A stretch of 64,000 nucleotides of DNA from Oscillospiraceae bacterium (GTDB lineage: Bacteria > Bacillota > Clostridia > Oscillospirales > Oscillospiraceae), in contig JAFTXW010000019.1 in the NCBI GenBank assembly GCA_017461445.1, positions 42,145 through 106,144 on the forward strand, written 5' to 3'. Both the position numbers and the translations under genes were made by a program. Below, one piece after another: positions 1 to 64,000 of this stretch; positions within the stretch are counted from its first letter, which is position 1, and the number at the start of each line of letters is the position of its first letter. Under the pieces are notes generated by a model. It had not been told where the DNA came from. It searched no databases and saw nothing but the letters and a program-made list of their open reading frames with translations.

Positions 1-1419
1 GGCAGCAGCGCGCTGGTTGGCTGCGGACTGGGTGTTCTGGCGGGCAGTGTTGTCTTCCCGCTGATCCTTTGGGAAGCCTATAAGATCATGCTGTACATCC
101 CCAATCCGCTGGAGCTGACTTTGGATCTGGGACTGTGCCTGGGTGTGGTTGCTGCTTATACGGTGGTCATTCTGCTGGTCACCCTTTATTGCTGTTACCG
201 TACCCTTGGCGAGGTTCCTGCGGAGCTGATCCGGCCCAAGGCCCCTGCCGCAGGAAAGCAGCTGATCTTTGAGAAGCTTCCCTTCTGGAACAGGGTAAGC
301 TTCCTGAATAAGGTCACCATCCGCAATATTTTCCGTTACCACCAGCGGCTGGCGATGATGTTGGTTGGCATTGGCGGTTGTACCGCGCTGCTGCTGACGG
401 GCTTTGGCCTGCGGGATTCCATCGTAAATGTGGTGGATTTTCAGTTTGAGGATATTACCTCCTACGACATGGAGGTCTACTTCTCCGGCGGTATGACCCA
501 GGAGAATATGGACACCTTCCGCGAGGAAACGGCGTCAAGCGTGCAGGATCTGATGTTCTACCACCAGACCAGCGTGGAGATCGACTTCGAGGATCAGGTG
601 CGGGATATCTACATGATCGCGGCTTCAGAGGATATTCAGCGGTTTATCGATTTCCATCATGGGGATACGCCTTTGGAAATGCCGGGGGAGAATGAATTGC
701 TCATTTCCATCGGTGTGGCTGAGGCTTTGGGTATTCAGGAGGGGGATATTGTGATCCTCCGTGACCCGGACATGCGTACCTTGGAAGTGACCGTCTCCGG
801 GGTGTATTACAATCATGTTTATAACTATGTGATCCTTTCTCCGGAGACCATTGAGGCACAGTGGGGTGAAACGCCTGAACTGCAGATGGCCTTCGTGAAG
901 GCTGCGGAGGGGAAGCGTGTCCACAGTGTCAGTGCGCAGATCACCGCCATGGACAATGTGATGAACGTATCCGTCAGTGAGGATCTGGCGGGGATGGTGC
1001 GGAATATGATGGATGCGCTGGACCTGGTGGTTATCGTTGTGGTCTTCTGTGCGGGCCTGCTGGCAGCTACGGTGCTCTATAACCTGACCAACATAAACAT
1101 CAACGAGCGTATCCGGGAGATCGCGACCATCAAGGTTTTGGGCTTCAATGCCACAGAAACGGCCATGTACATCTTTAAGGAAAATCTGACCCTGACGGTG
1201 GTCGGCGCAGGATTCGGCCTGATTTTGGGCAAGCTGCTGCTGGACTTTGTTATGAGTGAGATCAAGATCAATATGGTCTGGTTCCTGCCGAGAGCACTGC
1301 CTATGTCCTATGTGCTGTCCATTGTAATGACCATTCTGATGGCGATTATTGTTGACTATATTTTCTACTTCAAGCTGGAAAAGATCAACATGGCAGAAGC
1401 ACTGAAATCGGTGGAATAA
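1..1419 (+). CDS. ABC transporter permease, FtsX/MacB family (5' truncated)
   Basis: The frame is open from the first base, so the N-terminal part lies outside the window. What remains (about 472 residues) has two membrane segments near the start, a further one around the MMLVGIGGCTALLLTGFG stretch, an extracytoplasmic domain of roughly 170 residues, and a C-terminal FtsX domain with three hydrophobic segments. The cytoplasmic coupling sequence NINERIREIATIKVLGF between the first two C-terminal segments is typical of FtsX/MacB permeases. Such proteins pair with a separate ATPase and usually work on envelope or peptide substrates rather than classical uptake; the ATPase gene presumably lies upstream. 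The substrate cannot be told. The gene ends at a strong hairpin shared with the convergent aro operon. Confidence 0.85.
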   Translation, partial: GSSALVGCGLGVLAGSVVFPLILWEAYKIMLYIPNPLELTLDLGLCLGVVAAYTVVILLVTLYCCYRTLGEVPAELIRPKAPAAGKQLIFEKLPFWNRVSFLNKVTIRNIFRYHQRLAMMLVGIGGCTALLLTGFGLRDSIVNVVDFQFEDITSYDMEVYFSGGMTQENMDTFREETASSVQDLMFYHQTSVEIDFEDQVRDIYMIAASEDIQRFIDFHHGDTPLEMPGENELLISIGVAEALGIQEGDIVILRDPDMRTLEVTVSGVYYNHVYNYVILSPETIEAQWGETPELQMAFVKAAEGKRVHSVSAQITAMDNVMNVSVSEDLAGMVRNMMDALDLVVIVVVFCAGLLAATVLYNLTNININERIREIATIKVLGFNATETAMYIFKENLTLTVVGAGFGLILGKLLLDFVMSEIKINMVWFLPRALPMSYVLSIVMTILMAIIVDYIFYFKLEKINMAEALKSVE

Positions 1420-1424
1420 GCGTA

Positions 1425-1459
1425 AAAATACCGCTGGGAATTGCTCTCAGCGGTATTTT
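1425..1459. terminator. Bidirectional intrinsic terminator
   Basis: A perfect 12-bp stem (AAAATACCGCTG paired with CAGCGGTATTTT) around an 11-base loop. The A and T runs at the two feet give a U-tract on either strand, so it can end both the permease transcript and the convergent aro operon. Confidence 0.85.
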
Positions 1460-1464
1460 CATAC

Positions 1465-2310
1465 TCATTTTGTATAATAGCTTCGGGTGATGCCGGCGTT
1501 AGCGAAGCCTGTTTTTTCGTAATAGTGCTGGGCGGCGGTATTGGACAGGGCGGTGTCTGTGTCGAAGCGTCGGATGCCCAGTTGGTACAGTTCCGCAAAA
1601 AGCTGGCGCATAATGGCAGTGCCAAGGCCCTGGTGCTGCCGTTTTTCATCCACATAGATCCAGCGAAGATAGGCGATATCCCCTTGCGGAAGAAAATGCA
1701 CCTGGCCCCAGCCCACTTCCACACCTTCTGTCAGGGCGGCGAATTCCCGGCATCCGCCGGGGGACAGGTCGCTCCAGCGCAGGGAGATGGTATCGTCCGC
1801 CGTGTCCTTCGGGCTGAGGATTCTGGCGTAATAGATATTTTCGTGCTCCACGGTGAAGCCGTTGTTCAGAAGAAGGGCTTCCACATGGGGGCTGCTTTCG
1901 TGAAGCTTGCCGTGACGGGCGCAGGCAGTCATACCGAAGTAATGGAAGAACGCATAAATCCGCTGCTCCGTACCAAAATGGTCAAGGGCGGCGTGCAGCA
2001 GTTGCTCCCCAACCTCCGGTTTGTCCCTGTCAAAGCAGAGGATACGGATAACGTTATGGTGTACATCGCTGGAGATTTCACCGGACGTATCAAAGCCGAA
2101 GGCGGTTTCTCCGTATTCGATCAGGCCTGTGAATTCTCCGTCCTTTTGGCAGGTGGTTCGGGAGCATTTTACAATTAAAGTGGAAAAGAGCGGATGACCA
2201 TCACCATCTACATCCTCATACATGGACTGATACCATTGATCCCCGGTCATGGGGAAATGATAGGGCGCGGTGCATTGACTGCGCCAATAATCAAACAGTG
2301 TCTTTCCCAT
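1465..2310 (-). CDS. GNAT-family N-acetyltransferase, last gene of the aro operon
   Basis: 281 residues. The C-terminal half is a recognisable GNAT fold: the acetyl-CoA loop RQHQGLGTAIM follows a beta-strand (AYLRWIYVDEK), and the closing NTAAQHYYEKTGFANAG is the usual beta-6/alpha-4 ending. The N-terminal half (about 140 residues) looks like a second, degenerate GNAT-like domain without a clear acetyl-CoA loop. The ATG lies inside the 3' end of aroQ (20-base overlap) and is preceded by AAGGAAC, so translation is probably coupled. The substrate is unknown. Its place at the end of an aromatic biosynthesis operon may be chance, since GNAT genes are common hitchhikers. Confidence 0.8.
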   Translation of the reverse strand: MGKTLFDYWRSQCTAPYHFPMTGDQWYQSMYEDVDGDGHPLFSTLIVKCSRTTCQKDGEFTGLIEYGETAFGFDTSGEISSDVHHNVIRILCFDRDKPEVGEQLLHAALDHFGTEQRIYAFFHYFGMTACARHGKLHESSPHVEALLLNNGFTVEHENIYYARILSPKDTADDTISLRWSDLSPGGCREFAALTEGVEVGWGQVHFLPQGDIAYLRWIYVDEKRQHQGLGTAIMRQLFAELYQLGIRRFDTDTALSNTAAQHYYEKTGFANAGITRSYYTK

Positions 2311-2734
2311 AATGTTCCTTCAAATAAAGGATCGCCTGCCGGTACCCGTCCAGTCCCTGACCCTTGATGGTCTTGACACAGGCCATACCGGCGTAGGAAA
2401 TCTGGCGGAAGGGCTCCCGGCTGTCCACATCGGAGATGTGAACCTCCACAGCGGGGATGGAGACCGCCTTCAGAGCGTCAAGAATGGCGACGGAGGTGTG
2501 GGTATAGGCGGCGGGGTTTATGACAATGCCGTCCACTTTGCCGTAGGCCCACTGAATTTTGTCAACCAAATCGCCCTCGTGGTTGGACTGGTACTGTTCC
2601 ACTTCCAACCCTTCTGCCAGGGCAGTTTCTTCCAGCAGACGCAGCAGGTCGGCAAAGGTGTTCTTTCCATAAATGCCCGGCTCCCGGATGCCCAGCATGT
2701 TCAGGTTGGGGCCATTGATGACGAGAATTTTCAT
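2291..2734 (-). CDS. aroQ: 3-Dehydroquinate dehydratase, type II
   Basis: 147 residues, the usual length of the small dodecameric type II enzyme that converts 3-dehydroquinate to 3-dehydroshikimate. The N-terminus MKILVINGPNLNMLG, the flexible loop with the catalytic Tyr (REPGIYG), the NPAAYTHTSVAI segment with the catalytic His, and VHISDVDSREPFR are all family signatures. The start overlaps the stop of aroE-aroK as ATGA, which indicates translational coupling. It carries out the third shikimate step, and the other steps lie in the same transcript. Confidence 0.97.
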   Translation of the reverse strand: MKILVINGPNLNMLGIREPGIYGKNTFADLLRLLEETALAEGLEVEQYQSNHEGDLVDKIQWAYGKVDGIVINPAAYTHTSVAILDALKAVSIPAVEVHISDVDSREPFRQISYAGMACVKTIKGQGLDGYRQAILYLKEHYGKDTV

Positions 2735-3957
2735 GGTGTTTCCTCCAATTTTTCAAGAATCCGGGCAACGGTTTCCTCTGCCGCGCCGTTGTTGTCGATG
2801 GCGTGGTCGGTAAAGGCTTCATACATGGGCTTCCGTATGGCGTACATATCCGTCAGCTTATTGGCCTGGGACAGGGGGCGGCCATCGGTGGGAAGCACGT
2901 CCAGGGCACGTTTTAGCCAGAAGATGGTTCCATTCTGATGGAGCAGGGGATAGTTCCGTTCCTTTGTTACACAGCCGCCGCCGGTGGCGATGATAAGGGC
3001 CGACTGCTTGCCCAGCTCCGAAAGGGCTTTTGTTTCCCACTCCCGGAATACCTCCTCGCCGTCCTCAGCAAAAATCTCAGGAATGGATTTTCCCGCAAGA
3101 CGGACAATTTCTGCATCCGCGTCCACAAATTTCCGTCCCAGCTTTTCCGCCAGCATTCCGCCGATGGTGCTCTTTCCGCAGCCGGGCATGCCCACAAGGA
3201 CGATATTTTGCATCTGCACAGATAACTTCCGGTGGATATCTCCAATCCGGGAATCGTCAATGGGCTTTCCGGTGAAATACTCCGCAGCCTCCTTTGCTTG
3301 GGCCACCAGCATCCACAGTCCGTTTTCTGTGGAAAGCCCCAGCTTTTCCGCGTCCAGCAGCAGCTGGGTCCGGGCGGGGTTGTAGACCACATCCAGCACA
3401 CCCTCCAGCCTTGGGAACCGGGACAAATCTACAGGGTTGACACCCACGTTGGGATACATGCCCACCGGGGTGGTGTTCACGATCACAGCTGCGTCGGCGT
3501 GAAGGTGGAGGTTATCATAATTGTTTTCCCCGGAGCGAGAAATGACAATGACCCTGGCACCCAGCTCCCGCAGCACGGCCACCGCCGTATTGGAAGCACC
3601 GCCGCTGCCCAGCACCAGTGCCTTTTTGCCGGAAACCGCCAGACCGCTCCGCTTTACCATGGAGGCAAAGCCGAAATAGTCTGTATTGTGTCCGAAAAAG
3701 GTGCCGTCCGCTCTGCGGACGATGGTATTCACCGCACCAATCTTCCGGGCAGTGGGGGACAGTTCATCAAGAAAAGGAATGACCTCTTTTTTGTAGGGAA
3801 CCGTTACATTGATGCCGGTAAAATCTCCGTTTTTCAGGAAAACCTCGATTTCCTCCGGCTCCTTTTCAAAGAGCACATAGGAGTAATCTCCCAGATAACC
3901 GTGAATCTGCGGGGAATAGCTGTGCCCCAGCTTCCGGCCCAATAATCCGCACCTCAT
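2731..3957 (-). CDS. Shikimate dehydrogenase - shikimate kinase fusion
   Basis: 408 residues holding two enzymes. Residues 1-246 are AroE: the shikimate-binding SYSP (13-16), the catalytic Lys in NVTVPYKKE (about 56), the Asp in GHNTDYFGF (about 93), and the NADP Rossmann loop VLGSGGASNT. Residues 249-408 are AroK: Walker A GMPGCGKST (257-265), the DADAEI shikimate-binding Asp, and the GGGCV loop. I chose the ATG at 3957 because it overlaps the pheA stop (ATGA) and has GAGGTGG upstream; the frame stays open 21 codons further, but that stretch lies inside pheA. One polypeptide would reduce dehydroshikimate and phosphorylate the product. Met249 could give a separate kinase by internal initiation. 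Confidence 0.95.
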   Translation of the reverse strand: MRCGLLGRKLGHSYSPQIHGYLGDYSYVLFEKEPEEIEVFLKNGDFTGINVTVPYKKEVIPFLDELSPTARKIGAVNTIVRRADGTFFGHNTDYFGFASMVKRSGLAVSGKKALVLGSGGASNTAVAVLRELGARVIVISRSGENNYDNLHLHADAAVIVNTTPVGMYPNVGVNPVDLSRFPRLEGVLDVVYNPARTQLLLDAEKLGLSTENGLWMLVAQAKEAAEYFTGKPIDDSRIGDIHRKLSVQMQNIVLVGMPGCGKSTIGGMLAEKLGRKFVDADAEIVRLAGKSIPEIFAEDGEEVFREWETKALSELGKQSALIIATGGGCVTKERNYPLLHQNGTIFWLKRALDVLPTDGRPLSQANKLTDMYAIRKPMYEAFTDHAIDNNGAAEETVARILEKLEETP

Positions 3958-5099
3958 CAAACCACCTCGGTATAGCTGCCCAGATACTTGAATTCCTCGC
4001 ACAGCTCGTCCAGCTCGCACATCAGCTGTACGAATTCTTCGGAGTAAATGGAGGTCTCCAGATCGAAATAGAACATGAACTCAAACTCCCGGTCGGGGAG
4101 GGGACGGGATTCCAGCTTGGTCACATTGATGCCCAGGGTGTAAAGCCGTGCCAGGACTTTGTACAGCGCGCCGGGCTTATGGTTCAGGATCATCATGATG
4201 CTGGTCTTGTCGGAACCGGGGTAAATTTCCAGATTTTTGCTGATGCAGATGAACCGGGTGTGGTTGTTGCCCTTGTCCTGAACGGAGTGAGCGATGCAGT
4301 CCAAGCCGTACAGCTCGGCGCAGCTGCGGCTGGAAAGGGCGGCAACATCATTTCTGCCGGATTTTGCCACCATTTCGGCGGCGACGGCGGTGTTGCTGAC
4401 GGGAATCACATTAACGCCCGGCAGGCTGTGGAGGAAGTCGCCGCACTGGTTGATGGCCTGTTCGTGGGAGTAGACGGTTTTGATATCACTGAGCTTGGTG
4501 CCCTTGTTTACCAGTACATTGTGGTCTACTTTTAAGCGGAAGGTGCGGACAATGGAGAAATTGTGACGGATCATCAGGTCGTAGACCTTGTTGACGGAGC
4601 CAGCGGTGGAGTTTTCAATGGGCAGAATGCCGTAGGGGCACAGACCCTGCTCGATGGCGTTGAATACACCCTCGAAGTTCTTGAAATACATGATAAAGGG
4701 GCTTTTGAATATCTTTTCGCAGGCGATTTGGGAATAGGCACCCTCCACGCCCTGGCAGGCCACCATGGGAGCCTGGGGAAACAGCTTGGGGGTATTTTCG
4801 ATGGCTTGGGTGATTTGCCCGAACAGGGGGCTGACCTCGCCGTTTCGCTTGCTCTGGTAGCTGCGGCTCAGCTCGAAAAGCATGGAGTACAGCACCCGGG
4901 CATAGTTTGCCATCTCGGGGCCTGCCTTTTCGGCAACGCTCTGCAAAATGGCCCGCTCCCGGGCGGGAACCAGAATGGGCATATTGTTTGCCTTTTTATA
5001 GTCAGCCACCTTGGCAGACAGATTCATGCGTTGGCAAAACAGCTGCACCAATTGGTCGTCGATTTTATCAATATCCTTGCGGATCTCGGTTAAGTCCAC
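3957..5099 (-). CDS. pheA: Bifunctional chorismate mutase / prephenate dehydratase (P-protein)
   Basis: 380 residues. Residues 1-90 are an AroQ-type chorismate mutase (MDLTEIRKDIDKIDDQLVQLF, with ERAILQSV at its end). Residues 110-290 are prephenate dehydratase (VACQGVEGAYSQIA near the start, NHTRFICI containing the conserved TRF). Residues 300-380 are an ACT domain with the Phe-binding ESRP motif (LESRPLPDREFEFMFYFD), so the enzyme is probably feedback-inhibited by phenylalanine. The start is GTG with AGGAGG eight bases upstream. It commits chorismate to phenylalanine, while tyrA in the same operon takes prephenate to tyrosine. Confidence 0.97.
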   Translation of the reverse strand: MDLTEIRKDIDKIDDQLVQLFCQRMNLSAKVADYKKANNMPILVPARERAILQSVAEKAGPEMANYARVLYSMLFELSRSYQSKRNGEVSPLFGQITQAIENTPKLFPQAPMVACQGVEGAYSQIACEKIFKSPFIMYFKNFEGVFNAIEQGLCPYGILPIENSTAGSVNKVYDLMIRHNFSIVRTFRLKVDHNVLVNKGTKLSDIKTVYSHEQAINQCGDFLHSLPGVNVIPVSNTAVAAEMVAKSGRNDVAALSSRSCAELYGLDCIAHSVQDKGNNHTRFICISKNLEIYPGSDKTSIMMILNHKPGALYKVLARLYTLGINVTKLESRPLPDREFEFMFYFDLETSIYSEEFVQLMCELDELCEEFKYLGSYTEVV

Positions 5100-5101
5100 G
5101 G

Positions 5102-6190
5102 TTACTTCCTCCTGTTTGTTTGGGTGTTGCCCAGGATCAGATCATAGATGGCAATGGCTGCCGCCGCCTCCACAACGGGAACGGCCCGGGGGACGATGCA
5201 GGGGTCGTGACGGCCCTTGACAGTAAGCTCCTGCACTTCCATCCGGCTAAGGGAAACGCTCTGCTGGGGTTTCGAGATGGAGGGGGTGGGCTTGATGGCT
5301 ACATCGAAGATGATGGGCATACCGTTGGTGATGCCGCCAAGGATGCCGCCACAGCCATTGGATTCAGCGGTGATTTTTCCGTTAGCAATCGTGTAGCTGT
5401 CATTATTCTCGCTTCCGCGCAAATGGGCGGCGGTGAAGCCCAAACCAAATTCTACACCCTTGACTGCCGGGATACCGTAGACGATTTGCGCGATGCGGCT
5501 CTCTACGCCGCCGAACATAGGCTCACCAATTCCGGCGGGGAGCCCAGTAACGGCGCATTCGATGATACCGCCAACGCTGTCTCCCTTGTAGCGTGCATGG
5601 GCGATTTCAGACATCATGGCTTCGGCACTGTCCTGGTGGAGGACTGGAAAATGGGGGAGGATGGCATTGATGTCCGGTTCCAGAGGATCGAAGGTATCAT
5701 CTACCGCCTGACCGATGCAGGTAATGTGGGCTGTGATTCGAATCCCCATCTCCTCCAGCCACTGCTTGCACAGGCCGCCTGCGATGCACAGGGGAGCCGT
5801 CAGCCGCCCGGAGAAGTGGCCGCCGCCTGCGGCATCCTGGAAACCGCCGTACTTAACTTGGGCGGTGTAGTCCGCGTGACCGGGTCGGGGGCAGTCCTTC
5901 AGGTTAGCGTAATCCCCGGAGCGGGTGTTTTTGTTGTAGATCACGGCGGCGATGGGTGCGCCGCAGGTGCAGCCGTCCAGAATGCCGCCCAGGAATTCGG
6001 GACGGTCCTCCTCCCGGCGGGGGGTGGACCAGTCATTCTGACCCGGTGCACGGCGGTTCAGGAATTCCTGTAGTTTATCCAAATCCACCGGAAGCCCCGC
6101 AGGGATGCCGTCCAGGGTCATACCGATGGCGGGGCCGTGGGATTGGCCGAAAATGGATAATTTTAGATTTTCACCGTAGGTACTGCTCAT
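5102..6190 (-). CDS. aroC: Chorismate synthase
   Basis: 362 residues, the normal length for the FMN-dependent enzyme that makes chorismate from EPSP. Signatures seen: GQSHGPAIGMTLDGIPAG near the start, the basic RRAPGQNDWSTPRREEDRPEFLGG segment, GRLTAPLCIAG, and the C-terminal KGRHDPCIVPRAVPVVEA. The ATG has GGAGGC upstream and overlaps the end of aroA by 20 bases; the stop is two bases before the pheA GTG. No oddities. Confidence 0.97.
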   Translation of the reverse strand: MSSTYGENLKLSIFGQSHGPAIGMTLDGIPAGLPVDLDKLQEFLNRRAPGQNDWSTPRREEDRPEFLGGILDGCTCGAPIAAVIYNKNTRSGDYANLKDCPRPGHADYTAQVKYGGFQDAAGGGHFSGRLTAPLCIAGGLCKQWLEEMGIRITAHITCIGQAVDDTFDPLEPDINAILPHFPVLHQDSAEAMMSEIAHARYKGDSVGGIIECAVTGLPAGIGEPMFGGVESRIAQIVYGIPAVKGVEFGLGFTAAHLRGSENNDSYTIANGKITAESNGCGGILGGITNGMPIIFDVAIKPTPSISKPQQSVSLSRMEVQELTVKGRHDPCIVPRAVPVVEAAAAIAIYDLILGNTQTNRRK

Positions 6191-7367
6191 ATTTGCCTCC
6201 TAACCGGGCGTATTCGGCCCAGAAATGGGGATAGGATTTCTTGACGCATTCCGCGCCAAGGATGGTGACGTGTTCCTTGCAGACTGTTGCCGCGATGGCG
6301 GCGGACATGGCGATGCGGTGGTCGTTGACGCTGTCCACGGTACCGCCGGTCAGGCCCGTGCCGTAAACAGTTAGGGTATCTTCGGTGGCTTCAGCCCTGC
6401 CGCCAAGGTTTTCCAGCATGGCAACGACGGAGGCCACCCGGTCGGATTCCTTTAACCGAAGCCGCCGGATGTCCGTAAAGACCGCACCTTGTTTGCAGGC
6501 TGCAACCACCGATAGGATGGGAACCAGGTCGGGGATATCCGCTGCGGAAATGGTGATATTTTCGTCCAGTGCGGGGAGAAGTTCTGCTGCCGCCCGGTCG
6601 CCCTGGGGAGAATCCGGGGAGAGGTTATGGGTGGTAACCTCATTTCCCAGGGACTGTGCCGCTAAGAAGAAGGCACCGTTGCTCCAATCGCCCTCTACAG
6701 TTACGGTGCCGGGGGAATGAAAGGGCTTTCCACCCTGAACGGAAAACGCTTCCGTATCCATTCCGAAAACTGCCATGGCCCGCTGGGTCATGGTGATATA
6801 GGGCCGGGATTCCACTTTGCCGACCAACCGGATGTGGCTCTCGCCGGGGATCAGGGCCGTTGCCAGCAGCAAACCCGTAATGAATTGGCTGGATACGCTG
6901 CCGTCAATGACGTATTCGCCCGCTTTCAGCTTTCCCTGGCAGCGGATGGTTTCAGAGGTGGGGCGGGTCAGGGTGCAGCCCATCCGTTCCATTTCCTCCC
7001 ATAGGGGGGACAGGGGACGCTGGGGCAGCCGCCCGGCCATCAGGAAAGTGGCATCCACGCCCAATGCGCCTGCCACAGGCAGCAGAAAGCGCAGGGTGGA
7101 GCCGCTTTCGCAGCAGTTGAGCAGGGCTTTTTCGGGAAGGGCTTGAACCGGTGTGACGGAATAGCCCCAGTCTGTCCGGGTGATCTTTGCACCCAGCGCG
7201 TTCAGACAATCCGCCGTGGCTTCAATGTCCCGGTTGGTGTCCGGGCAAAGAAGGGTGGTGGGCCTGTCTGCAAAGGCGGCGCAGATCAGAAGCCTGTGGG
7301 CCTGGGATTTGGAGGGGATGGCGGTAACGGAGCCGCTCAGTTTTTGGGGGGTAATGGTTATATCCAT
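6171..7367 (-). CDS. aroA: 5-Enolpyruvylshikimate-3-phosphate synthase
   Basis: 398 residues. It joins shikimate-3-phosphate and PEP. Visible motifs: the N-terminal SKSQAHRLLICAAF (the conserved Lys-Ser of the S3P/PEP site), SGSTLRFLLPVAGALG, and LRLKESDRVASV. The ATG at 7367 lies two bases after the aroB stop, with the ribosome site (GAGGCAGG) inside the last aroB codons. An upstream TTG at 7385 would extend it by six residues but lies inside aroB and has no better ribosome site. The active-site loop reads AGALG rather than GNAGTA, which places it near the class II (glyphosate-insensitive type) enzymes; that class assignment is inference. Confidence 0.96.
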   Translation of the reverse strand: MDITITPQKLSGSVTAIPSKSQAHRLLICAAFADRPTTLLCPDTNRDIEATADCLNALGAKITRTDWGYSVTPVQALPEKALLNCCESGSTLRFLLPVAGALGVDATFLMAGRLPQRPLSPLWEEMERMGCTLTRPTSETIRCQGKLKAGEYVIDGSVSSQFITGLLLATALIPGESHIRLVGKVESRPYITMTQRAMAVFGMDTEAFSVQGGKPFHSPGTVTVEGDWSNGAFFLAAQSLGNEVTTHNLSPDSPQGDRAAAELLPALDENITISAADIPDLVPILSVVAACKQGAVFTDIRRLRLKESDRVASVVAMLENLGGRAEATEDTLTVYGTGLTGGTVDSVNDHRIAMSAAIAATVCKEHVTILGAECVKKSYPHFWAEYARLGGKYEQYLR

Positions 7368-7368
7368 A

Positions 7369-8403
7369 TCAAAGACCTGCCTCAATGAAGGATCTCAGGT
7401 TTTCTACGGGGGTGGGTACGATTTCGCAGTGGCCGATGGCTTTGGGTATGATAAGATTCACCGTGCCGCCGCTGCGCTTTTTGTCGGAAAGGGTGTAGCT
7501 ATAGAGATCATCAGCGGAATATTCCGTATTGGTGGGCAGACCGAATTTTTCAAGGATACCGATGATTTTTCCGGTATCCCCGCAGCCGGAGGCCCGGCTG
7601 ACGATGGCCATGCCGATGGCGACGGCTTTGCCGTGGGAGATGCCGAAGTGGCTTTTGGCCTCCACGCCGTGGCCGATGGTGTGGCCCAGATTCAGCTTCA
7701 TCCGGGCACCAGTGTCAAATTCATCCTCCATCACCACATCCCGCTTTAATTCCACACAGCGGGTGATGACGGCTTCCCGGTCAAAGTTCAGGCCCTTTTC
7801 TTCCAGATGGGCAAAGAGGGCAGGATCGTACAGTGTGCCGTACTTGATGACCTCGGCGCAGCCGTCCCGGAAGATATCCTCGGAGAGGGAGTTCAGGGTG
7901 TCGGTATCGCAGAGAACCAGACTGGGCTGGCAAAAGGCTCCTGCCAGATTTTTGCCTGCGGGCAGATCGATGGCGGTTTTGCCGCCCACGGAGGAATCCA
8001 CAGCTGCCAGCAGGGTAGTGGGTACCTGAATGAAGCGGATACCACGCAGGTAAGACGCGGCGGCGAAGCCCGCCAGATCGCCTACAACGCCGCCTCCCAG
8101 AGCCACGAGCATATCGGAGCGGGTCAGCTTGTTTTCTGCCAGGAAATTCAAAAGGGAAAGGAAGGTATTGCCGTTTTTGCTTTCCTCTCCGGCGGGAAAA
8201 ACGTAGGAAATGACGTCAAAACCGGCAGTTTTCAGGCTTTCCGCGGCAACATTACCGTAAAGGGGAAATACGGTGCTTTCGCTGACAATGCAGACCTTCT
8301 GGGCTTTGCCCAGCTTTTTGGCTTCTGCGCCAAGGGTGGAAAGCAGGCCGCTTCCAATCAAAATATCGTATTTTTTTGAGGCGTTGACTGTGACGGTGTT
8401 CAT
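7369..8403 (-). CDS. aroB: 3-Dehydroquinate synthase
   Basis: 344 residues, normal for this NAD- and metal-dependent enzyme converting DAHP to 3-dehydroquinate. Motifs: GGGVVGDLAGFAAASYLRGI (nucleotide loop), PTTLLAAVDSSVGGKTAID, and the metal-binding LNLGHTIGHGVEA. The start overlaps the tyrA stop as ATGA, continuing the operon's coupled arrangement. Confidence 0.97.
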   Translation of the reverse strand: MNTVTVNASKKYDILIGSGLLSTLGAEAKKLGKAQKVCIVSESTVFPLYGNVAAESLKTAGFDVISYVFPAGEESKNGNTFLSLLNFLAENKLTRSDMLVALGGGVVGDLAGFAAASYLRGIRFIQVPTTLLAAVDSSVGGKTAIDLPAGKNLAGAFCQPSLVLCDTDTLNSLSEDIFRDGCAEVIKYGTLYDPALFAHLEEKGLNFDREAVITRCVELKRDVVMEDEFDTGARMKLNLGHTIGHGVEAKSHFGISHGKAVAIGMAIVSRASGCGDTGKIIGILEKFGLPTNTEYSADDLYSYTLSDKKRSGGTVNLIIPKAIGHCEIVPTPVENLRSFIEAGL

Positions 8404-9230
8404 CCGTCCACCTCCTCTTTTCGTTTCTTGCCTTCGTCCAGCAGGGACACCAGGCGGTCCATATTGTTGTCGGAAATGGCATCCCGGTATTCTTTCAAAC
8501 TATTGATATAGTAATCCAGCTCAAAGAGCACGTTTTCTTTGTTTTCCATAAACAGCTCTGCCCACATCTGCGCATTCAGCCAGGCAACACGGGTCAGATC
8601 CTTGTAGCTGCCCGCGGAGAAGCCCTTGTGGTTCAGGGCGGTGGGGGATTTGATAAAGGCGTTGCTTAAAATGTGGGGCATCTGAGAGGTGAAAGCGATC
8701 ATCTTGTCATGCTCCTCTGCCGTTGTTACGGAGAAGAAGCCAAAATTGCAGGGCTTCAATGCCTTCTTCACCCGGTCCAACAGCTGGATATCATCAAAGA
8801 CCGGGGGAACCAGCACCATGGGCGCACCCTCAAAAAGGTTGGCCCGGCTGTACTTGAAGCCGGAAAACTGAGAGCCAGCCATGGGATGTCCGCCTACAAA
8901 GGTAAAACCGTATTTTTCTGCCAGAGGGAAGCACCGTTCACAAATCTCACGCTTAATGCCGCAGCAGTCGATGACCAGAGCGGACCTGGACACCAGAGGG
9001 GCGTTCTTTTCCAGCCAAGAGGCACTGCCATCAGGGTAAATGGCAAGCAGGATCAGGTCGCATTCGGGAATGGTGGTCTCATCCAGCTTTCCATGGACGG
9101 CACCGGCCAGCATGGCAAAGGAGAGCATACTTTCGTTTCGCTGAATGGCGTAAACGGTGTGGCCCTCCAGGGCGTAGGCTCTTGCAAGAGAACCGCCGAT
9201 CAGGCCGAGACCTAAAATACCGACTTTCAT
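8400..9230 (-). CDS. tyrA: Prephenate dehydrogenase
   Basis: 276 residues. An N-terminal Rossmann domain starts with VGILGLGLIGGSLARAYA. The central catalytic part has the conserved GGHPMAGSQFSGF (His of the prephenate site) and the C-terminal half is the all-helical dimerisation domain. There is no ACT domain, so any tyrosine control would act on the protein by other means or on transcription (see the leader region at 10.3 kb). ATGA overlaps occur at both ends (with the DAHP synthase gene and aroB). The product is 4-hydroxyphenylpyruvate for tyrosine. Confidence 0.95.
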   Translation of the reverse strand: MKVGILGLGLIGGSLARAYALEGHTVYAIQRNESMLSFAMLAGAVHGKLDETTIPECDLILLAIYPDGSASWLEKNAPLVSRSALVIDCCGIKREICERCFPLAEKYGFTFVGGHPMAGSQFSGFKYSRANLFEGAPMVLVPPVFDDIQLLDRVKKALKPCNFGFFSVTTAEEHDKMIAFTSQMPHILSNAFIKSPTALNHKGFSAGSYKDLTRVAWLNAQMWAELFMENKENVLFELDYYINSLKEYRDAISDNNMDRLVSLLDEGKKRKEEVDG

Positions 9231-10228
9231 GCAATGACCTCCCGGATCTGCTGTACTTTCCGGTTCAGCTCCTCAAACTGGGGCGGCGTCAGAGACTGGG
9301 CACCGTCGCACAGGGCGCAGGCGGGATTGTTGTGGACCTCCACCATAATGCCGTCCGCTCCGGCGGCGGTGGCCGCAAAGGCCATGGGAGCCACCAGATC
9401 GGCCTTGCCTGTAGCATGGCTGGGATCGATTACTACAGGCAGGTGGGTCAGGTTGTGCAGCACAGGAACGGCGGAAAGATCCAGGGTGTTCCGGGTGTAG
9501 GTTTCAAAGGTGCGGATGCCCCGCTCGCAGAGGATAACGTTTTCGTTGCCCTCGCTCATGATATATTCCGCGCTCATCAGCAGCTCCTGCAATGTGTTGG
9601 CAAGGCCGCGCTTCAAAAGAACGGGTTTCTTGGTCTTGCCCAATTCCTTCAGCAGGTCAAAATTCTGCATATTCCGTGCGCCAACCTGGATAATATCCAC
9701 ATCGGCAAACAGGTCGAGGGTGGAGATATTCATAATTTCGGTAACGATGGGCAGTCCGGTGGCTTCCTTGGCCTTTAGAAGAAGCTGAATACCCTCGTTC
9801 TTCATGCCCTGGAAGGCGTAGGGGGAGGTGCGGGGCTTAAAGGCACCGCCCCGGAGAATATCCGCGCCTGCTTCCTTCACGGCCTGAGCCACTTCGATGA
9901 TCTGCTCCTCGGATTCGACACTGCAGGGGCCTGCAATCATGGCGAAATAGCCGCCGCCGATCCGGGCGTGGCCAACCTCCACGATGGTGTCCTTGGGATG
10001 GAACTTCCGGTTTGCCTGCTTGAAGGGCTCGGAAACACGCTTGACGGTCTCCACCATTTCTAGGCTTTTCAGCAGTTCCATATCCACCCGGCTGGTGTCG
10101 CCGATAAGGCCCAGAACGGTGACCTCGGCACCTTCCGAAATGTGGACGTCCAGATTCATATTCTTCAGCCAGTTCACCAGATGCTGGGTCTGCTGGGGGG
10201 TGGTTCCCTGTTTTAAAATGGCGATCAT
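9227..10228 (-). CDS. aroF: DAHP synthase, type I-beta with N-terminal regulatory domain
   Basis: 333 residues. It makes 3-deoxy-7-phosphoheptulonate from PEP and erythrose-4-phosphate, the entry step of the pathway. Residues 1-70 (MIAILKQGTTPQQTQHLVNW...) form the ferredoxin-like regulatory domain known from the Thermotoga enzyme, where it mediates Tyr/Phe inhibition. The catalytic barrel follows: AGPCSVESEEQ, RGGAFKPRTSPYAFQG, LKRGLANTLQELL, CERGIRTFE, and VIDPSHATGK. I chose the ATG at 10228 with AGGAG seven bases upstream, not the upstream in-frame TTG. It is the first structural gene after the attenuator. Confidence 0.95.
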   Translation of the reverse strand: MIAILKQGTTPQQTQHLVNWLKNMNLDVHISEGAEVTVLGLIGDTSRVDMELLKSLEMVETVKRVSEPFKQANRKFHPKDTIVEVGHARIGGGYFAMIAGPCSVESEEQIIEVAQAVKEAGADILRGGAFKPRTSPYAFQGMKNEGIQLLLKAKEATGLPIVTEIMNISTLDLFADVDIIQVGARNMQNFDLLKELGKTKKPVLLKRGLANTLQELLMSAEYIMSEGNENVILCERGIRTFETYTRNTLDLSAVPVLHNLTHLPVVIDPSHATGKADLVAPMAFAATAAGADGIMVEVHNNPACALCDGAQSLTPPQFEELNRKVQQIREVIA

Positions 10229-10242
10229 AGTAACATCTCCTG

Positions 10243-10278
10243 ACAAAAATAACGCCGCACGGGCAATTCGTGCGGCGT
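10243..10278 (-). terminator. Attenuator terminator of the aro operon leader
   Basis: Read on the minus strand, ACGCCGCACG and CGTGCGGCGT form a perfect 10-bp GC-rich stem around AATTGCC, followed by TATTTTTGT. It lies between the leader peptide and the first structural gene, only about 15 bases before that gene's start, so it must be conditionally bypassed. Confidence 0.9.
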
Positions 10279-10414
10279 CTTAAAATACCTTTTAAGCTCC
10301 TGAAAATCTCTGCAGCACAAATCGCTATTACTTTTCCTCGGTAAAAAAGTAATAGTAGCTAAAGTAAAACAGTGCAGCAGCGTTGACCATGGGTAGTCTC
10401 CTTGTACAGTAGCT
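10267..10414 (-). promoter_or_regulatory. Phe/Tyr ribosome-dependent attenuator leader RNA
   Basis: Three alternating helices can be drawn by eye on the minus-strand RNA. Segment 1 (10372-10381, GCUGCUGCAC, inside leader codons 4-7) can pair with segment 2 (10310-10321) in 8 of 9 positions. Segment 2 (UUUGUGCUGC, 10312-10321) can pair with segment 3 (GCCGCACGAA, 10267-10276), the 5' arm of the terminator, in 9 of 10 positions including one wobble. Segment 3 with segment 4 makes the terminator. A ribosome stalled on the aromatic codons would cover segment 1 and let 2:3 form (readthrough). A ribosome reaching the stop codon would cover segment 2 and let the terminator form. The geometry matches the trp/phe attenuators of enterobacteria. 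Confidence 0.85.
10328..10390 (-). CDS. Phe/Tyr-rich leader peptide of the aro operon
   Basis: A 20-residue peptide starting ATG with AAGGAG seven bases upstream and ending TAA. Codons 8-16 read F-Y-F-S-Y-Y-Y-F-F, i.e. eight aromatic codons out of nine (four Phe, four Tyr). It starts about 24 bases after the predicted transcription start and is followed by the competing helices and terminator described for this leader. Its job is to report charged tRNA-Phe and tRNA-Tyr through translation speed, not to make a functional product. No other peptide of this composition was noticed in the window. Confidence 0.92.
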   Translation of the reverse strand: MVNAAALFYFSYYYFFTEEK

Positions 10415-10420
10415 GCGGAC

Positions 10421-10449
10421 ATTATACCACGGGTGGTGGAATATTGCAA
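10421..10449 (-). promoter_or_regulatory. Sigma-A promoter of the aro operon
   Basis: Minus strand: -35 TTGCAA (10444-10449), 17-base spacer, -10 TATAAT (10421-10426). It is ideally placed to start transcription about 24 bases before the leader peptide ATG. Confidence 0.88.
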
Positions 10450-10466
10450 GAGGGGAAATACGGAAA

Positions 10467-11240
10467 TCAGACAATTTTTGCAAGAGCGGTAAGAATGCTA
10501 TTCAGGTCATCCGAAACGTTTTCAGGCTCTGTAAACATATGGGAAAACAAAGCATGGACATTTTCTTCAAAGTTTTCCGGAAGAATGGGGCAATTTTCCC
10601 GGCACAGCTGCAAAAGCCGCTTTTCACCGGGGTGGGTTTGCTCATTCAGGGCAAACAGGAGGTCAAAATAGGATTCCATAAAGGCCGAGACCCGGTGGTT
10701 GATGCTGACAAGGTCACCCCGCTTTACCGCTTTGTTGATCTGCAGCTCATAAGCAGGCATTGCGGCCCGGAGAAGCTTCCAGTTTCGGCTTATAATATCC
10801 TCCCGCAGCTTTGCGGGATAGGGGACATCGAAGCGGTGCTTGGTATCCGCGAGACGGCCGTTTTCATCGTAAACGATCTTGCAGGTACGCAGGTTATGCC
10901 ACATGCAGGTTGTGTAACCATTGCGGCCATGGCAGCTTTCCACCACGTCGGCCACATCTGCGGTAAAGTCATCCAGATTCCGGTAGAGAATGTCAATATC
11001 AATGCCGTTTTTGAGGGTGCAGTTGTCTTCATATTCCCAGAAATGATTGCCGATCTCCATGTAGGAGCAGTATTTGCGCAGAATTTCCCGGCGGATTTCG
11101 GCATCAATCGGGCCGGTGCAGTACAGGTAGACATCGTAATCCGATTTTTCATCATAGTGGGTGCCGGCCCGGGAGCCGCCCAGGGCAATGGCCTCAATTT
11201 CAGGAAGGGCTGCCAGTTCGGAAAACAGTTGGTTGACCAT
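10467..11240 (-). CDS. Nucleotidyltransferase-fold protein (DUF4037-like)
   Basis: 257 residues. The N-terminus has the DNA polymerase beta-type nucleotidyltransferase signature GGSRAGTHYDEKSDYDVYLY (GS motif plus the DxD metal ligands), with a further Asp at GIDIDIL as third acidic ligand. The rest is helical and resembles the substrate-binding half of DUF4037/aminoglycoside adenylyltransferase-like proteins. It could adenylylate a small molecule or a tRNA-like substrate; nothing here identifies which. It is a separate unit just upstream of the aro promoter, on the same strand. A resistance role is possible but unsupported. Confidence 0.75.
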   Translation of the reverse strand: MVNQLFSELAALPEIEAIALGGSRAGTHYDEKSDYDVYLYCTGPIDAEIRREILRKYCSYMEIGNHFWEYEDNCTLKNGIDIDILYRNLDDFTADVADVVESCHGRNGYTTCMWHNLRTCKIVYDENGRLADTKHRFDVPYPAKLREDIISRNWKLLRAAMPAYELQINKAVKRGDLVSINHRVSAFMESYFDLLFALNEQTHPGEKRLLQLCRENCPILPENFEENVHALFSHMFTEPENVSDDLNSILTALAKIV

Positions 11241-11338
11241 AGGAATCCCTCGTTTCGAAAAGTTTCGAAATCATTTTACATCCTATCCGGGGCATTTGCA
11301 AGAAAAACTTTCTGATAATCTCTACAACAAAACAACAG

Positions 11339-11364
11339 CGGCATCCGAACATTTTCGGATGCCG
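11339..11364. terminator. Hairpin after the VanZ-like gene
   Basis: CGGCATCCGA / TCGGATGCCG (10 bp) with loop ACATTT. On the minus strand it follows the VanZ stop by nine bases, but the U-tail (CTGTTGTTTTGTTG) is interrupted, so efficiency is uncertain. Confidence 0.65.
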
Positions 11365-11372
11365 TTAAAATA

Positions 11373-11966
11373 TTACCGATAGGCGAATTCCCAAACAAAA
11401 GAGGACAGGCAGGGCTGCAAAAAGAACATGACACCGAAGGTCAGAACGCAGAGAAGAGACAGGTCGTTGGTATCCTTCTGCGGCAGGATCGCGGGAACCT
11501 GTGTCATAAGGACCCGAGAGGCAGCAAAGCCCAGAATGGTGCCCAAGGTATTAGTGATCAGGTCATTCACGTCTGTAGCCCGGAAGGTAAACAGCTGCAA
11601 TACTTCAATCGACAGGGATGTAAAGAAGCCAAAGAGAGTGGTTTTGAAGATACTACCGTATTTCTCCCACAATACCGGGAGGAAAAAGCCCAAAGGGAGG
11701 AACAGAAGCAGATTCAGCAGGGAATTTTCCCAGTCGGAGAACATATAAAGGAAGGGAACAAAGTTTAAATTGGCATCAAAGCGGATATAGGTGACACTGG
11801 GCAGACCGACCAGCGTGTACATAGCTGCAAGATACAGGGTAAACACAAAATACGCGGCGGTTTTCATCCAATTTTGAAAACGGTATTGCTGCAGCAGCCA
11901 GAAGGCAGCCAGCAGGAAAGGGAGTGCGGGGAGAATTTCGATGCAGGCATTCAAAATTCTGCTCAT
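11373..11966 (-). CDS. VanZ-like membrane protein
   Basis: 197 residues with four or five hydrophobic helices: ILPALPFLLAAFWLL, TAAYFVFTLYLAAMYTLVGL, LLNLLLFLPLGFFLPVLW, LFGFFTSLSIEVLQLF, and VLTFGVMFFLQPC. The central NLLLFLPLGFFLPVL...SLSIEVLQLF...RATDVNDLITNTLGTILG stretch is the hallmark of the VanZ family (conserved LPLG, E, Q and DxNDxxxNTxG). VanZ-type proteins are associated with low-level teicoplanin or lipoglycopeptide tolerance, but most chromosomal copies have no proven function. The Zn-phospholipase-like gene lies 15 bases upstream on the same strand, so the two are probably cotranscribed. Confidence 0.88.
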   Translation of the reverse strand: MSRILNACIEILPALPFLLAAFWLLQQYRFQNWMKTAAYFVFTLYLAAMYTLVGLPSVTYIRFDANLNFVPFLYMFSDWENSLLNLLLFLPLGFFLPVLWEKYGSIFKTTLFGFFTSLSIEVLQLFTFRATDVNDLITNTLGTILGFAASRVLMTQVPAILPQKDTNDLSLLCVLTFGVMFFLQPCLSSFVWEFAYR

Positions 11967-11981
11967 AATGATCTCCTAAAC

Positions 11982-12533
11982 TCAAATAATCCGCGGAGTA
12001 AACAGAATGGCCAGCACACAGCAGCAGGCGGTCAGGGCAAATTCCGAATCGGTGTGGATATCCACAGGCTGGCGGATGTACTCCCGGTGGTAGCTGTAGA
12101 TGGCCTCCATAATGGTTCGGGCAACTTTTACATCCACCTGGGGATCCTCCTCCAGGTATTGCAGGAAGTGATCCTGCAGCGCGACTTCATACTCCCGGTG
12201 ATCGCCCAGTTTGGTGGTAAAGGTGTCGTTGTGGGCGTAGGTGAAGGCATCGGCGGTGTAGTGGATCAGTTTGCCCAGGGTATAAAAATCCAGAAGGTTC
12301 AGCTTATCCTTATTCTCCAGCCGGGAGGAAATGGTACGCATATACCGCCGTGCGTTTTTGTAATTGTGCCCCCGGAGCCACTGGCACCGTAGAGAACCTT
12401 TCAGATATGTAGCGGGATTCCGATCCGGCTCAATGCAGCCCACGCGAAATGCCCGGATATACCGCTGAGGTATATCTTCCAGATAATGCTCTGCAAGATA
12501 AATTCCCAAATTACGATGACTTGCTCCCCGCAT
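11982..12533 (-). CDS. Zinc-dependent phospholipase C-like protein
   Basis: 183 residues. The pattern of histidines and acidic residues (SHRNLGIYLAEHYL near the start, GCIEPDRNP, GHNYKNA, LGKLIHYTADAFTYAHN, LGDHREYEVALQ) matches the zinc-dependent phospholipase C / S1-P1 nuclease helical fold, with HYxxDxxxxxHN as the metal site. No secretion signal is visible, so this is the short cytosolic family common in Clostridia, whose substrate is unknown. Three ATGs lie close together (12548, 12539, 12533); the last has GGAG seven bases upstream and was chosen. Confidence 0.78.
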   Translation of the reverse strand: MRGASHRNLGIYLAEHYLEDIPQRYIRAFRVGCIEPDRNPATYLKGSLRCQWLRGHNYKNARRYMRTISSRLENKDKLNLLDFYTLGKLIHYTADAFTYAHNDTFTTKLGDHREYEVALQDHFLQYLEEDPQVDVKVARTIMEAIYSYHREYIRQPVDIHTDSEFALTACCCVLAILFTPRII

Positions 12534-12606
12534 GCGCATACTCCTCATTTTAATTAATTATGCACATTGTAGCATATTTATGTCCGGAATTTGTGAACAA
12601 ACGCAA

Positions 12607-12639
12607 AAATCAGCCATTATCCTAAGGAATGGCTGATTT
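12607..12639. terminator. Hairpin with 12-bp perfect stem
   Basis: AAATCAGCCATT / AATGGCTGATTT around ATCCTAAGG. The A and T ends make it usable on either strand; on the minus strand it lies after the kinase gene and before the phospholipase-like gene. Confidence 0.75.
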
Positions 12640-12670
12640 CATGTGCGTATTTTGAACATATCAACAATAC

Positions 12671-12690
12671 AGCCCCGCCAAAGCGGGGCT
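12671..12690 (-). terminator. Hairpin 11 bases after the kinase gene
   Basis: AGCCCCGC / GCGGGGCT with a four-base loop immediately downstream of the Ser/Thr kinase stop. The following minus-strand sequence (GTATTGTTGA) is only moderately U-rich. Confidence 0.65.
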
Positions 12691-12700
12691 GCATGCAAAA

Positions 12701-15634
12701 TTACTTTACGGTAAAGGTGATATAGATCACGGCGGCGTTATTGAAATAGAGGCTCAGAGAATATTTGCCCGGCTCGGTGGGAGCAGTGGGGATATCCAGT
12801 TCGCCATAGTGGTAATCGCCGTCGTACCACAGGTCCTTCCAATTGATGGTATCGGTGGATACCAGGTCAGGCACGACACTGCCGTTCCCGTTCCGGAAGA
12901 CATACAATACAGACATCTCCCGCTCGTGGAGATAGAAGCCAATGCTGGACTGAAGCACCAGGGAGAGCTTATCGCCGGAGGAGAAGGTGTCAGAGAAGCT
13001 TTCCTTACCGACACTCTCGAAGCTCCACTCTCCGTCCGGAGTTTTCAGCAGGTGGCCGGTGATGCTGTCGGCGGACAGGGCCAGGTCGTTGTCGCTGAAA
13101 ATCTCAGGGGTGGGGGAAGTATAGGACTGTTCACCGCCGAATACGGAGGTATTGTCCGCAGCCTGGAGGGTGAAGGTGTAGGTGGCACTGGGTACCCGGG
13201 GGGAGATCACAGCGGTGGGCTCCTCGCACTTCATCACACTCTGCTTATCGCTTCCAGCAAAGCCGTACATCAGCAGCCAGCCACCCTCGGGGGCCTCGCC
13301 GTCAAATTCCCAGCTTACGGTCAGCTGATCGGGACTGCTTTCATCCACTTTCAGCGCGGTAATGGTGATGGGATTTGCGGTAATGCTTGCGCGGGTAGGC
13401 TGGGTCATGCCAAAGGCAGTAACCTCGATGGTATAGGACTGCTGCTTGTCAATTCCGGTGAAGGTGGCAGCATTTGAAGTGACCTCTTGGGTTTGCTCGT
13501 TGCCGTTGTTGTCGTAGCAGCGAACGATCCAGCTTTCCACTACCACATCCTCAGGAGAATCCCAGCGAATGGTCATGTTGCCTTCATTGATCGCGGTGAC
13601 ATGGACATTATCGGCCATAACGATCCGGGCTGCGGTGTATTCCAGTGTGGTTGCACCGATCAGCTGGGTATCCTCCTCACAGCTGAGCTGGAAGGTGTAG
13701 GTTTTGCCCACGGTCAGTCCCTTGATGGTCACATTGTGCCCGGAGAAGGTTTCGGTCTTGGGTTCTTCCTCCTCGGTGCTGTAGGTCAGCGTCCATTCCT
13801 TGGGCTCGCTGCCGTCTACCGTCAGACTCAGGATCGCAGAACCGTCCTCAGGGCCGATGGAGCCGGTAAAGCTGACCACATTGGTCTGGGAATCGGTGTT
13901 GAACATGTCTGTGGTCTTGCCAATGAGCTTGTGGAAGCCACTGATTTCCAGAGTGATCTTGTACTGGGAGTTGGGCAGAAGGTTTGTAAAGACTGCCTGG
14001 CCGTTTTCCAGGGCCTTTCGCTCAGAATTGCCGTATGTATCGGTGCAGATAACGTTCAGCAGCGTCTGATCGACGGCAGTATCCACGGTGACGGTCAGTG
14101 TATTCTGAGAGCCGTCCACCGTCAGACCGTCAATGGTCTGCAGATAATAATTCTGGTAATAGTGGATGCCGCCGAAGCCCAGCAGAGCCAGGAGCAGAAG
14201 GGTCACCACAGGGGCGAGCCAGCCGTGGCCAAACCGTCTGCGTTTGCGGTGATGCTTCCGCTTGACAGGCTTTGCCGGAATTTCTTCCTCCGGTTCCTCT
14301 TCGGGAGCATCCCCGTCTTCTTCCAGGGCATCCATGTCAAGGGTGAAGAGACTTTCATCCTCTTCGTCCGGTTCAGTGACAGGAATCTGAAGCTCCGGTA
14401 CGGAAAATACCTCTGCGGGGGGCTCCTCAATGGGAAGCTCCTCCGAGGTGGGCTCGGGACTTTCCACGACGATGGGTTCCGGCTCGGGAAGCGGGACTTC
14501 CTCAGGAACCACAACGGTTTCGGGAACCTCCCGGCGGATCAGCTCTTCCGCTTCCGACAGGATGGAGGTGGTCTCCTCGGTCACCTGGGTTTCTTCCATT
14601 CCCTCAGCGTCCTGCTCGGAGGGAGCGGTGTCATCGCTGACCATCTTTTCCATAAAGGCCAGCTCCTCCGGCTGCTTTTCCGCAGGCTTGGGAGCGTCTT
14701 CCAGAGCAACACCATCGGTATTGACGGGAAGCTTGGGGGTGACGGGGGTATTGTTGACGCTGTTGCGCTGCATATAGGCTACCAGTGCCTGACCCATTTC
14801 CATGGGATCCTTCCAGCGGTCCTTGGGATCGGGCGAAATGGCCTTCATAATGATCTCCGACAGCTCGTAATCCGCATTGACGGGGTTGGGGAAGGAATCC
14901 GTGGGCTCTTTAGTTGGCTCCGGCAGGGTGCCATCATTGTAGATCTGGTACAGGATCATACCCACAGCATAGGTATCCGCGGTTTCATTAAGCGTCCTCA
15001 TCGCGTCCTTTGTTTCGGGGGCGGAGTAGGCACTCATATATTTCCCGGGCAGGGAGGTATAGGCCAGAGAATCCAGTTCCACGAAACCCAGATCACCGAT
15101 GCGGTATTCCTTGTCCCGGGAAATATAGATATTTCCGGGCTTTAAGTCCACATACAGGTAACCTGCCTTGCGGCAGATGGCAAGGGCGTGGCACAGATCC
15201 AGCCCCAGGTTGATGGATTCCAGATGGGTCATGACATTGCGGCGCATGTACTTTTCAAGGGAACGCTTATAGGAACTGATCAGGTAGACCTGATATCCCA
15301 GTTTTCCTTCCTCCATGGGATCGATCTGCCAGCTATCGTAGGGCAGGAAGCCTTCCAGTCTGGCAAGCTTGCCCAGAATTTCCGCTTCCTTCACAACGCC
15401 GTCAGTTACTTCCTTAAAGTAATCCATAGCGTCGGCGGGGTCTTTATATGCGCCGGTCAGCAGCAGAGCATCCAGCTGCACCTGAGATGCAGGGATGGAT
15501 ATGATTTTTACGATGTACTTATTTTCTGATTTTTCCTTTATAGCCGGGCAGCAGCGGACACCATCGTGGCTGCTCATGGGATTGCCCATGACGAACCCGT
15601 CCAGCAAAGGAGAGATAAGTTTCGGTTCAGACAA
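12701..15634 (-). CDS. Transmembrane Ser/Thr protein kinase with Fn3/Ig-like extracellular region
   Basis: 977 residues. Residues 1-275 are a Hanks-type kinase: VKII Lys about 43, Glu-containing helix C, catalytic loop YVDLKPGNIYI (Asp 163, Asn 168), DLG in place of DFG (about 181), APE about 205. The HRD motif reads YVD and no canonical glycine-rich loop is seen, so it is a non-RD, divergent kinase. An acidic Pro/Glu linker (about 300-455) leads to a basic stop-transfer (KRKHHRKRRR) and one membrane helix (about 471-493). The outside part holds several beta-sandwich repeats resembling fibronectin III. The TTG at 15634 has AAGGAGG eight bases upstream; an in-frame ATG at 15664 lies in the -10 box and cannot be used. 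The type resembles PrkC/IreK but lacks PASTA domains. It is transcribed divergently from a similarly built membrane protein. Confidence 0.9.
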   Translation of the reverse strand: MSEPKLISPLLDGFVMGNPMSSHDGVRCCPAIKEKSENKYIVKIISIPASQVQLDALLLTGAYKDPADAMDYFKEVTDGVVKEAEILGKLARLEGFLPYDSWQIDPMEEGKLGYQVYLISSYKRSLEKYMRRNVMTHLESINLGLDLCHALAICRKAGYLYVDLKPGNIYISRDKEYRIGDLGFVELDSLAYTSLPGKYMSAYSAPETKDAMRTLNETADTYAVGMILYQIYNDGTLPEPTKEPTDSFPNPVNADYELSEIIMKAISPDPKDRWKDPMEMGQALVAYMQRNSVNNTPVTPKLPVNTDGVALEDAPKPAEKQPEELAFMEKMVSDDTAPSEQDAEGMEETQVTEETTSILSEAEELIRREVPETVVVPEEVPLPEPEPIVVESPEPTSEELPIEEPPAEVFSVPELQIPVTEPDEEDESLFTLDMDALEEDGDAPEEEPEEEIPAKPVKRKHHRKRRRFGHGWLAPVVTLLLLALLGFGGIHYYQNYYLQTIDGLTVDGSQNTLTVTVDTAVDQTLLNVICTDTYGNSERKALENGQAVFTNLLPNSQYKITLEISGFHKLIGKTTDMFNTDSQTNVVSFTGSIGPEDGSAILSLTVDGSEPKEWTLTYSTEEEEPKTETFSGHNVTIKGLTVGKTYTFQLSCEEDTQLIGATTLEYTAARIVMADNVHVTAINEGNMTIRWDSPEDVVVESWIVRCYDNNGNEQTQEVTSNAATFTGIDKQQSYTIEVTAFGMTQPTRASITANPITITALKVDESSPDQLTVSWEFDGEAPEGGWLLMYGFAGSDKQSVMKCEEPTAVISPRVPSATYTFTLQAADNTSVFGGEQSYTSPTPEIFSDNDLALSADSITGHLLKTPDGEWSFESVGKESFSDTFSSGDKLSLVLQSSIGFYLHEREMSVLYVFRNGNGSVVPDLVSTDTINWKDLWYDGDYHYGELDIPTAPTEPGKYSLSLYFNNAAVIYITFTVK

Positions 15635-15659
15635 GTGAATCGCCTCCTTAATCCACAAT

Positions 15660-15688
15660 ATCATATACTAAAATTATTAAAAAATCAA
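15660..15688 (-). promoter_or_regulatory. Promoter of the Ser/Thr kinase gene
   Basis: Minus strand: TTGATT (15683-15688), 17-base spacer, TATGAT (15660-15665). The predicted transcript starts about 20 bases before the TTG start codon. Confidence 0.75.
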
Positions 15689-15698
15689 CAGTTTATAC

Positions 15699-15727
15699 TT
15701 GTTTTTCCTTGGACGTGGTGCTATAAT
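15699..15727 (+). promoter_or_regulatory. Promoter of the zinc-ribbon/Ig-like membrane protein gene
   Basis: TTGTTT (15699-15704), 17-base spacer, TATAAT (15722-15727). It is divergent from the kinase promoter, the two -35 boxes being only ten bases apart. Confidence 0.72.
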
Positions 15728-15774
15728 GTGTCAAAATAATAGATAACTATACAAATTTGGACAGGAGGTATACA

Positions 15775-16893
15775 ATGAGCAAGGTTATTTGTGAGATTTG
15801 CGGCACTACTTACCCCGATACTGCTGAGAATTGCCCCATCTGCGGCTATTCCCGGGAACTGGGCTTTGGTGAGACCGTGGATGAGGACATTCTGGAGGCA
15901 GCTTCCGTCGGCCAGGAGAAGGGCGGGCATTTTGCTGCCGATACAACCAAAAAGAAAAAAAGGGAGATTTTTGACTTTGACGAAGTAAACGCCGAGGACG
16001 AGGTGGAAGTCGAAGAGGCAGAAGATTCCTACGATGAGGAAGATGAATACGACGAGGAGCCCAGATCCAACACGCTGCTTGTGGTGATTCTGGTGATCAT
16101 CATTACGCTGCTGCTGGCGGCTGCGGGATTTATTTTCTTCCGCTATTTCCTGCCGAATATGAACCAGACGGAGCCTACCATTGCGGAAACCGCAGGAACC
16201 TGGCCCACTGAGACCGCGGAAGTCCCTACCACTGAGCTGCGCATCCCCTGCGAGAGCCTGGTGCTGACCGGCGGTCTGGATACCCTGACCATGGAGGGCG
16301 GCAACTGGCTGCTCCATGTGGTGGTTGCTCCCACGGATACCACCGACAAGCTGATTTTTGTTTCTGAGGACGAGTCTGTTGTCACGGTGGATGAGAACGG
16401 CAAGCTGACTGCTGTGGGTGAGGGCGATACCTATGTTAACATCATCTGCGGCGAGAAGCAGATCCAGTGTCACATCGTGGTGGATTATTCTCTGGCTACG
16501 GAGCCTACCACGGAGCCCGAAACCATTCCTCCCGTAACCAACGCGGAGGAAACGGAGCCCGAGGAGACGAAGGCTGAAGAAGAAACCAAGGCAACGGAGC
16601 CTGATAAGGAAACCGAGCCGGAGGAAGAGACCGAAGCCACCAAGGCCACTTCTGCCCAGCTGAAGGATGTGACCCTAAAGCTGAAAAAGACGGACATCAC
16701 TCTGGGTGTGGGCTACAGCTACACCATTCCTCTGGACTGCGATCTGGATTACGACGAGATCGAGTGGTATGTAGAGGAAGAATTCATTGCCAAGGTGGAA
16801 AACGGTAAGGTCACCGCCCTGATGGCCGGTGTCACCGATGTAGTTGCCAAGTATGGCGATCAGATCGTGGAGTGCCGCATCCGCTGCAGCTGA
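15775..16893 (+). CDS. Zinc-ribbon, single-pass membrane protein with bacterial Ig-like domains
   Basis: 372 residues. The N-terminus is a rubredoxin-like zinc ribbon with paired CxxC (Cys 6, 9, 20, 23). A highly acidic cytoplasmic linker (about 65-95), one membrane helix (about 100-125), and an Ig-like domain of the Big_2 kind (the VVTVDENGKLTAVGEGDTYV stretch is diagnostic) follow. Then comes a Thr/Glu/Pro-rich spacer (about 240-295) and a second Big_2-like domain (IAKVENGKVTALMAGVTDV). The ATG has AGGAGG seven bases upstream; an in-frame TTG at 15757 is discarded. The order inside domain, acidic linker, helix, outside beta-domains mirrors the divergently transcribed kinase, so the two may act together. 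Function unknown. Confidence 0.82.
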   Translation: MSKVICEICGTTYPDTAENCPICGYSRELGFGETVDEDILEAASVGQEKGGHFAADTTKKKKREIFDFDEVNAEDEVEVEEAEDSYDEEDEYDEEPRSNTLLVVILVIIITLLLAAAGFIFFRYFLPNMNQTEPTIAETAGTWPTETAEVPTTELRIPCESLVLTGGLDTLTMEGGNWLLHVVVAPTDTTDKLIFVSEDESVVTVDENGKLTAVGEGDTYVNIICGEKQIQCHIVVDYSLATEPTTEPETIPPVTNAEETEPEETKAEEETKATEPDKETEPEEETEATKATSAQLKDVTLKLKKTDITLGVGYSYTIPLDCDLDYDEIEWYVEEEFIAKVENGKVTALMAGVTDVVAKYGDQIVECRIRCS

Positions 16894-16906
16894 TTTTGAA
16901 AGAACA

Positions 16907-16940
16907 GGCGGCAGTTCCCTCATGGAGCTGCCGCCGTTTT
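16907..16940. terminator. Intrinsic terminator
   Basis: GGCGGCAGTTCC / GGAGCTGCCGCC (12 bp with one G-U) followed by GTTTTTG. It ends the zinc-ribbon gene and lies between it and the convergent DUF378 gene. Confidence 0.85.
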
Positions 16941-16942
16941 TG

Positions 16943-17146
16943 TTATTCGCCCTCAACGAACGTCTTCCTGCGAAACAGGAAAGTGATGCACCACAGGCCG
17001 GCAAGACCGACCAGAGAATACACCAGCCGGCTGAACAGGGAGCCGGACCCGCCAAAGAGCCATGCCACCAGGTCAAACTGACAAATGCCAATAAGCCCCC
17101 AGTTGATGCAGCCGATGATGGATAAAATCAGCGCAAGGGTATCCAT
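16943..17146 (-). CDS. DUF378 family small membrane protein
   Basis: 67 residues with two hydrophobic helices. MDTLALILSIIGCINWGLIG and the FDLVAWLFGGS...SLVGLAGLW pattern is the signature of DUF378 (YuzA-like) proteins. GGAGGTTA four bases upstream fixes the ATG. Function unknown in all species I know. It stands alone between convergent and divergent neighbours. Confidence 0.9.
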   Translation of the reverse strand: MDTLALILSIIGCINWGLIGICQFDLVAWLFGGSGSLFSRLVYSLVGLAGLWCITFLFRRKTFVEGE

Positions 17147-17214
17147 GAAGTAACCTCCGTTTCTGCGTTTGGATGTCTCTAGGATGTGCAGGATTCCGGA
17201 AATTATAATTTATG

Positions 17215-17243
17215 TTGCAAAAATAGACGCTTTCCGCTATAAT
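17215..17243 (+). promoter_or_regulatory. Promoter of ispE
   Basis: TTGCAA, 17-base spacer, TATAAT (17238-17243), 34 bases before the ispE start. Confidence 0.85.
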
Positions 17244-17277
17244 AAAGCAATCAAGAATGAGATAAGGAGGTCAATTT

Positions 17278-18135
17278 ATGACCACACTTTATGAAGGTGC
17301 GTTTGCCAAGCTGAATCTGACTCTGGATGTGCTGGGGAAGCGGGAGGATGGCTACCACGATCTGCAGAGCGTGATGCAGACTGTTTCCATCCGGGACGAT
17401 GTGGAGATCGACATCGGTACCGGCAAGCCCTGGAAGCTGCTGTGCTCTGCCGATGGGATTCCCACCGATGAAACCAATCTTGCCTGGAAGGCGGCCAAGG
17501 TCTACTGTGAGACGCTGAAAAAGGATCCCGATGGCATTGAGATCCGCATTACCAAGCGGATTCCCTCCGGCGCGGGGATGGGCGGCGGCAGTGCTGATGC
17601 TGCTGCTGTGCTTCGTGCCCTGAACCGGCACTACAACAATCCGCTTTCCATTATGGCTCTGGCTGAGCTGGGTGCCCAGGTGGGCAGTGATGTGCCTTTC
17701 TGCGTCCTCTGCGGTACTGCCATGGCAGAGGGTCGGGGGGAGCGGCTGAGAAAGCTGCCGGATATGCCCGACTGTATTTTCGTTGTGGTGAAGCCTGAAT
17801 TCTCTGTTTCCACCCCTGAGCTGTACAGAAAGATCGATGAAGTATCCATTGCCAAGCGGCCTGACAACCAGGCTATGGAAAGCGCGATCCTGGCGGGAGA
17901 TTTGGAGAAAGTGGCGCACAATCTTTGTAATGTGTTCGATCCCGTGGTTACCCAGGATCATTTGGAGCTGAACTACGTCAAATCCCTGTTCCACCAGTAC
18001 GGTGCCGTTGGCTACCAGATGACCGGCTCTGGTTCCGCCGTCTTTGCCATCGTATCCGAATTCGAGGTGGCAGCGGTCATCTGCAATATGCTGAAGGAAA
18101 ACTATCCGCAGGTTTATATTTGTAAGCCTGTATAA
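17278..18135 (+). CDS. ispE: 4-Diphosphocytidyl-2-C-methyl-D-erythritol kinase
   Basis: 285 residues, a GHMP kinase of the non-mevalonate isoprenoid pathway. Seen: the substrate-binding AFAKLNLTLDVLGKREDGYHDLQSV at the N-terminus, the ATP loop PSGAGMGGGSADAA (about 93-106), and the C-terminal MTGSGSAVFAI. AAGGAGG lies upstream of the ATG. It phosphorylates CDP-methylerythritol. A hairpin terminator separates it from spoIIR, a combination of neighbours often seen in Clostridia. Confidence 0.97.
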   Translation: MTTLYEGAFAKLNLTLDVLGKREDGYHDLQSVMQTVSIRDDVEIDIGTGKPWKLLCSADGIPTDETNLAWKAAKVYCETLKKDPDGIEIRITKRIPSGAGMGGGSADAAAVLRALNRHYNNPLSIMALAELGAQVGSDVPFCVLCGTAMAEGRGERLRKLPDMPDCIFVVVKPEFSVSTPELYRKIDEVSIAKRPDNQAMESAILAGDLEKVAHNLCNVFDPVVTQDHLELNYVKSLFHQYGAVGYQMTGSGSAVFAIVSEFEVAAVICNMLKENYPQVYICKPV

Positions 18136-18147
18136 AAATGCCAAATT

Positions 18148-18187
18148 CCGTCCATACTGGAAATATTTCAGTATGGACGGTGTTTTT
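18148..18187 (+). terminator. Intrinsic terminator between ispE and spoIIR
   Basis: CCGTCCATACTG / CAGTATGGACGG, a perfect 12-bp stem, loop GAAATATTT, then TGTTTTTT. The U-tract runs straight into the proposed spoIIR start codon. Confidence 0.88.
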
Positions 18188-18188
18188 T

Positions 18189-18794
18189 ATGAGAAAACTT
18201 ATGAGAAGAGTCGGCTTTTGCTTTCTTCTTGCGGCACTGGTGTGGTGCGGTACATTGCTCGCGGACCGGGAGCTGCTGAATGAAGAACTGATCCGGCTTC
18301 ATGTGGTTGCCAATTCGGACAGCGAAGAAGACCAGGCCATCAAGCTGCGGGTCCGGGACGCAGTGACGGAAAGTCTGAGGGAAGCTATGGAGGATGTGGC
18401 TGATGTGGAGGAAGCGAAAGCCTACCTGCAGGAGAATCTTCCCAAAATCCAAAAGGTGGCAAACGATACACTCCGATCCCTGGGATGTACCGAGGAAGCG
18501 GTGGTGACACTGTGCCGGCAGGCCTTTGATACCCGGTATTACGATACCTTTACCCTGCCTGCCGGGGTCTATGACGCCCTGCGCATCACCATCGGGGCAG
18601 GGGAAGGACAGAACTGGTGGTGTGTGGTTTTTCCCACCTTCTGCATTCCCGCAACCACGGAGGGATTTGAAGATGTGGCTGCCGGGGCAGGTTTCCCGGA
18701 TGCCCTGAATGAGGCACTGACTGGGGAGCAGGAAGTCCGTTTCTTCTTTCTGGATGCCCTGGGGAAGCTGGAAAATTTGTTCTTTATGGAATAA
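18189..18794 (+). CDS. spoIIR: Stage II sporulation protein R
   Basis: 201 residues. An N-terminal hydrophobic signal (RVGFCFLLAALVWCGTLLA) is followed by the conserved ELIRLHVVANSDSEEDQAIKLRVRDAV block that identifies SpoIIR, the forespore-secreted signal that triggers SpoIIGA to process pro-sigma-E. NWWCVVFPTFC near residue 150 is also conserved. The start is uncertain: the ATG at 18189 abuts the terminator U-tract with no clear ribosome site, and a second ATG at 18201 has only weak GAGA upstream. Expression is expected from a sigma-F promoter in the forespore, but I could not make out a convincing one. Confidence 0.92.
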   Translation: MRKLMRRVGFCFLLAALVWCGTLLADRELLNEELIRLHVVANSDSEEDQAIKLRVRDAVTESLREAMEDVADVEEAKAYLQENLPKIQKVANDTLRSLGCTEEAVVTLCRQAFDTRYYDTFTLPAGVYDALRITIGAGEGQNWWCVVFPTFCIPATTEGFEDVAAGAGFPDALNEALTGEQEVRFFFLDALGKLENLFFME

Positions 18795-18858
18795 ATATAC
18801 CCTGTTCTTTGGACGGAATTTATGGTATCATGTAAAAAACAGAGAAAGGGGTGACGTT

Positions 18859-21800
18859 ATGCTGCATCTTTTGCTTGGCCGGGACTGGACTGCCAACCGG
18901 GACGAGATTTTAAGACGCATCGCTGATGATGTTCACCAAAGAAAACCGGGCCGGATTCTGATGGTCCCGGAGCTGATCAGCCATGAAACAGAGCGTATGC
19001 TCTGTATGGCGGCAGGGGACACCGCCAGCCGCTATGCGGAAGTGCTGTCCTTTACCCGTCTTGCCCGGCGTGTCTGCGACACCACGGGCAGTGCGGCCCA
19101 GGAGTGTCTGGACAACGGCGGACGGGTTGTGGCTATGGCTGCCGCGGCCCGGCAGCTGAGCAGCCGCCTGAAGGCCTACGCATCCGTGGAGACCAAGCCT
19201 GAGTTTCTTACGGGGCTGATCGATGGCGTGGACGAATTCAAACGCTGCTGCATTACCTCCGAAGACCTGAACCGGGCGGCGGAGGAGACAGACGGCAGTT
19301 TGGCCCAGAAGCTGGAGGAGCTGTCACTGCTGATGGAGGGCTACGATGCCCTGTGCAGCCGGGGCAAGCGGGATCCCAGAGACCAGATGACCTGGCTGTT
19401 GGAGCATTTGGAGGAGGGTACTTTTGGCGAGGAGCATGTGTTCTACATAGACGGCTTCCCGGATTTTACCCGGCAGAATCTTGCCATCATCGAGCATCTG
19501 ATCCGGGTGTCTCCCCGCGTTACCGTCAGCGTCAACTGTGACAAAGTGGATTCCCCGCTGCTGGCCTTTGAGAAGGCAGGCTCCACTGCCGCGGAGCTGC
19601 TGAAATGCGCCCGCCGGGCTGGGGTAGAGGTTCAAATCGAGACCGTTCCCCAGCGGGAGCTGCCCTTGACGGTGGTGCGGGAAAAGCTGTTCCAGGGCCC
19701 TATTTCCAGGGGTGCGGCACAGGGATATCTCCGTGCCTTCCGGGCGGAAACGCCTTGGCAGGAGTGCATGGGCGCGGCCCGGGAAATCATGGCTCTGGTT
19801 CGCTCCGGGTGTCGTTACCGGGATATCACTCTGGTCTGCACCGATATGACGGTGTACCAGCCTCTGGTAAATCTGATTTTTCACCGTTTCCACATCCCTG
19901 TGTACCAGTCCGGTACTGAGGATATTCTGCAAAAAAGTGTCATCAATACCGTTCTGACGGCCCTGGATGCGGCTCTTAGCAGCTTCGACCAGCGGAGTAC
20001 CTTACGGTATCTGCGCTCCGCTCTGTCGCCCCTCAGTCCCGATACCTGTGATCTGGTGGAAAACTACGCCATCCTCTGGGGCATCCGGGGGATGAAATGG
20101 ACATCTCCCTGGGAGAAGCACCCGGCCGGCCTGGGAGAGGTTTGGACGGATGGTGCCCATAAGCGTCTGAACCGTCTGGAAAGCGCGAGAGACAGGGCCA
20201 TCGGCCCTCTGGCAAGACTGCGCCAGGGCTTTCAGAAGGCCACAGACCTGCGTCAGCAGGTGCTGGCCCTGTACCGCTTCCTGGAGGAAATTCAGCTGGA
20301 AAAGCGGCTCAGTACCATGGCAAAGGAGCTGGATGATTCCGGCGATAACCGCAGTGCCCAGATATTGAACCAGCTGTGGGAGATTTTGCTGTCCGCTTTG
20401 GAGCAGATGTATGATGTGCTGGGCGAGACCCACTGGGAGTCGGAGCATTTTGCCCGGCTGTTTCGTCTGCTGCTGAGCCAGTATGATGTTGGTACTATCC
20501 CTCCGGTGCTGGATGCGGTGCAGATGGGCCCCGTTACCGCCATGCGCTGCCACCAGCAGAAGCATCTGATCGTTCTGGGCGGTCAGGAAGGAAACCTTCC
20601 CGGCTATACCGGTTCCAGCGGTGTGCTGACGGACCAGGAGCGTGTTACCCTGCGGGAGCTGGGCGTGCCCCTCACCGGCGGTGCCATGGAAGGCATTCAG
20701 GCGGAATTTGCGGAGATTTACGGCGTATTCTGCGATGCCATGGAAAGCATCCGTATCTATTGCTCTGGGGAGCAACCCTCCTTTGTATTCCGCCGCCTTG
20801 CGGAGCTGGCCGGGGGTGAGGAACAGGTGATGGACACCTTTGGCTTCGCCCCGGCGGACAGCCAGGAGGCAGGAGCCTGGCTGGCGGGCTGGAACGCATC
20901 GGACATTGCCCAGCGTTTGGATATTGCAGAGGATTACCGGGATACCTGCCGCAGGCGGGATCATTCCCTGGGAAAAGTAAAGCTGGAGCATATCAAAGCC
21001 CTTTACGGCGAGACGCTGAACCTGTCTGCATCCCAGATCGACCGACAGGCGGAATGCCGCCTGTCCTATTTCCTGAAATACGGTCTCCGGGCCCAGGAGC
21101 GGAAGGAAGCCACCGTCGATCCGGCGGAATTCGGCACCTATGTCCATGCGGTGCTGGAAAATACCGCCCGGTGCATCCGGGATATGGGCGGGTTCCATCA
21201 GGTATCCCTGGAGGAGACTTTGGAGATCGCCCACCGGTTCAGTGATGAATACGCAAGGGAGCGGTTCAGCGAGATCGAATCGGAGCGAATGACCTATCTT
21301 TTCCACCGCAATGCCCAGGAGCTGGACATGGTGGTGCGGGAGCTTTGGCAGGAACTGAAGGACGCTCTGTTTGAACCAAAGGAGTTCGAGGTGAACTTCG
21401 GCGGAGAAGGCGGACTGCCGCCCATTGCCGTGCCCAATGAGGGCATGAATGCAATTCTTCGGGGCTTCGTGGACCGGGTGGATACCTGGTTCAGCGGCGG
21501 AAGCAGCTACTACCGGGTGGTGGACTATAAGACCGGCCGGAAGGATTTTGATTACTGCGATGTATTCAACGGCGTTGGTTTACAGATGCTTTTGTATATG
21601 TTTGCCTTGAAGCACAGTGGCGAGGATTTGCTGGGTGACCACCCCGTTGCGGCAGGTGTGCAGTATTTCCCCGCCCGTGCGCCGTATCTGCCCTCTGAGG
21701 GCCGGCTGGACGAGGTTGAAGCTGAAAAAGCCCGCCTGAGCCAGTGGAAGCGAAAGGGCCTGCTGCTTCAGGATGAGCAGGTCTTACAGGCCATGGAGCC

Positions 21801-22119
21801 GGGAGAAAATCCCAGCCGGATGTGTTACAGCGTGAAAAAAGACGGAACCCTGTCCGGTGATTTGGCGGACCGGGATCAGCTTCGGCTCCTGGAGGGCTAT
21901 GTATTTCGCACGCTGGCAAAAATGGTGGAGGATATTGCCTCCGGTAATGTGGAACCGAATCCTTATACCCGTGGTTCCAGCCACAATGCCTGTGCCTTCT
22001 GCCCCTACAAGGCGGTGTGCCACAACGCGACCGTGGAGGGGCGGCGCAATTACAAGACCATGACGGCCCAGCGGTTCTGGGACGAGGTAGGGAAGGAGAT
22101 GAGCAAGCATGGCGGATAA
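18859..22119 (+). CDS. addB: AddB subunit of the AddAB helicase-nuclease
   Basis: 1086 residues. AddB has an inactivated UvrD-like helicase half and a C-terminal RecB-type nuclease with an iron-sulfur cluster. Visible: the nuclease core (YYRVVDYKTGRKDF), the cluster cysteines QAECRLSYFLKYG and HNACAFCPYKAVC, and the N-terminal helicase remnant (HLLLGRDWTANRDEIL). The ATG at 18859 with AAGGGG upstream was chosen over an in-frame ATG 35 codons earlier that lies inside spoIIR. It overlaps addA by 11 bases. With AddA it resects double-strand breaks and recognises Chi. Length is about 70 residues below the Bacillus protein. Confidence 0.95.
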   Translation: MLHLLLGRDWTANRDEILRRIADDVHQRKPGRILMVPELISHETERMLCMAAGDTASRYAEVLSFTRLARRVCDTTGSAAQECLDNGGRVVAMAAAARQLSSRLKAYASVETKPEFLTGLIDGVDEFKRCCITSEDLNRAAEETDGSLAQKLEELSLLMEGYDALCSRGKRDPRDQMTWLLEHLEEGTFGEEHVFYIDGFPDFTRQNLAIIEHLIRVSPRVTVSVNCDKVDSPLLAFEKAGSTAAELLKCARRAGVEVQIETVPQRELPLTVVREKLFQGPISRGAAQGYLRAFRAETPWQECMGAAREIMALVRSGCRYRDITLVCTDMTVYQPLVNLIFHRFHIPVYQSGTEDILQKSVINTVLTALDAALSSFDQRSTLRYLRSALSPLSPDTCDLVENYAILWGIRGMKWTSPWEKHPAGLGEVWTDGAHKRLNRLESARDRAIGPLARLRQGFQKATDLRQQVLALYRFLEEIQLEKRLSTMAKELDDSGDNRSAQILNQLWEILLSALEQMYDVLGETHWESEHFARLFRLLLSQYDVGTIPPVLDAVQMGPVTAMRCHQQKHLIVLGGQEGNLPGYTGSSGVLTDQERVTLRELGVPLTGGAMEGIQAEFAEIYGVFCDAMESIRIYCSGEQPSFVFRRLAELAGGEEQVMDTFGFAPADSQEAGAWLAGWNASDIAQRLDIAEDYRDTCRRRDHSLGKVKLEHIKALYGETLNLSASQIDRQAECRLSYFLKYGLRAQERKEATVDPAEFGTYVHAVLENTARCIRDMGGFHQVSLEETLEIAHRFSDEYARERFSEIESERMTYLFHRNAQELDMVVRELWQELKDALFEPKEFEVNFGGEGGLPPIAVPNEGMNAILRGFVDRVDTWFSGGSSYYRVVDYKTGRKDFDYCDVFNGVGLQMLLYMFALKHSGEDLLGDHPVAAGVQYFPARAPYLPSEGRLDEVEAEKARLSQWKRKGLLLQDEQVLQAMEPGENPSRMCYSVKKDGTLSGDLADRDQLRLLEGYVFRTLAKMVEDIASGNVEPNPYTRGSSHNACAFCPYKAVCHNATVEGRRNYKTMTAQRFWDEVGKEMSKHGG

Positions 22120-25100
22120 ACTGACACCCCAGCAGGCTCAGGCGGTCAGCGACCGGGGTGGTAAGCTGTTGGTCAGTGCGGCGGCCGGTTCCGGTAAGAC
22201 AAAGGTTCTGGTGGATCGTTTGCTCAGCTACCTGACCGATCCCAACGACCCGGCTGATCTGGACGAATTTCTGATCATTACCTACACCAAAGCTGCCGCG
22301 TCGGAGCTGCGGGGCAAGATCGCTGCCAAGCTGACGGAGCGGATCGCGGAGGAACCAGAGAACCGTCACCTGCAAAAGCAGATGCAGCGGCTATTTCTGA
22401 CGAAAATCTCTACCGTCCATGGCTTTTGCTCGGACATCCTCCGGGAATATGCCTACCGGCTGGACATTGCGGCGGATTTTCGGGTGGCTGATGAAAATGA
22501 GTGCCGGGAAATTCGGGAAAACGTATTGACGGAGCTGCTGGATCGGGCTTATGCCGATTCGGAGGGAAGTGCGGACTTCCGCGCTTTTGTGGATACCCAG
22601 GGGCTTGGTAGGACGGATGTGCTGGTGCCGGAGATCGTGCAAAAGGTCTACGACAGTGCCCGATGCCATCTGGATCCGGAGGGCTGGCTGGACAGCTGCC
22701 TGAAGGCGGTGGAGCTGGAGAAGATGGAGGACGCTTCCGAAACGGTCTGGGGCCGTTTCCTGATGGAGGATCTTTTTGACTATCTGGATCGTCAGATCCA
22801 TGTAATGCGGCAGTGTATTCGGGATGCCGACGGCTGTGAAGGTATGGAAAAGGTTTCCGTAAACCTTAGAGATACGCTGCACCAACTGGAAGCCCTTCGT
22901 GCCGCCAAAACCTGGGATGAAGTCGCACGAAACCGAAATATTGATTACGGAAGATTAACATTTCCCAGGAAAAATCCGGATCCTGAACTGACAGACCGCA
23001 TCAAGGCCGCCCGAAATGCCTGCAAAAAGGGGCTGGAAAAGAAACTCCACAGCTTTGCGGATGCTTCCGCGCAGGTTTTATCCGACCTGGGACAGTCGGC
23101 AGCGGGTGGCCGGGGACTGGTGGCTCTGGTACGGCAGTTTGACAAAGAGTACCGACAGGCAAAGCACGGCCGCCGGGTGCTGGATTTCAGTGATCTGGAG
23201 CACAAGACCCTGGATCTGCTGTTGGGAAAGTCCCGCAGCGGCCCTACAGCGGCTGCGGCAGAAATCGGACGGCGGTTCCGGGAAATCATGGTGGACGAAT
23301 ATCAGGATTCCAATGGCGTGCAGGACGCCATCTTTGATGCTCTGACCCGGGAGAAGCAGAACTGCTTTATGGTGGGCGATGTCAAGCAGTCCATCTACCA
23401 GTTCCGCCTGGCAGACCCCAGCATTTTTCTGAAAAAGTACAAGGAATATGTCCCCGCGGAGGGTGCGGCAGCTGGGGAAGGCAGGAAGGTTCTGCTGAGC
23501 CACAATTTTCGTTCCGGCGGTGAGGTCATTGACGCGGTGAACGATGTTTTCCGTGCCTGCATGAGCCCGAAGGTGGGAGGGCTCCACTACGGTGAGGCGG
23601 AAGCCCTTCGGGAGGGAATTCCCCATGAAAATCTGCCGGGAGTGGGCACCGAGCTGTATGCTCTGGAGATTCGTGAGGATACTTACGCCGAAGAAGCGGC
23701 TTTTGTGGCTGAGAAAATTCAAACGATGCTGCGGGAGGGGACACCTGTCCGCAAAGGCGGGGAGCTGCGGCCTGTGGAGCCGGAGGATGTCGTGATCCTG
23801 CTCCGTTCTCCCGGCAGTGTAGGCGGTCACTTCCAGCGGGCACTGGAAGCCCGGGGGATCCGGTGCACCTCTGGCGGTGGGATGGATCTGCTGCAAACGG
23901 AGGAGATTGGCACATTGCGTTCCCTTTTGCAGACTATCGTCAATCCCCGACAGGATATTCCGCTGATCAGTGCCCTGGCAAGCCCCATTTTCGGATTTAC
24001 TGCCGATGACCTTGCAGCCTTCCGAAGCAAACAGCGTCGCGGAAGCGTATACGACGCACTCTTGCAAAGCGGGATGACCAAGGCAAAGGATTTTATAGAG
24101 CTGTTGGACAAGCTCCGCCGGGAGGCCCGGATGAACACCCTGAGCCAGCTGCTGGAAAGTGTTTTTACCCTGACCCGGCTGGACAGCATTTATGCCGCCA
24201 TGCCCGGCGGCGAAGCGAAACGGGCGAACCTGCAGACCTTCTACCAGCTGGCGGCGGATTTTGAAATGGGCAGCCTGCGGGATCTTGGGCAGTTTCTGGA
24301 TCATCTGGATGCGCTGGAGGAAAAGGGCTTGATCTCTGCCGGAGCTTCCAGCGGTGGCTGCGTCACCATTATGAGCATCCACAAGTCCAAGGGCCTGGAA
24401 TTCCCGGTTGTGTTCCTCTGCGGTCTGGCCAGGGTGTTCAACCGGGAGAGCATGCAGGCACAGATCCTATGCGACAAGGAGCTGGGACTGGGCCTGTCCG
24501 TTGCGGATTCCAAAAACCGTGTCCGCTATCCCTCCATTTCTAAACGGGCCATTGCCGCGAAAATGGCCGCAGAGAGCCTTTCGGAAGAAATGCGGGTGCT
24601 GTATGTTGCCATGACCCGCGCCCGGGATCGGCTTATTATGACCTATTCTGTAAAAAATCTCGAAGCAGACCTGCAGGACATTGCCCGGCGGATGGATTTT
24701 GACAGAGGCGACCTGCTGTGCCGGGATGCGGTATGTCCCGGCGACTGGGTTTTGCTTGCGGCTATGCAGCGCACGGAGGCAGGGGAACTCCATGCGCTGG
24801 GGGGCAGGCCCCGGGAGACCCGGATGGCAGAGTATCCCTGGAAAATCTGTGTTACGGAAGCACCAGAAGTGGGGGATGGGAGTTCCGCGCTGACAGAAGC
24901 TGCAAGAGCCATGCCGGAAGGCGCGGAAGAAGAGCTTCGCACAGCTCTTTCCTTCTCCTATGCCCACATCCCGGCAACCCAGGCCCCCTCCAAGCAGACG
25001 GCTACCGGCCGTAAGGGACGAATCAAGGACGAGGAAGCGGCGGAGGATACCCGGGAGCCGAAAAATCCCTTCCGGGCCTGGCGCAGGCCGTCCTTTGTGC

Positions 25101-25618
25101 CCCAGGCGGCAGAGGGTGTGACCTACGGCAATGCCATCCACGCCGCTATGCAGTACATCCGATACGAAAACTGCGGCAGTGTGGAGGGGGTCTCGCAGGA
25201 GGTGCAGCGGCTGACTGACCACAACTTCCTGAAAGAGGATCAGGCGAAGCTGGTAAACTGCGAAAAGATAGCAGCCTTCTTTGCCACGGATATCGGAAGA
25301 AAGCTGCGGGAGGGCGTTCCCCACCTGCGGGAATTTAAATTTTCCATTCTGGACAGCGGCAGCCATTACGGGGAAGGGCTGGAAGGAGAACAGGTGCTGC
25401 TGCAGGGTGTTGTGGACTGCGCGCTTCTGGAGCCTGACGGCATCACGGTGGTAGATTTCAAAACGGATCATGTAACGGAAGATACCTTGAATGAGATCGT
25501 TGAACGCTACCGCCCTCAGGTGGAAACCTACGGCGAAGCATTGAGCCGTATCTATATGTCTCCCATTAAGGCGAAATATCTGTATCTCTTCCAGCTGAAC
25601 CAGTTCATAGCCATATAA
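22109..25618 (+). CDS. addA: AddA subunit of the AddAB helicase-nuclease
   Basis: 1169 residues, a UvrD/SF1 helicase with a RecB nuclease end. Motifs: Q motif LTPQQAQAV, Walker A AAAGSGKTKVLVDR (about 27), Walker B IMVDEYQDSN (about 395), GDVKQSIYQFR, SIHKSKGLEFPVVF, VAMTRARDRL, and the C-terminal nuclease TVVDFKTDHV with the preceding GNAIHAAMQY. All catalytic motifs are intact. Translation is coupled to addB by the 11-base overlap. This is the standard recombination-repair pair of Firmicutes. Confidence 0.97.
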   Translation: MADKLTPQQAQAVSDRGGKLLVSAAAGSGKTKVLVDRLLSYLTDPNDPADLDEFLIITYTKAAASELRGKIAAKLTERIAEEPENRHLQKQMQRLFLTKISTVHGFCSDILREYAYRLDIAADFRVADENECREIRENVLTELLDRAYADSEGSADFRAFVDTQGLGRTDVLVPEIVQKVYDSARCHLDPEGWLDSCLKAVELEKMEDASETVWGRFLMEDLFDYLDRQIHVMRQCIRDADGCEGMEKVSVNLRDTLHQLEALRAAKTWDEVARNRNIDYGRLTFPRKNPDPELTDRIKAARNACKKGLEKKLHSFADASAQVLSDLGQSAAGGRGLVALVRQFDKEYRQAKHGRRVLDFSDLEHKTLDLLLGKSRSGPTAAAAEIGRRFREIMVDEYQDSNGVQDAIFDALTREKQNCFMVGDVKQSIYQFRLADPSIFLKKYKEYVPAEGAAAGEGRKVLLSHNFRSGGEVIDAVNDVFRACMSPKVGGLHYGEAEALREGIPHENLPGVGTELYALEIREDTYAEEAAFVAEKIQTMLREGTPVRKGGELRPVEPEDVVILLRSPGSVGGHFQRALEARGIRCTSGGGMDLLQTEEIGTLRSLLQTIVNPRQDIPLISALASPIFGFTADDLAAFRSKQRRGSVYDALLQSGMTKAKDFIELLDKLRREARMNTLSQLLESVFTLTRLDSIYAAMPGGEAKRANLQTFYQLAADFEMGSLRDLGQFLDHLDALEEKGLISAGASSGGCVTIMSIHKSKGLEFPVVFLCGLARVFNRESMQAQILCDKELGLGLSVADSKNRVRYPSISKRAIAAKMAAESLSEEMRVLYVAMTRARDRLIMTYSVKNLEADLQDIARRMDFDRGDLLCRDAVCPGDWVLLAAMQRTEAGELHALGGRPRETRMAEYPWKICVTEAPEVGDGSSALTEAARAMPEGAEEELRTALSFSYAHIPATQAPSKQTATGRKGRIKDEEAAEDTREPKNPFRAWRRPSFVPQAAEGVTYGNAIHAAMQYIRYENCGSVEGVSQEVQRLTDHNFLKEDQAKLVNCEKIAAFFATDIGRKLREGVPHLREFKFSILDSGSHYGEGLEGEQVLLQGVVDCALLEPDGITVVDFKTDHVTEDTLNEIVERYRPQVETYGEALSRIYMSPIKAKYLYLFQLNQFIAI

Positions 25619-25621
25619 AAA

Positions 25622-25650
25622 CGGGGCATCTCCTTTTGGGAGGTGCCCCG
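25622..25650 (-). terminator. Terminator of the spoVA unit
   Basis: CGGGGCACCTCC / GGAGATGCCCCG (12 bp with one wobble) followed on the minus strand by GTTTTTATAT. It lies eight bases after the Asn/Gln-rich peptide stop. On the plus strand it also closes addA, but the U-tail there is poor. Confidence 0.82.
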
Positions 25651-25658
25651 GCTGCCGT

Positions 25659-25781
25659 TTAGCGGCAGTTCTTCTGGTTTTCGTTCTTATTCTGGTTGCT
25701 GTTCTGGTTGTTGTTCTGGTTGTTGTTCTGATTGCTGTTCTGGTTCTTGTTCTGATTCTGATTCTGGTTCTGGTTATTCAT
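25659..25781 (-). CDS. Asn/Gln-rich 40-residue peptide downstream of spoVAE
   Basis: An ATG with GGAGG eight bases upstream opens a frame of 40 codons ending TAA. It encodes a low-complexity peptide: 21 Asn and 11 Gln, with scattered Lys and Ser, alternating NQ and NNNQ units, and the end K-N-C-R. It begins 61 bases after the spoVAE stop on the same strand and is followed at once by a terminator, so it is placed as the last gene of the spoVAD-spoVAE transcript. No known family is recognised. If cotranscribed it would be made in the forespore; its Cys and polar composition would suit a spore coat or matrix peptide, but that is a guess. Confidence 0.7.
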   Translation of the reverse strand: MNNQNQNQNQNKNQNSNQNNNQNNNQNSNQNKNENQKNCR

Positions 25782-25842
25782 TGCTAGATCCTCCGAAGTA
25801 TTGTATTTACGGCCTGGCCGCTACCCTAGCATACCCAGTTTT

Positions 25843-26199
25843 TCAGGATTTATCCTTGGCCTTGAAGATCAGGCTGGCCAGCAGGCCGGACACAATAGCG
25901 GCGGTAATGCCTCCGGCGGCAGCTTTCAGTCCGCCTGTGAAGATGCCCAGAAAGCCCTTCTCCTGAACGGCTTCTTTAACACCTTTGGCAAGGGTATTAC
26001 CGAAGCCTGTCAGGGGGACGGTGGCTCCGGCACCCGCAAAATCCACAAGGTGCTGATAAAATCCCACAGCCCCTAAAAGAACGCCGATGACCACATAGCT
26101 GACCAAAATCCGGGCGGGGGTCAGTTTTGTTTTGTCGATCAAAATCTGTCCAATCAGGCACAGCAGTCCGCCCACCAGAAATGCTTTTAAATAATCCAT
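25843..26199 (-). CDS. spoVAE: Stage V sporulation protein AE (SpoVAE-b type)
   Basis: 118 residues, mostly membrane: the N-terminus MDYLKAFLVGGLLCLIGQILIDKTKLTPARILVSYVV and the loop AGATVPLTGFGNTLAKGVKEAV are strongly conserved in SpoVAE. It is part of the SpoVA channel that moves Ca-dipicolinate into the forespore and out during germination. The start lies one base after the spoVAD stop. No spoVAC is found next to this pair. Confidence 0.95.
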   Translation of the reverse strand: MDYLKAFLVGGLLCLIGQILIDKTKLTPARILVSYVVIGVLLGAVGFYQHLVDFAGAGATVPLTGFGNTLAKGVKEAVQEKGFLGIFTGGLKAAAGGITAAIVSGLLASLIFKAKDKS

Positions 26200-26200
26200 G

Positions 26201-27217
26201 TTATCGACCTCCTGTGATACAGACTGCGTGGCAAACGCCGGGAATGGGCAGCCCCTGCTGGGTGGATGTGGGGGAAAGCAATGCCCCGGTTCCGCAGAAC
26301 AGGATCTTTTTCAGCTTCCCGGTGCTCAGCTTTCCCAGCAGCTCGCCGCAGAGGGTGATGGCACTGCAGCCGCAGCCGGAGCCGCCTGCGTGGACATCCT
26401 GCACCGTGTTGTCGAATACCAGCGTACCGCAGTCCGTCAGCTTGCCACCAAGGGAAACGCCCTCACGCCGGGCCAGCTCCAGCAGCATTTCCTTGCCCAA
26501 CTGGCCCAGGTCGCCGGTGACGATCAGGTCGAAATCCTCGGGAGCGGTATGCAGATCGTCAAAGTGGGCACGGATCGTTTCAAAGGCCGCCGGGGCCATA
26601 GCCGCGCCCATGTTGTTGGCATCCTTAATGCCCAGGTCTGTGACAGTACCCACGGTGCAGGCGGTGACCTTTGGGCCTTTGCCTTCGGAGCAGACCAGCG
26701 TGGCACCGGAGCCGGTGACCGTCCATTGGGCGGTGGGGGTCCGCTGTCCGCCGTAACCCAGAGGAAAGCGGTACTGCCGCTCGGAGGAGGCAAAATGGGA
26801 GGAGGTCATGGCTACCACCTTATCCGCAAAGCCACCGCCTACGGTCATGGAGGCCAACAGCAGGCTTTCCGCCATGGTGGAACAGGCACCGTAAAGCCCC
26901 AGATGGGGGACACCCATATTCCGCAGCGTGAAAGAGGAGCCGATGCACTGGTTCAGCAGGTCGCCGGAGAAAACGATGTCGAAATCCCTGGTTTTCATCC
27001 CGGCTTTTTCCGCCAGCTTGGCAAGGGCCAGCTTCTGCATCTGCTTTTCACCCTGCTCCCAGGTTTTTTGGCCGAAATAGGTATCCTGGGAGGTCAGGTC
27101 GAAGGTATGGGCCAGAGGGCCTTCCGATTCCTTTTTGCCTGCCACGCTGGCCCAATGAGTGATGACCGGGGGCTGCTCCAGCACGAAGCTCTGCCGCCCC
27201 CGTTTGTATTTTGCCAT
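26201..27217 (-). CDS. spoVAD: Stage V sporulation protein AD
   Basis: 338 residues with a thiolase-like fold. Signatures: the N-terminal PPVITHWASVAGKKESEGPL, DIVFSGDLLNQC, YGACSTMAESLLLASM with the thiolase-position Cys, and HAGGSGCGCSAI. SpoVAD binds dipicolinic acid during its uptake into spores. The next gene is spoVAE; upstream lies a divergent acetyltransferase gene, so spoVAC is missing from this locus. A promoter matching the sigma-G pattern lies upstream. Confidence 0.96.
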   Translation of the reverse strand: MAKYKRGRQSFVLEQPPVITHWASVAGKKESEGPLAHTFDLTSQDTYFGQKTWEQGEKQMQKLALAKLAEKAGMKTRDFDIVFSGDLLNQCIGSSFTLRNMGVPHLGLYGACSTMAESLLLASMTVGGGFADKVVAMTSSHFASSERQYRFPLGYGGQRTPTAQWTVTGSGATLVCSEGKGPKVTACTVGTVTDLGIKDANNMGAAMAPAAFETIRAHFDDLHTAPEDFDLIVTGDLGQLGKEMLLELARREGVSLGGKLTDCGTLVFDNTVQDVHAGGSGCGCSAITLCGELLGKLSTGKLKKILFCGTGALLSPTSTQQGLPIPGVCHAVCITGGR

Positions 27218-27245
27218 AATAATGCACCTTCCTTACGGTTTTTCC

Positions 27246-27275
27246 TAGTATGCGCAGAGGTTGCAATGCTGATTC
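27246..27275 (-). promoter_or_regulatory. Putative sigma-G promoter of spoVAD
   Basis: Minus strand: GAATC (27271-27275), 18-base spacer, CATACTA (27246-27252). The -10 agrees with the sigma-G/sigma-F consensus CATWMTA of Bacillus; the -35 fits gHATR except for its last base. It lies 29 bases before the spoVAD start. Confidence 0.6.
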
Positions 27276-27289
27276 AGATGGTTTATAAT
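27261..27289 (+). promoter_or_regulatory. Sigma-A promoter of the two-acetyltransferase unit
   Basis: TTGCAA, 17-base spacer, TATAAT (27284-27289). It overlaps the divergent sigma-G-like promoter. Confidence 0.8.
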
Positions 27290-27311
27290 AGGGAAAACGC
27301 AGGAGGAAAAC

Positions 27312-27821
27312 ATGATGGAATATACAGTAAGAAAAGCGGAAGCGGATGATTTGGGCCGCATTGAGGAAATTTACGCCTATGCAAGAGCCTTTATGGCGGA
27401 AAACGGCAATCCCACCCAGTGGGGCAAATCCCACCCGCCCCGGGAACAGGTGGTGCGGGATATCAGGGAGGGGAACCTCTATGTGATCACGGAGAACGGC
27501 ATCATTCACGGTGTTTTTTACTTTTTTATCGGGGATGATCCCACCTATGCGGAAATTGACGGAGCCTGGCATTGGGACAGTCCCTACGGCACCATCCACC
27601 GCATCGCCGGGGACGGCAGCGGCGGTATTCTGAGTACAGCGGTGGCCTTTGCCAAACAGCACATCGGTCATCTCCGCATTGATACCCACGAGGATAACAA
27701 GGTCATGCAGCGGGCGGTGGCGAAGCAGGGATTCCAGCGGTGCGGAATCATATATCTTGCGGATGGGTCGGCGAGGATCGCGTTTGATTTGGTGATAAAG
27801 TCAGGAGGAGAAGTGAAATGA
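27312..27821 (+). CDS. GNAT-family N-acetyltransferase
   Basis: 169 residues. The N-terminal YTVRKAEADDLGRIEEIYAYARAFM is the typical GNAT opening, and the C-terminal RIDTHEDNKVMQRAVAKQGFQRCGIIY is the usual beta-5/alpha-4 region of the RimI-like acetyltransferases that often start MMEYTIRKA. The central TIHRIAGDG replaces the more common RxxGxG/A loop. The substrate is unknown. Another acetyltransferase gene follows with an ATGA overlap, so the two are made from one transcript. AGGAGG precedes the ATG. Confidence 0.85.
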   Translation: MMEYTVRKAEADDLGRIEEIYAYARAFMAENGNPTQWGKSHPPREQVVRDIREGNLYVITENGIIHGVFYFFIGDDPTYAEIDGAWHWDSPYGTIHRIAGDGSGGILSTAVAFAKQHIGHLRIDTHEDNKVMQRAVAKQGFQRCGIIYLADGSARIAFDLVIKSGGEVK

Positions 27822-28258
27822 TTCGGGAAGCGGAATGCGGAGATTTAGGGCAGATATTGGAGCTTTATCTGTTCCTGCACGAAACAGAATGTCCAGAGGA
27901 AACAGACCATTTGCGGCAGACATGGAATCAAATCCTTGCAGACCCCAATCATCATCTGATCGTCTGTGATGTGGATGGGAAGCTTGTATCCTCCTGCGTA
28001 TGCGTGATTATTCCTAATTTAACCCGCAATGTGCGACCTTATGCCTTTGTGGAAAATGTAGTTACCCATGAAGCCTACCGGGGAAAGGGTTACGCCACAG
28101 ATTGTCTTGCGTACGCAAAGCAGATCGCGGAAAAAAGAAATTGCTATAAAATGATGCTCCTTACCGGGTCTAAGAAAGAAAGCACCCTGCGCTTCTACGA
28201 AAACGCAGGGTACAACAGCTCAGATAAAACGGCATTTATTCAATGGCTGAATCTGTAA
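27818..28258 (+). CDS. GNAT-family N-acetyltransferase
   Basis: 146 residues with all GNAT motifs in order: IREAECGDLGQILELYLFL, the substrate strand VIIPNLTRNVRPYAFVENVVTHEAYRGKGYATDCL (acetyl-CoA loop RGKGYA), and SKKESTLRFYENAGYN. The substrate is unknown. It starts within the stop of the preceding acetyltransferase gene and ends at a strong hairpin. Unlike its partner it has a textbook Q/RxxGxG/A loop, so the pair is not a simple tandem duplication. Confidence 0.9.
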   Translation: MIREAECGDLGQILELYLFLHETECPEETDHLRQTWNQILADPNHHLIVCDVDGKLVSSCVCVIIPNLTRNVRPYAFVENVVTHEAYRGKGYATDCLAYAKQIAEKRNCYKMMLLTGSKKESTLRFYENAGYNSSDKTAFIQWLNL

Positions 28259-28261
28259 AAA

Positions 28262-28300
28262 CAGCAGGCATCCGAATTTGGATGCCTGCTGAAATTTTCT
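28262..28300. terminator. Bidirectional terminator
   Basis: CAGCAGGCATCC / GGATGCCTGCTG, perfect 12-bp stem, loop GAATTT, followed by AAATTTTCTC. It is shared by the acetyltransferase unit and the convergent NlpC/P60 gene. Confidence 0.82.
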
Positions 28301-28302
28301 CT

Positions 28303-29355
28303 TTAGCCCATACGGCGCGCGCCGTAGTAGTGGTTGGCCCAGTAGCCGCTGGTCAGGTCGGAGTAGGAGACCACGCTGCGGGAATTGGGGGAGTGGATGA
28401 ACTGGCCGTTGCCTGCGTAGATGCCCACATGGGAGATGCCGCTGGCGTATGTACCGGCGAAGAACACGATGTCGCCCACCTGCAAATCGGACTTGGCAAC
28501 ATAGGTGCCCTGGCGGTACTGGTCGGCGGGGGTGCGGTAGGGGGAGTAGCCCAGCTCCTTCAAAACATAATAGACGAAGCCGGAGCAGTCAAAGCCGGCA
28601 GGGGAAGCGCCGCCGTAAACATAGGGGGTGCCCAGATACTGCTGTGCCTTTGCCAAAATCTGCTGGCCGGTAACGGTGACGGGCTCAGGAGTGGTTTCGG
28701 TGGAGGGAGTCTGAGGATTGGATTCCTCGGGCTTGCTCTCCTCGGTTTCCGTTTCGTCAGTCTTGTCGGAGCCCTTCAGTGCGGAGGCACTGGGGGCGGT
28801 GCCGGTGGACTTACCCAGGCGGAAGAACAGGGGACTGTTTTCGGATTCCTTGTTTTCGTAGGGAATCTCAGTCAGGGACAGGTAATCGCTGCGGATGTAG
28901 CAGATGCTGTCCTCGTAAATGACCTTGTACCAGCCTTCGTTCAGGCCCAGAATGTAGCACTTGTCGCCTTTGGCAGCAACATCGACCCGGCCATAGGAAG
29001 TGGAGGGGCCCTTACGCAGATTCACTCGGCTGGCATTGACTTCGCCGTAGCCTAGCTCCGCGTTCTCGCGGGTCAGGACGCTGACGTAGTCCTCGTGCAT
29101 ATAGCCTTCCTGCAGATTGTAGTTGACTTTGTACCAATCGCCCTCCTTGCTGATGACCACAACGCAGTCATTCCGGGGAGCGGTGTCCAGAATCTCAGAG
29201 GTGGTATTCGGCTCGCTGCGCAGGCGCAGGGCACTTGCGGTCACGAAACCGATACCATACATGGTATTGCCTGCCGCGGAGGCACTGATAGAAAGGGGGC
29301 CGATCATCAGCACGACAGCCAGCAGCAGGGGAAGGGTTCTTCTTATAAACTTCAT
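28303..29355 (-). CDS. Secreted NlpC/P60 peptidoglycan hydrolase with two SH3 domains
   Basis: 350 residues. A signal peptide (RRTLPLLLAVVLMIGPLSISASA, cleavage around 27) precedes two bacterial SH3 domains (about 34-95, ASALRLRSEP...; about 105-165, ASRVNLRKGPSTSYG...). A low-complexity Ser/Thr/Glu linker follows, then an NlpC/P60 domain (about 232-350). Catalytic Cys in FDCSGFVYY, His in ISHVGIYAG, and a third polar residue in FIHSPN are all present. It should cut D-Glu-diaminopimelate type links in cell-wall peptides. A conserved small gene lies 28 bases upstream and may be cotranscribed. Confidence 0.94.
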   Translation of the reverse strand: MKFIRRTLPLLLAVVLMIGPLSISASAAGNTMYGIGFVTASALRLRSEPNTTSEILDTAPRNDCVVVISKEGDWYKVNYNLQEGYMHEDYVSVLTRENAELGYGEVNASRVNLRKGPSTSYGRVDVAAKGDKCYILGLNEGWYKVIYEDSICYIRSDYLSLTEIPYENKESENSPLFFRLGKSTGTAPSASALKGSDKTDETETEESKPEESNPQTPSTETTPEPVTVTGQQILAKAQQYLGTPYVYGGASPAGFDCSGFVYYVLKELGYSPYRTPADQYRQGTYVAKSDLQVGDIVFFAGTYASGISHVGIYAGNGQFIHSPNSRSVVSYSDLTSGYWANHYYGARRMG

Positions 29356-29383
29356 ACTTTGCCTCCGTCTTACGAATCAGAAA

Positions 29384-29674
29384 TTACTTGCCTGCCAGAG
29401 CACGCTCGAGCCAGACACAGCCCAAGTCCAGTGCGGTGTAGAAACCGTCTTTTTCGCTCTTTTTTACGATCCGGTCCCGGCTTCTGGCGGCGGGATCGGT
29501 GAGCTGCAGCTGAACAGACACGCGGGTAGCAATATCCATATCGCCCTGCTTCTTGGTCTCCAGGATCTGGAGCATGACGATGTGACTGTCAGCCATGGAA
29601 CCGTAATAAACCAGGTTGTCCTTCCGCATCAGCGGACGGCCCTTATACATCAAAACTGCATTTTCTTCAGCCAT
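29384..29674 (-). CDS. Conserved small protein of unknown function
   Basis: 96 residues, no membrane segment or signal. I do not recognise a named family. Its opening (MAEENAVLMYKGRPLMRKDNLVYYG) is followed by a beta-rich stretch (DSHIVMLQILETKKQGD, RVSVQLQLT) and an Arg/Lys-rich C-terminus, RSRDRIVKKSEKDGFYTALDLGCVWLERAL. The ATG at 29674 has GGAGGTT six bases upstream and lies downstream of a perfect promoter. It is placed just before the NlpC/P60 gene. Confidence 0.8.
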   Translation of the reverse strand: MAEENAVLMYKGRPLMRKDNLVYYGSMADSHIVMLQILETKKQGDMDIATRVSVQLQLTDPAARSRDRIVKKSEKDGFYTALDLGCVWLERALAGK

Positions 29675-29705
29675 GGTAGAAACCTCCTGAGTAAAATGTA
29701 ATCGA

Positions 29706-29734
29706 ATTGTAACATATTGTAACGCAGATGTCAA
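29706..29734 (-). promoter_or_regulatory. Promoter of the small unknown gene (and possibly NlpC/P60)
   Basis: Minus strand: TTGACA (29729-29734), 17-base spacer, TACAAT (29706-29711). Confidence 0.88.
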
Positions 29735-29835
29735 GCAATGGAAGGAAAAATGTTGGATTATCGGCGGAAAATGTTACATTTCGTTCATAAAATGGTAAAA
29801 ACGGTAAGACGGAGGGAGGTATGAAGTTGAGAAGG

Positions 29836-29874
29836 TACAAAACAAGAGGCTTTTGCCGTGGCAAAAGCCTCTTG
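29836..29874 (-). terminator. Terminator of ireB
   Basis: CAAGAGGCTTTTGCC and its complement form a long, nearly loopless palindrome (29843-29874), followed on the minus strand by TTTTGTACC, nine bases after the ireB stop. Confidence 0.82.
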
Positions 29875-29882
29875 GCTGGGGA

Positions 29883-30137
29883 TCATTCCTTGTCGAACAG
29901 GTATTCCTTGACCAGCACCTGCATCAGCTCGTCCCGGTCGATCTTGCAGATCATGCTCCGGGCATTGTTGTAATTGGTGATGTAGGTGGGGTCCTCTGTC
30001 AGCAGGTAGCCGACGATCTGGTTGATGGGATTGTAGCCTTTTTCGGTCAGGGCTTCATACACATTCCGGAGAATCCGGCGCATATTCTCTTTGTCGTCGC
30101 TGGCTACGGTGAATTTCAGGGTGTCCTTATCCGTCAT
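29883..30137 (-). CDS. ireB: IreB-family regulatory phosphoprotein
   Basis: 84 residues. The GYNPINQIVGYLLTEDPTYITNYNNARSMICKIDRDELMQVLVKEYL stretch is nearly invariant in the DUF965/IreB family. In Enterococcus, IreB is a substrate of the Ser/Thr kinase IreK and tunes cephalosporin tolerance; the N-terminal Thr residues phosphorylated there have counterparts here (DKDTLKFTVAS). AAGGAGG precedes the ATG. A divergent Ser/Thr kinase gene lies about 15 kb away in this window, but no PASTA-type kinase is seen here. Confidence 0.95.
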   Translation of the reverse strand: MTDKDTLKFTVASDDKENMRRILRNVYEALTEKGYNPINQIVGYLLTEDPTYITNYNNARSMICKIDRDELMQVLVKEYLFDKE

Positions 30138-30170
30138 GGTTTTCAGCCTCCTTGGTAAAAGTTTATGGTC

Positions 30171-30199
30171 ATTATAACCGAAATTTTTGAGACTGTAAA
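30171..30199 (-). promoter_or_regulatory. Promoter of ireB
   Basis: Minus strand: TTTACA (30194-30199), 17-base spacer, TATAAT (30171-30176). It lies in the 108-base gap after pheT, so ireB has its own start. Confidence 0.85.
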
Positions 30200-30245
30200 G
30201 CCCTAAAAACAGATTATTTTGTTAAATTTTTCTTTAGTTGGGGAT

Positions 30246-32633
30246 TTACCGGAGAACGGCGTCCAGCTTTTCTTTCAGGGCAGCCAGGACCTTGGTCATA
30301 ACAGCCTCGGAATCGGTATCGGTGAGGGTGCGGTCATCGGCCCGCAGCTCCAGGGAGAAGGCCATGCTCTTCTTGCCCTCGGGTACGCCCACGCCACGGT
30401 AAATGTCGAACAGCTTCACGCCCCGCAGCAGCTTGCCTGCAGCGGCGGTGATGACACTCTCCACATCCGCAACGGTGATTTCCTCACCGCAGACCAGAGA
30501 CAGGTCACGGGTAACGGTGGGATACTTGGGCAGGGGGGTGTAGGTGGCATCGGGCAGCTGCAGTGCCATCAGCTTGGTGAAGCTGATCTCTGCACAGTAG
30601 ACCTCCACATCGATGCCGTAGTTCTTGGCGACAGAGGGGTGGACCTGGCCCATAACACCCACTTCTACACCGCCCACGGATACGCTGGCGCAGCGGCCGG
30701 GGTGGTAGCTGGGATTGTTCTTCACAGCGGCGTAAGAAGCCTTCTGCAGCCGCAGACCAGCGAAGATGGCTTCCAGCTCGCCCTTCAGGGTAAAGAAGGT
30801 TTCGTTGGCACCGTAGGTACCCAGAACCAGCATCTTGGGCTCCTTGGGCAGCTTCTGGCCCTCAACAGGCAGGTAAATCTTTGCCAGCTCATAGAGCTTT
30901 ACGGATTTGTTCTGGTAAGCGTTGTTCCGGGAGAGAATTTCCAGCATGGAGGGAAGGGCGATGGTACGCATGATGGAGGTATCCTCGCCCAAGGGGTTCT
31001 GGATGCGCAGAGCGTTTCGCAGAGTGCTGTCAGCGGGGATGCGGATCTGGTCGAACACAGTGGGGGAGACAAAGGAATAGGTGATGATCTCGCTGTAGCC
31101 CAAACCACGGCACAGCTGGCCTGCCTTGGCTTCCAGCTTCATCTCGGGGGAGTAGCCGCCCTGGGTGGAGGTCTTGAAGGCAGTGGTGGGGATCTCGTTA
31201 TAGCCGTAGGAGCGGCCCACTTCCTCAGCGATATCCGCCATCAGGTTCAGGTCGGGGCGGAAGGAGGGAACCAGAATGGTGTCGCCCTCTACAGGGATTT
31301 CCAGCAGGTTCAGATACTTGACCATATCCTCCTTGGAAATAGCGGTGCCCAGCAGCTTGTTGATCTTATCGCATTCCAGAGGCAGGGTCTTTTCCTCAGG
31401 AACGTAGTTGATGATGTCGATGGTGCCGTTCAGCACGTCGCCGCATTCCAGCAGCTCCACCAGCTCGCAGGCCCGCTGGACGGCGGGAATGGTCATTATG
31501 GGATCCAGGTTCTTCTCGAACTTTCCGGAAGCCTCGGTACGCATACCCAGAGCCAGGGCGGTCTGGCGGATGGAGGTGCCGTTGAAGTTGGCGGACTCGA
31601 AGACCACCATGGTGGTGTCGTCCATGATCTCGGAGTTTTCGCCGCCCATGATGCCTGCCAGGCCGATGGGCTTGGTGTCATCGGCAATGACCAGCATACC
31701 GGCCTTCAGATTCCGGACGGTGCCGTCCAGAGTGGTCAGAGTCTCGCCCTCTTCAGCTTCCCGAACCACGATCTTGCCGGAAGCAACATAGCGGTAGTCA
31801 AAGGCGTGCATGGGCTGGCCGTACTCCAGCATGACGTAGTTGGTGATATCCACGATGTTGTTGATGGGACGGACACCGTTGGCGCGCAGCCGCTGGCGCA
31901 GCCACTTGGGGGAGGGACCGATCTTGACGTTGGCAACCATCCGGGAGGAGTAGCGGTTGCACAGCTCAGTAGCAGGTACTTCCACATCCAGATAATCGTA
32001 AATATCACCGGCATCGGAGCCATTGACTACAGGCTCGTGGTGCTTCATCTGCATGCCGAAGGCGGCAGCGGATTCCCGGGCCAGACCGATGATGGAATAG
32101 CAGTCGGGACGGTTGTTGGTGATCTCGAAGTCGACGATGGTATCGTCGTTGCCGATGACCAGGTTGATGTCGTCGCCGGGCTTGCAGTCCTCATCGTTCA
32201 GAATCCAGATACCGTCGGCGTAAGCACCGGGCAGATCGTTCTGGGTCAGGCCCAGCTCAGCGAAGGAGCAGAGCATACCGTTGGACTTTTCACCCCGCAG
32301 CTTGCCCTTGGTGATGTGCACACCGCCGGGCAGCCAGGAATTGTGCAGGGCAGCGGGCACCAGGTCGCCCTCGTGGACGTTCTGGGCACCGGTGACGATC
32401 TGGACAGGCTCCTCCTGACCAACATCCACCTGGCAGACCCACATATGGTCGGAATTGGTATGGCGCACAATGGAGACCACCTTGCCAACTACGACGTTCT
32501 TGATTTCAGCGTCCATACGCTCATAGGTTTCTACCTTCTGACCGAAAACGGTCAGGGTCTCTACATATTCTTTATCGGAAACGTGGCTCAGGTCCACGAA
32601 TTCCTCATTCAGCCATTTTCTGTTCAGCTTCAT
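30246..32633 (-). CDS. pheT: Phenylalanyl-tRNA synthetase beta subunit
   Basis: 795 residues, full length. In order: an N-terminal tRNA-binding EMAP-like domain (about 40-150), the B3/B4 editing domain (about 200-390, MLEYGQPMHAFDYRYVA), the B5 DNA-binding-like domain (about 400-470), the catalytic-like core, and a C-terminal FDX-ACB domain (about 700-795, PKYPTVTRDLSLV...). With PheS it forms the alpha2-beta2 enzyme charging tRNA-Phe and clears mischarged Tyr-tRNA-Phe. It starts 13 bases after pheS in the T-box-controlled operon. Confidence 0.97.
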   Translation of the reverse strand: MKLNRKWLNEEFVDLSHVSDKEYVETLTVFGQKVETYERMDAEIKNVVVGKVVSIVRHTNSDHMWVCQVDVGQEEPVQIVTGAQNVHEGDLVPAALHNSWLPGGVHITKGKLRGEKSNGMLCSFAELGLTQNDLPGAYADGIWILNDEDCKPGDDINLVIGNDDTIVDFEITNNRPDCYSIIGLARESAAAFGMQMKHHEPVVNGSDAGDIYDYLDVEVPATELCNRYSSRMVANVKIGPSPKWLRQRLRANGVRPINNIVDITNYVMLEYGQPMHAFDYRYVASGKIVVREAEEGETLTTLDGTVRNLKAGMLVIADDTKPIGLAGIMGGENSEIMDDTTMVVFESANFNGTSIRQTALALGMRTEASGKFEKNLDPIMTIPAVQRACELVELLECGDVLNGTIDIINYVPEEKTLPLECDKINKLLGTAISKEDMVKYLNLLEIPVEGDTILVPSFRPDLNLMADIAEEVGRSYGYNEIPTTAFKTSTQGGYSPEMKLEAKAGQLCRGLGYSEIITYSFVSPTVFDQIRIPADSTLRNALRIQNPLGEDTSIMRTIALPSMLEILSRNNAYQNKSVKLYELAKIYLPVEGQKLPKEPKMLVLGTYGANETFFTLKGELEAIFAGLRLQKASYAAVKNNPSYHPGRCASVSVGGVEVGVMGQVHPSVAKNYGIDVEVYCAEISFTKLMALQLPDATYTPLPKYPTVTRDLSLVCGEEITVADVESVITAAAGKLLRGVKLFDIYRGVGVPEGKKSMAFSLELRADDRTLTDTDSEAVMTKVLAALKEKLDAVLR

Positions 32634-32646
32634 TCTCTTGTCCTCC

Positions 32647-33690
32647 TTAGAACTGGTTCAGGAACCGGACGTCGTTGTCGAAGATCAGGCGCAGGTCGTT
32701 GATCTTCATGCGGCCCATGGCGGTACGCTCCAGGCCGATGCCGAAGGCGAAGCCGGAATACTTGTCGGGGTCAATACCGCAGTTGCGCAGAACCTCGGGG
32801 TGCACCATACCGGCACCCAGCAGCTCGATCCAGCCCTCGCCGTGGCAGGTGGAGCAGACGTTGCCGTCGATCTCACCGGTGCCGTGGCACTTGTGGCACT
32901 GCATATCCATCTCACAGCTGGGCTCGGTGAAGGGGAAGTGGTGGGGACGGAAGCGAACCTGGGCATCGTGGCCATAGATCTTATTCATAATGTTGATCAG
33001 CGCGCCCTTCAGGTCGCCCATGGTGATGTTCTCGGCAACTACCAGGCCCTCGATCTGATGGAACATGGGGGAGTGGGTAGCATCGGCCTCGTCCTTACGG
33101 AACACACGGCCGGGAGCCAGCATGCACAGGGGAGGGGTATGGGTCTCCATGAAGCGGATCTGCATGGAGCTGGTCTGGGTGCGCAGCAGCACTTCGTCAT
33201 TGTCGTCGAAGTAGAAGGTGTCGGAACGGTCGCGGGAGGGGTGGCCTTCCTCGATGTTCAGGCGGGTGAAGTTGTAGCTGGCGAACTCTACCTCGGGGCC
33301 GTCCACAACGGTGTAGCCCATGCCTACGAAGATGTCCTTGATCTCCTGCAGCACCTGATTCATGGGGTGCTGATGGCCCACGGCCACGGTCTCGCCCGGA
33401 ATAGTCACGTCGATGGCTTCGGCAGCCAGCTTGGCTTCCAGCACAGCGGCGTGAATAGCGGCCTTACGCTCCTCCAGCTTGGCTTCGATATCAGCCCGGA
33501 CAGCGTTGGCCATCTGGCCCATGATGGGTCGCTCCTCGGGGGACAGCTTGCCCATCTGCTTCAGGACGGCGGTCAGCTCGCCCTTTTTGCCAAGCAGCTT
33601 GACCCGGAGCTCTTCCAGGCTGGCAGGGGTTGCGGCAGCATCCAGTGCTGCCAGAGCATTCAGTTTGATCTGCTCCAATTGTTCTTTCAT
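32647..33690 (-). CDS. pheS: Phenylalanyl-tRNA synthetase alpha subunit
   Basis: 347 residues. An N-terminal coiled-coil arm (about 1-90) is followed by the class II catalytic domain. Motif 2 lies around APGRVFRKDEADATHSPMFHQIEGL and motif 3 is GFAFGIGLERTAMGR. Residues about 262-285 hold two CxxCxGxG units (CHKCHGTG, CSTCHGEG), a zinc-knuckle insertion just before the conserved WIELLGAGMVHP; Gram-positive PheS proteins often have Cys pairs here. The gene is the first of pheST behind a T-box with a UUC specifier. Confidence 0.97.
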   Translation of the reverse strand: MKEQLEQIKLNALAALDAAATPASLEELRVKLLGKKGELTAVLKQMGKLSPEERPIMGQMANAVRADIEAKLEERKAAIHAAVLEAKLAAEAIDVTIPGETVAVGHQHPMNQVLQEIKDIFVGMGYTVVDGPEVEFASYNFTRLNIEEGHPSRDRSDTFYFDDNDEVLLRTQTSSMQIRFMETHTPPLCMLAPGRVFRKDEADATHSPMFHQIEGLVVAENITMGDLKGALINIMNKIYGHDAQVRFRPHHFPFTEPSCEMDMQCHKCHGTGEIDGNVCSTCHGEGWIELLGAGMVHPEVLRNCGIDPDKYSGFAFGIGLERTAMGRMKINDLRLIFDNDVRFLNQF

Positions 33691-33724
33691 TTACGATTCC
33701 TCCTAAAAAGGTAACTTACTTTTT

Positions 33725-33818
33725 GGAGTTGAAAGTTGATAGTTGAAAGTTGAAAGTTAAGGTATTGCATTCAACAATGATTTCCATAATTTCCAATTTT
33801 CAATTTTCAATTTTCAAC
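33725..33818. repeat. AT-rich inverted repeat between the T-box and pheS
   Basis: Tandem GTTGAAA units on one side (33727-33757) face tandem CAATTTT / TTTTCAA units on the other (33790-33818), so the stretch can fold into a long A/U hairpin with a loop of about 30 bases. It lies after the T-box terminator and before the pheS ribosome site, so it is in the 5' UTR of the read-through transcript. Similar AGTTGAAAATTGAAAATTG arrays look like insertion debris in other Clostridia (from memory, not checked). Confidence 0.7.
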
Positions 33819-33820
33819 TA

Positions 33821-34080
33821 AAAAAATACGCCTCTCATCCCATCATTCGGGACGAAAGGCATTCCTTCCGCGGTACCACCCGCAATTCACCGCTTTCACG
33901 GTGCGCTTTTTCGGTGCTGACACACCATAGACCCTTAACGGAGTCACCCGTCCGTCCCTACTTTCCTTTCAGGCGGCAGCTCCTGGGAGAAAGCCCGGTA
34001 TCGTACCCAAGCGGCTCACACCATCCCGCTCTCGCTGTATGTGGTAAACCCAATACAAGGCAGCCCAATCATTGCTTTTG
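33821..34080 (-). promoter_or_regulatory. T-box leader of pheST (tRNA-Phe sensing)
   Basis: On the minus strand the order of elements is classical. Stem I has the distal GAGAGCGGGATGGTGTGAGC, and its specifier loop contains UUC (33989-33991), the Phe codon. A central region follows, then the T-box core GGTGGTACCGCG (33870-33881) that pairs with the uncharged tRNA acceptor end, and a terminator, GCCTTTCGTCCC / GGGATGAGAGGC, followed by GTATTTTTTT (33821-33860). Uncharged tRNA-Phe should favour the antiterminator and expression of pheS and pheT. The whole 510-base gap between pheS and the peptidase gene consists of this leader, the AT-rich repeat and promoters. Confidence 0.95.
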
Positions 34081-34140
34081 CAAATATCCCCGTTATAGTA
34101 ACATATTCATTTTCATTATGCAAGCACAAAATTCTTATTC

Positions 34141-34169
34141 TTGACGAAAATTCCGATGCGTGGTATGGT
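34141..34169 (+). promoter_or_regulatory. Promoter of the M32 carboxypeptidase unit
   Basis: TTGACG (34141-34146), 17-base spacer, TATGGT (34164-34169). AAGGAGG and the start codon follow within 32 bases. Confidence 0.75.
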
Positions 34170-34200
34170 TATTTCAGAATAAAAAGGAGGTTTAGCTACC

Positions 34201-35709
34201 ATGAAATATGAATCCGTCAATCAGGCCGTGGAAGCTCTGCGCAAGCTGCAACAGACTCAGGCCGCTTATAACCATGCCATGGGTGTCCTCTATCTGGATG
34301 CCACCACCGCCGCACCCAGCGATACCTGGGAGGGCCGGGGCAAGACCATGGAGATTTTGTCTCAGGTCACCTATGACCTGACGGTCAACCCGGAAAATGG
34401 GGAGCTGCTTTCTTATCTGGAAGCCCATGCAGAGGAGCTGGATGCCCAGACAAAGCGGGAGGTGGAGGTTCTGCGAAAGGGATATGACCAGATGTTCAAG
34501 ATCCCCGCGGAGGAATATGTGGCCTATTCTGTTCTGCTGAACGATGCCCAGGCGGTTTGGGCAAAGGCGAAGAATGAGGATGATTTCGCGTCCTTCACGC
34601 CCTATCTGGAAAAGATCGTGGCCTACAACAAGAAGTTCGCGGGCTACTTTAATCCTGATATGGCTCCCTATGACGCACTGCTGAATGAATACGAGGAAGG
34701 CATGAATACCGCCACGCTGGACGCTTTCTTTGCCCAGCTGCGGGAGGCTATCGTGCCCCTGATCGCCAAGATCCAGAACGTACAGCAGATCGACGACAGC
34801 TTCCTGTTCCACCACTATCCCGCGGAGGTTCAGCGGAAGTTCTCTGATTACCTGATGGAGGTTATGGGCATCGACCGGAGCCACTGCGGCATCGCGGAGA
34901 CGGAGCATCCCTATACCACCAATTTCAACAACAAGGATGTGCGCATCACCACCCACTATCACGAGGATAATCTGGTTTCCTCCATGTTCTCCGTGATCCA
35001 CGAGGGTGGCCATGCCCTGTATGAGCTGGGCGCGGACGACAAGTACAATTACACTGCTCTCAGCGGCGGCGTATCCATGGGCATCCATGAAAGCCAGAGC
35101 CGGTTCTATGAGAACATCATCGGCCGCAGCGAAGCCTTTGTCCATGCCATTTTCCCCAAGGTCAAGGAGTTGTTCTCTGAGCAGCTTGCAGATGTGGACG
35201 AAACCATGTTCTACCGGGCCATCAACAAGGCGGAGCCTTCTCTCATCCGCACCGAGGCTGACGAGCTGACTTATGCCCTGCATATTATGGTGCGCTATGA
35301 GATCGAAAAGCAGCTGATCGGCGGCACTCTGGAAGTGAAGGATGTTCCTGCCGAGTGGAAGCGGCTGTACAAGGAATACCTGGGCGTGGAGGTTCCCAAC
35401 GACCGGGAAGGCTGCCTGCAGGACAGCCATTGGAGCGGCGGCAGCATCGGTTATTTCCCCTCCTACGCCCTGGGCAGTGCCTACGGTGCGCAAATGCTGC
35501 GGAAGATGGAGGAGGACCTGGGGGATGTGTACGCAGATGTGGCCAAGGGCGATCTCAGCAAGGTTACCGCATGGCTGGTGGAGCACATCCACCGCCACGC
35601 CAGCTTCAAAAAGCCCGGTCAGCTGTTCGAGGAGGTCTGCGGAAAATTTGACGCGAAGTTCTATACCGATTATTTGACCGAGAAGTTCAGCAAGCTGTAT
35701 AATCTGTGA
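34201..35709 (+). CDS. M32-family metallocarboxypeptidase (Taq carboxypeptidase type)
   Basis: 502 residues, the family's standard length. The zinc site HEGGH is in SVIHEGGHALYELG (about residue 266), with the downstream Glu in GIHESQSRFYEN (about 295). Other M32 marks are the N-terminal coiled coil with ATTAAPSD and the TNFNNKDVRITTHYHEDNL block. It removes C-terminal residues from peptides in the cytosol. The upstream AAGGAGG sets the ATG. nnrD follows directly. Confidence 0.96.
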   Translation: MKYESVNQAVEALRKLQQTQAAYNHAMGVLYLDATTAAPSDTWEGRGKTMEILSQVTYDLTVNPENGELLSYLEAHAEELDAQTKREVEVLRKGYDQMFKIPAEEYVAYSVLLNDAQAVWAKAKNEDDFASFTPYLEKIVAYNKKFAGYFNPDMAPYDALLNEYEEGMNTATLDAFFAQLREAIVPLIAKIQNVQQIDDSFLFHHYPAEVQRKFSDYLMEVMGIDRSHCGIAETEHPYTTNFNNKDVRITTHYHEDNLVSSMFSVIHEGGHALYELGADDKYNYTALSGGVSMGIHESQSRFYENIIGRSEAFVHAIFPKVKELFSEQLADVDETMFYRAINKAEPSLIRTEADELTYALHIMVRYEIEKQLIGGTLEVKDVPAEWKRLYKEYLGVEVPNDREGCLQDSHWSGGSIGYFPSYALGSAYGAQMLRKMEEDLGDVYADVAKGDLSKVTAWLVEHIHRHASFKKPGQLFEEVCGKFDAKFYTDYLTEKFSKLYNL

Positions 35710-35711
35710 TT

Positions 35712-36554
35712 ATGAAAGAATTGAGTCACGAAACCGTATTATCCCTCCTTCCTGACCGTGACCCCTACGCCCACAAGGGCGACTTCGGCAAAATTCTCCT
35801 TCTCTGCGGCAGCCGGGGTTATACCGGGGCGGCGGCTTTGGCGGCTATGGGGGCATTGCGCAGCGGGGCGGGGCTGGTGTATTTGGGGGTTCCTGAGAGC
35901 ATCTATGCCATCGAAGCGGTGAAGCTGACGGAGCCGGTGGTATTTCCGCTGCCTGATGAGGGGGGAATGCTTGCCGTTTCGGCGGTGGGCGAGATTCTGG
36001 AAAAGCTTCCCAAAATGGATGCGGTTCTGATAGGCTGCGGACTGGGCCAGTCGGAAGGAACCCTTGCTGTTGTGCAGGCGGTACTGGAAAACGCGAAATG
36101 CCCGGTTGTCCTGGATGCCGACGGCATAAATGTGCTGCGGGAGCATAAGGATATACTGCGTGGAAGGGCTTATCCTACCATCCTGACACCCCATGACGGG
36201 GAGTTTATCCGGTTTGGCGGTACCATCAGTGAGAACCGCATGGCTTCCGCTGCCCATTTTGCCCGGGAGTGGAACTGTATCCTGCTCTTAAAAGGCCATG
36301 AGAGCTGTATTACCGATGGCGAGAACCATTACATAAACCATACAGGCAATCCCGGGATGGCTGTCGGCGGCAGCGGCGATGTGCTGGCGGGCATTCTTGT
36401 GAGCCTCTTGGGACAGGGGATCGCTCCCCTGGAAGCGGCAGCCTGCGGGGCCTGGCTCCATGGGGCGGCGGGAGACATCTGCGCCAGGGAGATCGGGGAA
36501 TATGGGATGCTGCCTACGGACATGCTGAATGTTCTTCCGCGACTACTGAAATAA
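35712..36554 (+). CDS. nnrD: ADP-dependent NAD(P)H-hydrate dehydratase
   Basis: 280 residues, a ribokinase-like repair enzyme that dehydrates damaged NAD(P)H hydrates. Signatures: HKGDFGKILLLCGSRGYTGAAALAAMGALRSGAGLV at the start and NPGMAVGGSGDVLAGILVSLLGQG near residue 215. The epimerase domain (NnrE) that is N-terminal in the usual bacterial fusion is absent and is not seen in this window. The ATG at 35712 is two bases after the carboxypeptidase stop, without a good ribosome site of its own, so translation is probably by reinitiation; a GTG at 35706 is an alternative. Confidence 0.93.
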   Translation: MKELSHETVLSLLPDRDPYAHKGDFGKILLLCGSRGYTGAAALAAMGALRSGAGLVYLGVPESIYAIEAVKLTEPVVFPLPDEGGMLAVSAVGEILEKLPKMDAVLIGCGLGQSEGTLAVVQAVLENAKCPVVLDADGINVLREHKDILRGRAYPTILTPHDGEFIRFGGTISENRMASAAHFAREWNCILLLKGHESCITDGENHYINHTGNPGMAVGGSGDVLAGILVSLLGQGIAPLEAAACGAWLHGAAGDICAREIGEYGMLPTDMLNVLPRLLK

Positions 36555-36566
36555 GGCGGGATCAAA

Positions 36567-37127
36567 TTGAAAAAGGCGGGTTTGCTGCTCGGCATTCTGG
36601 TATTGCTGACGGGCTGCTCCCCGAAAAACCGGGAGCTGGAACGGGGGATGGAGCTGCGGTCGAAGCTCCTGAAGGCAGAAGGGTGCAGTTTTACAGCAGA
36701 CATTACGGCGGACTATGGAGACAAGCTGTACAGCTTCTCTATGGAATGTACCGGGGATGCACAGGGAAATCTGACCTTTACGGTAACAGCCCCGGAAACC
36801 ATTGCCGGGATCACGGGAAATGTTTCCGACACCGGCGGGAACCTGACCTTTGACGACACCGCTCTGTATTTTGAGCTTCTGGCGGACGGTCAGCTTTCCC
36901 CGGTCAGCGGGCCGTGGATTTTGCTGAAGACCCTGCGCAGCGGATATATCACTTCTGCCAGTACGGAAGAAGACCTGCTGCGGCTGGCCGTTGACGACAG
37001 CTATGAGGATGATGCCCTGCACCTGGATATCTGGGTGGACGGGGAGGACAGGCCCATCCGGGCGGAGATCCTCTATGACGGGCGGCGGATACTGACGCTG
37101 GATGTCAAAGATTTTCAGATCCTGTAG
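36567..37127 (+). CDS. Putative lipoprotein of unknown function
   Basis: 186 residues. A lipoprotein signal (KKAGLLLGILVLLTGC) puts a lipid-modified Cys at about 17. The mature part is a beta-rich domain (GCSFTADITADYGDKLYSFSMECTGD..., GNLTFTVTAPETIAGITGNV, DDALHLDIWVDGEDRPIRAEILYDGRRILTLDV), a repeating strand pattern resembling LolA/LppX-like lipid-binding folds. That likeness is by eye only. The start is TTG with weak AAGG upstream, so the start has moderate support. It is probably in one transcript with nnrD. Confidence 0.78.
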   Translation: MKKAGLLLGILVLLTGCSPKNRELERGMELRSKLLKAEGCSFTADITADYGDKLYSFSMECTGDAQGNLTFTVTAPETIAGITGNVSDTGGNLTFDDTALYFELLADGQLSPVSGPWILLKTLRSGYITSASTEEDLLRLAVDDSYEDDALHLDIWVDGEDRPIRAEILYDGRRILTLDVKDFQIL

Positions 37128-37265
37128 CTTTCCGGCGAAGAAGTGCATAGGATATTTTGGATGTGCTATCGTATAAAATCCATATGGACGTGGGAAAATA
37201 CTGTTACCGCGTTACATATGGTTCCATCCGGTAGCGCAGGAAAAATGCACGGAGCGTGAAAGCAC

Positions 37266-37634
37266 ATGACGGAAGCATCAGTCAAACGGGGCGACATATT
37301 CTACGCAGACCTGTCGCCGGTGGTTGGCAGCGAGCAGGGAGGCACCCGCCCTGTTCTGATCGTTCAGAATGATACGGGAAACCGCCATTCGCCCACGGTC
37401 ATCGCCGCGGCCATCACAAGCCAGACAGGAAAAGCCAGGCTTCCGACCCATATCAACATCGCCGGGGGCAGCGTGGGCCTGAGCAAGGATTCGGTGATCC
37501 TTCTGGAACAAATTCGTACCATCGACAAACGCCGCCTGCGGGAGCATATGGGACGGCTGGACGAGAAACAAATGGCACTGGTAAATGACGCCATCGCGGT
37601 AAGCTTTGGCCTGCATGACAACAGGGCAACGTAA
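37266..37634 (+). CDS. MazF/PemK-family mRNA interferase (EndoA type)
   Basis: 122 residues. The opening VKRGDIFYADLSPVVGSEQGGTRPVLIVQND is the MazF signature, with the catalytic Arg in GGTRPVL and Thr in AAITSQ, followed by ILLEQIRTIDKRRL. The fold cleaves RNA at short motifs. No antitoxin gene precedes it: the 138 bases upstream hold no frame with a ribosome site. Bacillus and many relatives have an antitoxin (NdoAI) directly upstream. It may be an orphan, or use an antitoxin encoded elsewhere. Confidence 0.93.
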   Translation: MTEASVKRGDIFYADLSPVVGSEQGGTRPVLIVQNDTGNRHSPTVIAAAITSQTGKARLPTHINIAGGSVGLSKDSVILLEQIRTIDKRRLREHMGRLDEKQMALVNDAIAVSFGLHDNRAT

Positions 37635-37641
37635 TGATTCA

Positions 37642-37681
37642 CCCCCTTGGCGCATAGACTGCACCAAGGGGGCATGTTTTT
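37642..37681 (+). terminator. Intrinsic terminator after mazF
   Basis: CCCCCTTGG / CCAAGGGGG with a 13-base loop, then CATGTTTTT running directly into the ATG of the next gene. Confidence 0.8.
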
Positions 37682-38071
37682 ATGGAAGGGAATTATGAGG
37701 TGTATTTCGGCGGGCAGCCTGCCGGGAAGGTACAGGTCCTGCGCCAGGGACTTTATTACCGTTTTATCTGCCGCTGTCAGCTGACGGGGGATGTGATCTG
37801 CCGCCTGTGGGTATATTGCGGGGACAAGCATGAAAACCTTGGTGTGGTCGTTCCCACAGGAGACGGCTTCGGACTGGATACAAAAATTCCGGCAAAGCGG
37901 CTGGGGGAAGGGGAGCTTCGGTTCACCCTGGGTCCAAAGCACGAACAGGCAGGAACCTTTGTCCCCATTTACCCGGAGGAACCCTTTGCCTACATAGAGC
38001 GGCTGAAGGATGCCTTTCTGGTGCGGAAAAACGGACAGGTGGGCGTGATGATAGCGGACATGAAAAAGTGA
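37682..38071 (+). CDS. Conserved hypothetical protein
   Basis: 129 residues, no membrane segment or signal. I do not know a named family. It is beta-rich and aromatic (MEGNYEVYFGGQPAGKVQVLRQGLYYRFICRC), with GFGLDTKIPAKRLGEGELRFTLGP and a C-terminal PIYPEEPFAYIERLKDAFLVRKNGQVGVMI. The ATG directly follows the terminator U-tract, and no normal ribosome site is seen except the GGGGG of the hairpin arm ten bases away, so it may be poorly or specially translated. An alternative GTG at 37697 has GGAAGGG upstream. Confidence 0.72.
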   Translation: MEGNYEVYFGGQPAGKVQVLRQGLYYRFICRCQLTGDVICRLWVYCGDKHENLGVVVPTGDGFGLDTKIPAKRLGEGELRFTLGPKHEQAGTFVPIYPEEPFAYIERLKDAFLVRKNGQVGVMIADMKK

Positions 38072-38083
38072 CTGAATTTCAAA

Positions 38084-38113
38084 TTGATTTGCTTGTACGA
38101 TTTCCTTTATAAT
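38084..38113 (+). promoter_or_regulatory. Promoter of the HTH gene
   Basis: TTGATT (38084-38089), 18-base spacer, TATAAT (38108-38113). Confidence 0.7.
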
Positions 38114-38159
38114 AAAGGCACAGCACGCGTGTTACTTTATTATGAAAGGATTTATAACT

Positions 38160-38618
38160 ATGGAAGATACAAGCGCAACCGGCAATTACTATTGCATCGG
38201 ACATATTGTACAGTTTACAGGGCTTTCGGACCGAACCATCCGCAGCTACATTTCCAACGGCATCTTGCAGGGGGAGAAGATCAACGGGCTGTGGCATTTT
38301 GCCCCGGAGCAGGTGGATGCTTTTATGCGGCATCCTTCGGTGCGGCCCAGCATTGCGGCAAAGAATAATGGCATTGTGTATGATTTTCTTCTGAACCGGT
38401 CACAGGAGGAGCACCGCTGCTGTATGATCCTGGATCTTCCCGGTGCGGATAAAAAGAATCTTACGGAATTTTTCTGCTACGCCATCGGCAGAGAAAATCT
38501 GCATAATTTCCAGTTCTCCTTCGATGGGCTGGACAAGGAGCCCCGGCTTATCATTCGCGGGGATACGAAAGAGGTCCTGCATTTGGTGAACGGGTATTAC
38601 GAGCATATCGGTGAGTAA
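38160..38618 (+). CDS. MerR/excisionase-like helix-turn-helix protein
   Basis: 152 residues. The N-terminus (YYCIGHIVQFTGLSDRTIRSYISNGILQGEKINGLWHFAPEQVDAFM) is a winged helix-turn-helix of the MerR/Xis kind. The C-terminal half (about 85-152) is a small alpha/beta domain of unknown type. The ATG at 38160 has AAAGGA nine bases upstream; a preceding in-frame ATG at 38142 lacks a ribosome site. It is probably a local transcription regulator. Its target is unknown, and it sits alone with its own promoter and terminator. Confidence 0.78.
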   Translation: MEDTSATGNYYCIGHIVQFTGLSDRTIRSYISNGILQGEKINGLWHFAPEQVDAFMRHPSVRPSIAAKNNGIVYDFLLNRSQEEHRCCMILDLPGADKKNLTEFFCYAIGRENLHNFQFSFDGLDKEPRLIIRGDTKEVLHLVNGYYEHIGE

Positions 38619-38622
38619 AGGA

Positions 38623-38652
38623 AACGCCCAATGGCTGCTGCCATTGGGCGTT
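38623..38652. terminator. Bidirectional terminator
   Basis: AACGCCCAATGG / CCATTGGGCGTT (12 bp) with a six-base loop, between the HTH gene and the convergent exonuclease gene. Confidence 0.82.
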
Positions 38653-38657
38653 GTTTG

Positions 38658-39413
38658 TCAGATATCCAATTCCAGGCCAACAGGGCAGTGGTCGGAGCCG
38701 AAAATCTCCGTATAGATGGGAGCGGCGGTGATTTTGTCCGCAATGCGGTCAGATACGATAAAATAGTCAATACGCCATCCCGCATTGTTCTTCCGGGCGT
38801 TGAAGCGGTAGCTCCACCAGCTGTAAATTCCCGTGGTATCAGGATTCAAATGCCGGAAGGTATCGGTAAACCCCGCGTCAAGGAGCTTTCCAAAGCTTTC
38901 CCGCTCCTCGTCGGAGAAGCCTGCGTTCCCACGGTTGGAGGCGGGGTTCTTCAGGTCGATCTCCTGATGGGCAACATTCAGGTCGCCGCAGGCTATGACG
39001 GGCTTTTTCTGATCCAGTGCGGACAGATAATTGCGGAAAGCCTCGTCCCATTTTAAGCGGTGGTCGATCCGGGCAAGGCCCTGCTGGGCATTGGGGGTAT
39101 AGCAGGTAACAAGATAAAAGTCCGGGTATTCCAGGGTAATGAGCCGCCCCTCCGTATCCAGCTCCTCAATGCCAACACCATAGGTGACGGAGAGGGGCTG
39201 TTCCTTTGCAAAGATGGCAGTGCCGGAATAGCCCTTCTTCTGGGCGTAATTCCAGAACTGGTGATAACCGGGCAGATCCAGGTCGATCTGGCCCTGCTGC
39301 AGCTTTGTCTCCTGAAGGCAGAAGAAATCAGCATTGGCATCATTGAAATAGTCGGCAAAGCCCTTGGTCACGCAGGCCCGCAGGCCGTTTACATTCCAGG
39401 AAATGAATTTCAT
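38658..39413 (-). CDS. xth: Exodeoxyribonuclease III
   Basis: 251 residues, the length of the ExoA/XthA family of AP endonucleases. Motifs: MKFISWNVNGLRACV, FFCLQETKLQQGQID (catalytic Glu), CGDLNVAHQEIDL, WWSYRFNARKNNAGWRIDYFIVS, and the final GSDHCPVGLEL with the catalytic His. The start overlaps the GerMN lipoprotein stop as ATGA. It cuts abasic sites in base-excision repair and is last in a five-gene minus-strand unit. Confidence 0.97.
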   Translation of the reverse strand: MKFISWNVNGLRACVTKGFADYFNDANADFFCLQETKLQQGQIDLDLPGYHQFWNYAQKKGYSGTAIFAKEQPLSVTYGVGIEELDTEGRLITLEYPDFYLVTCYTPNAQQGLARIDHRLKWDEAFRNYLSALDQKKPVIACGDLNVAHQEIDLKNPASNRGNAGFSDEERESFGKLLDAGFTDTFRHLNPDTTGIYSWWSYRFNARKNNAGWRIDYFIVSDRIADKITAAPIYTEIFGSDHCPVGLELDI

Positions 39414-39925
39414 TGGGGAACCTCCATTGTGGTCTCTATGGTTGCCGGATTTACGGTGTCACTGTCGTACAGGGTGAGATCCTCCTGACTGAGTGTGACG
39501 GAACGCTCACCGCTGACGATGGTTACCTGAGTTACACCGGTCAGCTCTATGCAGGTCAGGGTCATGCAGGCGCAGGCCAGGGAGAAGGCGGAATCGGAAA
39601 ACCCGCTGTCGATTTCGGAAAGCTCGATTTGGACCTTGCTTCGTGTTTTTTCTGCGGAGATCAGGCGGACTTCCGCAGGAAAGGGGGAAGCCAACGCCTC
39701 ATCCTGGGGGCCAACCAGGTACAGGGAGATCAGGTAGGGGAGATCGTCGGTATGGCTGGTAATATCCCGGATCTCGGATACGATCACGCCGTCCGATTCG
39801 CCAGTGCCGTAGGCGAATTTTACTCTGCGGTAAAAGAATTCAGCCTGGTTTTCGGAATCAACACCGCAGGCGCAAAGGGAAAGAAGCAGTAAGGCTGCCA
39901 AAAGCAGGCAGAATATTCGTCTCAT
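39410..39925 (-). CDS. GerMN-domain lipoprotein
   Basis: 171 residues. A lipoprotein signal (RRIFCLLLAALLLLSLCACG) has the lipid-modified Cys at about 20. A single GerMN domain (about 60-145) follows: LISLYLVGPQDEALASPFPAEVRLISAEKTRSKVQIELS matches the domain's first half. The domain is found in germination/sporulation protein GerM and in the LpqB/YfmS-like partners of sensor kinases. Here the gene directly follows a histidine kinase gene with a 4-base overlap, as in the MtrAB-LpqB arrangement, so it may modulate that kinase. Confidence 0.85.
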   Translation of the reverse strand: MRRIFCLLLAALLLLSLCACGVDSENQAEFFYRRVKFAYGTGESDGVIVSEIRDITSHTDDLPYLISLYLVGPQDEALASPFPAEVRLISAEKTRSKVQIELSEIDSGFSDSAFSLACACMTLTCIELTGVTQVTIVSGERSVTLSQEDLTLYDSDTVNPATIETTMEVPQ

Positions 39926-41370
39926 TCTCTGTCCACCTCCGTATCAAATGCGGGGAAGGTCACGGTAAAGGCGGTACCGGAGCCGGGAACGCTCTCTGCC
40001 CGGATCTCACCCCGGTTCCGCTCCACGATACCTCTCACGATAGACAGACCCAGACCGCTGCCGCCGGAGGCTCGGGAACGGGCTTTATCCACACGGTAAA
40101 ACCGTTCAAATATGTGATCGATGGCATCGGAAGGGATACCAACGCCTGTATCCCGGACAGTAAGAGAGGCATTCTCTTCATCCCGGCTCAGGGATACCGT
40201 CAAACTGCCGCCCGGGGTGTTGTATTTGATACCGTTTTCCATCAGGTTGAAGACGATCTGATACAGATCATCCTCCAGGATCAGCACCGGACAGTCTTCG
40301 GCCAGTTCCAGGACGAGCCGGATATCCGCTGTTTGTGCCACAGGAGAGAGCATACGGCTGACCCGTCTGACAGTAGGGGCCATATAAATGATCTCACTCT
40401 CGCTCTCCTGCACGGTATCCAGTTTGGTCAGTGTGAGAAGCTTTGCGGTCATTCGGTTCAGCCGTTCCGCTTCATTGCCAATGTCCTCCACAAATTCCCG
40501 CACGGTTTCCGCATCCATATCATTCTGCAAAATGGAATCCGTCAGCAGTTTGATGGAAGCGAGGGGTGTTTTCAGCTCATGGGAGGCATCGGAAACAAAC
40601 CGGCGACGCTTTTTTTCTGAGGTGTGAAGCCGCTCTGTCAGAGCGTTGAATTCATTTCCCAGAATCGTCAGTTCGTCATTGCCGCCCAAGACCAGCTTGT
40701 GGCTGTAGTCGCCGTCCTGGATGGTGCGCATGGAGGTCATGATCTTGCGCATCCGGCGGGAGAAACTGCCGCTGAAAACGAAAGAGAACAGGATCAGAAT
40801 GGTTTCCAGAGTGAAGGTAATCTGTAAGACGGTAATTTCAAGGGAACGGAGCAGCGCGCCGTGGGTGGTGTCGTATTCTGTCATATATACGCATCCGATG
40901 ATGGTGCCGTAATAGACGATGGGTGTAGCAGCCCGGGAGTGGGTGGTACCCTCCTGATAGACCCAGGAAAAGGCATCGTTTCCGCCTTCACCGCTCATGG
41001 CATCCAGAATTTCCGGCAGAAGGGCATAGGTGCCTTCGGCAGTACCGCTGCTGTCATAAATGGCCAGGCCGCTCTGGTCAGTCACGATCAGCCGGGTAGC
41101 TTTCAGGCTGTCCATCTGATCGATCAGTTCTGCTACGGTGTCAGTGTTGATGACTTCCAGACCGGCGATCTCATCCGCTGCAAAGTCACACTTTTCAATC
41201 AAGGACGCTTCCTTGCTTCGGTTAAACAGCTGCTGACTGACCCTGGAGCAGTAGATATTCAAAAAGAGCAGCACAATAAACGTGATGACAACATAGGTCA
41301 TCGCGTAAGTAAATTGTGTGCTGACATACCTGCGGAAAGCAGGCTTTTCACTTCTTGAAATAATAGCCAA
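39922..41370 (-). CDS. Sensor histidine kinase
   Basis: 482 residues. TM1 (about 20-42, TYAMTYVVITFIVLLFLNIY), an outside sensor domain (about 43-185), TM2 (about 186-207, ITFTLETILILFSFVFSG), HAMP, DHp with SDASHELKTPLASIK (phospho-His about 275), then the ATPase domain with N-box FNLMENGIKYN, DTGVGI, and GGSGLGLSIVRGI. It is the partner of the adjacent response regulator, whose stop lies inside this gene. The start is uncertain: TTG at 41370 keeps all of TM1's lead-in, and the next in-frame ATG (41301) would start inside TM1. Confidence 0.95.
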   Translation of the reverse strand: MAIISRSEKPAFRRYVSTQFTYAMTYVVITFIVLLFLNIYCSRVSQQLFNRSKEASLIEKCDFAADEIAGLEVINTDTVAELIDQMDSLKATRLIVTDQSGLAIYDSSGTAEGTYALLPEILDAMSGEGGNDAFSWVYQEGTTHSRAATPIVYYGTIIGCVYMTEYDTTHGALLRSLEITVLQITFTLETILILFSFVFSGSFSRRMRKIMTSMRTIQDGDYSHKLVLGGNDELTILGNEFNALTERLHTSEKKRRRFVSDASHELKTPLASIKLLTDSILQNDMDAETVREFVEDIGNEAERLNRMTAKLLTLTKLDTVQESESEIIYMAPTVRRVSRMLSPVAQTADIRLVLELAEDCPVLILEDDLYQIVFNLMENGIKYNTPGGSLTVSLSRDEENASLTVRDTGVGIPSDAIDHIFERFYRVDKARSRASGGSGLGLSIVRGIVERNRGEIRAESVPGSGTAFTVTFPAFDTEVDRE

Positions 41371-42028
41371 CGCCCCACTTTGTTAAAATATGCTTCGGTT
41401 CTGCGGGATTTTCTTCCAGCTTCTCCCGCAGGCGGCGGATATGTACATCCACAGTGCGGATATCGCTGCGGTATTCGTAGGCCCAGATCGTATCAAGAAG
41501 AGCCTCCCGGGAATAGACCCGGTTGGGATTGCGCATCAGAAATTCGATCACATCAAATTCCTTTGCGGTCAGCTCCACCATAACGCCGGACTTATATGCG
41601 TTCCGTCCGTCCAGATCCAGAGTGATGGAGCCGGTGGTCAGGTGATGGCTGGGAGTGCGGCGTTCCGCGGTACCGGCCCGGCGCAGAAGGGCGCGAATTC
41701 GGGCTTTCAGCTCCAGAATGTTGAAAGGCTTGGTCAGATAGTCATCCGCGCCATGGTCGAAGCCCATCAGCTTGTCCATGTCCTCGGTCTTGGCGGTGAG
41801 CAGGATGATGGGAACATCGGAAAATTCCCGGATCTTGCTGCATGCCGTCATGCCGTCCATATTGGGCATCATCACATCCAGCACAACCAGGTCAGGATTC
41901 TGGGTCTGCACCAGCTGCAGTGCCTCCAGTCCGTCAGACGCGGTAATGACCTTGTAGCCCTCATTCTGTAAATTAAAACGAATACCTTTGACCAGCAGTG
42001 CCTCGTCGTCTACGACCAATATTTTCAT
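41348..42028 (-). CDS. OmpR/PhoB-family response regulator
   Basis: 226 residues: receiver domain (about 1-120) with the phospho-acceptor Asp in VVLDVMMPNMDG (about 51) and Lys in LTKPFN, and a winged-helix DNA-binding domain (about 130-226) ending RTVDVHIRRLREKLEE...LTKWGVGYYFKK. It is closest in appearance to WalR/PhoP-type regulators. Its operon partners are the histidine kinase and a GerMN lipoprotein; the target genes are not evident. Confidence 0.96.
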   Translation of the reverse strand: MKILVVDDEALLVKGIRFNLQNEGYKVITASDGLEALQLVQTQNPDLVVLDVMMPNMDGMTACSKIREFSDVPIILLTAKTEDMDKLMGFDHGADDYLTKPFNILELKARIRALLRRAGTAERRTPSHHLTTGSITLDLDGRNAYKSGVMVELTAKEFDVIEFLMRNPNRVYSREALLDTIWAYEYRSDIRTVDVHIRRLREKLEENPAEPKHILTKWGVGYYFKK

Positions 42029-42032
42029 GGGG

Positions 42033-42413
42033 TCAACCTCCTACAGTTACATAGTCCAAAATTGTTTCCAGCCGCTTGCTGCCGATACCTTCCACATTCA
42101 ACAGCTCTTCGACGCTCTTGAAGCCTCCCTTTGCCTCCCGGTAATCCAGGATCCGTTGGGCGATAACATCACCGATACCCGGCAGGGTCATCAGTTCCGC
42201 ATGGGTCGCAGTGTTCAGATCCAGGACAGCGGCTGCTGTGGCGGCAGATTCCTGCGGCAGCGTTGCCGGGGGAGTGCTTGCTGTCGGTTCCACCCGGGGC
42301 ACCGAAATCTGGACGGAACCGTGATTGAAGTTACGACCAAGAAAAAAGCCCAGCGTGAAGGCAACGAACACAAAGGTGATGGCAGCGAGAATATGGATGC
42401 GCGGTTTTTTCAT
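42033..42413 (-). CDS. ComEA-like helix-hairpin-helix protein
   Basis: 126 residues. One membrane helix (about 8-25, [19 protein letters not shown]) and a Pro/Thr-rich spacer lead to a double helix-hairpin-helix domain (about 65-126): [56 protein letters not shown], the ComEA signature. In competent bacteria it binds incoming DNA at the cell surface. No comEC is in the window. It has a divergent promoter just upstream and heads the unit with the two-component system. Confidence 0.9.
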
Positions 42414-42431
42414 GGGAACGATCCTCCCGCA

Positions 42432-42460
42432 TTGACTAGAAGGGGAAAAGCTGTTATAAT
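42432..42460 (+). promoter_or_regulatory. Promoter of the D,D-carboxypeptidase-like gene
   Basis: TTGACT (42432-42437), 17-base spacer, TATAAT (42455-42460). Confidence 0.85.
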
Positions 42461-42469
42461 ATATCCCAT

Positions 42470-42498
42470 ATTATACACGACTTTTTCCTGCCGGACAA
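42470..42498 (-). promoter_or_regulatory. Promoter of the comEA-like / two-component unit
   Basis: Minus strand: TTGTCC (42493-42498), 17-base spacer, TATAAT (42470-42475). It points away from, and its transcript runs through, the plus-strand promoter at 42432. Confidence 0.75.
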
Positions 42499-42527
42499 GT
42501 CCGGCGACCGAATATTGAGGGAGAATT

Positions 42528-44060
42528 ATGAAAAATTTTCGCATTTTATCGCTGATTTTGTGCACGATGCTTTTGCTGCAATGTGTTTCCATGCCTGTTT
42601 GGGCTGCGGCAGTGCCGGATACTACGCCCGTTTCAACCACCGAAGCCACAGTTGGAAGTACGGAAACAGAGACATCCCCGGCAACAGATATCCCTTTCGG
42701 ACAAGTGAGTGTACTGAACGGCTGCCGTACCATCGAGGGAATGTCGCCTCTGGCGGGCAGCGAGCGGAAGCTGGGAACGGCGATGGCTGCTTTTGTTTAT
42801 GAAGTGAATACCGATACGGTGATCTATTCCTACAATCCCGATACCAAAATGTCTCCCGGTACCCTTGCGAAGCTGGTGTTGGCACTCGTTGTAATCGAGA
42901 ATTGCCAGCTGGATGAAATGGTTACCTGTCAGCCTGGTATCCAGTCCAAGGTTCCCGCCAGTGCCCAGTCCTTTGGCCTGAAGAGCGAGGAGCAGCTGTC
43001 TTTGGAGGCTATGCTCCACTGCCTGATCCTGCAGGGTGCCAATGATGCCGCCGTTGCCCTGGCTGAGCACATCGCCGGCAGCCGCGACGGCTGTGTGGAG
43101 CTTATGAACCAGCGGGTTCGCAAGATCGGCTGTGTCAGCACAGAATTCGGCAATATTTCCGGTCTCGATACGGCCACTTCCTATACCACTGCCCGGGATA
43201 TGGCGAAGATCATGCGGGAGATCATGAAAAATGAAGCTCTTATGGAGATCCTGGGTGCCATTGACTATACGGTTCCGGCTACCAACGTTGTCGCGGAAGA
43301 ACGGGGCTTCCGTACCCAGAACTATCTGATCGACGACCATAACGTTGCAAAATACTTCGATACCCGCGTGAAGGGCGGCCTTGCCAGCTACTCTGAGGCC
43401 TCCGGTGCTAACCTCGTTTGTGTTGCTGAAAACCGGGCTGCGGAAAATGGCGGCATGAAGCTGATCTGCGTGGTGCTTGGCTGTTTGCGTGAATTCAATG
43501 ATAAACCCGGCATGAGCTGGCAGGTCATCAACTACGGCAACTTCGATGAAATGGTCGATTTGATTGCCTATGTATATGAATCCTTTAAGGTCAACCGTAT
43601 CGTTTATGAAGGACAGGCCATGAACCAGTTCCCGGTGGTGGACGGCGAAAGTGATGCCGTGGGCCAGCCGGATGTCAATATCGATACGGTTCTGCCGTCC
43701 TCTGTTCAGCTGGATAATATGGATATCCGATATACCGCTACGGATGGCGGCCTGTATGCACCTGTTGCCAAGGGTCAGCAGATCGCTACGGTAGAGCTTT
43801 GGTACCGCAATTCCTGTGTGGCTGAGGCGGAGCTTTTCGCTATGGGCACCGTCAAGCATGCGGATGACACAGGCGTTGATTTTCTGAACGAGTCCGTTGG
43901 CGGCGGTGATGGTGTCAGAGGTGTGTTCGGATTTATCGGCACTGTTGTGGTATTGGCGGCAGTGGCCTTTGCTTTGTACGTTGGCTACAATACCTACCTC
44001 CGTGCCCGCCGCCGGGCGCAGCGGCGCCGCCGCAGAGCAGAGCGCAGAAGGAGCTGGTGA
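42528..44060 (+). CDS. D-alanyl-D-alanine carboxypeptidase homologue lacking catalytic motifs
   Basis: 510 residues. Signal peptide (about 1-27), penicillin-binding S11 peptidase domain (about 75-345), a beta-rich C-terminal domain (about 370-450, as in DacA/DacF), one membrane helix (about 465-485), and an Arg-rich tail. The fold-defining text is present (NPDTKMSPGTLAKLVLALVVIE, AMLHCLILQGANDAAVALAEHI, DTRVKGGLASYSEASGANL). But SxxK reads TLAK (Thr112), SxN reads GAN (170-172) and KTG reads KGG (282-284). Loss of all three points to a pseudoenzyme that may bind wall peptides or partners without acylation. The next gene is udg, with translational overlap spacing. Confidence 0.9.
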   Translation: MKNFRILSLILCTMLLLQCVSMPVWAAAVPDTTPVSTTEATVGSTETETSPATDIPFGQVSVLNGCRTIEGMSPLAGSERKLGTAMAAFVYEVNTDTVIYSYNPDTKMSPGTLAKLVLALVVIENCQLDEMVTCQPGIQSKVPASAQSFGLKSEEQLSLEAMLHCLILQGANDAAVALAEHIAGSRDGCVELMNQRVRKIGCVSTEFGNISGLDTATSYTTARDMAKIMREIMKNEALMEILGAIDYTVPATNVVAEERGFRTQNYLIDDHNVAKYFDTRVKGGLASYSEASGANLVCVAENRAAENGGMKLICVVLGCLREFNDKPGMSWQVINYGNFDEMVDLIAYVYESFKVNRIVYEGQAMNQFPVVDGESDAVGQPDVNIDTVLPSSVQLDNMDIRYTATDGGLYAPVAKGQQIATVELWYRNSCVAEAELFAMGTVKHADDTGVDFLNESVGGGDGVRGVFGFIGTVVVLAAVAFALYVGYNTYLRARRRAQRRRRRAERRRSW

Positions 44061-44061
44061 T

Positions 44062-44628
44062 ATGCTGGATTGGGGAGAACTGAAAGGTGTATGCGGGAAT
44101 TGCACCCGCTGCGGCTTGTGTGAGACCCGGCATAATGTGGTGTTTGGTGTGGGCAATGAGCATGCGGATGTGATGTTCGTGGGCGAAGGCCCCGGCGAGC
44201 AGGAGGATCTGAAAGGGGAGCCCTTTGTGGGCCCTGCCGGAAAGCTGTTGGACGATATGCTGTCCATTATCGATCTGGACAGAAAGGAAAACTGCTACAT
44301 TGCTAACATCGTCAAATGCCGTCCGCCCCGGAACCGGGACCCGCTGGAAACAGAACAGGATGCCTGTATCGGCTACCTGCGCAACCAGGTGGCACTGGTA
44401 AAACCGAAGATCATTGTATGTCTCGGAAGAATTGCCGCTTTGCGGCTCATTGACCCCGGCTACCGCATCACCCGACAGCACGGCCAGTGGGTGCAGAAAA
44501 ACGGTGTCTGGATGACGGCTATCTACCATCCGTCTGCTCTTCTGCGGGATGTAACCAAACGCCCCGAGACCTTCGATGACCTGATCGCCCTGCGCTCTAA
44601 GATCAGAGAGGTGGGCGCGAAGGTATAA
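44062..44628 (+). CDS. Uracil-DNA glycosylase, family 4
   Basis: 188 residues. Four Cys of a [4Fe-4S] cluster (NCTRCGLCETR and two further Cys), the family-4 active-site strand VMFVGEGPGEQEDLKGEPFVGPAGKLLDDML, the ANIVKCRPPRNRDP segment, and YHPSALLRD motif. It removes uracil from DNA. The ATG at 44062 follows AAGGAG and is one base after the stop of the preceding gene. Confidence 0.95.
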   Translation: MLDWGELKGVCGNCTRCGLCETRHNVVFGVGNEHADVMFVGEGPGEQEDLKGEPFVGPAGKLLDDMLSIIDLDRKENCYIANIVKCRPPRNRDPLETEQDACIGYLRNQVALVKPKIIVCLGRIAALRLIDPGYRITRQHGQWVQKNGVWMTAIYHPSALLRDVTKRPETFDDLIALRSKIREVGAKV

Positions 44629-44643
44629 TCCTGAAAAAAGCAG

Positions 44644-44672
44644 TTGACTTTTTGCCCGATTATCGGTATAAT
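44644..44672 (+). promoter_or_regulatory. Promoter of tRNA-Thr
   Basis: TTGACT, 17-base spacer, TATAAT (44667-44672). Confidence 0.85.
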
Positions 44673-44688
44673 AATCGGGCTAATAAAT

Positions 44689-44764
44689 GCTAGTGTAGCA
44701 CAGTCGGTAGTGCATCTCACTCGTAATGAGAAGGTCGCCTGTTCGAGTCAGGTCACTAGCTCCA
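44689..44764 (+). tRNA. tRNA-Thr (CGT)
   Basis: 76 bases with an encoded CCA. Acceptor GCTAGTG/CACTAGC, anticodon arm TCTCA-CTCGTAA-TGAGA giving anticodon CGT (reads ACG), and TTCGAGT in the T loop. Confidence 0.93.
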
Positions 44765-44766
44765 GA

Positions 44767-44797
44767 AGAAGCCAGCCTGTATGGGCTGGCTTCTTTT
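44767..44797 (+). terminator. Terminator of tRNA-Thr
   Basis: AGAAGCCAGCC / GGCTGGCTTCT stem with six-base loop, then TTTGC. Confidence 0.85.
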
Positions 44798-44809
44798 GCA
44801 TAATACGGA

Positions 44810-44838
44810 TTGCTTTTGGTATAAAACGATGCTATAAT
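44810..44838 (+). promoter_or_regulatory. Promoter of the ABC exporter pair
   Basis: TTGCTT (44810-44815), 17-base spacer, TATAAT (44833-44838). Confidence 0.82.
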
Positions 44839-44865
44839 TCTTGCAGAAATTGAGAGGTGAACCCT

Positions 44866-46593
44866 ATGAAAAAACTTCTGAAATACATGCGGGGCTATGG
44901 GAAGCAATGCGTTCTTGGACCGCTGTTTAAGCTGCTGGAGGCGTCCTTTGAGCTATTTATTCCCCTGGTTGTGGCGAAAATCGTGGACAAGGGTATCGGC
45001 AGCGGGGATACGGGCTATGTCGTAAAAATGTGCGCAGTGATGATCTGCCTTGGCATTATCGGATTGCTGATGGCGGTCTGCGCCCAGTATTTTTCCGCCG
45101 TGGCAGCCGTGGGCTTTTCCGCACGGCTGCGCCATGCGGTACTGGATCATATTTTGGGCCTTAGCTACAGCCAGATAGACCAGCTGGGCACCTCCACCAT
45201 GGTGACCCGGATGACTTCCGATATCAATCAGGTGCAGAACGGCGTGAACCTGACGCTGCGGCTGCTGCTGCGGTCTCCTTTCGTGGTGTTCGGTGCCATG
45301 ATTATGGCCTTTACCATTGATTTTCAGGCTGCGTTGGTGTTTGCAGGGGTGATCCCGGTGCTGTGCGTTATTGTCTTCGGCATTATGCTCATCACCATGC
45401 CCATGTACAAGCGGGTGCAGTCCTCGCTGGATGGCGTGACCTCCGCCACCCGGCAAAATCTTGCTGGAGTACGGGTGCTGCGGGCTTTTTGTCGGGAGGA
45501 GGCAGAGGTGGATGCTTTTTGCGAAAACACCCAGACTTTGACTGCCCGCCAGCTGTCCGCAGGGCGAATTTCCGCTTTGATGAATCCCATTACCTTTGTG
45601 ATCATCAATCTTGCGGTGGTGCTGCTGATTCGGGTAGGTGCGCTCAAGGTGGAAAGCGGTATTCTCACCCAAGGTCTTGTGATCGCTCTCTATAATTATA
45701 TGTCCCAAATTCTTGTGGAACTGATCAAGATGGCGAACTTCATCATCACCCTGACAAAGGCCTTCGCCTGCGGCAACCGTCTGGCGGCGGTTCTGGACAT
45801 GGAACCCTCCCAGAAAAACGGAGAACGGAGTGCGGAAAATTTGCAGGGCAAGGTGGAGTTCCGGGATGTGACTGCCCATTATGCGGGTGCGGGAAATCCC
45901 TCCCTGGAGCATATCTCCTTTACCGCCCAGCCTGGGCAGACCATCGGCATCATCGGTGGCACCGGCTCCGGCAAGACTACGCTGGTGAATCTGATCCCTA
46001 AGTTGTATGATGCTGCCGCAGGCGACGTGCTGCTGGACGGTGTACCGGTAGGGGAGTACGATATGGATTCCCTGCGGGAGCAGATCGGCATTGTTCCCCA
46101 AAAGGCAGTGCTTTTCAAGGGCACCATTCGCCAGAACCTGCTGTGGGGTAAGGGCGATGCAACGGATGACGAGCTGTGGGCCGCCCTGAACACCGCCCAG
46201 GCCCGGGAAGTGGTCAAGGATAAGGAAGGAGAGCTGGATGCGCCTGTGGAGCAGGGGGGTGTCAATTTCTCCGGTGGTCAGCGGCAGCGGCTGACCATTG
46301 CCCGTGCCCTGGTACGAAAGCCTCGGATTTTGATACTGGACGACAGCGCGTCGGCATTGGACTACGCAACGGATGCCAACCTGCGCATGGCGATCCGCAA
46401 AATGGAGAATGCTCCCACTACCTTTATCGTCTCCCAGCGGGCGGCTTCTGTTCGCTATGCCGATGAAATTCTGGTGCTGGACGACGGCGAGCTGGCAGGG
46501 AAGGGCACCCATGAGGAGCTTCTGGAAAGCTGTCCGGTATATCAGGAAATCTACTATTCCCAGTTCCCCAAGGAGGTGGCGCGCAATGGCTAA
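44866..46593 (+). CDS. ABC exporter half-transporter, degenerate-site subunit
   Basis: 575 residues: six-helix exporter domain (about 15-300) and ATPase domain. Walker A GGTGSGKTTLVN, Q-loop VPQKAVLFKGTI, signature NFSGGQRQRLTIARALV, Walker B ILILDDSASALD. The Walker B ends Asp-Asp in place of Asp-Glu, the mark of the non-hydrolysing site in heterodimeric exporters such as TM287/288 or BmrC/D. The ATG at 44866 has GAGAGG eight bases upstream (an in-frame GTG at 44857 is discarded). The next gene encodes the partner. Likely a drug, peptide or lipid exporter; substrate unknown. Confidence 0.94.
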   Translation: MKKLLKYMRGYGKQCVLGPLFKLLEASFELFIPLVVAKIVDKGIGSGDTGYVVKMCAVMICLGIIGLLMAVCAQYFSAVAAVGFSARLRHAVLDHILGLSYSQIDQLGTSTMVTRMTSDINQVQNGVNLTLRLLLRSPFVVFGAMIMAFTIDFQAALVFAGVIPVLCVIVFGIMLITMPMYKRVQSSLDGVTSATRQNLAGVRVLRAFCREEAEVDAFCENTQTLTARQLSAGRISALMNPITFVIINLAVVLLIRVGALKVESGILTQGLVIALYNYMSQILVELIKMANFIITLTKAFACGNRLAAVLDMEPSQKNGERSAENLQGKVEFRDVTAHYAGAGNPSLEHISFTAQPGQTIGIIGGTGSGKTTLVNLIPKLYDAAAGDVLLDGVPVGEYDMDSLREQIGIVPQKAVLFKGTIRQNLLWGKGDATDDELWAALNTAQAREVVKDKEGELDAPVEQGGVNFSGGQRQRLTIARALVRKPRILILDDSASALDYATDANLRMAIRKMENAPTTFIVSQRAASVRYADEILVLDDGELAGKGTHEELLESCPVYQEIYYSQFPKEVARNG

Positions 46594-48328
46594 CAATCAA
46601 ATGGCAGTCATGAAAAAAATCCTGCGGCGCATCAAACCCTACTGGCCGGGGCTGATCTTCTCCCTCATTCTTGCCACGCTGTATGTGGTCATGAGCTTGT
46701 ATATCCCCATTCTGGTGGGCGAAGCCATCGATTGCATTGTGGATGCGGGACAGGTGGATTTTGCCACTATGGGTGTATATTTGCGTAACGTGGTCATCTG
46801 CGCCGCTGTTGCGGCGGTGTCCCAATGGCTTATGAGCGAGATCAACAACCGCATGACATATAATGTGACCCGGGATATCCGGGACGAGGCGTTCCGACAT
46901 ATCCAGGTACTTCCGTTGAGCTATCTGGATAAGCATCCTCAGGGTGAGGTGGTCAGCCGGGTGATCTCCGATGTGGATACCTTTGCCGACGGCCTGCTGA
47001 TGGGCTTTACTCAGCTGTTCACAGGCGTTATGACCATTCTGGGTACACTGCTGTTTATGCTGCGCATCCATTGGGGCATTGCACTGGTGGTCATTTTCAT
47101 TACGCCCCTGTCTCTTGTGGTTGCCAATTTTATTGCCACCCGGACTTACGACATGTTCAAATTGCAGACCGCCACACGGGGCGAGCAGACGGGGCTCATT
47201 GACGAGACCGTGGGCCAGATCAAGGTGGTCCAGGCCTTCGGCCATCAGGACGAATCCATGGCGCAATTTGACGAGGTGAACGAGCGGCTGAGAAAATGCT
47301 CCCTCCGGGCCATCTTCTTTTCCTCTCTGACCAATCCCTGCACCCGGTTCGTCAACTCGGTAGTCTATGCGGGCGTCGGCCTGACGGGCGCGCTGATCGC
47401 CATTTCCGGCGGCATTTCCGTGGGCAACCTGACCAGCTTCCTGAACTATGCCAACCAGTATACCAAGCCCTTCAATGAGATTTCCGGCGTGATTACGGAG
47501 CTGCAAAACGCCCTGGCCTGTGCGGGCCGTGTCTTTGAGCTGATCGAAGCCCCTGCCCGCAGCCCGGAGCCGGAGCGTCCCCAGCGGCCGGAAGCCGTAA
47601 AGGGTGGTGTGGAGATCAGGGACTTGTCTTTCTCCTATGTTCCCGAAAAGCCGCTGATCGGGGATTTCAATCTTTCTATAAAGCCCGGACAGCGGGTGGC
47701 CATCGTGGGCCCTACGGGCTGTGGAAAAACCACCTTTATTAACCTTCTGATGCGCTTTTATGACCCGGACGGCGGCGAGATCCGGCTGGACGGGGTCAGC
47801 ACCCAGGATATGAACCGGGGCGAGCTGCGGCGCAGCGTGGGCATGGTGCTTCAGGATACCTGGCTGAAGGCGGGCACCATCCAGGAGAATATCGCCATGG
47901 GTAAACCTGATGCCACGGAGGAGGAGATCATTGCCGCGGCAACGCAAGCCCATGCCCACAGCTTCATCAAGCGTCTGCCCCAAGGTTATAACACGGTGAT
48001 TTCCGAAGCGGGAGGAAACCTTTCCCAGGGCCAGAAGCAGCTGCTGTGCATTGCCCGGGTCATGCTGTGCCTGCCGCCCATGCTGTTCCTGGACGAGGCC
48101 ACCTCCTCCATTGATACCCGCACGGAAATTCGTATCCAGAAGGCCTTCGACACCATGATGCAGGGGCGTACCTCCTTTATCGTGGCCCACCGGCTGTCCA
48201 CTATCCGGGAGGCGGATATGATCCTGGTCATGCGGGATGGGCACATCGTGGAGCAGGGAAAGCACGAGGAACTTCTCGCCAAGCGTGGATTCTACGCCCA
48301 GCTGTATCAGAGCCAGTTCGCGCATTGA
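46586..48328 (+). CDS. ABC exporter half-transporter, catalytic-site subunit
   Basis: 580 residues: six-helix domain (about 15-310) then ATPase domain with Walker A GPTGCGKTTFINL, Q-loop MVLQDTWLKAGTI, signature NLSQGQKQLLCIARVML, Walker B PMLFLDEATSSID. The catalytic Glu is present here, while its signature reads LSQGQ, so its altered signature pairs with the Asp-type site of the first subunit. This is the expected complementary pattern of a heterodimer. The ATG overlaps the first subunit's stop by eight bases and has AAGGAGG upstream. Confidence 0.95.
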   Translation: MANNQMAVMKKILRRIKPYWPGLIFSLILATLYVVMSLYIPILVGEAIDCIVDAGQVDFATMGVYLRNVVICAAVAAVSQWLMSEINNRMTYNVTRDIRDEAFRHIQVLPLSYLDKHPQGEVVSRVISDVDTFADGLLMGFTQLFTGVMTILGTLLFMLRIHWGIALVVIFITPLSLVVANFIATRTYDMFKLQTATRGEQTGLIDETVGQIKVVQAFGHQDESMAQFDEVNERLRKCSLRAIFFSSLTNPCTRFVNSVVYAGVGLTGALIAISGGISVGNLTSFLNYANQYTKPFNEISGVITELQNALACAGRVFELIEAPARSPEPERPQRPEAVKGGVEIRDLSFSYVPEKPLIGDFNLSIKPGQRVAIVGPTGCGKTTFINLLMRFYDPDGGEIRLDGVSTQDMNRGELRRSVGMVLQDTWLKAGTIQENIAMGKPDATEEEIIAAATQAHAHSFIKRLPQGYNTVISEAGGNLSQGQKQLLCIARVMLCLPPMLFLDEATSSIDTRTEIRIQKAFDTMMQGRTSFIVAHRLSTIREADMILVMRDGHIVEQGKHEELLAKRGFYAQLYQSQFAH

Positions 48329-48381
48329 CCAGCAGGAACGAAAGATTTTGTCCCTCAGCGTACAGATCGACTTACAATGAT

Positions 48382-48419
48382 AAAAATTTCTCACCATCTT
48401 CGGAGGGTGAGAAATTTTT
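48382..48419 (+). terminator. Terminator of the ABC exporter operon
   Basis: AAAAATTTCTCACC / GGTGAGAAATTTTT, a perfect 14-bp stem with U-tract. Confidence 0.88.
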
Positions 48420-48440
48420 TGAAAAAAGGAAAAATAATGC

Positions 48441-48469
48441 TTGACAAATCGGGATCGATGTAGTATCAT
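48441..48469 (+). promoter_or_regulatory. Promoter of tRNA-Ser (GGA)
   Basis: TTGACA, 17-base spacer, TATCAT (48464-48469). Confidence 0.85.
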
Positions 48470-48499
48470 ATGCAAGTCGGCAAGAGCTGACGCACACAT

Positions 48500-48591
48500 G
48501 GAGCAGTATCGAAGTGGTCATAACGGGCACGACTGGAAATCGTGTGTACCCCAAAAGGGTACCGAGGGTTCAAATCCCTCCTGCTCCGCCA
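48500..48591 (+). tRNA. tRNA-Ser (GGA)
   Basis: 92 bases with a long variable arm and an encoded CCA. Acceptor GGAGCAG/CTGCTCC, anticodon arm CACGA-CTGGAAA-TCGTG giving GGA (reads UCC/UCU), and T loop TTCAAAT. Confidence 0.95.
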
Positions 48592-48634
48592 GAAAAAGAA
48601 AAGCACATCCGTAAGGATGTGCTTTTCTTTTTCT
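48592..48634 (+). terminator. Terminator of tRNA-Ser (GGA)
   Basis: A stem of about 19 bp (GAAAAAGAAAAGCACATCC with its complement) closed by GTAA, with long T-runs in the 3' arm. Confidence 0.88.
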
Positions 48635-48679
48635 GATGGGGAAGGGCGGGTTTGAAAGGACGGCCGAGCGCAGCAAGGT

Positions 48680-48767
48680 AAAAAAGTGTCCGGTGAACAC
48701 TTTTTTAGTCCGTGGGAAAATCCTTCGATTTTGGGCGCAGTCCGGAGGACTGTGAACGGAAATCGAA
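48680..48767. repeat. Structured intergenic element: two stacked inverted repeats
   Basis: First, AAAAAAGTGT (48680-48689) pairs perfectly with ACACTTTTTT (48697-48706). Then TTCGATTT (48724-48731) pairs with AAATCGAA (48760-48767) around an inner CAGTCC-GGA-GGACTG stem. No coding frame with a ribosome site covers it. It lies in the 650-base gene-free gap between tRNA-Ser and the his operon. Confidence 0.65.
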
Positions 48768-48832
48768 ATGGGATGCGTGGCGCAACACGATTCAGGAGAT
48801 GAAAAGAATGAGGACTGTAATAGCCCCCATTC

Positions 48833-48985
48833 TTATAGTTGTAGCTCCATTTCATATCGAGCTACAATTTCTCCATTTGACATTTCATGTGTAATTTCAA
48901 ATCCACATTTGATATAACAGGCCCTTGCCTTATAGTTAGCTTGATTGGTAAACAGATCGATTTTGGAATAGCATAAATTAGAAAA
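48833..48985 (-). pseudogene. C-terminal remnant of a GNAT acetyltransferase
   Basis: Translated on the minus strand this stretch reads NLCYSKIDLFTNQANYKARACY followed by KCGFEITHEMSNGEIVARYEME, then a stop. N-x-Q/A-A-x-xY-x-xxGF is the classic end of a GNAT domain (beta-5/alpha-4/beta-6). The frame is closed by a TGA a few codons upstream and there is no start or acetyl-CoA loop, so about two thirds of the gene are gone. The local base composition is AT-richer than the neighbours. Confidence 0.65.
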
Positions 48986-49046
48986 GAATCAACATGCTGA
49001 AATGCGAAGTAAAAAATCAGATTGAGCTTCGTTGGATGAAGCCTAT

Positions 49047-49092
49047 GCCGCCTGAACCATTGGGAATTTCTGTACGGTTCAGACGGCTTTTC
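49047..49092 (+). terminator. Hairpin upstream of the his promoter
   Basis: GCCGCCTGAACC / GGTTCAGACGGC (one mismatch), loop of 17 bases, then TTTTCCTGTTTTC. No gene directly precedes it. It may be a leftover terminator of the decayed region. Confidence 0.5.
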
Positions 49093-49168
49093 CTGTTTTC
49101 TCCCTTATTTTCTCCCTTATGAGGACTGGCCGCTTACAATCCGCAAAAAGAATATGGGGAATAGGGGA

Positions 49169-49196
49169 TTGACAAACCAGGATTCCTGTGTATAAT
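49169..49196 (+). promoter_or_regulatory. Promoter of the his operon
   Basis: TTGACA (49169-49174), 16-base spacer, TATAAT (49191-49196). Confidence 0.88.
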
Positions 49197-49206
49197 ATAC
49201 CCAAAC

Positions 49207-49224
49207 ACATTAGTACGCTAAAGT
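49207..49224 (+). promoter_or_regulatory. Palindromic operator-like site of the his operon
   Basis: ACATTAGTACGCTAAAGT has half-sites AC(A/T)TTAG and CTAA(A/T)GT around four bases, and covers roughly +4 to +21 of the predicted transcript. A repressor bound here would block initiation. TrpR-family HisR/YerC proteins have been proposed as his repressors in Firmicutes; none is encoded in the window. Confidence 0.6.
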
Positions 49225-49251
49225 GATGAAGCGAAAGGGAGGGTGCTGAGG

Positions 49252-50355
49252 ATGGATGAAAACGTTCTGAAAAGGGAGGAGAAGGCGGTATTCGGGCTGC
49301 GCTCGCTGTATCGGAAGTATGGCTATCTGCCCTATAAAATGAGCAAATTCGAGGAGTACGAATATTACATCCGCAACAAGGATTTTCTTACCAGTGACAG
49401 GATCATCACCTTCAACGACACCAACGGAAAGCTCCTGGCTTTGAAGCCGGATGTAACACTGTCCATTATCAAAAACGGGGGAGATGCCCCGGGCTGCAAA
49501 CAGAAGGTATATTATAATGAGAATATCTACCGGGTTTCCGGCAGCACTGGCCAGTACCGGGAGATCATGCAGGCAGGCCTGGAATGCATCGGAGATATCG
49601 ACCTGTACGATATTTACGAGACAGTCTCTCTGGCTGCACAGAGCTTACAGTTGATCTCAGAGGATTTTGTTATACAAATCTCCCATCTGGGAGTGCTTGC
49701 TGCGGTATTGGATCGAATTTCCGGAGACCAGAAATTCCGGCAGAGCGCGATTGCGTATATTGCGGAAAAAAACGCCCACGATCTGAGCCGCCTTTGCCGG
49801 GAATACGGCATTGGCGCAGAGGAAAGCCGCATTCTATCCGGCTTCGTGACCATTTATGGCAATCGGGAATGGGTACTGGATCAGCTGGAAGCTCTTTGCG
49901 GAAGCTGGGCAGAGGAGAGCCTTGCGCAGCTGAAAGCTCTGTCAAAGATGCTGGACAAAACGGAGTTCAATCCAAAGATCCTCTTCGATTTTTCCGTTGT
50001 AAATAATATGAACTACTACAACGGCATCGTTTTCAAAGGCTTCCTCAACGGCATCTGTGACGGTATCCTGGCAGGGGGCCAGTACGACAAGTTGATGCAG
50101 AAGCTGCAGCGGAAAGCGGGTGCGATCGGTTTTGCCATCTATCTGGATTTATTAGAGCAGTTACCCGGCAACCGCGCGGAATATGATGTGGATGTCCTTC
50201 TTTTGTATAATGAGGAAACGGATTTCAGCTGTGTCTCCCGGCAGGTGGAGCGGCTGATCGCGGAGGGAAAGAACGTTTATGCCCAAAAGCAGATCCCGCC
50301 GAAGCTCCGCTGCCGCCAGATTGTCCGGCTGGGAAAGGATGGTGCGGAATGCTGA
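49252..50355 (+). CDS. hisZ: ATP phosphoribosyltransferase regulatory subunit
   Basis: 367 residues, a catalytically dead histidyl-tRNA synthetase paralogue that activates short HisG and confers histidine feedback. The class II fold is visible (SDRIITFNDTNGKLLALKPDVTLSIIKN; QREIMQAGLECIGD near 105; FSVVNNMNYYNGIVFKGF; GGQYDKL), while there is no anticodon-binding domain of normal length. The ATG at 49252 has GGAGG nine bases upstream (GTG at 49243 is too close to it). It is first in the his operon and overlaps hisG by seven bases. Confidence 0.94.
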   Translation: MDENVLKREEKAVFGLRSLYRKYGYLPYKMSKFEEYEYYIRNKDFLTSDRIITFNDTNGKLLALKPDVTLSIIKNGGDAPGCKQKVYYNENIYRVSGSTGQYREIMQAGLECIGDIDLYDIYETVSLAAQSLQLISEDFVIQISHLGVLAAVLDRISGDQKFRQSAIAYIAEKNAHDLSRLCREYGIGAEESRILSGFVTIYGNREWVLDQLEALCGSWAEESLAQLKALSKMLDKTEFNPKILFDFSVVNNMNYYNGIVFKGFLNGICDGILAGGQYDKLMQKLQRKAGAIGFAIYLDLLEQLPGNRAEYDVDVLLLYNEETDFSCVSRQVERLIAEGKNVYAQKQIPPKLRCRQIVRLGKDGAEC

Positions 50356-50978
50356 ATGTTGCGCTGCCAAAGGGCCGTTTGGGTGAAAAGGTCTATGCCA
50401 TGTTCGAGAAAGCAGGCTTTGAGTGCCCTTCCATCCGGGAAAATAACCGGAAGCTGATCTTTGAGAATCCCGAAAAGCAGGTGCGCTATTTCTGGGTAAA
50501 GCCCTCAGATGTGGCGATCTATGTGGAACGGGGTGCTGCGGATATCGGAATTGCCGGAAAGGATATTCTTCTGGAATACCAGCCGGAGGTCTATGAGCTG
50601 CTGGACTTGGGGCTGGGCAAATGCCGCATGGCAGTGGCCGCACCTGTTGGATTTTACGACGATGGGGAGCGTACCCTGCGGGTCGCTACCAAATTCCCTC
50701 ATATTGCCGCCAACCATTACGCCCGCATCGGCCGGGAGATCGATATTATCAAGCTGAACGGTTCCATTGAGCTGGCACCCATTTTGGGCCTAAGCAATGT
50801 GATTGTGGATATCGTGGAAACGGGAACGACCCTGCAGGAAAATAACCTGGCAGTGGTGGAAAATATCGTTCCCATCAGCGCACGGCTCATTGCCAACAAG
50901 GCTGCCTTCCATTTTAACCATATTCAAATTGAGGAAATTTTAGATGCGCTAAAGAAACAGGTGGATAGCAATGATTAA
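50349..50978 (+). CDS. hisG: ATP phosphoribosyltransferase, short form
   Basis: 209 residues, lacking the C-terminal regulatory domain of long HisG, which explains the adjacent hisZ. Motifs: MLNVALPKGRLGEKV, KPSDVAIYVERGAADIGIAGKD, and the PRPP loop DIVETGTTLQEN. It makes phosphoribosyl-ATP, the first step of histidine synthesis. Overlaps: ATG within the end of hisZ, and its end overlaps hisD by eight bases. Confidence 0.97.
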   Translation: MLNVALPKGRLGEKVYAMFEKAGFECPSIRENNRKLIFENPEKQVRYFWVKPSDVAIYVERGAADIGIAGKDILLEYQPEVYELLDLGLGKCRMAVAAPVGFYDDGERTLRVATKFPHIAANHYARIGREIDIIKLNGSIELAPILGLSNVIVDIVETGTTLQENNLAVVENIVPISARLIANKAAFHFNHIQIEEILDALKKQVDSND

Positions 50979-52254
50979 AATTTATAATTATGGCGAAGTT
51001 CCCAACGAGGAGATCTTCACGCGGGACAATATCGCGGCCAATGTGGAAGCTGTGGTATCGGATATTATTGCCAACGTCCGCAGAAATGGCGATCAGGCAT
51101 TGTATGACTATACCGCAAAATTTGACAAAGCCCAGCTGAGCCGTCTGGAGGTTACCCCGGAGGAGATCGACGAAGCGTTTGAGACTGTAGAAGATAAGTT
51201 TCTCGATATCCTGCGGGAGGCTGCAGCGAATATCCATAATTTCCACAAGCGACAGGTTCGGAACAGTTTTATCATCAATGAAAAGGATGGCGTGGTTATC
51301 GGCCAGAAGGTGATGCCGCTGGAAAGGGTCGCGCTGTACGTCCCCGGCGGTACCGCAGCCTATCCCTCTACCGTACTGATGGACAGTATCCCGGCAAAAA
51401 TTGCGGGCTGTAAGGAGATCGTCATTGCCACACCGCCCGGAAAGGACGGCAAGGTCAACCCCGTGATCCTGGCTGCTGCCAAGATTGCAGGCGTTGACCG
51501 TATCTTCAAAATGGGCGGCGCGCAGGCCATTGCTGCTCTGGCCTACGGAACGGAGAGCGTGCCGAGGGTGGACAAGATCGTAGGCCCTGGCAACGCCTAT
51601 GTGGCGGAAGCTAAAAAGCAGGTGTTCGGCCGGGTGTCCATTGATATGATCGCCGGCCCAAGTGAGATTTTGGTGGTAGCGGATGCTTCCGCGAATCCCC
51701 GGTTCGTTGCCGCCGATCTGCTGTCCCAGGCGGAGCATGACAAAATGGCCAGTGCGGTGCTGGTGACGGACAGCCGTGCCTTTGCCGAGGCCGTCAGCCG
51801 GGAGCTGGAAACCCAGATCCCCCAGCTCGCCAGAGCGGAGATCGCCCGGGCATCCATCGACAACAACGGCAAGATCATCGTGGCCGAGGGCGACCTGATG
51901 AAGGCCATCGACATCGCCAACGAGATCGCCCCGGAGCACCTGGAGCTGTGCGTGGACAATCCCTTCGACTATCTGGATAAGGTCAAGCACGCCGGTTCCA
52001 TCTTTATGGGAAAATATTGTCCCGAAGCCCTGGGCGACTACTTTGCGGGCCCCAACCACACCCTCCCCACCAGCGGCACCGCCCGGTTCTCGTCGCCCCT
52101 GTCCGTGGACGACTTTGTAAAGAAATCCCAGTTTACATACTATACCGCTGATGCGCTGGCCGCTGTTGCGGATAAAATTGCTTATTTCGCGGAAAAGGAA
52201 GGCCTGACCGCCCACGCCAAGAGCGCGGTGATCCGGTTCGAGGATACAGTATGA
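50971..52254 (+). CDS. hisD: Histidinol dehydrogenase
   Basis: 427 residues. It carries out the last two oxidations from histidinol to histidine. Motifs: RVALYVPGGTAAYPSTVLM, VGPGNAYVAEAKKQVFGRVSIDMIAGPSEI, DLLSQAEHD (zinc ligands Gln/His), and the C-terminal PNHTLPTSGTARFSSPLSVDDF. The zinc His near SQAEHDKMA and the second His are present. It overlaps hisG and hisC (ATGA). Confidence 0.97.
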   Translation: MIKIYNYGEVPNEEIFTRDNIAANVEAVVSDIIANVRRNGDQALYDYTAKFDKAQLSRLEVTPEEIDEAFETVEDKFLDILREAAANIHNFHKRQVRNSFIINEKDGVVIGQKVMPLERVALYVPGGTAAYPSTVLMDSIPAKIAGCKEIVIATPPGKDGKVNPVILAAAKIAGVDRIFKMGGAQAIAALAYGTESVPRVDKIVGPGNAYVAEAKKQVFGRVSIDMIAGPSEILVVADASANPRFVAADLLSQAEHDKMASAVLVTDSRAFAEAVSRELETQIPQLARAEIARASIDNNGKIIVAEGDLMKAIDIANEIAPEHLELCVDNPFDYLDKVKHAGSIFMGKYCPEALGDYFAGPNHTLPTSGTARFSSPLSVDDFVKKSQFTYYTADALAAVADKIAYFAEKEGLTAHAKSAVIRFEDTV

Positions 52255-53318
52255 GCAGATTTTTTTCTGAGAAGTTCTCTTCTCTTGTACCCTATACCCC
52301 CGGCGAGCAGCCGAAGGATATGCAGTATGTGAAGCTGAATACCAACGAATCTCCCTTCCCGCCTTCACCCGGCGTGAAGGCGGCGGTGGAGGAGCAGTGC
52401 GGAAAATTGCAGCTGTATTCCGACCCGGAGTGTACACAGCTGCGGGAAAAGCTGGCACAGGTTTACGGGGTTTCTCCCAATCAGGTAGTGGTGACCAATG
52501 GCTCTGACGAGGTGCTGAATTTTGCCTTCATGGCCTTCGCCGACGAGCAGCGGCCTCTGGCTTTTGCGGATATCACCTACGGTTTCTATCCCGTGTTCGC
52601 GGAGATCAACCGGATTCCCTATGAGGTGATCCCTCTGAAAGAGGATTTCACCATGAACCCTGCGGATTACATCGGTATCAACAAGACTATCGTCATTGCC
52701 AACCCCAATGCCCCCACGGGTCTGGCAATGTCCCTTTCCGACATCGAGCGGATCGTTCAGAGCAACCCTGATAATGTGGTCATCGTGGATGAGGCCTATG
52801 TGGATTTCGGCGGCGAAAGCGCGGTGACCCTGGTGGATAAGTACGACAATCTGCTGGTGACCCAGACCTTCTCCAAGTCCCGCTCCATGGCCGGTGCCCG
52901 GTTGGGCTTTGGTATCGGCAATGAAAAGCTGATTGCCGATCTGAACACCATTCGATATTCGACAAATCCCTATAATGTGAACCGCATGACCGAGGCGGCA
53001 GGCGTGGCCGCGCTGGAAGAGAACGGTTATTATATGGCGAACTGCCGGACCATCATGGAAAACCGCGCCTGGACCATCCGGGAGCTGGAAAAGCGGGGCT
53101 TTAGCGTCCTGCCGTCCCTGACGAACTTTGTATTTGCCAAATCCAACGCCATCGGCGGTGGACGGCTGTATCAGGAGCTGAAAAAGCGGGGTATTCTGGT
53201 GCGGCACTTCGGCAAAGAGCGGATCAAGGAGTATAACCGCATTACCATTGGCACCCTGGAACAGATGGGGGCACTGATGGCGGCCATCGATCGAATCCTG
53301 GAGGAGGGGAACCTATGA
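52251..53318 (+). CDS. hisC: Histidinol-phosphate aminotransferase
   Basis: 355 residues, a PLP fold type I enzyme. NTNESPFPPSPGV at the start, VTNGSDEVLNFAF, ANPNAPTGLAMSL, VDEAYVDFGG, and the PLP Lys in TFSKSRSMAGARLGF are all seen. It makes histidinol phosphate from imidazole-acetol phosphate. It is ATGA-coupled to hisD and hisB. Confidence 0.97.
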   Translation: MSRFFSEKFSSLVPYTPGEQPKDMQYVKLNTNESPFPPSPGVKAAVEEQCGKLQLYSDPECTQLREKLAQVYGVSPNQVVVTNGSDEVLNFAFMAFADEQRPLAFADITYGFYPVFAEINRIPYEVIPLKEDFTMNPADYIGINKTIVIANPNAPTGLAMSLSDIERIVQSNPDNVVIVDEAYVDFGGESAVTLVDKYDNLLVTQTFSKSRSMAGARLGFGIGNEKLIADLNTIRYSTNPYNVNRMTEAAGVAALEENGYYMANCRTIMENRAWTIRELEKRGFSVLPSLTNFVFAKSNAIGGGRLYQELKKRGILVRHFGKERIKEYNRITIGTLEQMGALMAAIDRILEEGNL

Positions 53319-53905
53319 GAACAGCCCAAATGGAACGCAAAACGACGGAGACGGATATCTCTCTGTCCTTGAATCTGGACGGCACGGGCGTGTCCCAGTG
53401 CCGCACCGGCTGCGGCTTTCTGGATCATATGCTGACACTGTTTGCGCGGCATGCCCGGTTTGACCTGAACGTTTCCTGCACGGGAGATACCTATGTGGAT
53501 TACCACCATACGGTGGAGGATATCGGCATCTGCCTGGGTAAGGCGTTCTCCCAGGCCATCGGAGACAAGAAAGGCATCACCCGCTACGGGGACATTGCCC
53601 TTCCGATGGACGAAACGCTGATCCTGTCCGCCGTGGACATTTCCGGCCGGGGGGCCTGCTATTACGACTTGCAGATCCCAACGGAAAAGGTGGGCGATTT
53701 CGACACGGAGCTTTGCCAGGAGTTCTGGGTTGCCTTTGCCCGGGATGCAGGTGTTACTCTGCACATCCGGCAGCTGGCGGGGAGCAATTCCCATCACATT
53801 ATGGAAGGTGCCTTCAAATCCGTGGCGAGGAGCCTGAAAGCGGCGGTGAAGATCGACCCGGACTTTGCCAACGAAGTACCTTCCACAAAGGGGATCATCG
53901 AATGA
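53315..53905 (+). CDS. hisB: Imidazoleglycerol-phosphate dehydratase
   Basis: 196 residues, the monofunctional form without the HisB phosphatase domain. Manganese-binding repeats: GFLDHMLTLFARHARFD, DYHHTVEDIGICLG, and QLAGSNSHHIMEGAFKSVARSLKAAV. A separate histidinol phosphatase is not in this operon. It is coupled by ATGA to hisC and hisH. Confidence 0.97.
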   Translation: MRTAQMERKTTETDISLSLNLDGTGVSQCRTGCGFLDHMLTLFARHARFDLNVSCTGDTYVDYHHTVEDIGICLGKAFSQAIGDKKGITRYGDIALPMDETLILSAVDISGRGACYYDLQIPTEKVGDFDTELCQEFWVAFARDAGVTLHIRQLAGSNSHHIMEGAFKSVARSLKAAVKIDPDFANEVPSTKGIIE

Positions 53906-54522
53906 TTGCGATTATTGACTACGGCGTGGGAAATCTGTTTTCCCTCTGTTCCTCCTTTCAGAAGATCGGCGCGGAGGTGACCGTCACTTCTGACCCGGAG
54001 GTGATTTCTTCTGCCGAAAAGCTGATTCTGCCCGGCGTGGGTGCCTTTGGGGACGCCATGGGGAAGCTGCGTGACAGTGGCCTGGATACGTTGATCCGCG
54101 AGCAGGCGAAGCAGGGGAAGCCCATCATGGGCATCTGCCTGGGTATGCAAATGCTGTTTGAAAAGAGCTATGAATATGGCGAGCATGAGGGCCTGGGCCT
54201 GCTGAAGGGCAGCGTGATCCCAATGGAGGGCCGCATCCCCGCGGAATTAAAAATTCCCCATATCGGCTGGAACGCCCTGCATTTTCAGAAGGAAAGCAGA
54301 CTGTTCCGCTACATAAAGGAAAACGACTGTGTATACTTCGTCCATTCCTACTATGCTGACAACTGTGAGGAAAGCGTTATCGCCACCGCTGAATACGGCG
54401 CGGAGCTGACCGCCGCCGTGGAAATGGGGAATGTGATGGGTTGCCAGTTCCACCCCGAAAAGAGCGGGGAAGTGGGCCTGAACATCCTGCGGGCCTTTAG
54501 CGCAATGGAGGAATTTGCATGA
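53902..54522 (+). CDS. hisH: Imidazole glycerol phosphate synthase, glutaminase subunit
   Basis: 206 residues, a class I glutamine amidotransferase. IAIIDYGVGNLFSLCSSF at the start, oxyanion/nucleophile motif PIMGICLGMQMLFE (catalytic Cys about 80), and the His-Glu pair in GCQFHPEKSGEVG. The ATG at 53902 overlaps the hisB stop (ATGA); an in-frame longer reading would lie inside hisB. It feeds ammonia to HisF. Confidence 0.97.
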   Translation: MIAIIDYGVGNLFSLCSSFQKIGAEVTVTSDPEVISSAEKLILPGVGAFGDAMGKLRDSGLDTLIREQAKQGKPIMGICLGMQMLFEKSYEYGEHEGLGLLKGSVIPMEGRIPAELKIPHIGWNALHFQKESRLFRYIKENDCVYFVHSYYADNCEESVIATAEYGAELTAAVEMGNVMGCQFHPEKSGEVGLNILRAFSAMEEFA

Positions 54523-55232
54523 TCCTGTTTCCGGCAATCGATTTATTTGGCAAAAAGGCGGTGCGCCTGTATAAGGGCGACTACCAGAATATGACCGTTT
54601 ACAGCGAAAATCCCATTGAGATCGCCCGGGATTTTGAAGCTGCCGGGGCCACCCACATCCATATGGTGGATTTGGAGGGGGCCAAAGACGGAACTACTCC
54701 CAATATTGCCGTTGTGGAGCAGGTGGCGAGGGAAACTTCCCTGTTTGTAGAGATCGGCGGCGGCATCCGCAATATGGAAACGGTCGAGCGGTATCTGAAC
54801 GCGGGCGTTTCCCGGATCATTCTGGGCACTGCCGCAGTGAATGATGAAGCCTTTCTGAAAGAAGCCCTTGCTGCGTACCCCGGCAAGATCGCCGTTGGTG
54901 CCGATGTGAAGGACGGCTGTATCGCCATCAAGGGCTGGCTGGAAACATCAGCCATCACTTTGGAGGATTTTCTGCGGAAAATGGAGCAGTTGGGCGTAAA
55001 AAATGTCATCTGCACCGATATTTCCAAGGACGGTGCCATGCGGGGTACCAATCTGGAGCTGTACCGGGCCCTTTCCGAGAAGTACGCGCTGGATATCACG
55101 GCCTCTGGCGGCGTTTCCGGCCTGGAGGATGTTCGTCAACTGCGGCAGATGAACCTGTACGGTGCCATCATCGGCAAGGCTTACTATACCGGGGCCATCG
55201 ATCTGAAAGAAGCATTGGAGGCGGCAAAATGA
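54519..55232 (+). CDS. hisA: ProFAR isomerase
   Basis: 237 residues, a TIM barrel of two half-barrel repeats. The catalytic Asp lies in FPAIDLFGKKAVRLYKGDY (Asp 7), and the second catalytic Asp in CTDISKDGAMRGTNLELY (about 168-173). The phosphate loops IGGGIRN and ASGGVSGLEDV are present. It isomerises ProFAR to PRFAR. It is coupled to hisH and hisF by ATGA. Confidence 0.96.
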   Translation: MILFPAIDLFGKKAVRLYKGDYQNMTVYSENPIEIARDFEAAGATHIHMVDLEGAKDGTTPNIAVVEQVARETSLFVEIGGGIRNMETVERYLNAGVSRIILGTAAVNDEAFLKEALAAYPGKIAVGADVKDGCIAIKGWLETSAITLEDFLRKMEQLGVKNVICTDISKDGAMRGTNLELYRALSEKYALDITASGGVSGLEDVRQLRQMNLYGAIIGKAYYTGAIDLKEALEAAK

Positions 55233-55987
55233 TCACAAAAAGAATCATTCCCTGCCTGGACATCAAAAACGGCCGGGTGGTGAAGGGCGTCAACTTCCAG
55301 GGCCTGTCTGATGTTTCGTCGCCTGTGGAGCTGGCCCGGTATTATTCTGCGTGTGGTGCGGATGAGCTGGTGTTCTATGACATTACCGCTTCCTTTGAGG
55401 GCCGTAAGCTGTTTACGGATATCCTGTGCCAGGTGGCATCGGAAATTTTCATCCCCCTGACGGTGGGCGGCGGCATCAATACGGTGGAGGACTTTGACCG
55501 GGTCTTAAAATGCGGCGCGGACAAGGTCAGCGTCAACTCGGGAGCTATCCGCAATCCTGAACTGATCCGGGATGCGGCACAGAAATACGGCAACCAGTGC
55601 GTGGTGCTGTCCGCGGATGTGAAGCGGGTGGATGGCCAGTTCCGGGTCTTTGCCAAGGGCGGCCGGGAGGATACGGGCATGGAAGCCATCGGATGGATCA
55701 AACAGGGTGTGGCCCTGGGAGCCGGTGAAGTGGTGGTTAATTCCATCGACACCGACGGCGTGAAGGGCGGCTTTGATATCGAGATGCTGCAAGCGGTCTG
55801 CGATGCGGTGAATGTGCCCGTTATCGCCTCCGGCGGTGCGGGAGCGGTCAGCCACTTTACCGATCTGTTCCAGGCCATTCCCGATATTGACGCGGCATTG
55901 GCGGCATCCGTATTCCACTTCGGGCAGATCAAAATTCCCGATTTAAAACAGGAACTTAAGAATAATGGCATCATTGTGAGGTTGTAA
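55229..55987 (+). CDS. hisF: Imidazole glycerol phosphate synthase, cyclase subunit
   Basis: 252 residues, the partner of His[20 protein letters not shown] (catalytic Asp about 11), [43 protein letters not shown] (catalytic Asp about 130s-180) and [15 protein letters not shown] are present. It makes imidazole glycerol phosphate and AICAR. It overlaps hisA and lies one base before hisIE. Confidence 0.97.
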
Positions 55988-55988
55988 C

Positions 55989-56636
55989 ATGCTTAACATT
56001 GAGGAACTGAAATTTGACGAAAAGGGCCTGATCCCTGCCATTGTGGTGGATTCTGTCACCAAGCAGGTGCTGACCCTTGCCTATATGAACCGGGAGAGCC
56101 TGGAAATCTCCATGGAAAAGGGCCTGACCTGCTTCTGGAGCCGCTCCCGGCAGGAGCTGTGGCTGAAAGGGGAGACCAGCGGCAATTACCAGCACATCGT
56201 CAGTATCACCGCCGATTGCGATAAGGATGCTCTGGTGGTGGTCGTGGACAAGGACGGCCCTGCCTGCCACACCGGCGCGGAATCCTGTTTCCACAATCCT
56301 CTGTGGCAGAGCGATGAGCGGCATGAATTCAGCCTGGAAGGGCTCTACGGGCTTTTGGTGGGCCGCAATGAGACACGCCCCGAGGGCTCTTATACCACTT
56401 ATCTCTTTAAAAAGGGCATTGACAAGATCCTGAAAAAAGTGGGCGAAGAATGCACCGAGGTTATTATCGCCGGCAAGGCGGGAGACAAGAAGGAGACCAT
56501 TTATGAGCTGGCAGACTTGGCATACCACGCCATGGTGCTGATGGTGCAGATGGGTATTACCGTAGAGGACGTTCACAGAGAACTGGCCTCCCGGCATATC
56601 ATTGACCATAAGGTGAAGCAGGAGAAAATGACATAA
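55989..56636 (+). CDS. hisI: Bifunctional PRA-CH / PRA-PH (HisIE)
   Basis: 215 residues. Residues 1-110 are phosphoribosyl-AMP cyclohydrolase: [36 protein letters not shown], with zinc-binding Cys in ADCDKDAL and HTGAESCF. Residues 120-215 are phosphoribosyl-ATP pyrophosphatase: [52 protein letters not shown]. It performs steps two and three of the pathway. It is the last his gene and ends at a strong terminator. Confidence 0.97.
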
Positions 56637-56674
56637 AAATCACCCTCCACGACTTTCGTGGAGGGTGATTTTTT
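56636..56674. terminator. Bidirectional terminator of his operon and asnA
   Basis: AAAATCACCCTCCACG / CGTGGAGGGTGATTTT, a 16-bp stem with a tight loop and T-runs on both sides. Confidence 0.92.
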
Positions 56675-56676
56675 GC

Positions 56677-57687
56677 TTACAGCAGCGGAATTCCCGCCTT
56701 TTCGCAGGCTTCTACCGTTTCGTGATCCCAGACGCTGGACTGGACTTCGCCGATATGGGCACAGCCCATCATCAGCATGGCAAGTCTCGACTGGCCGATA
56801 CCGCCGCCGATGGTGAGAGGCAGCTCGTCGTTCAGGAGCATCTTGTGGAAGGGCAGCTCCCGGCGGTCGTCGCAGCCGGATTCCCGCAGCTGGCGGTCCA
56901 GGGATTCGGCATCCACACGGATGCCCATGGAGGAAATTTCCAGTGCCCGATCCAGAACCTCGTCCCAGAAGAAAATGTCGCAGTTCAGATTCCAGTCGTC
57001 ATAGTCGGGGGCCCGGCCATCGTGGGGCTTACCGGAGCGGAGCTTGCCGCCGATCTGCATGATGCAGGCGGTTTTATGTTCCTTCACGTAGGCCTTTTCC
57101 CGCTCGGAGCCGGTCTTAAGGTCGGGGAACAGGTCTTCCAACGCCTGAGAGGTGATGAAGGAGACCTCCCGGCACAGCTCGGTGCGCAGCTGGGGGAAGC
57201 GGACGTGGAGACGGTCGTTGGTATCACAGATGGCCCGGACGATTGCCCGGACGATCAGCTTCAGGTACTCGGAGTTCCGGTTGTCCCGGGTAATGATCTT
57301 CTCCCAGTCCCACTGGTCAACATAGATGGAGTGGACATTATCCAGCTCCTCGTCCCGGCGGATGGCGTTCATGTCGGTATACAGGCCGTTGCCGATGGTG
57401 AAATGGTACCGCTTGAGGGCCAGACGCTTCCATTTGGCGAGAGAATGGACCACCTGGGCATCTGTGCCCACGGCGGGGATATCGAAGCTTACAGGCCGCT
57501 CGTAGCCGTTCAGGTTATCGTTCAGACCGGAATTTTCCGTAACGAACAGGGGAGCGGAGACACGTTTCAAATTCAGAGCCTTGGAAAACTCCTCCTGGAA
57601 GGTCTCCTTGATGTAGGCAATGGCACGCTGGGTATCGTAGGCATCCAGCACGGGCTTGTAACCCTTTGGAATATAGATTTTGTTCAT
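56677..57687 (-). CDS. asnA: Aspartate-ammonia ligase
   Basis: 336 residues, the ammonia-dependent asparagine synthetase related to class II tRNA synthetases. Conserved text: KGYKPVLDAYDTQRAIAYIKETFQ, RVSAPLFVTENSGLNDNLNG, IYVDQWDWEKII, and the C-terminal LPLTIGGGIGQSRLAMLMMG that ends with the class II motif 3 Arg. It makes Asn from Asp, ATP and ammonia. It has its own promoter and is convergent with the his operon. Confidence 0.97.
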   Translation of the reverse strand: MNKIYIPKGYKPVLDAYDTQRAIAYIKETFQEEFSKALNLKRVSAPLFVTENSGLNDNLNGYERPVSFDIPAVGTDAQVVHSLAKWKRLALKRYHFTIGNGLYTDMNAIRRDEELDNVHSIYVDQWDWEKIITRDNRNSEYLKLIVRAIVRAICDTNDRLHVRFPQLRTELCREVSFITSQALEDLFPDLKTGSEREKAYVKEHKTACIMQIGGKLRSGKPHDGRAPDYDDWNLNCDIFFWDEVLDRALEISSMGIRVDAESLDRQLRESGCDDRRELPFHKMLLNDELPLTIGGGIGQSRLAMLMMGCAHIGEVQSSVWDHETVEACEKAGIPLL

Positions 57688-57723
57688 AGTGATCCCACCC
57701 TTTCCGGGAAAAATATACGTCCT

Positions 57724-57751
57724 ATTGTATTCCGTTTTTCGGAAAAATCAA
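57724..57751 (-). promoter_or_regulatory. Promoter of asnA
   Basis: Minus strand: TTGATT (57746-57751), 16-base spacer, TACAAT (57724-57729). Confidence 0.75.
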
Positions 57752-57756
57752 GTCCG

Positions 57757-57785
57757 TTGAGAAAAATTTGGGAATGTGGTATATT
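57757..57785 (+). promoter_or_regulatory. Promoter of the ECF sigma operon
   Basis: TTGAGA (57757-57762), 17-base spacer, TATATT (57780-57785). It looks like a sigma-A rather than an ECF-type promoter. Confidence 0.68.
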
Positions 57786-57849
57786 TGTTGAAATCAAAAG
57801 GCCCTCTCAATTGTGTTATAGGTGAAAAGCTTTTCAAGGAGAAAACCCT

Positions 57850-58332
57850 ATGCTTACAAACGAGCAATTTACCTGTTATGCCGAGCGGTATATCGATACC
57901 GTGTTCCGGGTGGCGTATAACTACTTAAAATCCCCGGCAGATGCGGATGATGTGACGCAGAACGTGTTTTTGAAGCTTTTGAAGGAGAAAAAGCCCTTTG
58001 AAAGCGAGGAGCACGTAAAAAGCTGGCTGATCCGGGTGGCTGTCAACGAGTGCAAGAACATCGTGCGCTCCCGGTGGTGGAGGGCAGAGTCCTTTGAGGA
58101 TCACGCAGCGACGCTGACCTTCGACAATCCCTCCCATTCGGAACTGTTCTATGCAGTGATGGACCTGCCGCAGAAGTACCGGATGCCCATTTATCTGCAC
58201 TATTACGAGGAATACACCACCCAGGAAATCGCGGAAATTCTGAAAATTCCAAAGAACACGGTATGCACCAACCTAAAGCGGGGCAGGGAGCTGCTCAAGA
58301 AAACTCTTCAGGAGGCGGAAAGCGATGTTTAA
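57850..58332 (+). CDS. ECF-type RNA polymerase sigma factor
   Basis: 160 residues with sigma region 2 (about 10-75: YIDTVFRVAYNYLKSPADADDVTQNVFLKLLKEK) and region 4 (about 105-155: LPQKYRMPIYLHYYEEYTTQEIAEILKIPKNTVCTNLKRGRELL). The sequence is of the type whose operon partner is a DUF4179 membrane protein, as here. AAGGAG precedes the ATG. The regulon is unknown. Confidence 0.94.
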   Translation: MLTNEQFTCYAERYIDTVFRVAYNYLKSPADADDVTQNVFLKLLKEKKPFESEEHVKSWLIRVAVNECKNIVRSRWWRAESFEDHAATLTFDNPSHSELFYAVMDLPQKYRMPIYLHYYEEYTTQEIAEILKIPKNTVCTNLKRGRELLKKTLQEAESDV

Positions 58333-59542
58333 TGAAAAAGACTATAAGGCGGCTTTTTCCAAGGTGAAGGCCTCCGAAGACATCCATATGGAGGTGCTGA
58401 ATATGGCAAACAGAAGACAAAACAGGAAAAACGCGGGCATCCGCCGGGCGGTGGCTCTGGCTGCCGCGGTGATCGCCCTGATGGCAATGACTGTGACCGC
58501 CTTCGCGGCGGAGGAAATCGCCGGATGGTTCCAGTCTTATTTCTCCCGGAACGGCGAGGCGGTGCTGAGCCAGCAGCAGGAAGCCTATCTGACGGAAAAT
58601 GAGCAGCTCATCAGCCAGAGCAAGACCATCGACGGCTGGACGGTAGAGCTGCGCTCCGCCATCCATGACGATACCACGGGGTATATTATTCTGGGTATCA
58701 CCGCACCGGTGGAAACCGATTTGGATGCCAAGTACGACAAGAACGGGGACGGTGCCATCGATTATATCTTTGGCAATTCGAGCAATACGGCTGCTGTGTT
58801 CAATGAGCCTGTAACAGATCTGCTGTCTGCTCCAGACGGCGTGGAGCTCGGCTGCTGGGGCTGGGGCTGGGCCGAGGACGGCGACGGCCTGGCAAATACC
58901 AAAAACCTGGTCGTCAATATGCACCCTGCCATGGATCGGAGCACGTTGCCCCCCTTTGGCAGCGAAGCGGAATATTCCATCTGCATCGAAAACATCGTCT
59001 GGGAATATGTGGACGAGGAATACAAGGACGAACTGATGAACGGCAAGTACGCCGGACATGGCGCAGTGCGGTTTACCGCAGAAGAAAACGAACGCCTGTA
59101 TGGCGAAGAAATCCTGGCAGAGGGTACCTGGGATTTCACCGTTACATTTGCCCAGTATGGTGAAGATGAAATGCGCAAGATAGAAATACTGGATGCCCCC
59201 ATCACTACAAATGCATGGTTCTATCGTCCTGTGGGAGATGATTGGGGCTATGTGCAGGAACGTGTGATGCTGACCTCTGTTGTGATGCAGAATCTGACGG
59301 TCACCTTCTACTGCGAGGGCGGCGAGGGTACCCCGGAACTGACCAATTATGAAGATGACATTTTGAATCCCTACGTTGTGCTGAAGGATGGAACACAGAT
59401 CGAACTGTGGTCCTACGGTTCCAGCGGCACCGACTATGTGACATTGGTGGCAGAGCAGCCCATCGTTTTTGAGGAGGTTGACCACATTCTGCTGGCGGAC
59501 GGCACCATCATCCCCATGCCTGAACTGGAAACAAATTAGCAC
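58325..59542 (+). CDS. DUF4179 membrane protein, putative anti-sigma factor
   Basis: 404 residues plus stop. A short cytoplasmic part (about 1-40, FNEKDYKAAFSKVKASEDIHMEVL) ends in an arginine-rich stretch. One membrane helix (about 41-62, AVALAAAVIALMAMTVTAFA) leads to a long outside beta-rich domain (about 63-404). The N-terminus plus helix is the DUF4179 architecture, where the short cytoplasmic tail is thought to bind the sigma factor encoded just upstream. The start overlaps the sigma gene by eight bases with AGGAGG upstream. Confidence 0.86.
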
Positions 59543-59548
59543 GCAAAG

Positions 59549-59572
59549 CCCCGCCGGGATTTTCCGGCGGGG
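59549..59572 (+). terminator. Terminator of the ECF sigma operon
   Basis: CCCCGCCGG / CCGGCGGGG with a six-base loop. The U-tail (TAATTTAA) is weak. Confidence 0.65.
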
Positions 59573-59605
59573 TAATTTAACATAGGTGGAGCGCAGGGGA
59601 GGGGA

Positions 59606-60526
59606 TCAGAGCACCGTTTCCAGAAATTCCGTCACGACCTGATGATATCTTGGGGTATCTGCAAGGTAGCTGATGCCGTGGTCGGCACCGGGGAAGGTGT
59701 GGCGTGTAACCAGAGTAGGATTTGCGGAAACGATATCGCTCATTTCGCAGGGAACAAAGCCATCCGCCTCGCCGTGGATAATGAGGATGGGCACACGGGC
59801 GTTTTTTACGGCCCGCGCGGCATCGGTCTCGTGGATGTCAAAACCGCCATAGATCCACGCTCCCAGCGTTACGAAGGGGCGCACAAGGAAGTTGGGAATG
59901 GGCATCCGCCTCGCAACATGGAGAATGATCTCCATGGGGGAAGAATAAGGACAGTCGGCGACGATTGCTTTAACATTTTTGGGCAGGTCCAATTCCGATG
60001 CCATCAGCACTGTGGACGCCCCCATGGAAACGCCGTAGAGGGTGATTTTGGTTTCTGGACCGAAGCGGTGAACGGCATACTCCACCCAACGCAGAACGTC
60101 CTGCCGCTCCAGAATGCCGAAGGTGATGGTTCGGCCCTGGCTTTTGCCGTGGGCCCGCTGGTCGATCAGGAGTAGGTTATGACCCAGCTGGAAGCTCAGC
60201 TCGCTTCCGCCGGAAAAGTCCGTCAGGGGACTGCTGCGGTAGCCATGGAAGCCGATATCCAGGGGCGCACCGTCTTTGACATGGTAATACCGCCCTGAGA
60301 GGATCAGGCCGTCGTGGGAGGTTATGGTGACGAATTCGCAGGAACGGCCATTCAGCTGGTGATAGATCCGGGCCATTTCCGCCCGGTAGGGATCATACTG
60401 ATGCCCGCTGGTCTGGGGAATCTTCTCCCGGTCATTTGCAGGAGAGAAGAAAGCCACGCGGTAAGCATAGTAGCCGCCGCCAAATACTACCGCCAGCAAA
60501 ATCAGAAGTAGAATATAAAGGATCAT
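59606..60526 (-). CDS. Alpha/beta hydrolase, membrane-anchored
   Basis: 306 residues. An N-terminal helix (ILYILLLILLAVVFGGGYYAYRV) anchors it to the membrane. The hydrolase core follows: nucleophile elbow GVSMGAS (about 160s), oxyanion HG-type loop in DIGFHGYRSSP, Asp in LIIHGEADGFVP, and His in PGADHGISYL. This resembles the YqkD/BAAT-like lipases or esterases. The ATG at 60526 was chosen over an upstream in-frame ATG inside the HAD gene; it overlaps the HAD stop region by two bases and is probably coupled. Substrate unknown. Confidence 0.9.
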   Translation of the reverse strand: MILYILLLILLAVVFGGGYYAYRVAFFSPANDREKIPQTSGHQYDPYRAEMARIYHQLNGRSCEFVTITSHDGLILSGRYYHVKDGAPLDIGFHGYRSSPLTDFSGGSELSFQLGHNLLLIDQRAHGKSQGRTITFGILERQDVLRWVEYAVHRFGPETKITLYGVSMGASTVLMASELDLPKNVKAIVADCPYSSPMEIILHVARRMPIPNFLVRPFVTLGAWIYGGFDIHETDAARAVKNARVPILIIHGEADGFVPCEMSDIVSANPTLVTRHTFPGADHGISYLADTPRYHQVVTEFLETVL

Positions 60527-60527
60527 G

Positions 60528-61232
60528 TTACAATGCCAGGATAAAGTCCAGCAGCTCCGGGAAGCTGCCATGGGGATAACAGGAAATATCCTTATTCTCC
60601 TTGTTGATGATACAGTCCGTCAGCAGGAAGACCTTCATACCCAGGGCGGCGGGAACCATATCCTCGGACGCATCGTTGCCCACCATGACGCATTCTTCCG
60701 GCTTCAAATTCAGTGTTGCCAGAATATCCCGGTAATAATCGGGATTGGGCTTGCAGTGGTAGGAATTTTCGTAAGTGGTGATCAAATCAAAGTCCTCGGG
60801 GTTCAGGCCAGCCCATTTTGTGCGGCTGTGGGTAGCGATGGCGGGGAACAGGGGATTGGTTGCGAGAGCCACATGATAGCCCATGGCCTTGATCGCTTTG
60901 ACCGCCTCTGCCGCCATAGGGTTAAAGCCGCAGGCATCCTTCGCCTGTTGGAATTCCACCCGGTAGAAGTCCTCGAAGATGGGCTCATCCACCCGGGTAT
61001 CCCGGCCGTAGATGGCGGAGAAGGTGTTCCAGAAGGCTTCGTCGTTTCGGACGCTGCCGTCATTTTTTACCATGGCCCCTGTGCCGACCCAGATGGACTT
61101 AATCAGCTTGTCGGGTTCGTAGCCGTGGGGAGCCATTTTCTTTGCCAGGCCGCCCATGTAGGCCTTCAGAAACACATCCTGATCCATAGGAAGCAGGGTG
61201 CCGTCCAGATCGAATAAAATGGTTTTGATCAT
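60528..61232 (-). CDS. HAD-family hydrolase (phosphatase)
   Basis: 234 residues. Nucleophile motif LFDLDGTLLPMD (Asp 8, Asp 10), motif II around ALATNPLF, motif III Lys in YHCKPNPDYY, and motif IV GNDASEDMVPA. The cap region (about 15-90) is helical. It is the YjjG/Cof-like type of phosphatase, and its substrate cannot be predicted. It is the first of a two-gene unit. Confidence 0.92.
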   Translation of the reverse strand: MIKTILFDLDGTLLPMDQDVFLKAYMGGLAKKMAPHGYEPDKLIKSIWVGTGAMVKNDGSVRNDEAFWNTFSAIYGRDTRVDEPIFEDFYRVEFQQAKDACGFNPMAAEAVKAIKAMGYHVALATNPLFPAIATHSRTKWAGLNPEDFDLITTYENSYHCKPNPDYYRDILATLNLKPEECVMVGNDASEDMVPAALGMKVFLLTDCIINKENKDISCYPHGSFPELLDFILAL

Positions 61233-61264
61233 ATGTACAATCCTCTCGTTAAAAAACTAGAGGT

Positions 61265-61293
61265 ATTATACAAAAAATGGGAAAGTCTTGCAA
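61265..61293 (-). promoter_or_regulatory. Promoter of the HAD / hydrolase unit
   Basis: Minus strand: TTGCAA (61288-61293), 17-base spacer, TATAAT (61265-61270). Confidence 0.85.
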
Positions 61294-61342
61294 GGGGAAA
61301 CAGCCTGAAAGGGTAAAGAGAAATGTAAATTTTTGATGACAA

Positions 61343-61369
61343 AACAGGCCGCCCATTGGACGGCCTGTT
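61343..61369 (-). terminator. Terminator of the metY-metA unit
   Basis: AACAGGCCG / CGGCCTGTT with a nine-base loop, next to the metA stop, followed on the minus strand by TTGTCATC. Confidence 0.7.
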
Positions 61370-61372
61370 GGT

Positions 61373-62314
61373 TCATTCGTTGCTGAGGGTGGTATCCTGG
61401 CCGACGGCCATGATGTCGTAGGGGGTGGTCTGATAGACGAAGTAGTTCAGCCAGTTGCTGTAGAGCAGGTTGCCATGGCCCCGCCAGCGGACAATGGGGG
61501 CTTGCGTATCGTCGTCATCCGGGTAGTAATTCACCGGCACATGGATGGGCAGGCCCAGATTCTTGTCCCGAAGGTACTCCTTTTCCAGGGTATCCGGGTC
61601 GTACTCGGAATGGCCGGTGACGAAGATCTGGCGGCCCTCCTTGTTCATAACGATGTAAACACCCGCTTCCTCAGAGGAGGCCAAAATCTTCAGTCCGGGG
61701 ATGGCTTCGATATCCGCCCGGTCGATGGTGGTGTGCCGGGAGTGGGGAACGTAGAATTCATCATCAAAGCCCCGCAGCAGGATAGCCCGCTTGTAGTCTG
61801 CCTTGTGAGGGTAGACACCGAAGAGCTTTTCGGGCAGCTGTTTTTTGTTGATGCCGTAGTGGTAGTAAAGTCCTGCCTGGGCAGCCCAGCAGATGTGGAA
61901 GGTGGAATGGACATGGGTTTTGCTCCACTCCATGATTTCACTCAGCTCCTGCCAGTAGTCCACATCCTCGAAATCAAGATGCTCCACCGGGGCACCGGTG
62001 ATGACCATTCCATCAAACTTCCGGTCCTTCAATTCGTCAAAGGTCTTGTAGAAGGTCAGCAGATGCTCCTGGGGCGTGTTTTTGGAGCTGTGGCTGGAGA
62101 CCATCATCAGTTCCAGCCGAACCTGCAAAGGGGTATTGCCCAACACGCGGCTCAGCTGGGTTTCTGTGGCGATTTTGGTAGGCATCAGGTTCAGCAGCAC
62201 GATCTCCAGGGGGCGCATATGCTGTGTCTCGGCCCGGGTCTGCTTCATGACGAAGATATTTTCTTGTTTCAGGATCTCCGCCGCGGGGAGGTCGTTGGGT
62301 ATCTGAATGGGCAC
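61373..62314 (-). CDS. metA: Homoserine O-acetyltransferase, MetA type
   Basis: 313 residues of the MetA (HTS) glutamine-amidotransferase-like fold: N-terminal [37 protein letters not shown], nucleophile Cys in [18 protein letters not shown] (about 142), and His/Glu in FVTGHSEYD. The acyl-CoA discriminating position reads ITGAPVE (Glu), which in characterised enzymes selects acetyl-CoA; enzymes using succinyl-CoA have Gly there. Start: GTG at 62314 with AGGAGGG seven bases upstream; a longer reading would lie inside metY. The product would be O-acetylhomoserine, the substrate of the enzyme encoded directly upstream. Confidence 0.92.
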
Positions 62315-62330
62315 GGTGCGTCCCTCCTGA

Positions 62331-63617
62331 TCATACGTTTTCCAGTGCCTGTGCGATGTCCTCAATCAGATCCTGGGCATTTTCCAGGCCGCAGCTCAGG
62401 CGGATCAGGTCTGCACCGACACCGGCGGCATCCAGCTCCGCGTCGGTCATCTGGCGGTGGGTGGAGGAGGCGGGATGCAGGCAGCAGGTACGGGAATCAG
62501 CAACATGGGTCTCGATGGAGCCCAGCTTCAGGTGCTTCATAAAGGTTTCCGCAGCCTTCCGTCCGCCGTTGAGGCCGAAGGAGATAACACCGCAGGAGCC
62601 GCCCGGCATATACTTCTGGGCCAGCTCATAATACTGGTCGCCCTTTAGGCCGCAGTATTTGACCCACTTGACCTTTTCATGGCTCTGCAGGTACTCGGCA
62701 ATGGCCTGGGCGTTGGCGCAGTGCTGCTTCATGCGGAAGGGCAGGCTTTCCAGACCCAGATTCAGAATAAAGGCACTCTGGGGGGACTGGATGCAGCCCA
62801 GGTCACGCATCAGCTGGGCGGTGCACTTGGTAATGAAGGCTCCCGCAAGACCGAACCGCTCGGTATAGGTGACACCGTGGTAGCTGTCGTCGGGAGTGCA
62901 CAGGCCGGGAAATTTGTCGGGATACTGGGTCCAGTCAAATTTGCCGCTGTCAACGATGACACCGCCCACGGCGGAGGCGTGGCCATCCATGTACTTGGTG
63001 GTGGAGTGGGTGACGATGTCCGCGCCCCACTCGATGGGACGGCAGTTGACAGGGGTGGCGAAGGTATTGTCAACGATCAGGGGCACACCGTGAGCGTGGG
63101 CAGCCTTTGCGAACTTCTCAATATCCAGCACCTTCAGGGCAGGATTGGCGATGGTCTCACCGAAGACGGCCTTGGTGTTGGGCCGGAAGGCGGCGTTCAG
63201 TTCCTCTTCCGTGCAGTCGGGATCAATAAAGGTAGTCTCCAGACCCATCTTCTTCATGGTCACGGAGAACAGGTTGAAGCTGCCGCCGTAGATAGCGGAG
63301 CTGGCTACGATATGGTCGCCGCAGCCTGCGATATTGAATACCGCCATGAAAGTAGCGGCCTGGCCAGAGCCGGTGAGCATGGCAGCGGTGCCGCCCTCCA
63401 AGGCGCAGATCTTGTCAGCCACCGCATCACAGGTAGGGTTGGCAAGACGGGAGTAGAAATAACCCTCAGCCTCCAGGTCAAAGAGCTTGCCCATATCTTC
63501 GGAGGTGGCATACTTGAAGGTAGTGCTCTGAATAATGGGGATCTGCCGGGGCTCGCCGTTGCCGGGTGTATAGCCCGCCTGAATGCATAAGGTTTCGGTA
63601 CGCAGTTTGGAATCCAT
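62331..63617 (-). CDS. metY: O-acetylhomoserine aminocarboxypropyltransferase
   Basis: 428 residues, PLP fold type I (Cys/Met metabolism family). [25 protein letters not shown] at the start, [30 protein letters not shown] Lys in [11 protein letters not shown] (about 210), and the long insertion typical of MetY, with C-terminal [18 protein letters not shown]. It makes homocysteine from O-acetylhomoserine and sulfide, fitting the Glu-type MetA downstream. It has its own promoter and no visible S-box riboswitch. Confidence 0.95.
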
Positions 63618-63651
63618 TTGTGGTCACCTCATAGAATGAAATATAGGATAT

Positions 63652-63680
63652 ATTGTAAATCCTTTCGGGAAAAATGTCAA
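63652..63680 (-). promoter_or_regulatory. Promoter of metY-metA
   Basis: Minus strand: TTGACA (63675-63680), 17-base spacer, TACAAT (63652-63657). It overlaps an AATATA-GGA-TATATT inverted repeat (63640-63654) that could be an operator. Confidence 0.82.
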
Positions 63681-63724
63681 TGAAAATAGCCTGCGAAGTA
63701 CAATGGGCGCGGCTGAATCTTTTC

Positions 63725-63753
63725 TTGACATTTTGGCTTCAAAATGGTATCAT
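63725..63753 (+). promoter_or_regulatory. Promoter of tRNA-Ser (TGA)
   Basis: TTGACA, 17-base spacer, TATCAT (63748-63753). Confidence 0.85.
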
Positions 63754-63764
63754 TTAGGTCACAT

Positions 63765-63853
63765 GGAGAGTTGTCCGAGCGGTTTAAGGAGCCAGTCTTG
63801 AAAACTGGTGATGGGGAAACCCACCGTGAGTTCGAATCTCACACTCTCCGCCA
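63765..63853 (+). tRNA. tRNA-Ser (TGA)
   Basis: 89 bases with a long variable arm and an encoded CCA. Acceptor GGAGAGT/ACTCTCC, anticodon arm CCAGT-CTTGAAA-ACTGG giving TGA (reads UCA and related), and T loop TTCGAAT. Confidence 0.96.
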
Positions 63854-63893
63854 TAACTGAAGGGCGCGTTGCAAAATGCGCTAAGTAAAAAAA

Positions 63894-63935
63894 CAAATCG
63901 GTCAGCTCCGAAAGGAGTTGGCCGATTTGCCTTTT
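63894..63935 (+). terminator. Terminator of tRNA-Ser (TGA)
   Basis: CAAATCGGTCAGCTCC / GGAGTTGGCCGATTTG (16 bp with two G-U), loop GAAA, followed by CCTTTTTGC. Confidence 0.82.
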
Positions 63936-63955
63936 TGCGGTAGAATTAAGCTGCT

Positions 63956-64000
63956 ATGAAAAACCCTAACCGCAAAGAAAAGTATAATGTATCTTTGGGA
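63956..64000 (+). CDS. Start of an unidentified gene (3' truncated by the window)
   Basis: Only 15 codons are visible: an ATG followed by a basic stretch (KNPNRKEKYNVSLG) that stays open to the window edge. TTGGCC-17-TAGAAT at 63918-63946 could be its promoter, which would put the transcript start within a few bases of the ATG. No ribosome site is seen. It may be a false start. Confidence 0.3.
   Translation, partial: MKNPNRKEKYNVSLG

Follow-up and report, generated by a model that had tools for sequence, protein, structure and literature searches.

The window analysed here is a 64 kb stretch of DNA (64,000 nucleotides) from a gut bacterium of the class Clostridia, in which a short open reading frame (ORF) rich in Phe and Tyr codons (F/Y) lies before a set of shikimate genes, and the question is how the synthesis of aromatic amino acids is controlled at this locus. 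An earlier note on this DNA had claimed attenuation by a leader peptide that governs the whole shikimate operon. This claim was well supported by comparison, namely by conservation in the genus, covariation, spacing and a set of diverse leaders.

Parts of the leader and genes of the operon

The promoter, the ribosome site and the 20-codon peptide described in the earlier note were all found where it had put them on the minus strand (Table 1), and codons 8-16 of MVNAAALFYFSYYYFFTEEK comprise four Phe and four Tyr. Its pair counts were likewise confirmed on the letters. Segments 1 and 2 can pair at 8 of 9 positions (CTGCTGCAC/GTGCTGCAG, 1:2) and segments 2 and 3 at 9 of 10 with one wobble (TTTGTGCTGC/GCCGCACGAA, 2:3), and the 3:4 stem has 10 perfect pairs (11 when a G-T is counted). 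A further hairpin, which we call H1 and which the earlier note had not listed, joins the Tyr/Phe codons to the region of the stop codon.

Table 1 Features of the leader, of the operon downstream and of the pheS-pheT genes in the window
Feature	Position	Strand	Basis or remark
Promoter, sigma-A type, TTGCAA-17-TATAAT, TG before -10 (extended)	10421..10449	-	10/12 matches
Shine-Dalgarno AAGGAG of leader ORF	10398..10403	-	letters at site
Leader peptide ORF MVNAAALFYFSYYYFFTEEK*, 20 codons, ATG 10390 to TAA 10328	10328..10390	-	translation
Segment 1 (CTGCTGCAC), able to pair with segment 2	10372..10380	-	weakest element
H1 5' arm (CTATTACTTTT), within Tyr/Phe codons	10345..10355	-	paired in genus and diverse leaders
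H1 3' arm (AAAAGTAATAG), contains stop codon	10325..10335	-	paired in genus and diverse leaders
Segment 2 (TTTGTGCTGC), antiterminator 5' strand, starts 6 nt past stop codon	10312..10321	-	
Segment 3 as antiterminator 3' strand (GCCGCACGAA)	10267..10276	-	2:3 pairing
Intrinsic terminator 3:4 (ACGCCGCACG-AATTGCC-CGTGCGGCGT)	10252..10278	-	fold and comparison
Terminator T-rich tail ATTTTTG	10244..10250	-	letters at site
aroF, DAHP synthase with ferredoxin-like domain, first operon gene	9227..10228	-	Pfam, NCBIfam
tyrA, prephenate dehydrogenase	8400..9230	-	Pfam, NCBIfam
aroB, 3-dehydroquinate synthase	7369..8403	-	Pfam
aroA, EPSP synthase	6171..7385	-	Pfam
aroC, chorismate synthase	5102..6190	-	Pfam
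pheA, chorismate mutase-prephenate dehydratase	3957..5099	-	Pfam, NCBIfam
aroE-aroK fusion, shikimate dehydrogenase and kinase	2731..4020	-	Pfam
aroQ, type II dehydroquinase	2291..2734	-	Pfam
pheS	32647..33690	-	downstream of T-box
pheT	30246..32633	-	downstream of T-box

Chance is no explanation for the leader ORF. When the 300 bases upstream of aroF were shuffled with dinucleotides kept, a mini-ORF with Shine-Dalgarno sequence, ATG and at least five F/Y in nine codons arose in 0 of 1,000 shuffles (largest count, 4), and within the window the leader ORF is the sole such mini-ORF above three. Furthermore, the 178-nt leader folded better than 199 of 200 shuffles (z -3.2). No family of Rfam 15 reached its gathering score at the leader, the best being RUF4 with 19.7 bits against a gathering score of 55, and other Rfam elements were accordingly rejected there. 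A T-box (RF00230) was also rejected, with no covariance-model match at 10200-10500.

The domain PF04715 (anthranilate synthase component I, N-terminal domain), used to look for trpE, was detected in 0 of 19 genus genomes, several of which are incomplete, and in 14 of 14 control genomes. A sensor of Phe and Tyr only fits this result; should the Trp branch be missing, Phe and Tyr would be the main products served by the shikimate operon, and a Phe/Tyr leader could therefore govern all of it. A second DAHP synthase-family gene was observed in the genome of the window (L002, contig C55), outside the operon.

Conservation, folding and covariation

The genus set comprised 37 genomes including the own one, 34 of them with a DAHP synthase match. 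A leader of 18-22 codons, starting with ATG and holding 7-9 F/Y in nine codons, was observed before aroF in 31 of the 34, and all 31 had a Shine-Dalgarno match of at least 4 bases before the ATG. Promoter-like letters also precede most of the printed genus leaders, as judged by eye. In L034, L035 and L036, no leader was found in the region before the DAHP synthase gene, whose start was not found in L036. The aroF of L034 and L035 is divergent, and a terminator-like hairpin was seen by eye to be kept before the gene, with no F/Y leader.

Pairing was examined in an alignment (A2) of 28 of the 31 leaders, from which L027, L031 and L033 (a near-duplicate and two poorly aligned leaders) were excluded. 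H1 is the best-kept structure of the leader, being paired in 99.7% of the cells with a two-sided change at 1 of 11 pairs; in L032, where a Tyr codon is replaced by Ser, the opposite arm of H1 is altered with it. The terminator stem 3:4 was paired in 94.6% of the cells, and 7 of its 10 pairs showed two-sided changes. For 2:3 the value was 96.4%, against 22.6-69.8% in slid versions, and two-sided changes were observed at 3 of 9 pairs. This stem is largely invariant: with the 3' letters shuffled, 95.6% of the cells were still paired, and 11 of 500 shuffles reached 96.4%. The six-pair core of 1:2 was paired in 78.4%, with a two-sided change at 1 of 6, and segment 1 with its 1:2 stem is the least-kept part of the anatomy. 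Of the four-segment switch put forward in the earlier note, the leader codons, 2:3 and 3:4 were thus kept in relatives, with some two-sided changes in both stems, whereas 1:2 was the weakest.

Segment 2, which had been said to begin about six bases past the stop codon, begins exactly 6 nt past it in 30 of the 31 genus loci and 10 nt past it in L032, and the distance from the last aromatic codon to segment 2 is 21-27 nt in all 31 (F/Y among the last three residues excluded). Folding with and without a ribosome mask had been named as a check in the earlier note. In our mask model, the ribosome edge was assumed to lie 13 nt beyond the A-site. When the ribosome was placed at the stop codon, the terminator folded in 29 of the 31 loci, failing in L032 and being partial in L033, and the antiterminator was weaker in every one (medians, -11.6 and -7.0 kcal/mol). 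The unmasked RNA also folded the terminator in 28 (not in L024, L032 and L033). When the mask was moved back to the last aromatic codon, 2:3 was formed in 24; this part of the check failed in seven (L020, L023, L024, L027, L031, L032 and L033), which were judged by the automatic test alone, segment 3 having been placed by a simple pattern that probably misplaced it in L032.

A wider alignment (A4) contained 62 diverse leaders, hand-chosen from leader-bearing matches with some omitted, and was fitted to the model and hence biased to it. Here 3:4 was paired in 95.2% of the cells with two-sided changes at all 10 pairs, and H1 in 97.6% with two-sided changes at 9 of 11. One pair of H1 was A-U in 24 leaders, U-A in 24 and U-G in 9, which corresponds to a swap between Tyr TAT and Phe TTT matched on the other arm. 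Among 60 non-genus leaders, in which some likeness is built in because they were found with a covariance model of the genus (R1, see below), a model-free search gave a stem adjoining segment 2 that outscored all 50 letter shuffles in 43 leaders but not in the other 17. The best match to TTGTGCTGC had at most two mismatches in 53 of the same 60, and was placed in frame 2 in 23, in frame 0 in 8, in frame 1 in 1 and past the stop codon in 21. Since these letters stand in differing frames or after the stop codon, they are kept as RNA and not as peptide.

Proposed mechanism, alternatives and known systems

From the parts, conservation, covariation and spacing observed, we consider that the leader is very probably a ribosome-mediated transcription attenuator, with charged tRNA-Phe and tRNA-Tyr as its signals. 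That the ribosome stalls, where its edges lie, that readthrough changes and that the eight genes form a single transcript are inferred from these observations. When both charged tRNAs are plentiful, the first ribosome would translate all eight aromatic codons and, on reaching the stop codon, mask the beginning of segment 2 with its leading edge. Segment 3 would then be left to pair with segment 4, and transcription would halt before aroF. When Phe or Tyr is short, the ribosome would stall at codons 8-16, with H1 melted and segment 2 free to pair with segment 3 before segment 4 is made. The terminator would thereby be blocked and the operon transcribed, from DAHP synthase through the Phe and Tyr branches. 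With no translation, H1 and 1:2 could form and the terminator would be the default.

The peptide itself might be what matters. As an arrest peptide resembling TnaC, the nascent F/Y chain could make the ribosome sense free Phe or Tyr, not charged tRNA, and stall. The C-terminal ...YYFFxxKK is indeed well conserved within the genus; outside it, however, mainly the F/Y richness is kept, and length, order and C-terminal residues vary widely, which makes an arrest peptide extremely unlikely. If the ORF instead encoded a functional small hydrophobic protein that merely lies before the operon, the hairpins would be incidental. Such a protein would account for the Shine-Dalgarno sequence and coding frame shared by all 31 leader-bearing loci of the genus, but not for the two-sided changes in H1 and 3:4, the segment 2 letters kept across three reading frames or past the stop codon, or the Tyr TAT to Phe TTT swap mirrored in the 3' arm of H1, and its probability appears next to negligible.

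The opposite emphasis, in which the ORF is secondary and the RNA is bound by a ligand or a protein (a riboswitch or a TRAP-like element), would agree with H1 and the letters around segment 2 being kept past the paired core. We regard it as very unlikely, because the leader reaches the gathering score of no Rfam family, its codons match the pathway and the remainder is a plain terminator/antiterminator switch.

Within the attenuator proposed here, the place of H1 is of interest. A U/G step lies 11 nt beyond its 3' end, and position -10 is a G in 27 of the 31 loci of the genus and in 39 of 58 diverse leaders, an arrangement that resembles the elemental pause consensus. These letters suggest that H1 may be an RNA polymerase pause hairpin; other constraints could yield the same letters. 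A broader proposal, which we offer tentatively and with more doubt than belief, is an RNA family of Clostridia in which the control codons lie in a covarying hairpin of their own; H1 would not rival the antiterminator but act as a polymerase pause hairpin, synchronising ribosome and polymerase and coordinating aromatic biosynthesis, uptake and related genes. If the pause reading is true, close timing of ribosome and polymerase operates in Gram-positive bacteria. To our knowledge, transcription-translation coupling is doubted in these bacteria, and Bacillus subtilis is reported to be without tight coupling. Since attenuation by a stalled ribosome needs translation close behind the polymerase, the family would be a natural test of coupling in Gram-positive bacteria; it would also provide annotation handles for a transporter family and many uncultured gut bacteria.

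The trpL and pheL attenuators of Gammaproteobacteria consist of a short ORF with end-product codons, alternative stems and an intrinsic terminator, with an amino acid operon downstream, and the leader here shares all of these. It differs from them in having codons of two amino acids, the whole shikimate pathway downstream and a host in the class Clostridia, and in that its control-codon hairpin H1 shares no strand with the antiterminator. The T-box (RF00230) also senses tRNA charging, but binds the tRNA directly and has no leader ORF.

The claim that such a leader was not described for this group proved too strong. In a five-genome survey that includes Clostridium novyi, Stav et al. (2019; PMC6429828) reported a pair of candidate uORFs that contain F and Y and are associated with shikimate genes, the passages on them leaving the carrier genome unstated. 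By this text description, the two resemble the leader here in their F and Y codons and shikimate genes; unlike the present case, those passages give no mechanism, distribution or organism for them. Similarly, uORFC-13-1 of PMC8632094, with at least one Phe codon, lies before aroF with an apparent terminator and is a candidate attenuator according to the text description; it differs in being reported there only in Acholeplasma and environmental sequences, with Tyr codons unmentioned in that description. A His leader peptide before two hisS paralogues (hisS* and hisZ) in bacilli, as outlined in PMC2965389, is likewise a Firmicutes leader-peptide attenuator where related genes have a T-box, and differs in concerning histidine and synthetase paralogues. 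Leader peptides at branched-chain operons of Staphylococcus aureus and Listeria (judging by the titles of PMC5794164 and PMC5864092), control of Tyr biosynthesis by T-boxes in the B. cereus group (PMC2494555, in the part concerned) and putative attenuators at tyrA operons, Bacillus species included (PMC1173090, likewise), have also been described. The main text of PMC11109978, in the sections available, does not mention aroF, and no paper was found in the open-licence literature on leader peptide and Oscillospiraceae. As far as these sources go, the mechanism and candidate F/Y uORFs at shikimate genes are already known, and the leader here is an unusually widespread member of that kind; in the available portions of the open-licence literature found, neither its breadth nor the H1 hairpin nor the wider set of genes was described.

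Distribution in Clostridia and neighbouring controls

In a first set of relatives, scored more loosely, 16 aroF loci came from the remaining families of the order, and 10 of them had at least five F/Y in nine codons. R1, the covariance model built from the genus, was used with stricter filters, so that its counts are low estimates. In the order, 51 of 394 genomes were matched, own included, and 50 of 56 matches were inspected, six weak ones being left out. Thirty-nine of these 50 lie before aroF with an F/Y leader, one before a TrpX-like ABC transporter, three before TrpB-like genes, their leaders containing Trp as well, and one before a W/Y synthetase gene; six had neither. In the class, 24 of 391 genomes were matched, own included, and the 24 matches besides the own comprised 20 before aroF with an F/Y leader, one before pheA, one before an AMP-binding gene and two without a leader. 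The three matched among 348 genomes of the phylum were the own and two others, both before aroF-tyrA. The leaderless matches with no aromatic gene (6 of 50 in the order, 2 of 24 in the class) led nowhere.

A pattern of 16 fixed bases was found at no fewer than 116 loci in named genome contigs. Among the 116 listed, 45 lie before aroF, 11 before a transporter and one before tyrA, and all 57 have at least five F/Y in nine codons. The other 59 had no sought gene next and look like chance, with four of them still reaching at least five F/Y. Named carriers include Candidatus Faecousia species, in three records of which aroF is 81-89% identical, and [Clostridium] viride DSM 6836, whose leader stands at L119. 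The gene order aroF-tyrA-aroB-aroA-aroC-pheA-aroEK-aroQ was unbroken in the 32 checked of the 45 aroF-bearing pattern loci listed, as far as the available stretches reach, which end at differing genes and in two cases extend little past aroF. In this check, L123 showed aroF alone and L190 showed no pheA.

Furthermore, a sample not selected for leaders was drawn from 291 class genomes searched at the protein level, with matches in 217. One aroF per family was taken from the listed matches, so that weaker aroF homologues are under-represented, and 39 of the 40 regions were usable (L324, too short, was dropped). When ATG, a Shine-Dalgarno match of at least 4 bases, a stop codon 60-215 nt upstream of the gene and at least five F/Y in nine codons were required, a leader was found in 16 of the 39 families and in 23 none was found; the count was 19 at four F/Y or more and 13 at six or more. 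The controls gave 0 of 39 reverse complements and 4 of 3,900 shuffles, and such a leader was found in 0 of 39 regions preceding PF04392 or HisG genes, which were taken from the genus and order and not the whole class. A terminator-like stem lay between the leader stop and aroF in 15 of the 16 families, a count with no background control. The search of relatives' aro loci for F/Y peptides with a terminator, also named in the earlier note, was thus fruitful in class families as well as in the genus. The segment 2 letters TGTGCTGC, one mismatch allowed, were near the stop codon in 3 of the 16, so that this motif is not universal. These results indicate that Clostridia commonly rely on leader-peptide attenuation to control aromatic amino acids, in genomes that also contain T-boxes. 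The leader is accordingly not the unusual case that it had been taken for; an F/Y leader switch is widespread in a class where another kind of RNA switch is usually expected.

Related leaders were observed before other genes. Those of the TrpB-like genes L214, L216 and L218 (assigned by NCBIfam for L214 and L218 and from the gene start only for L216) have Trp, Tyr and Phe codons with an R1 match, and by their codons they are a putative Trp-including relative of the attenuator. A similar attenuator lies before TrpX-like ABC transporters at L106, L113, L114, L133, L134, L135, L149, L171, L172, L189, L193 and L087, which suggests that these transporters carry Phe or Tyr rather than Trp. An F/Y leader as a general control of PF04392 transporters was rejected, since 0 of 26 upstream regions from the genus and order had ATG, a Shine-Dalgarno match of at least 4 and five aromatics in nine. 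The best of them, L237 and L250, had five in nine with Shine-Dalgarno matches of 3 and 0, and T-box-like GGTGGnACCGC was present in 8 of the 26; the leader at TrpX-like transporters was found only outside those regions, at L087 and the 11 pattern loci listed. L219, with a class I W/Y tRNA synthetase gene next, was discarded because it had no good leader. At L299, an F/Y leader with an R1 match lies before an AMP-binding gene, which we take to be phenylacetate-CoA ligase-like.

At HisG (about 50499-50954 of the window, plus strand), a simple scan gave no convincing His-rich leader or T-box-like letters, there or in 16 related loci. A T-box was found before aroF in G038 (C65:54303-54567) and T-box-like letters before aroF in L051 and L337; judged from these letters, the sensor appears to have been switched at the same gene, the T-box or T-box-like letters replacing the F/Y leader. 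In the window, a T-box precedes pheS-pheT (33845-34081, minus strand), with 84.7 bits against an Rfam gathering score of 93 and a specifier read as UUC (Phe) from the alignment. With this T-box at PheRS and the F/Y leader at aroF, one genome seems to use both kinds of tRNA-charging sensor for the same amino acid. Two short arrays of 7-base repeats (AGTTGAA and AATTTTC), which may form a long hairpin, were also noted at 33727-33817, between this T-box and pheS.
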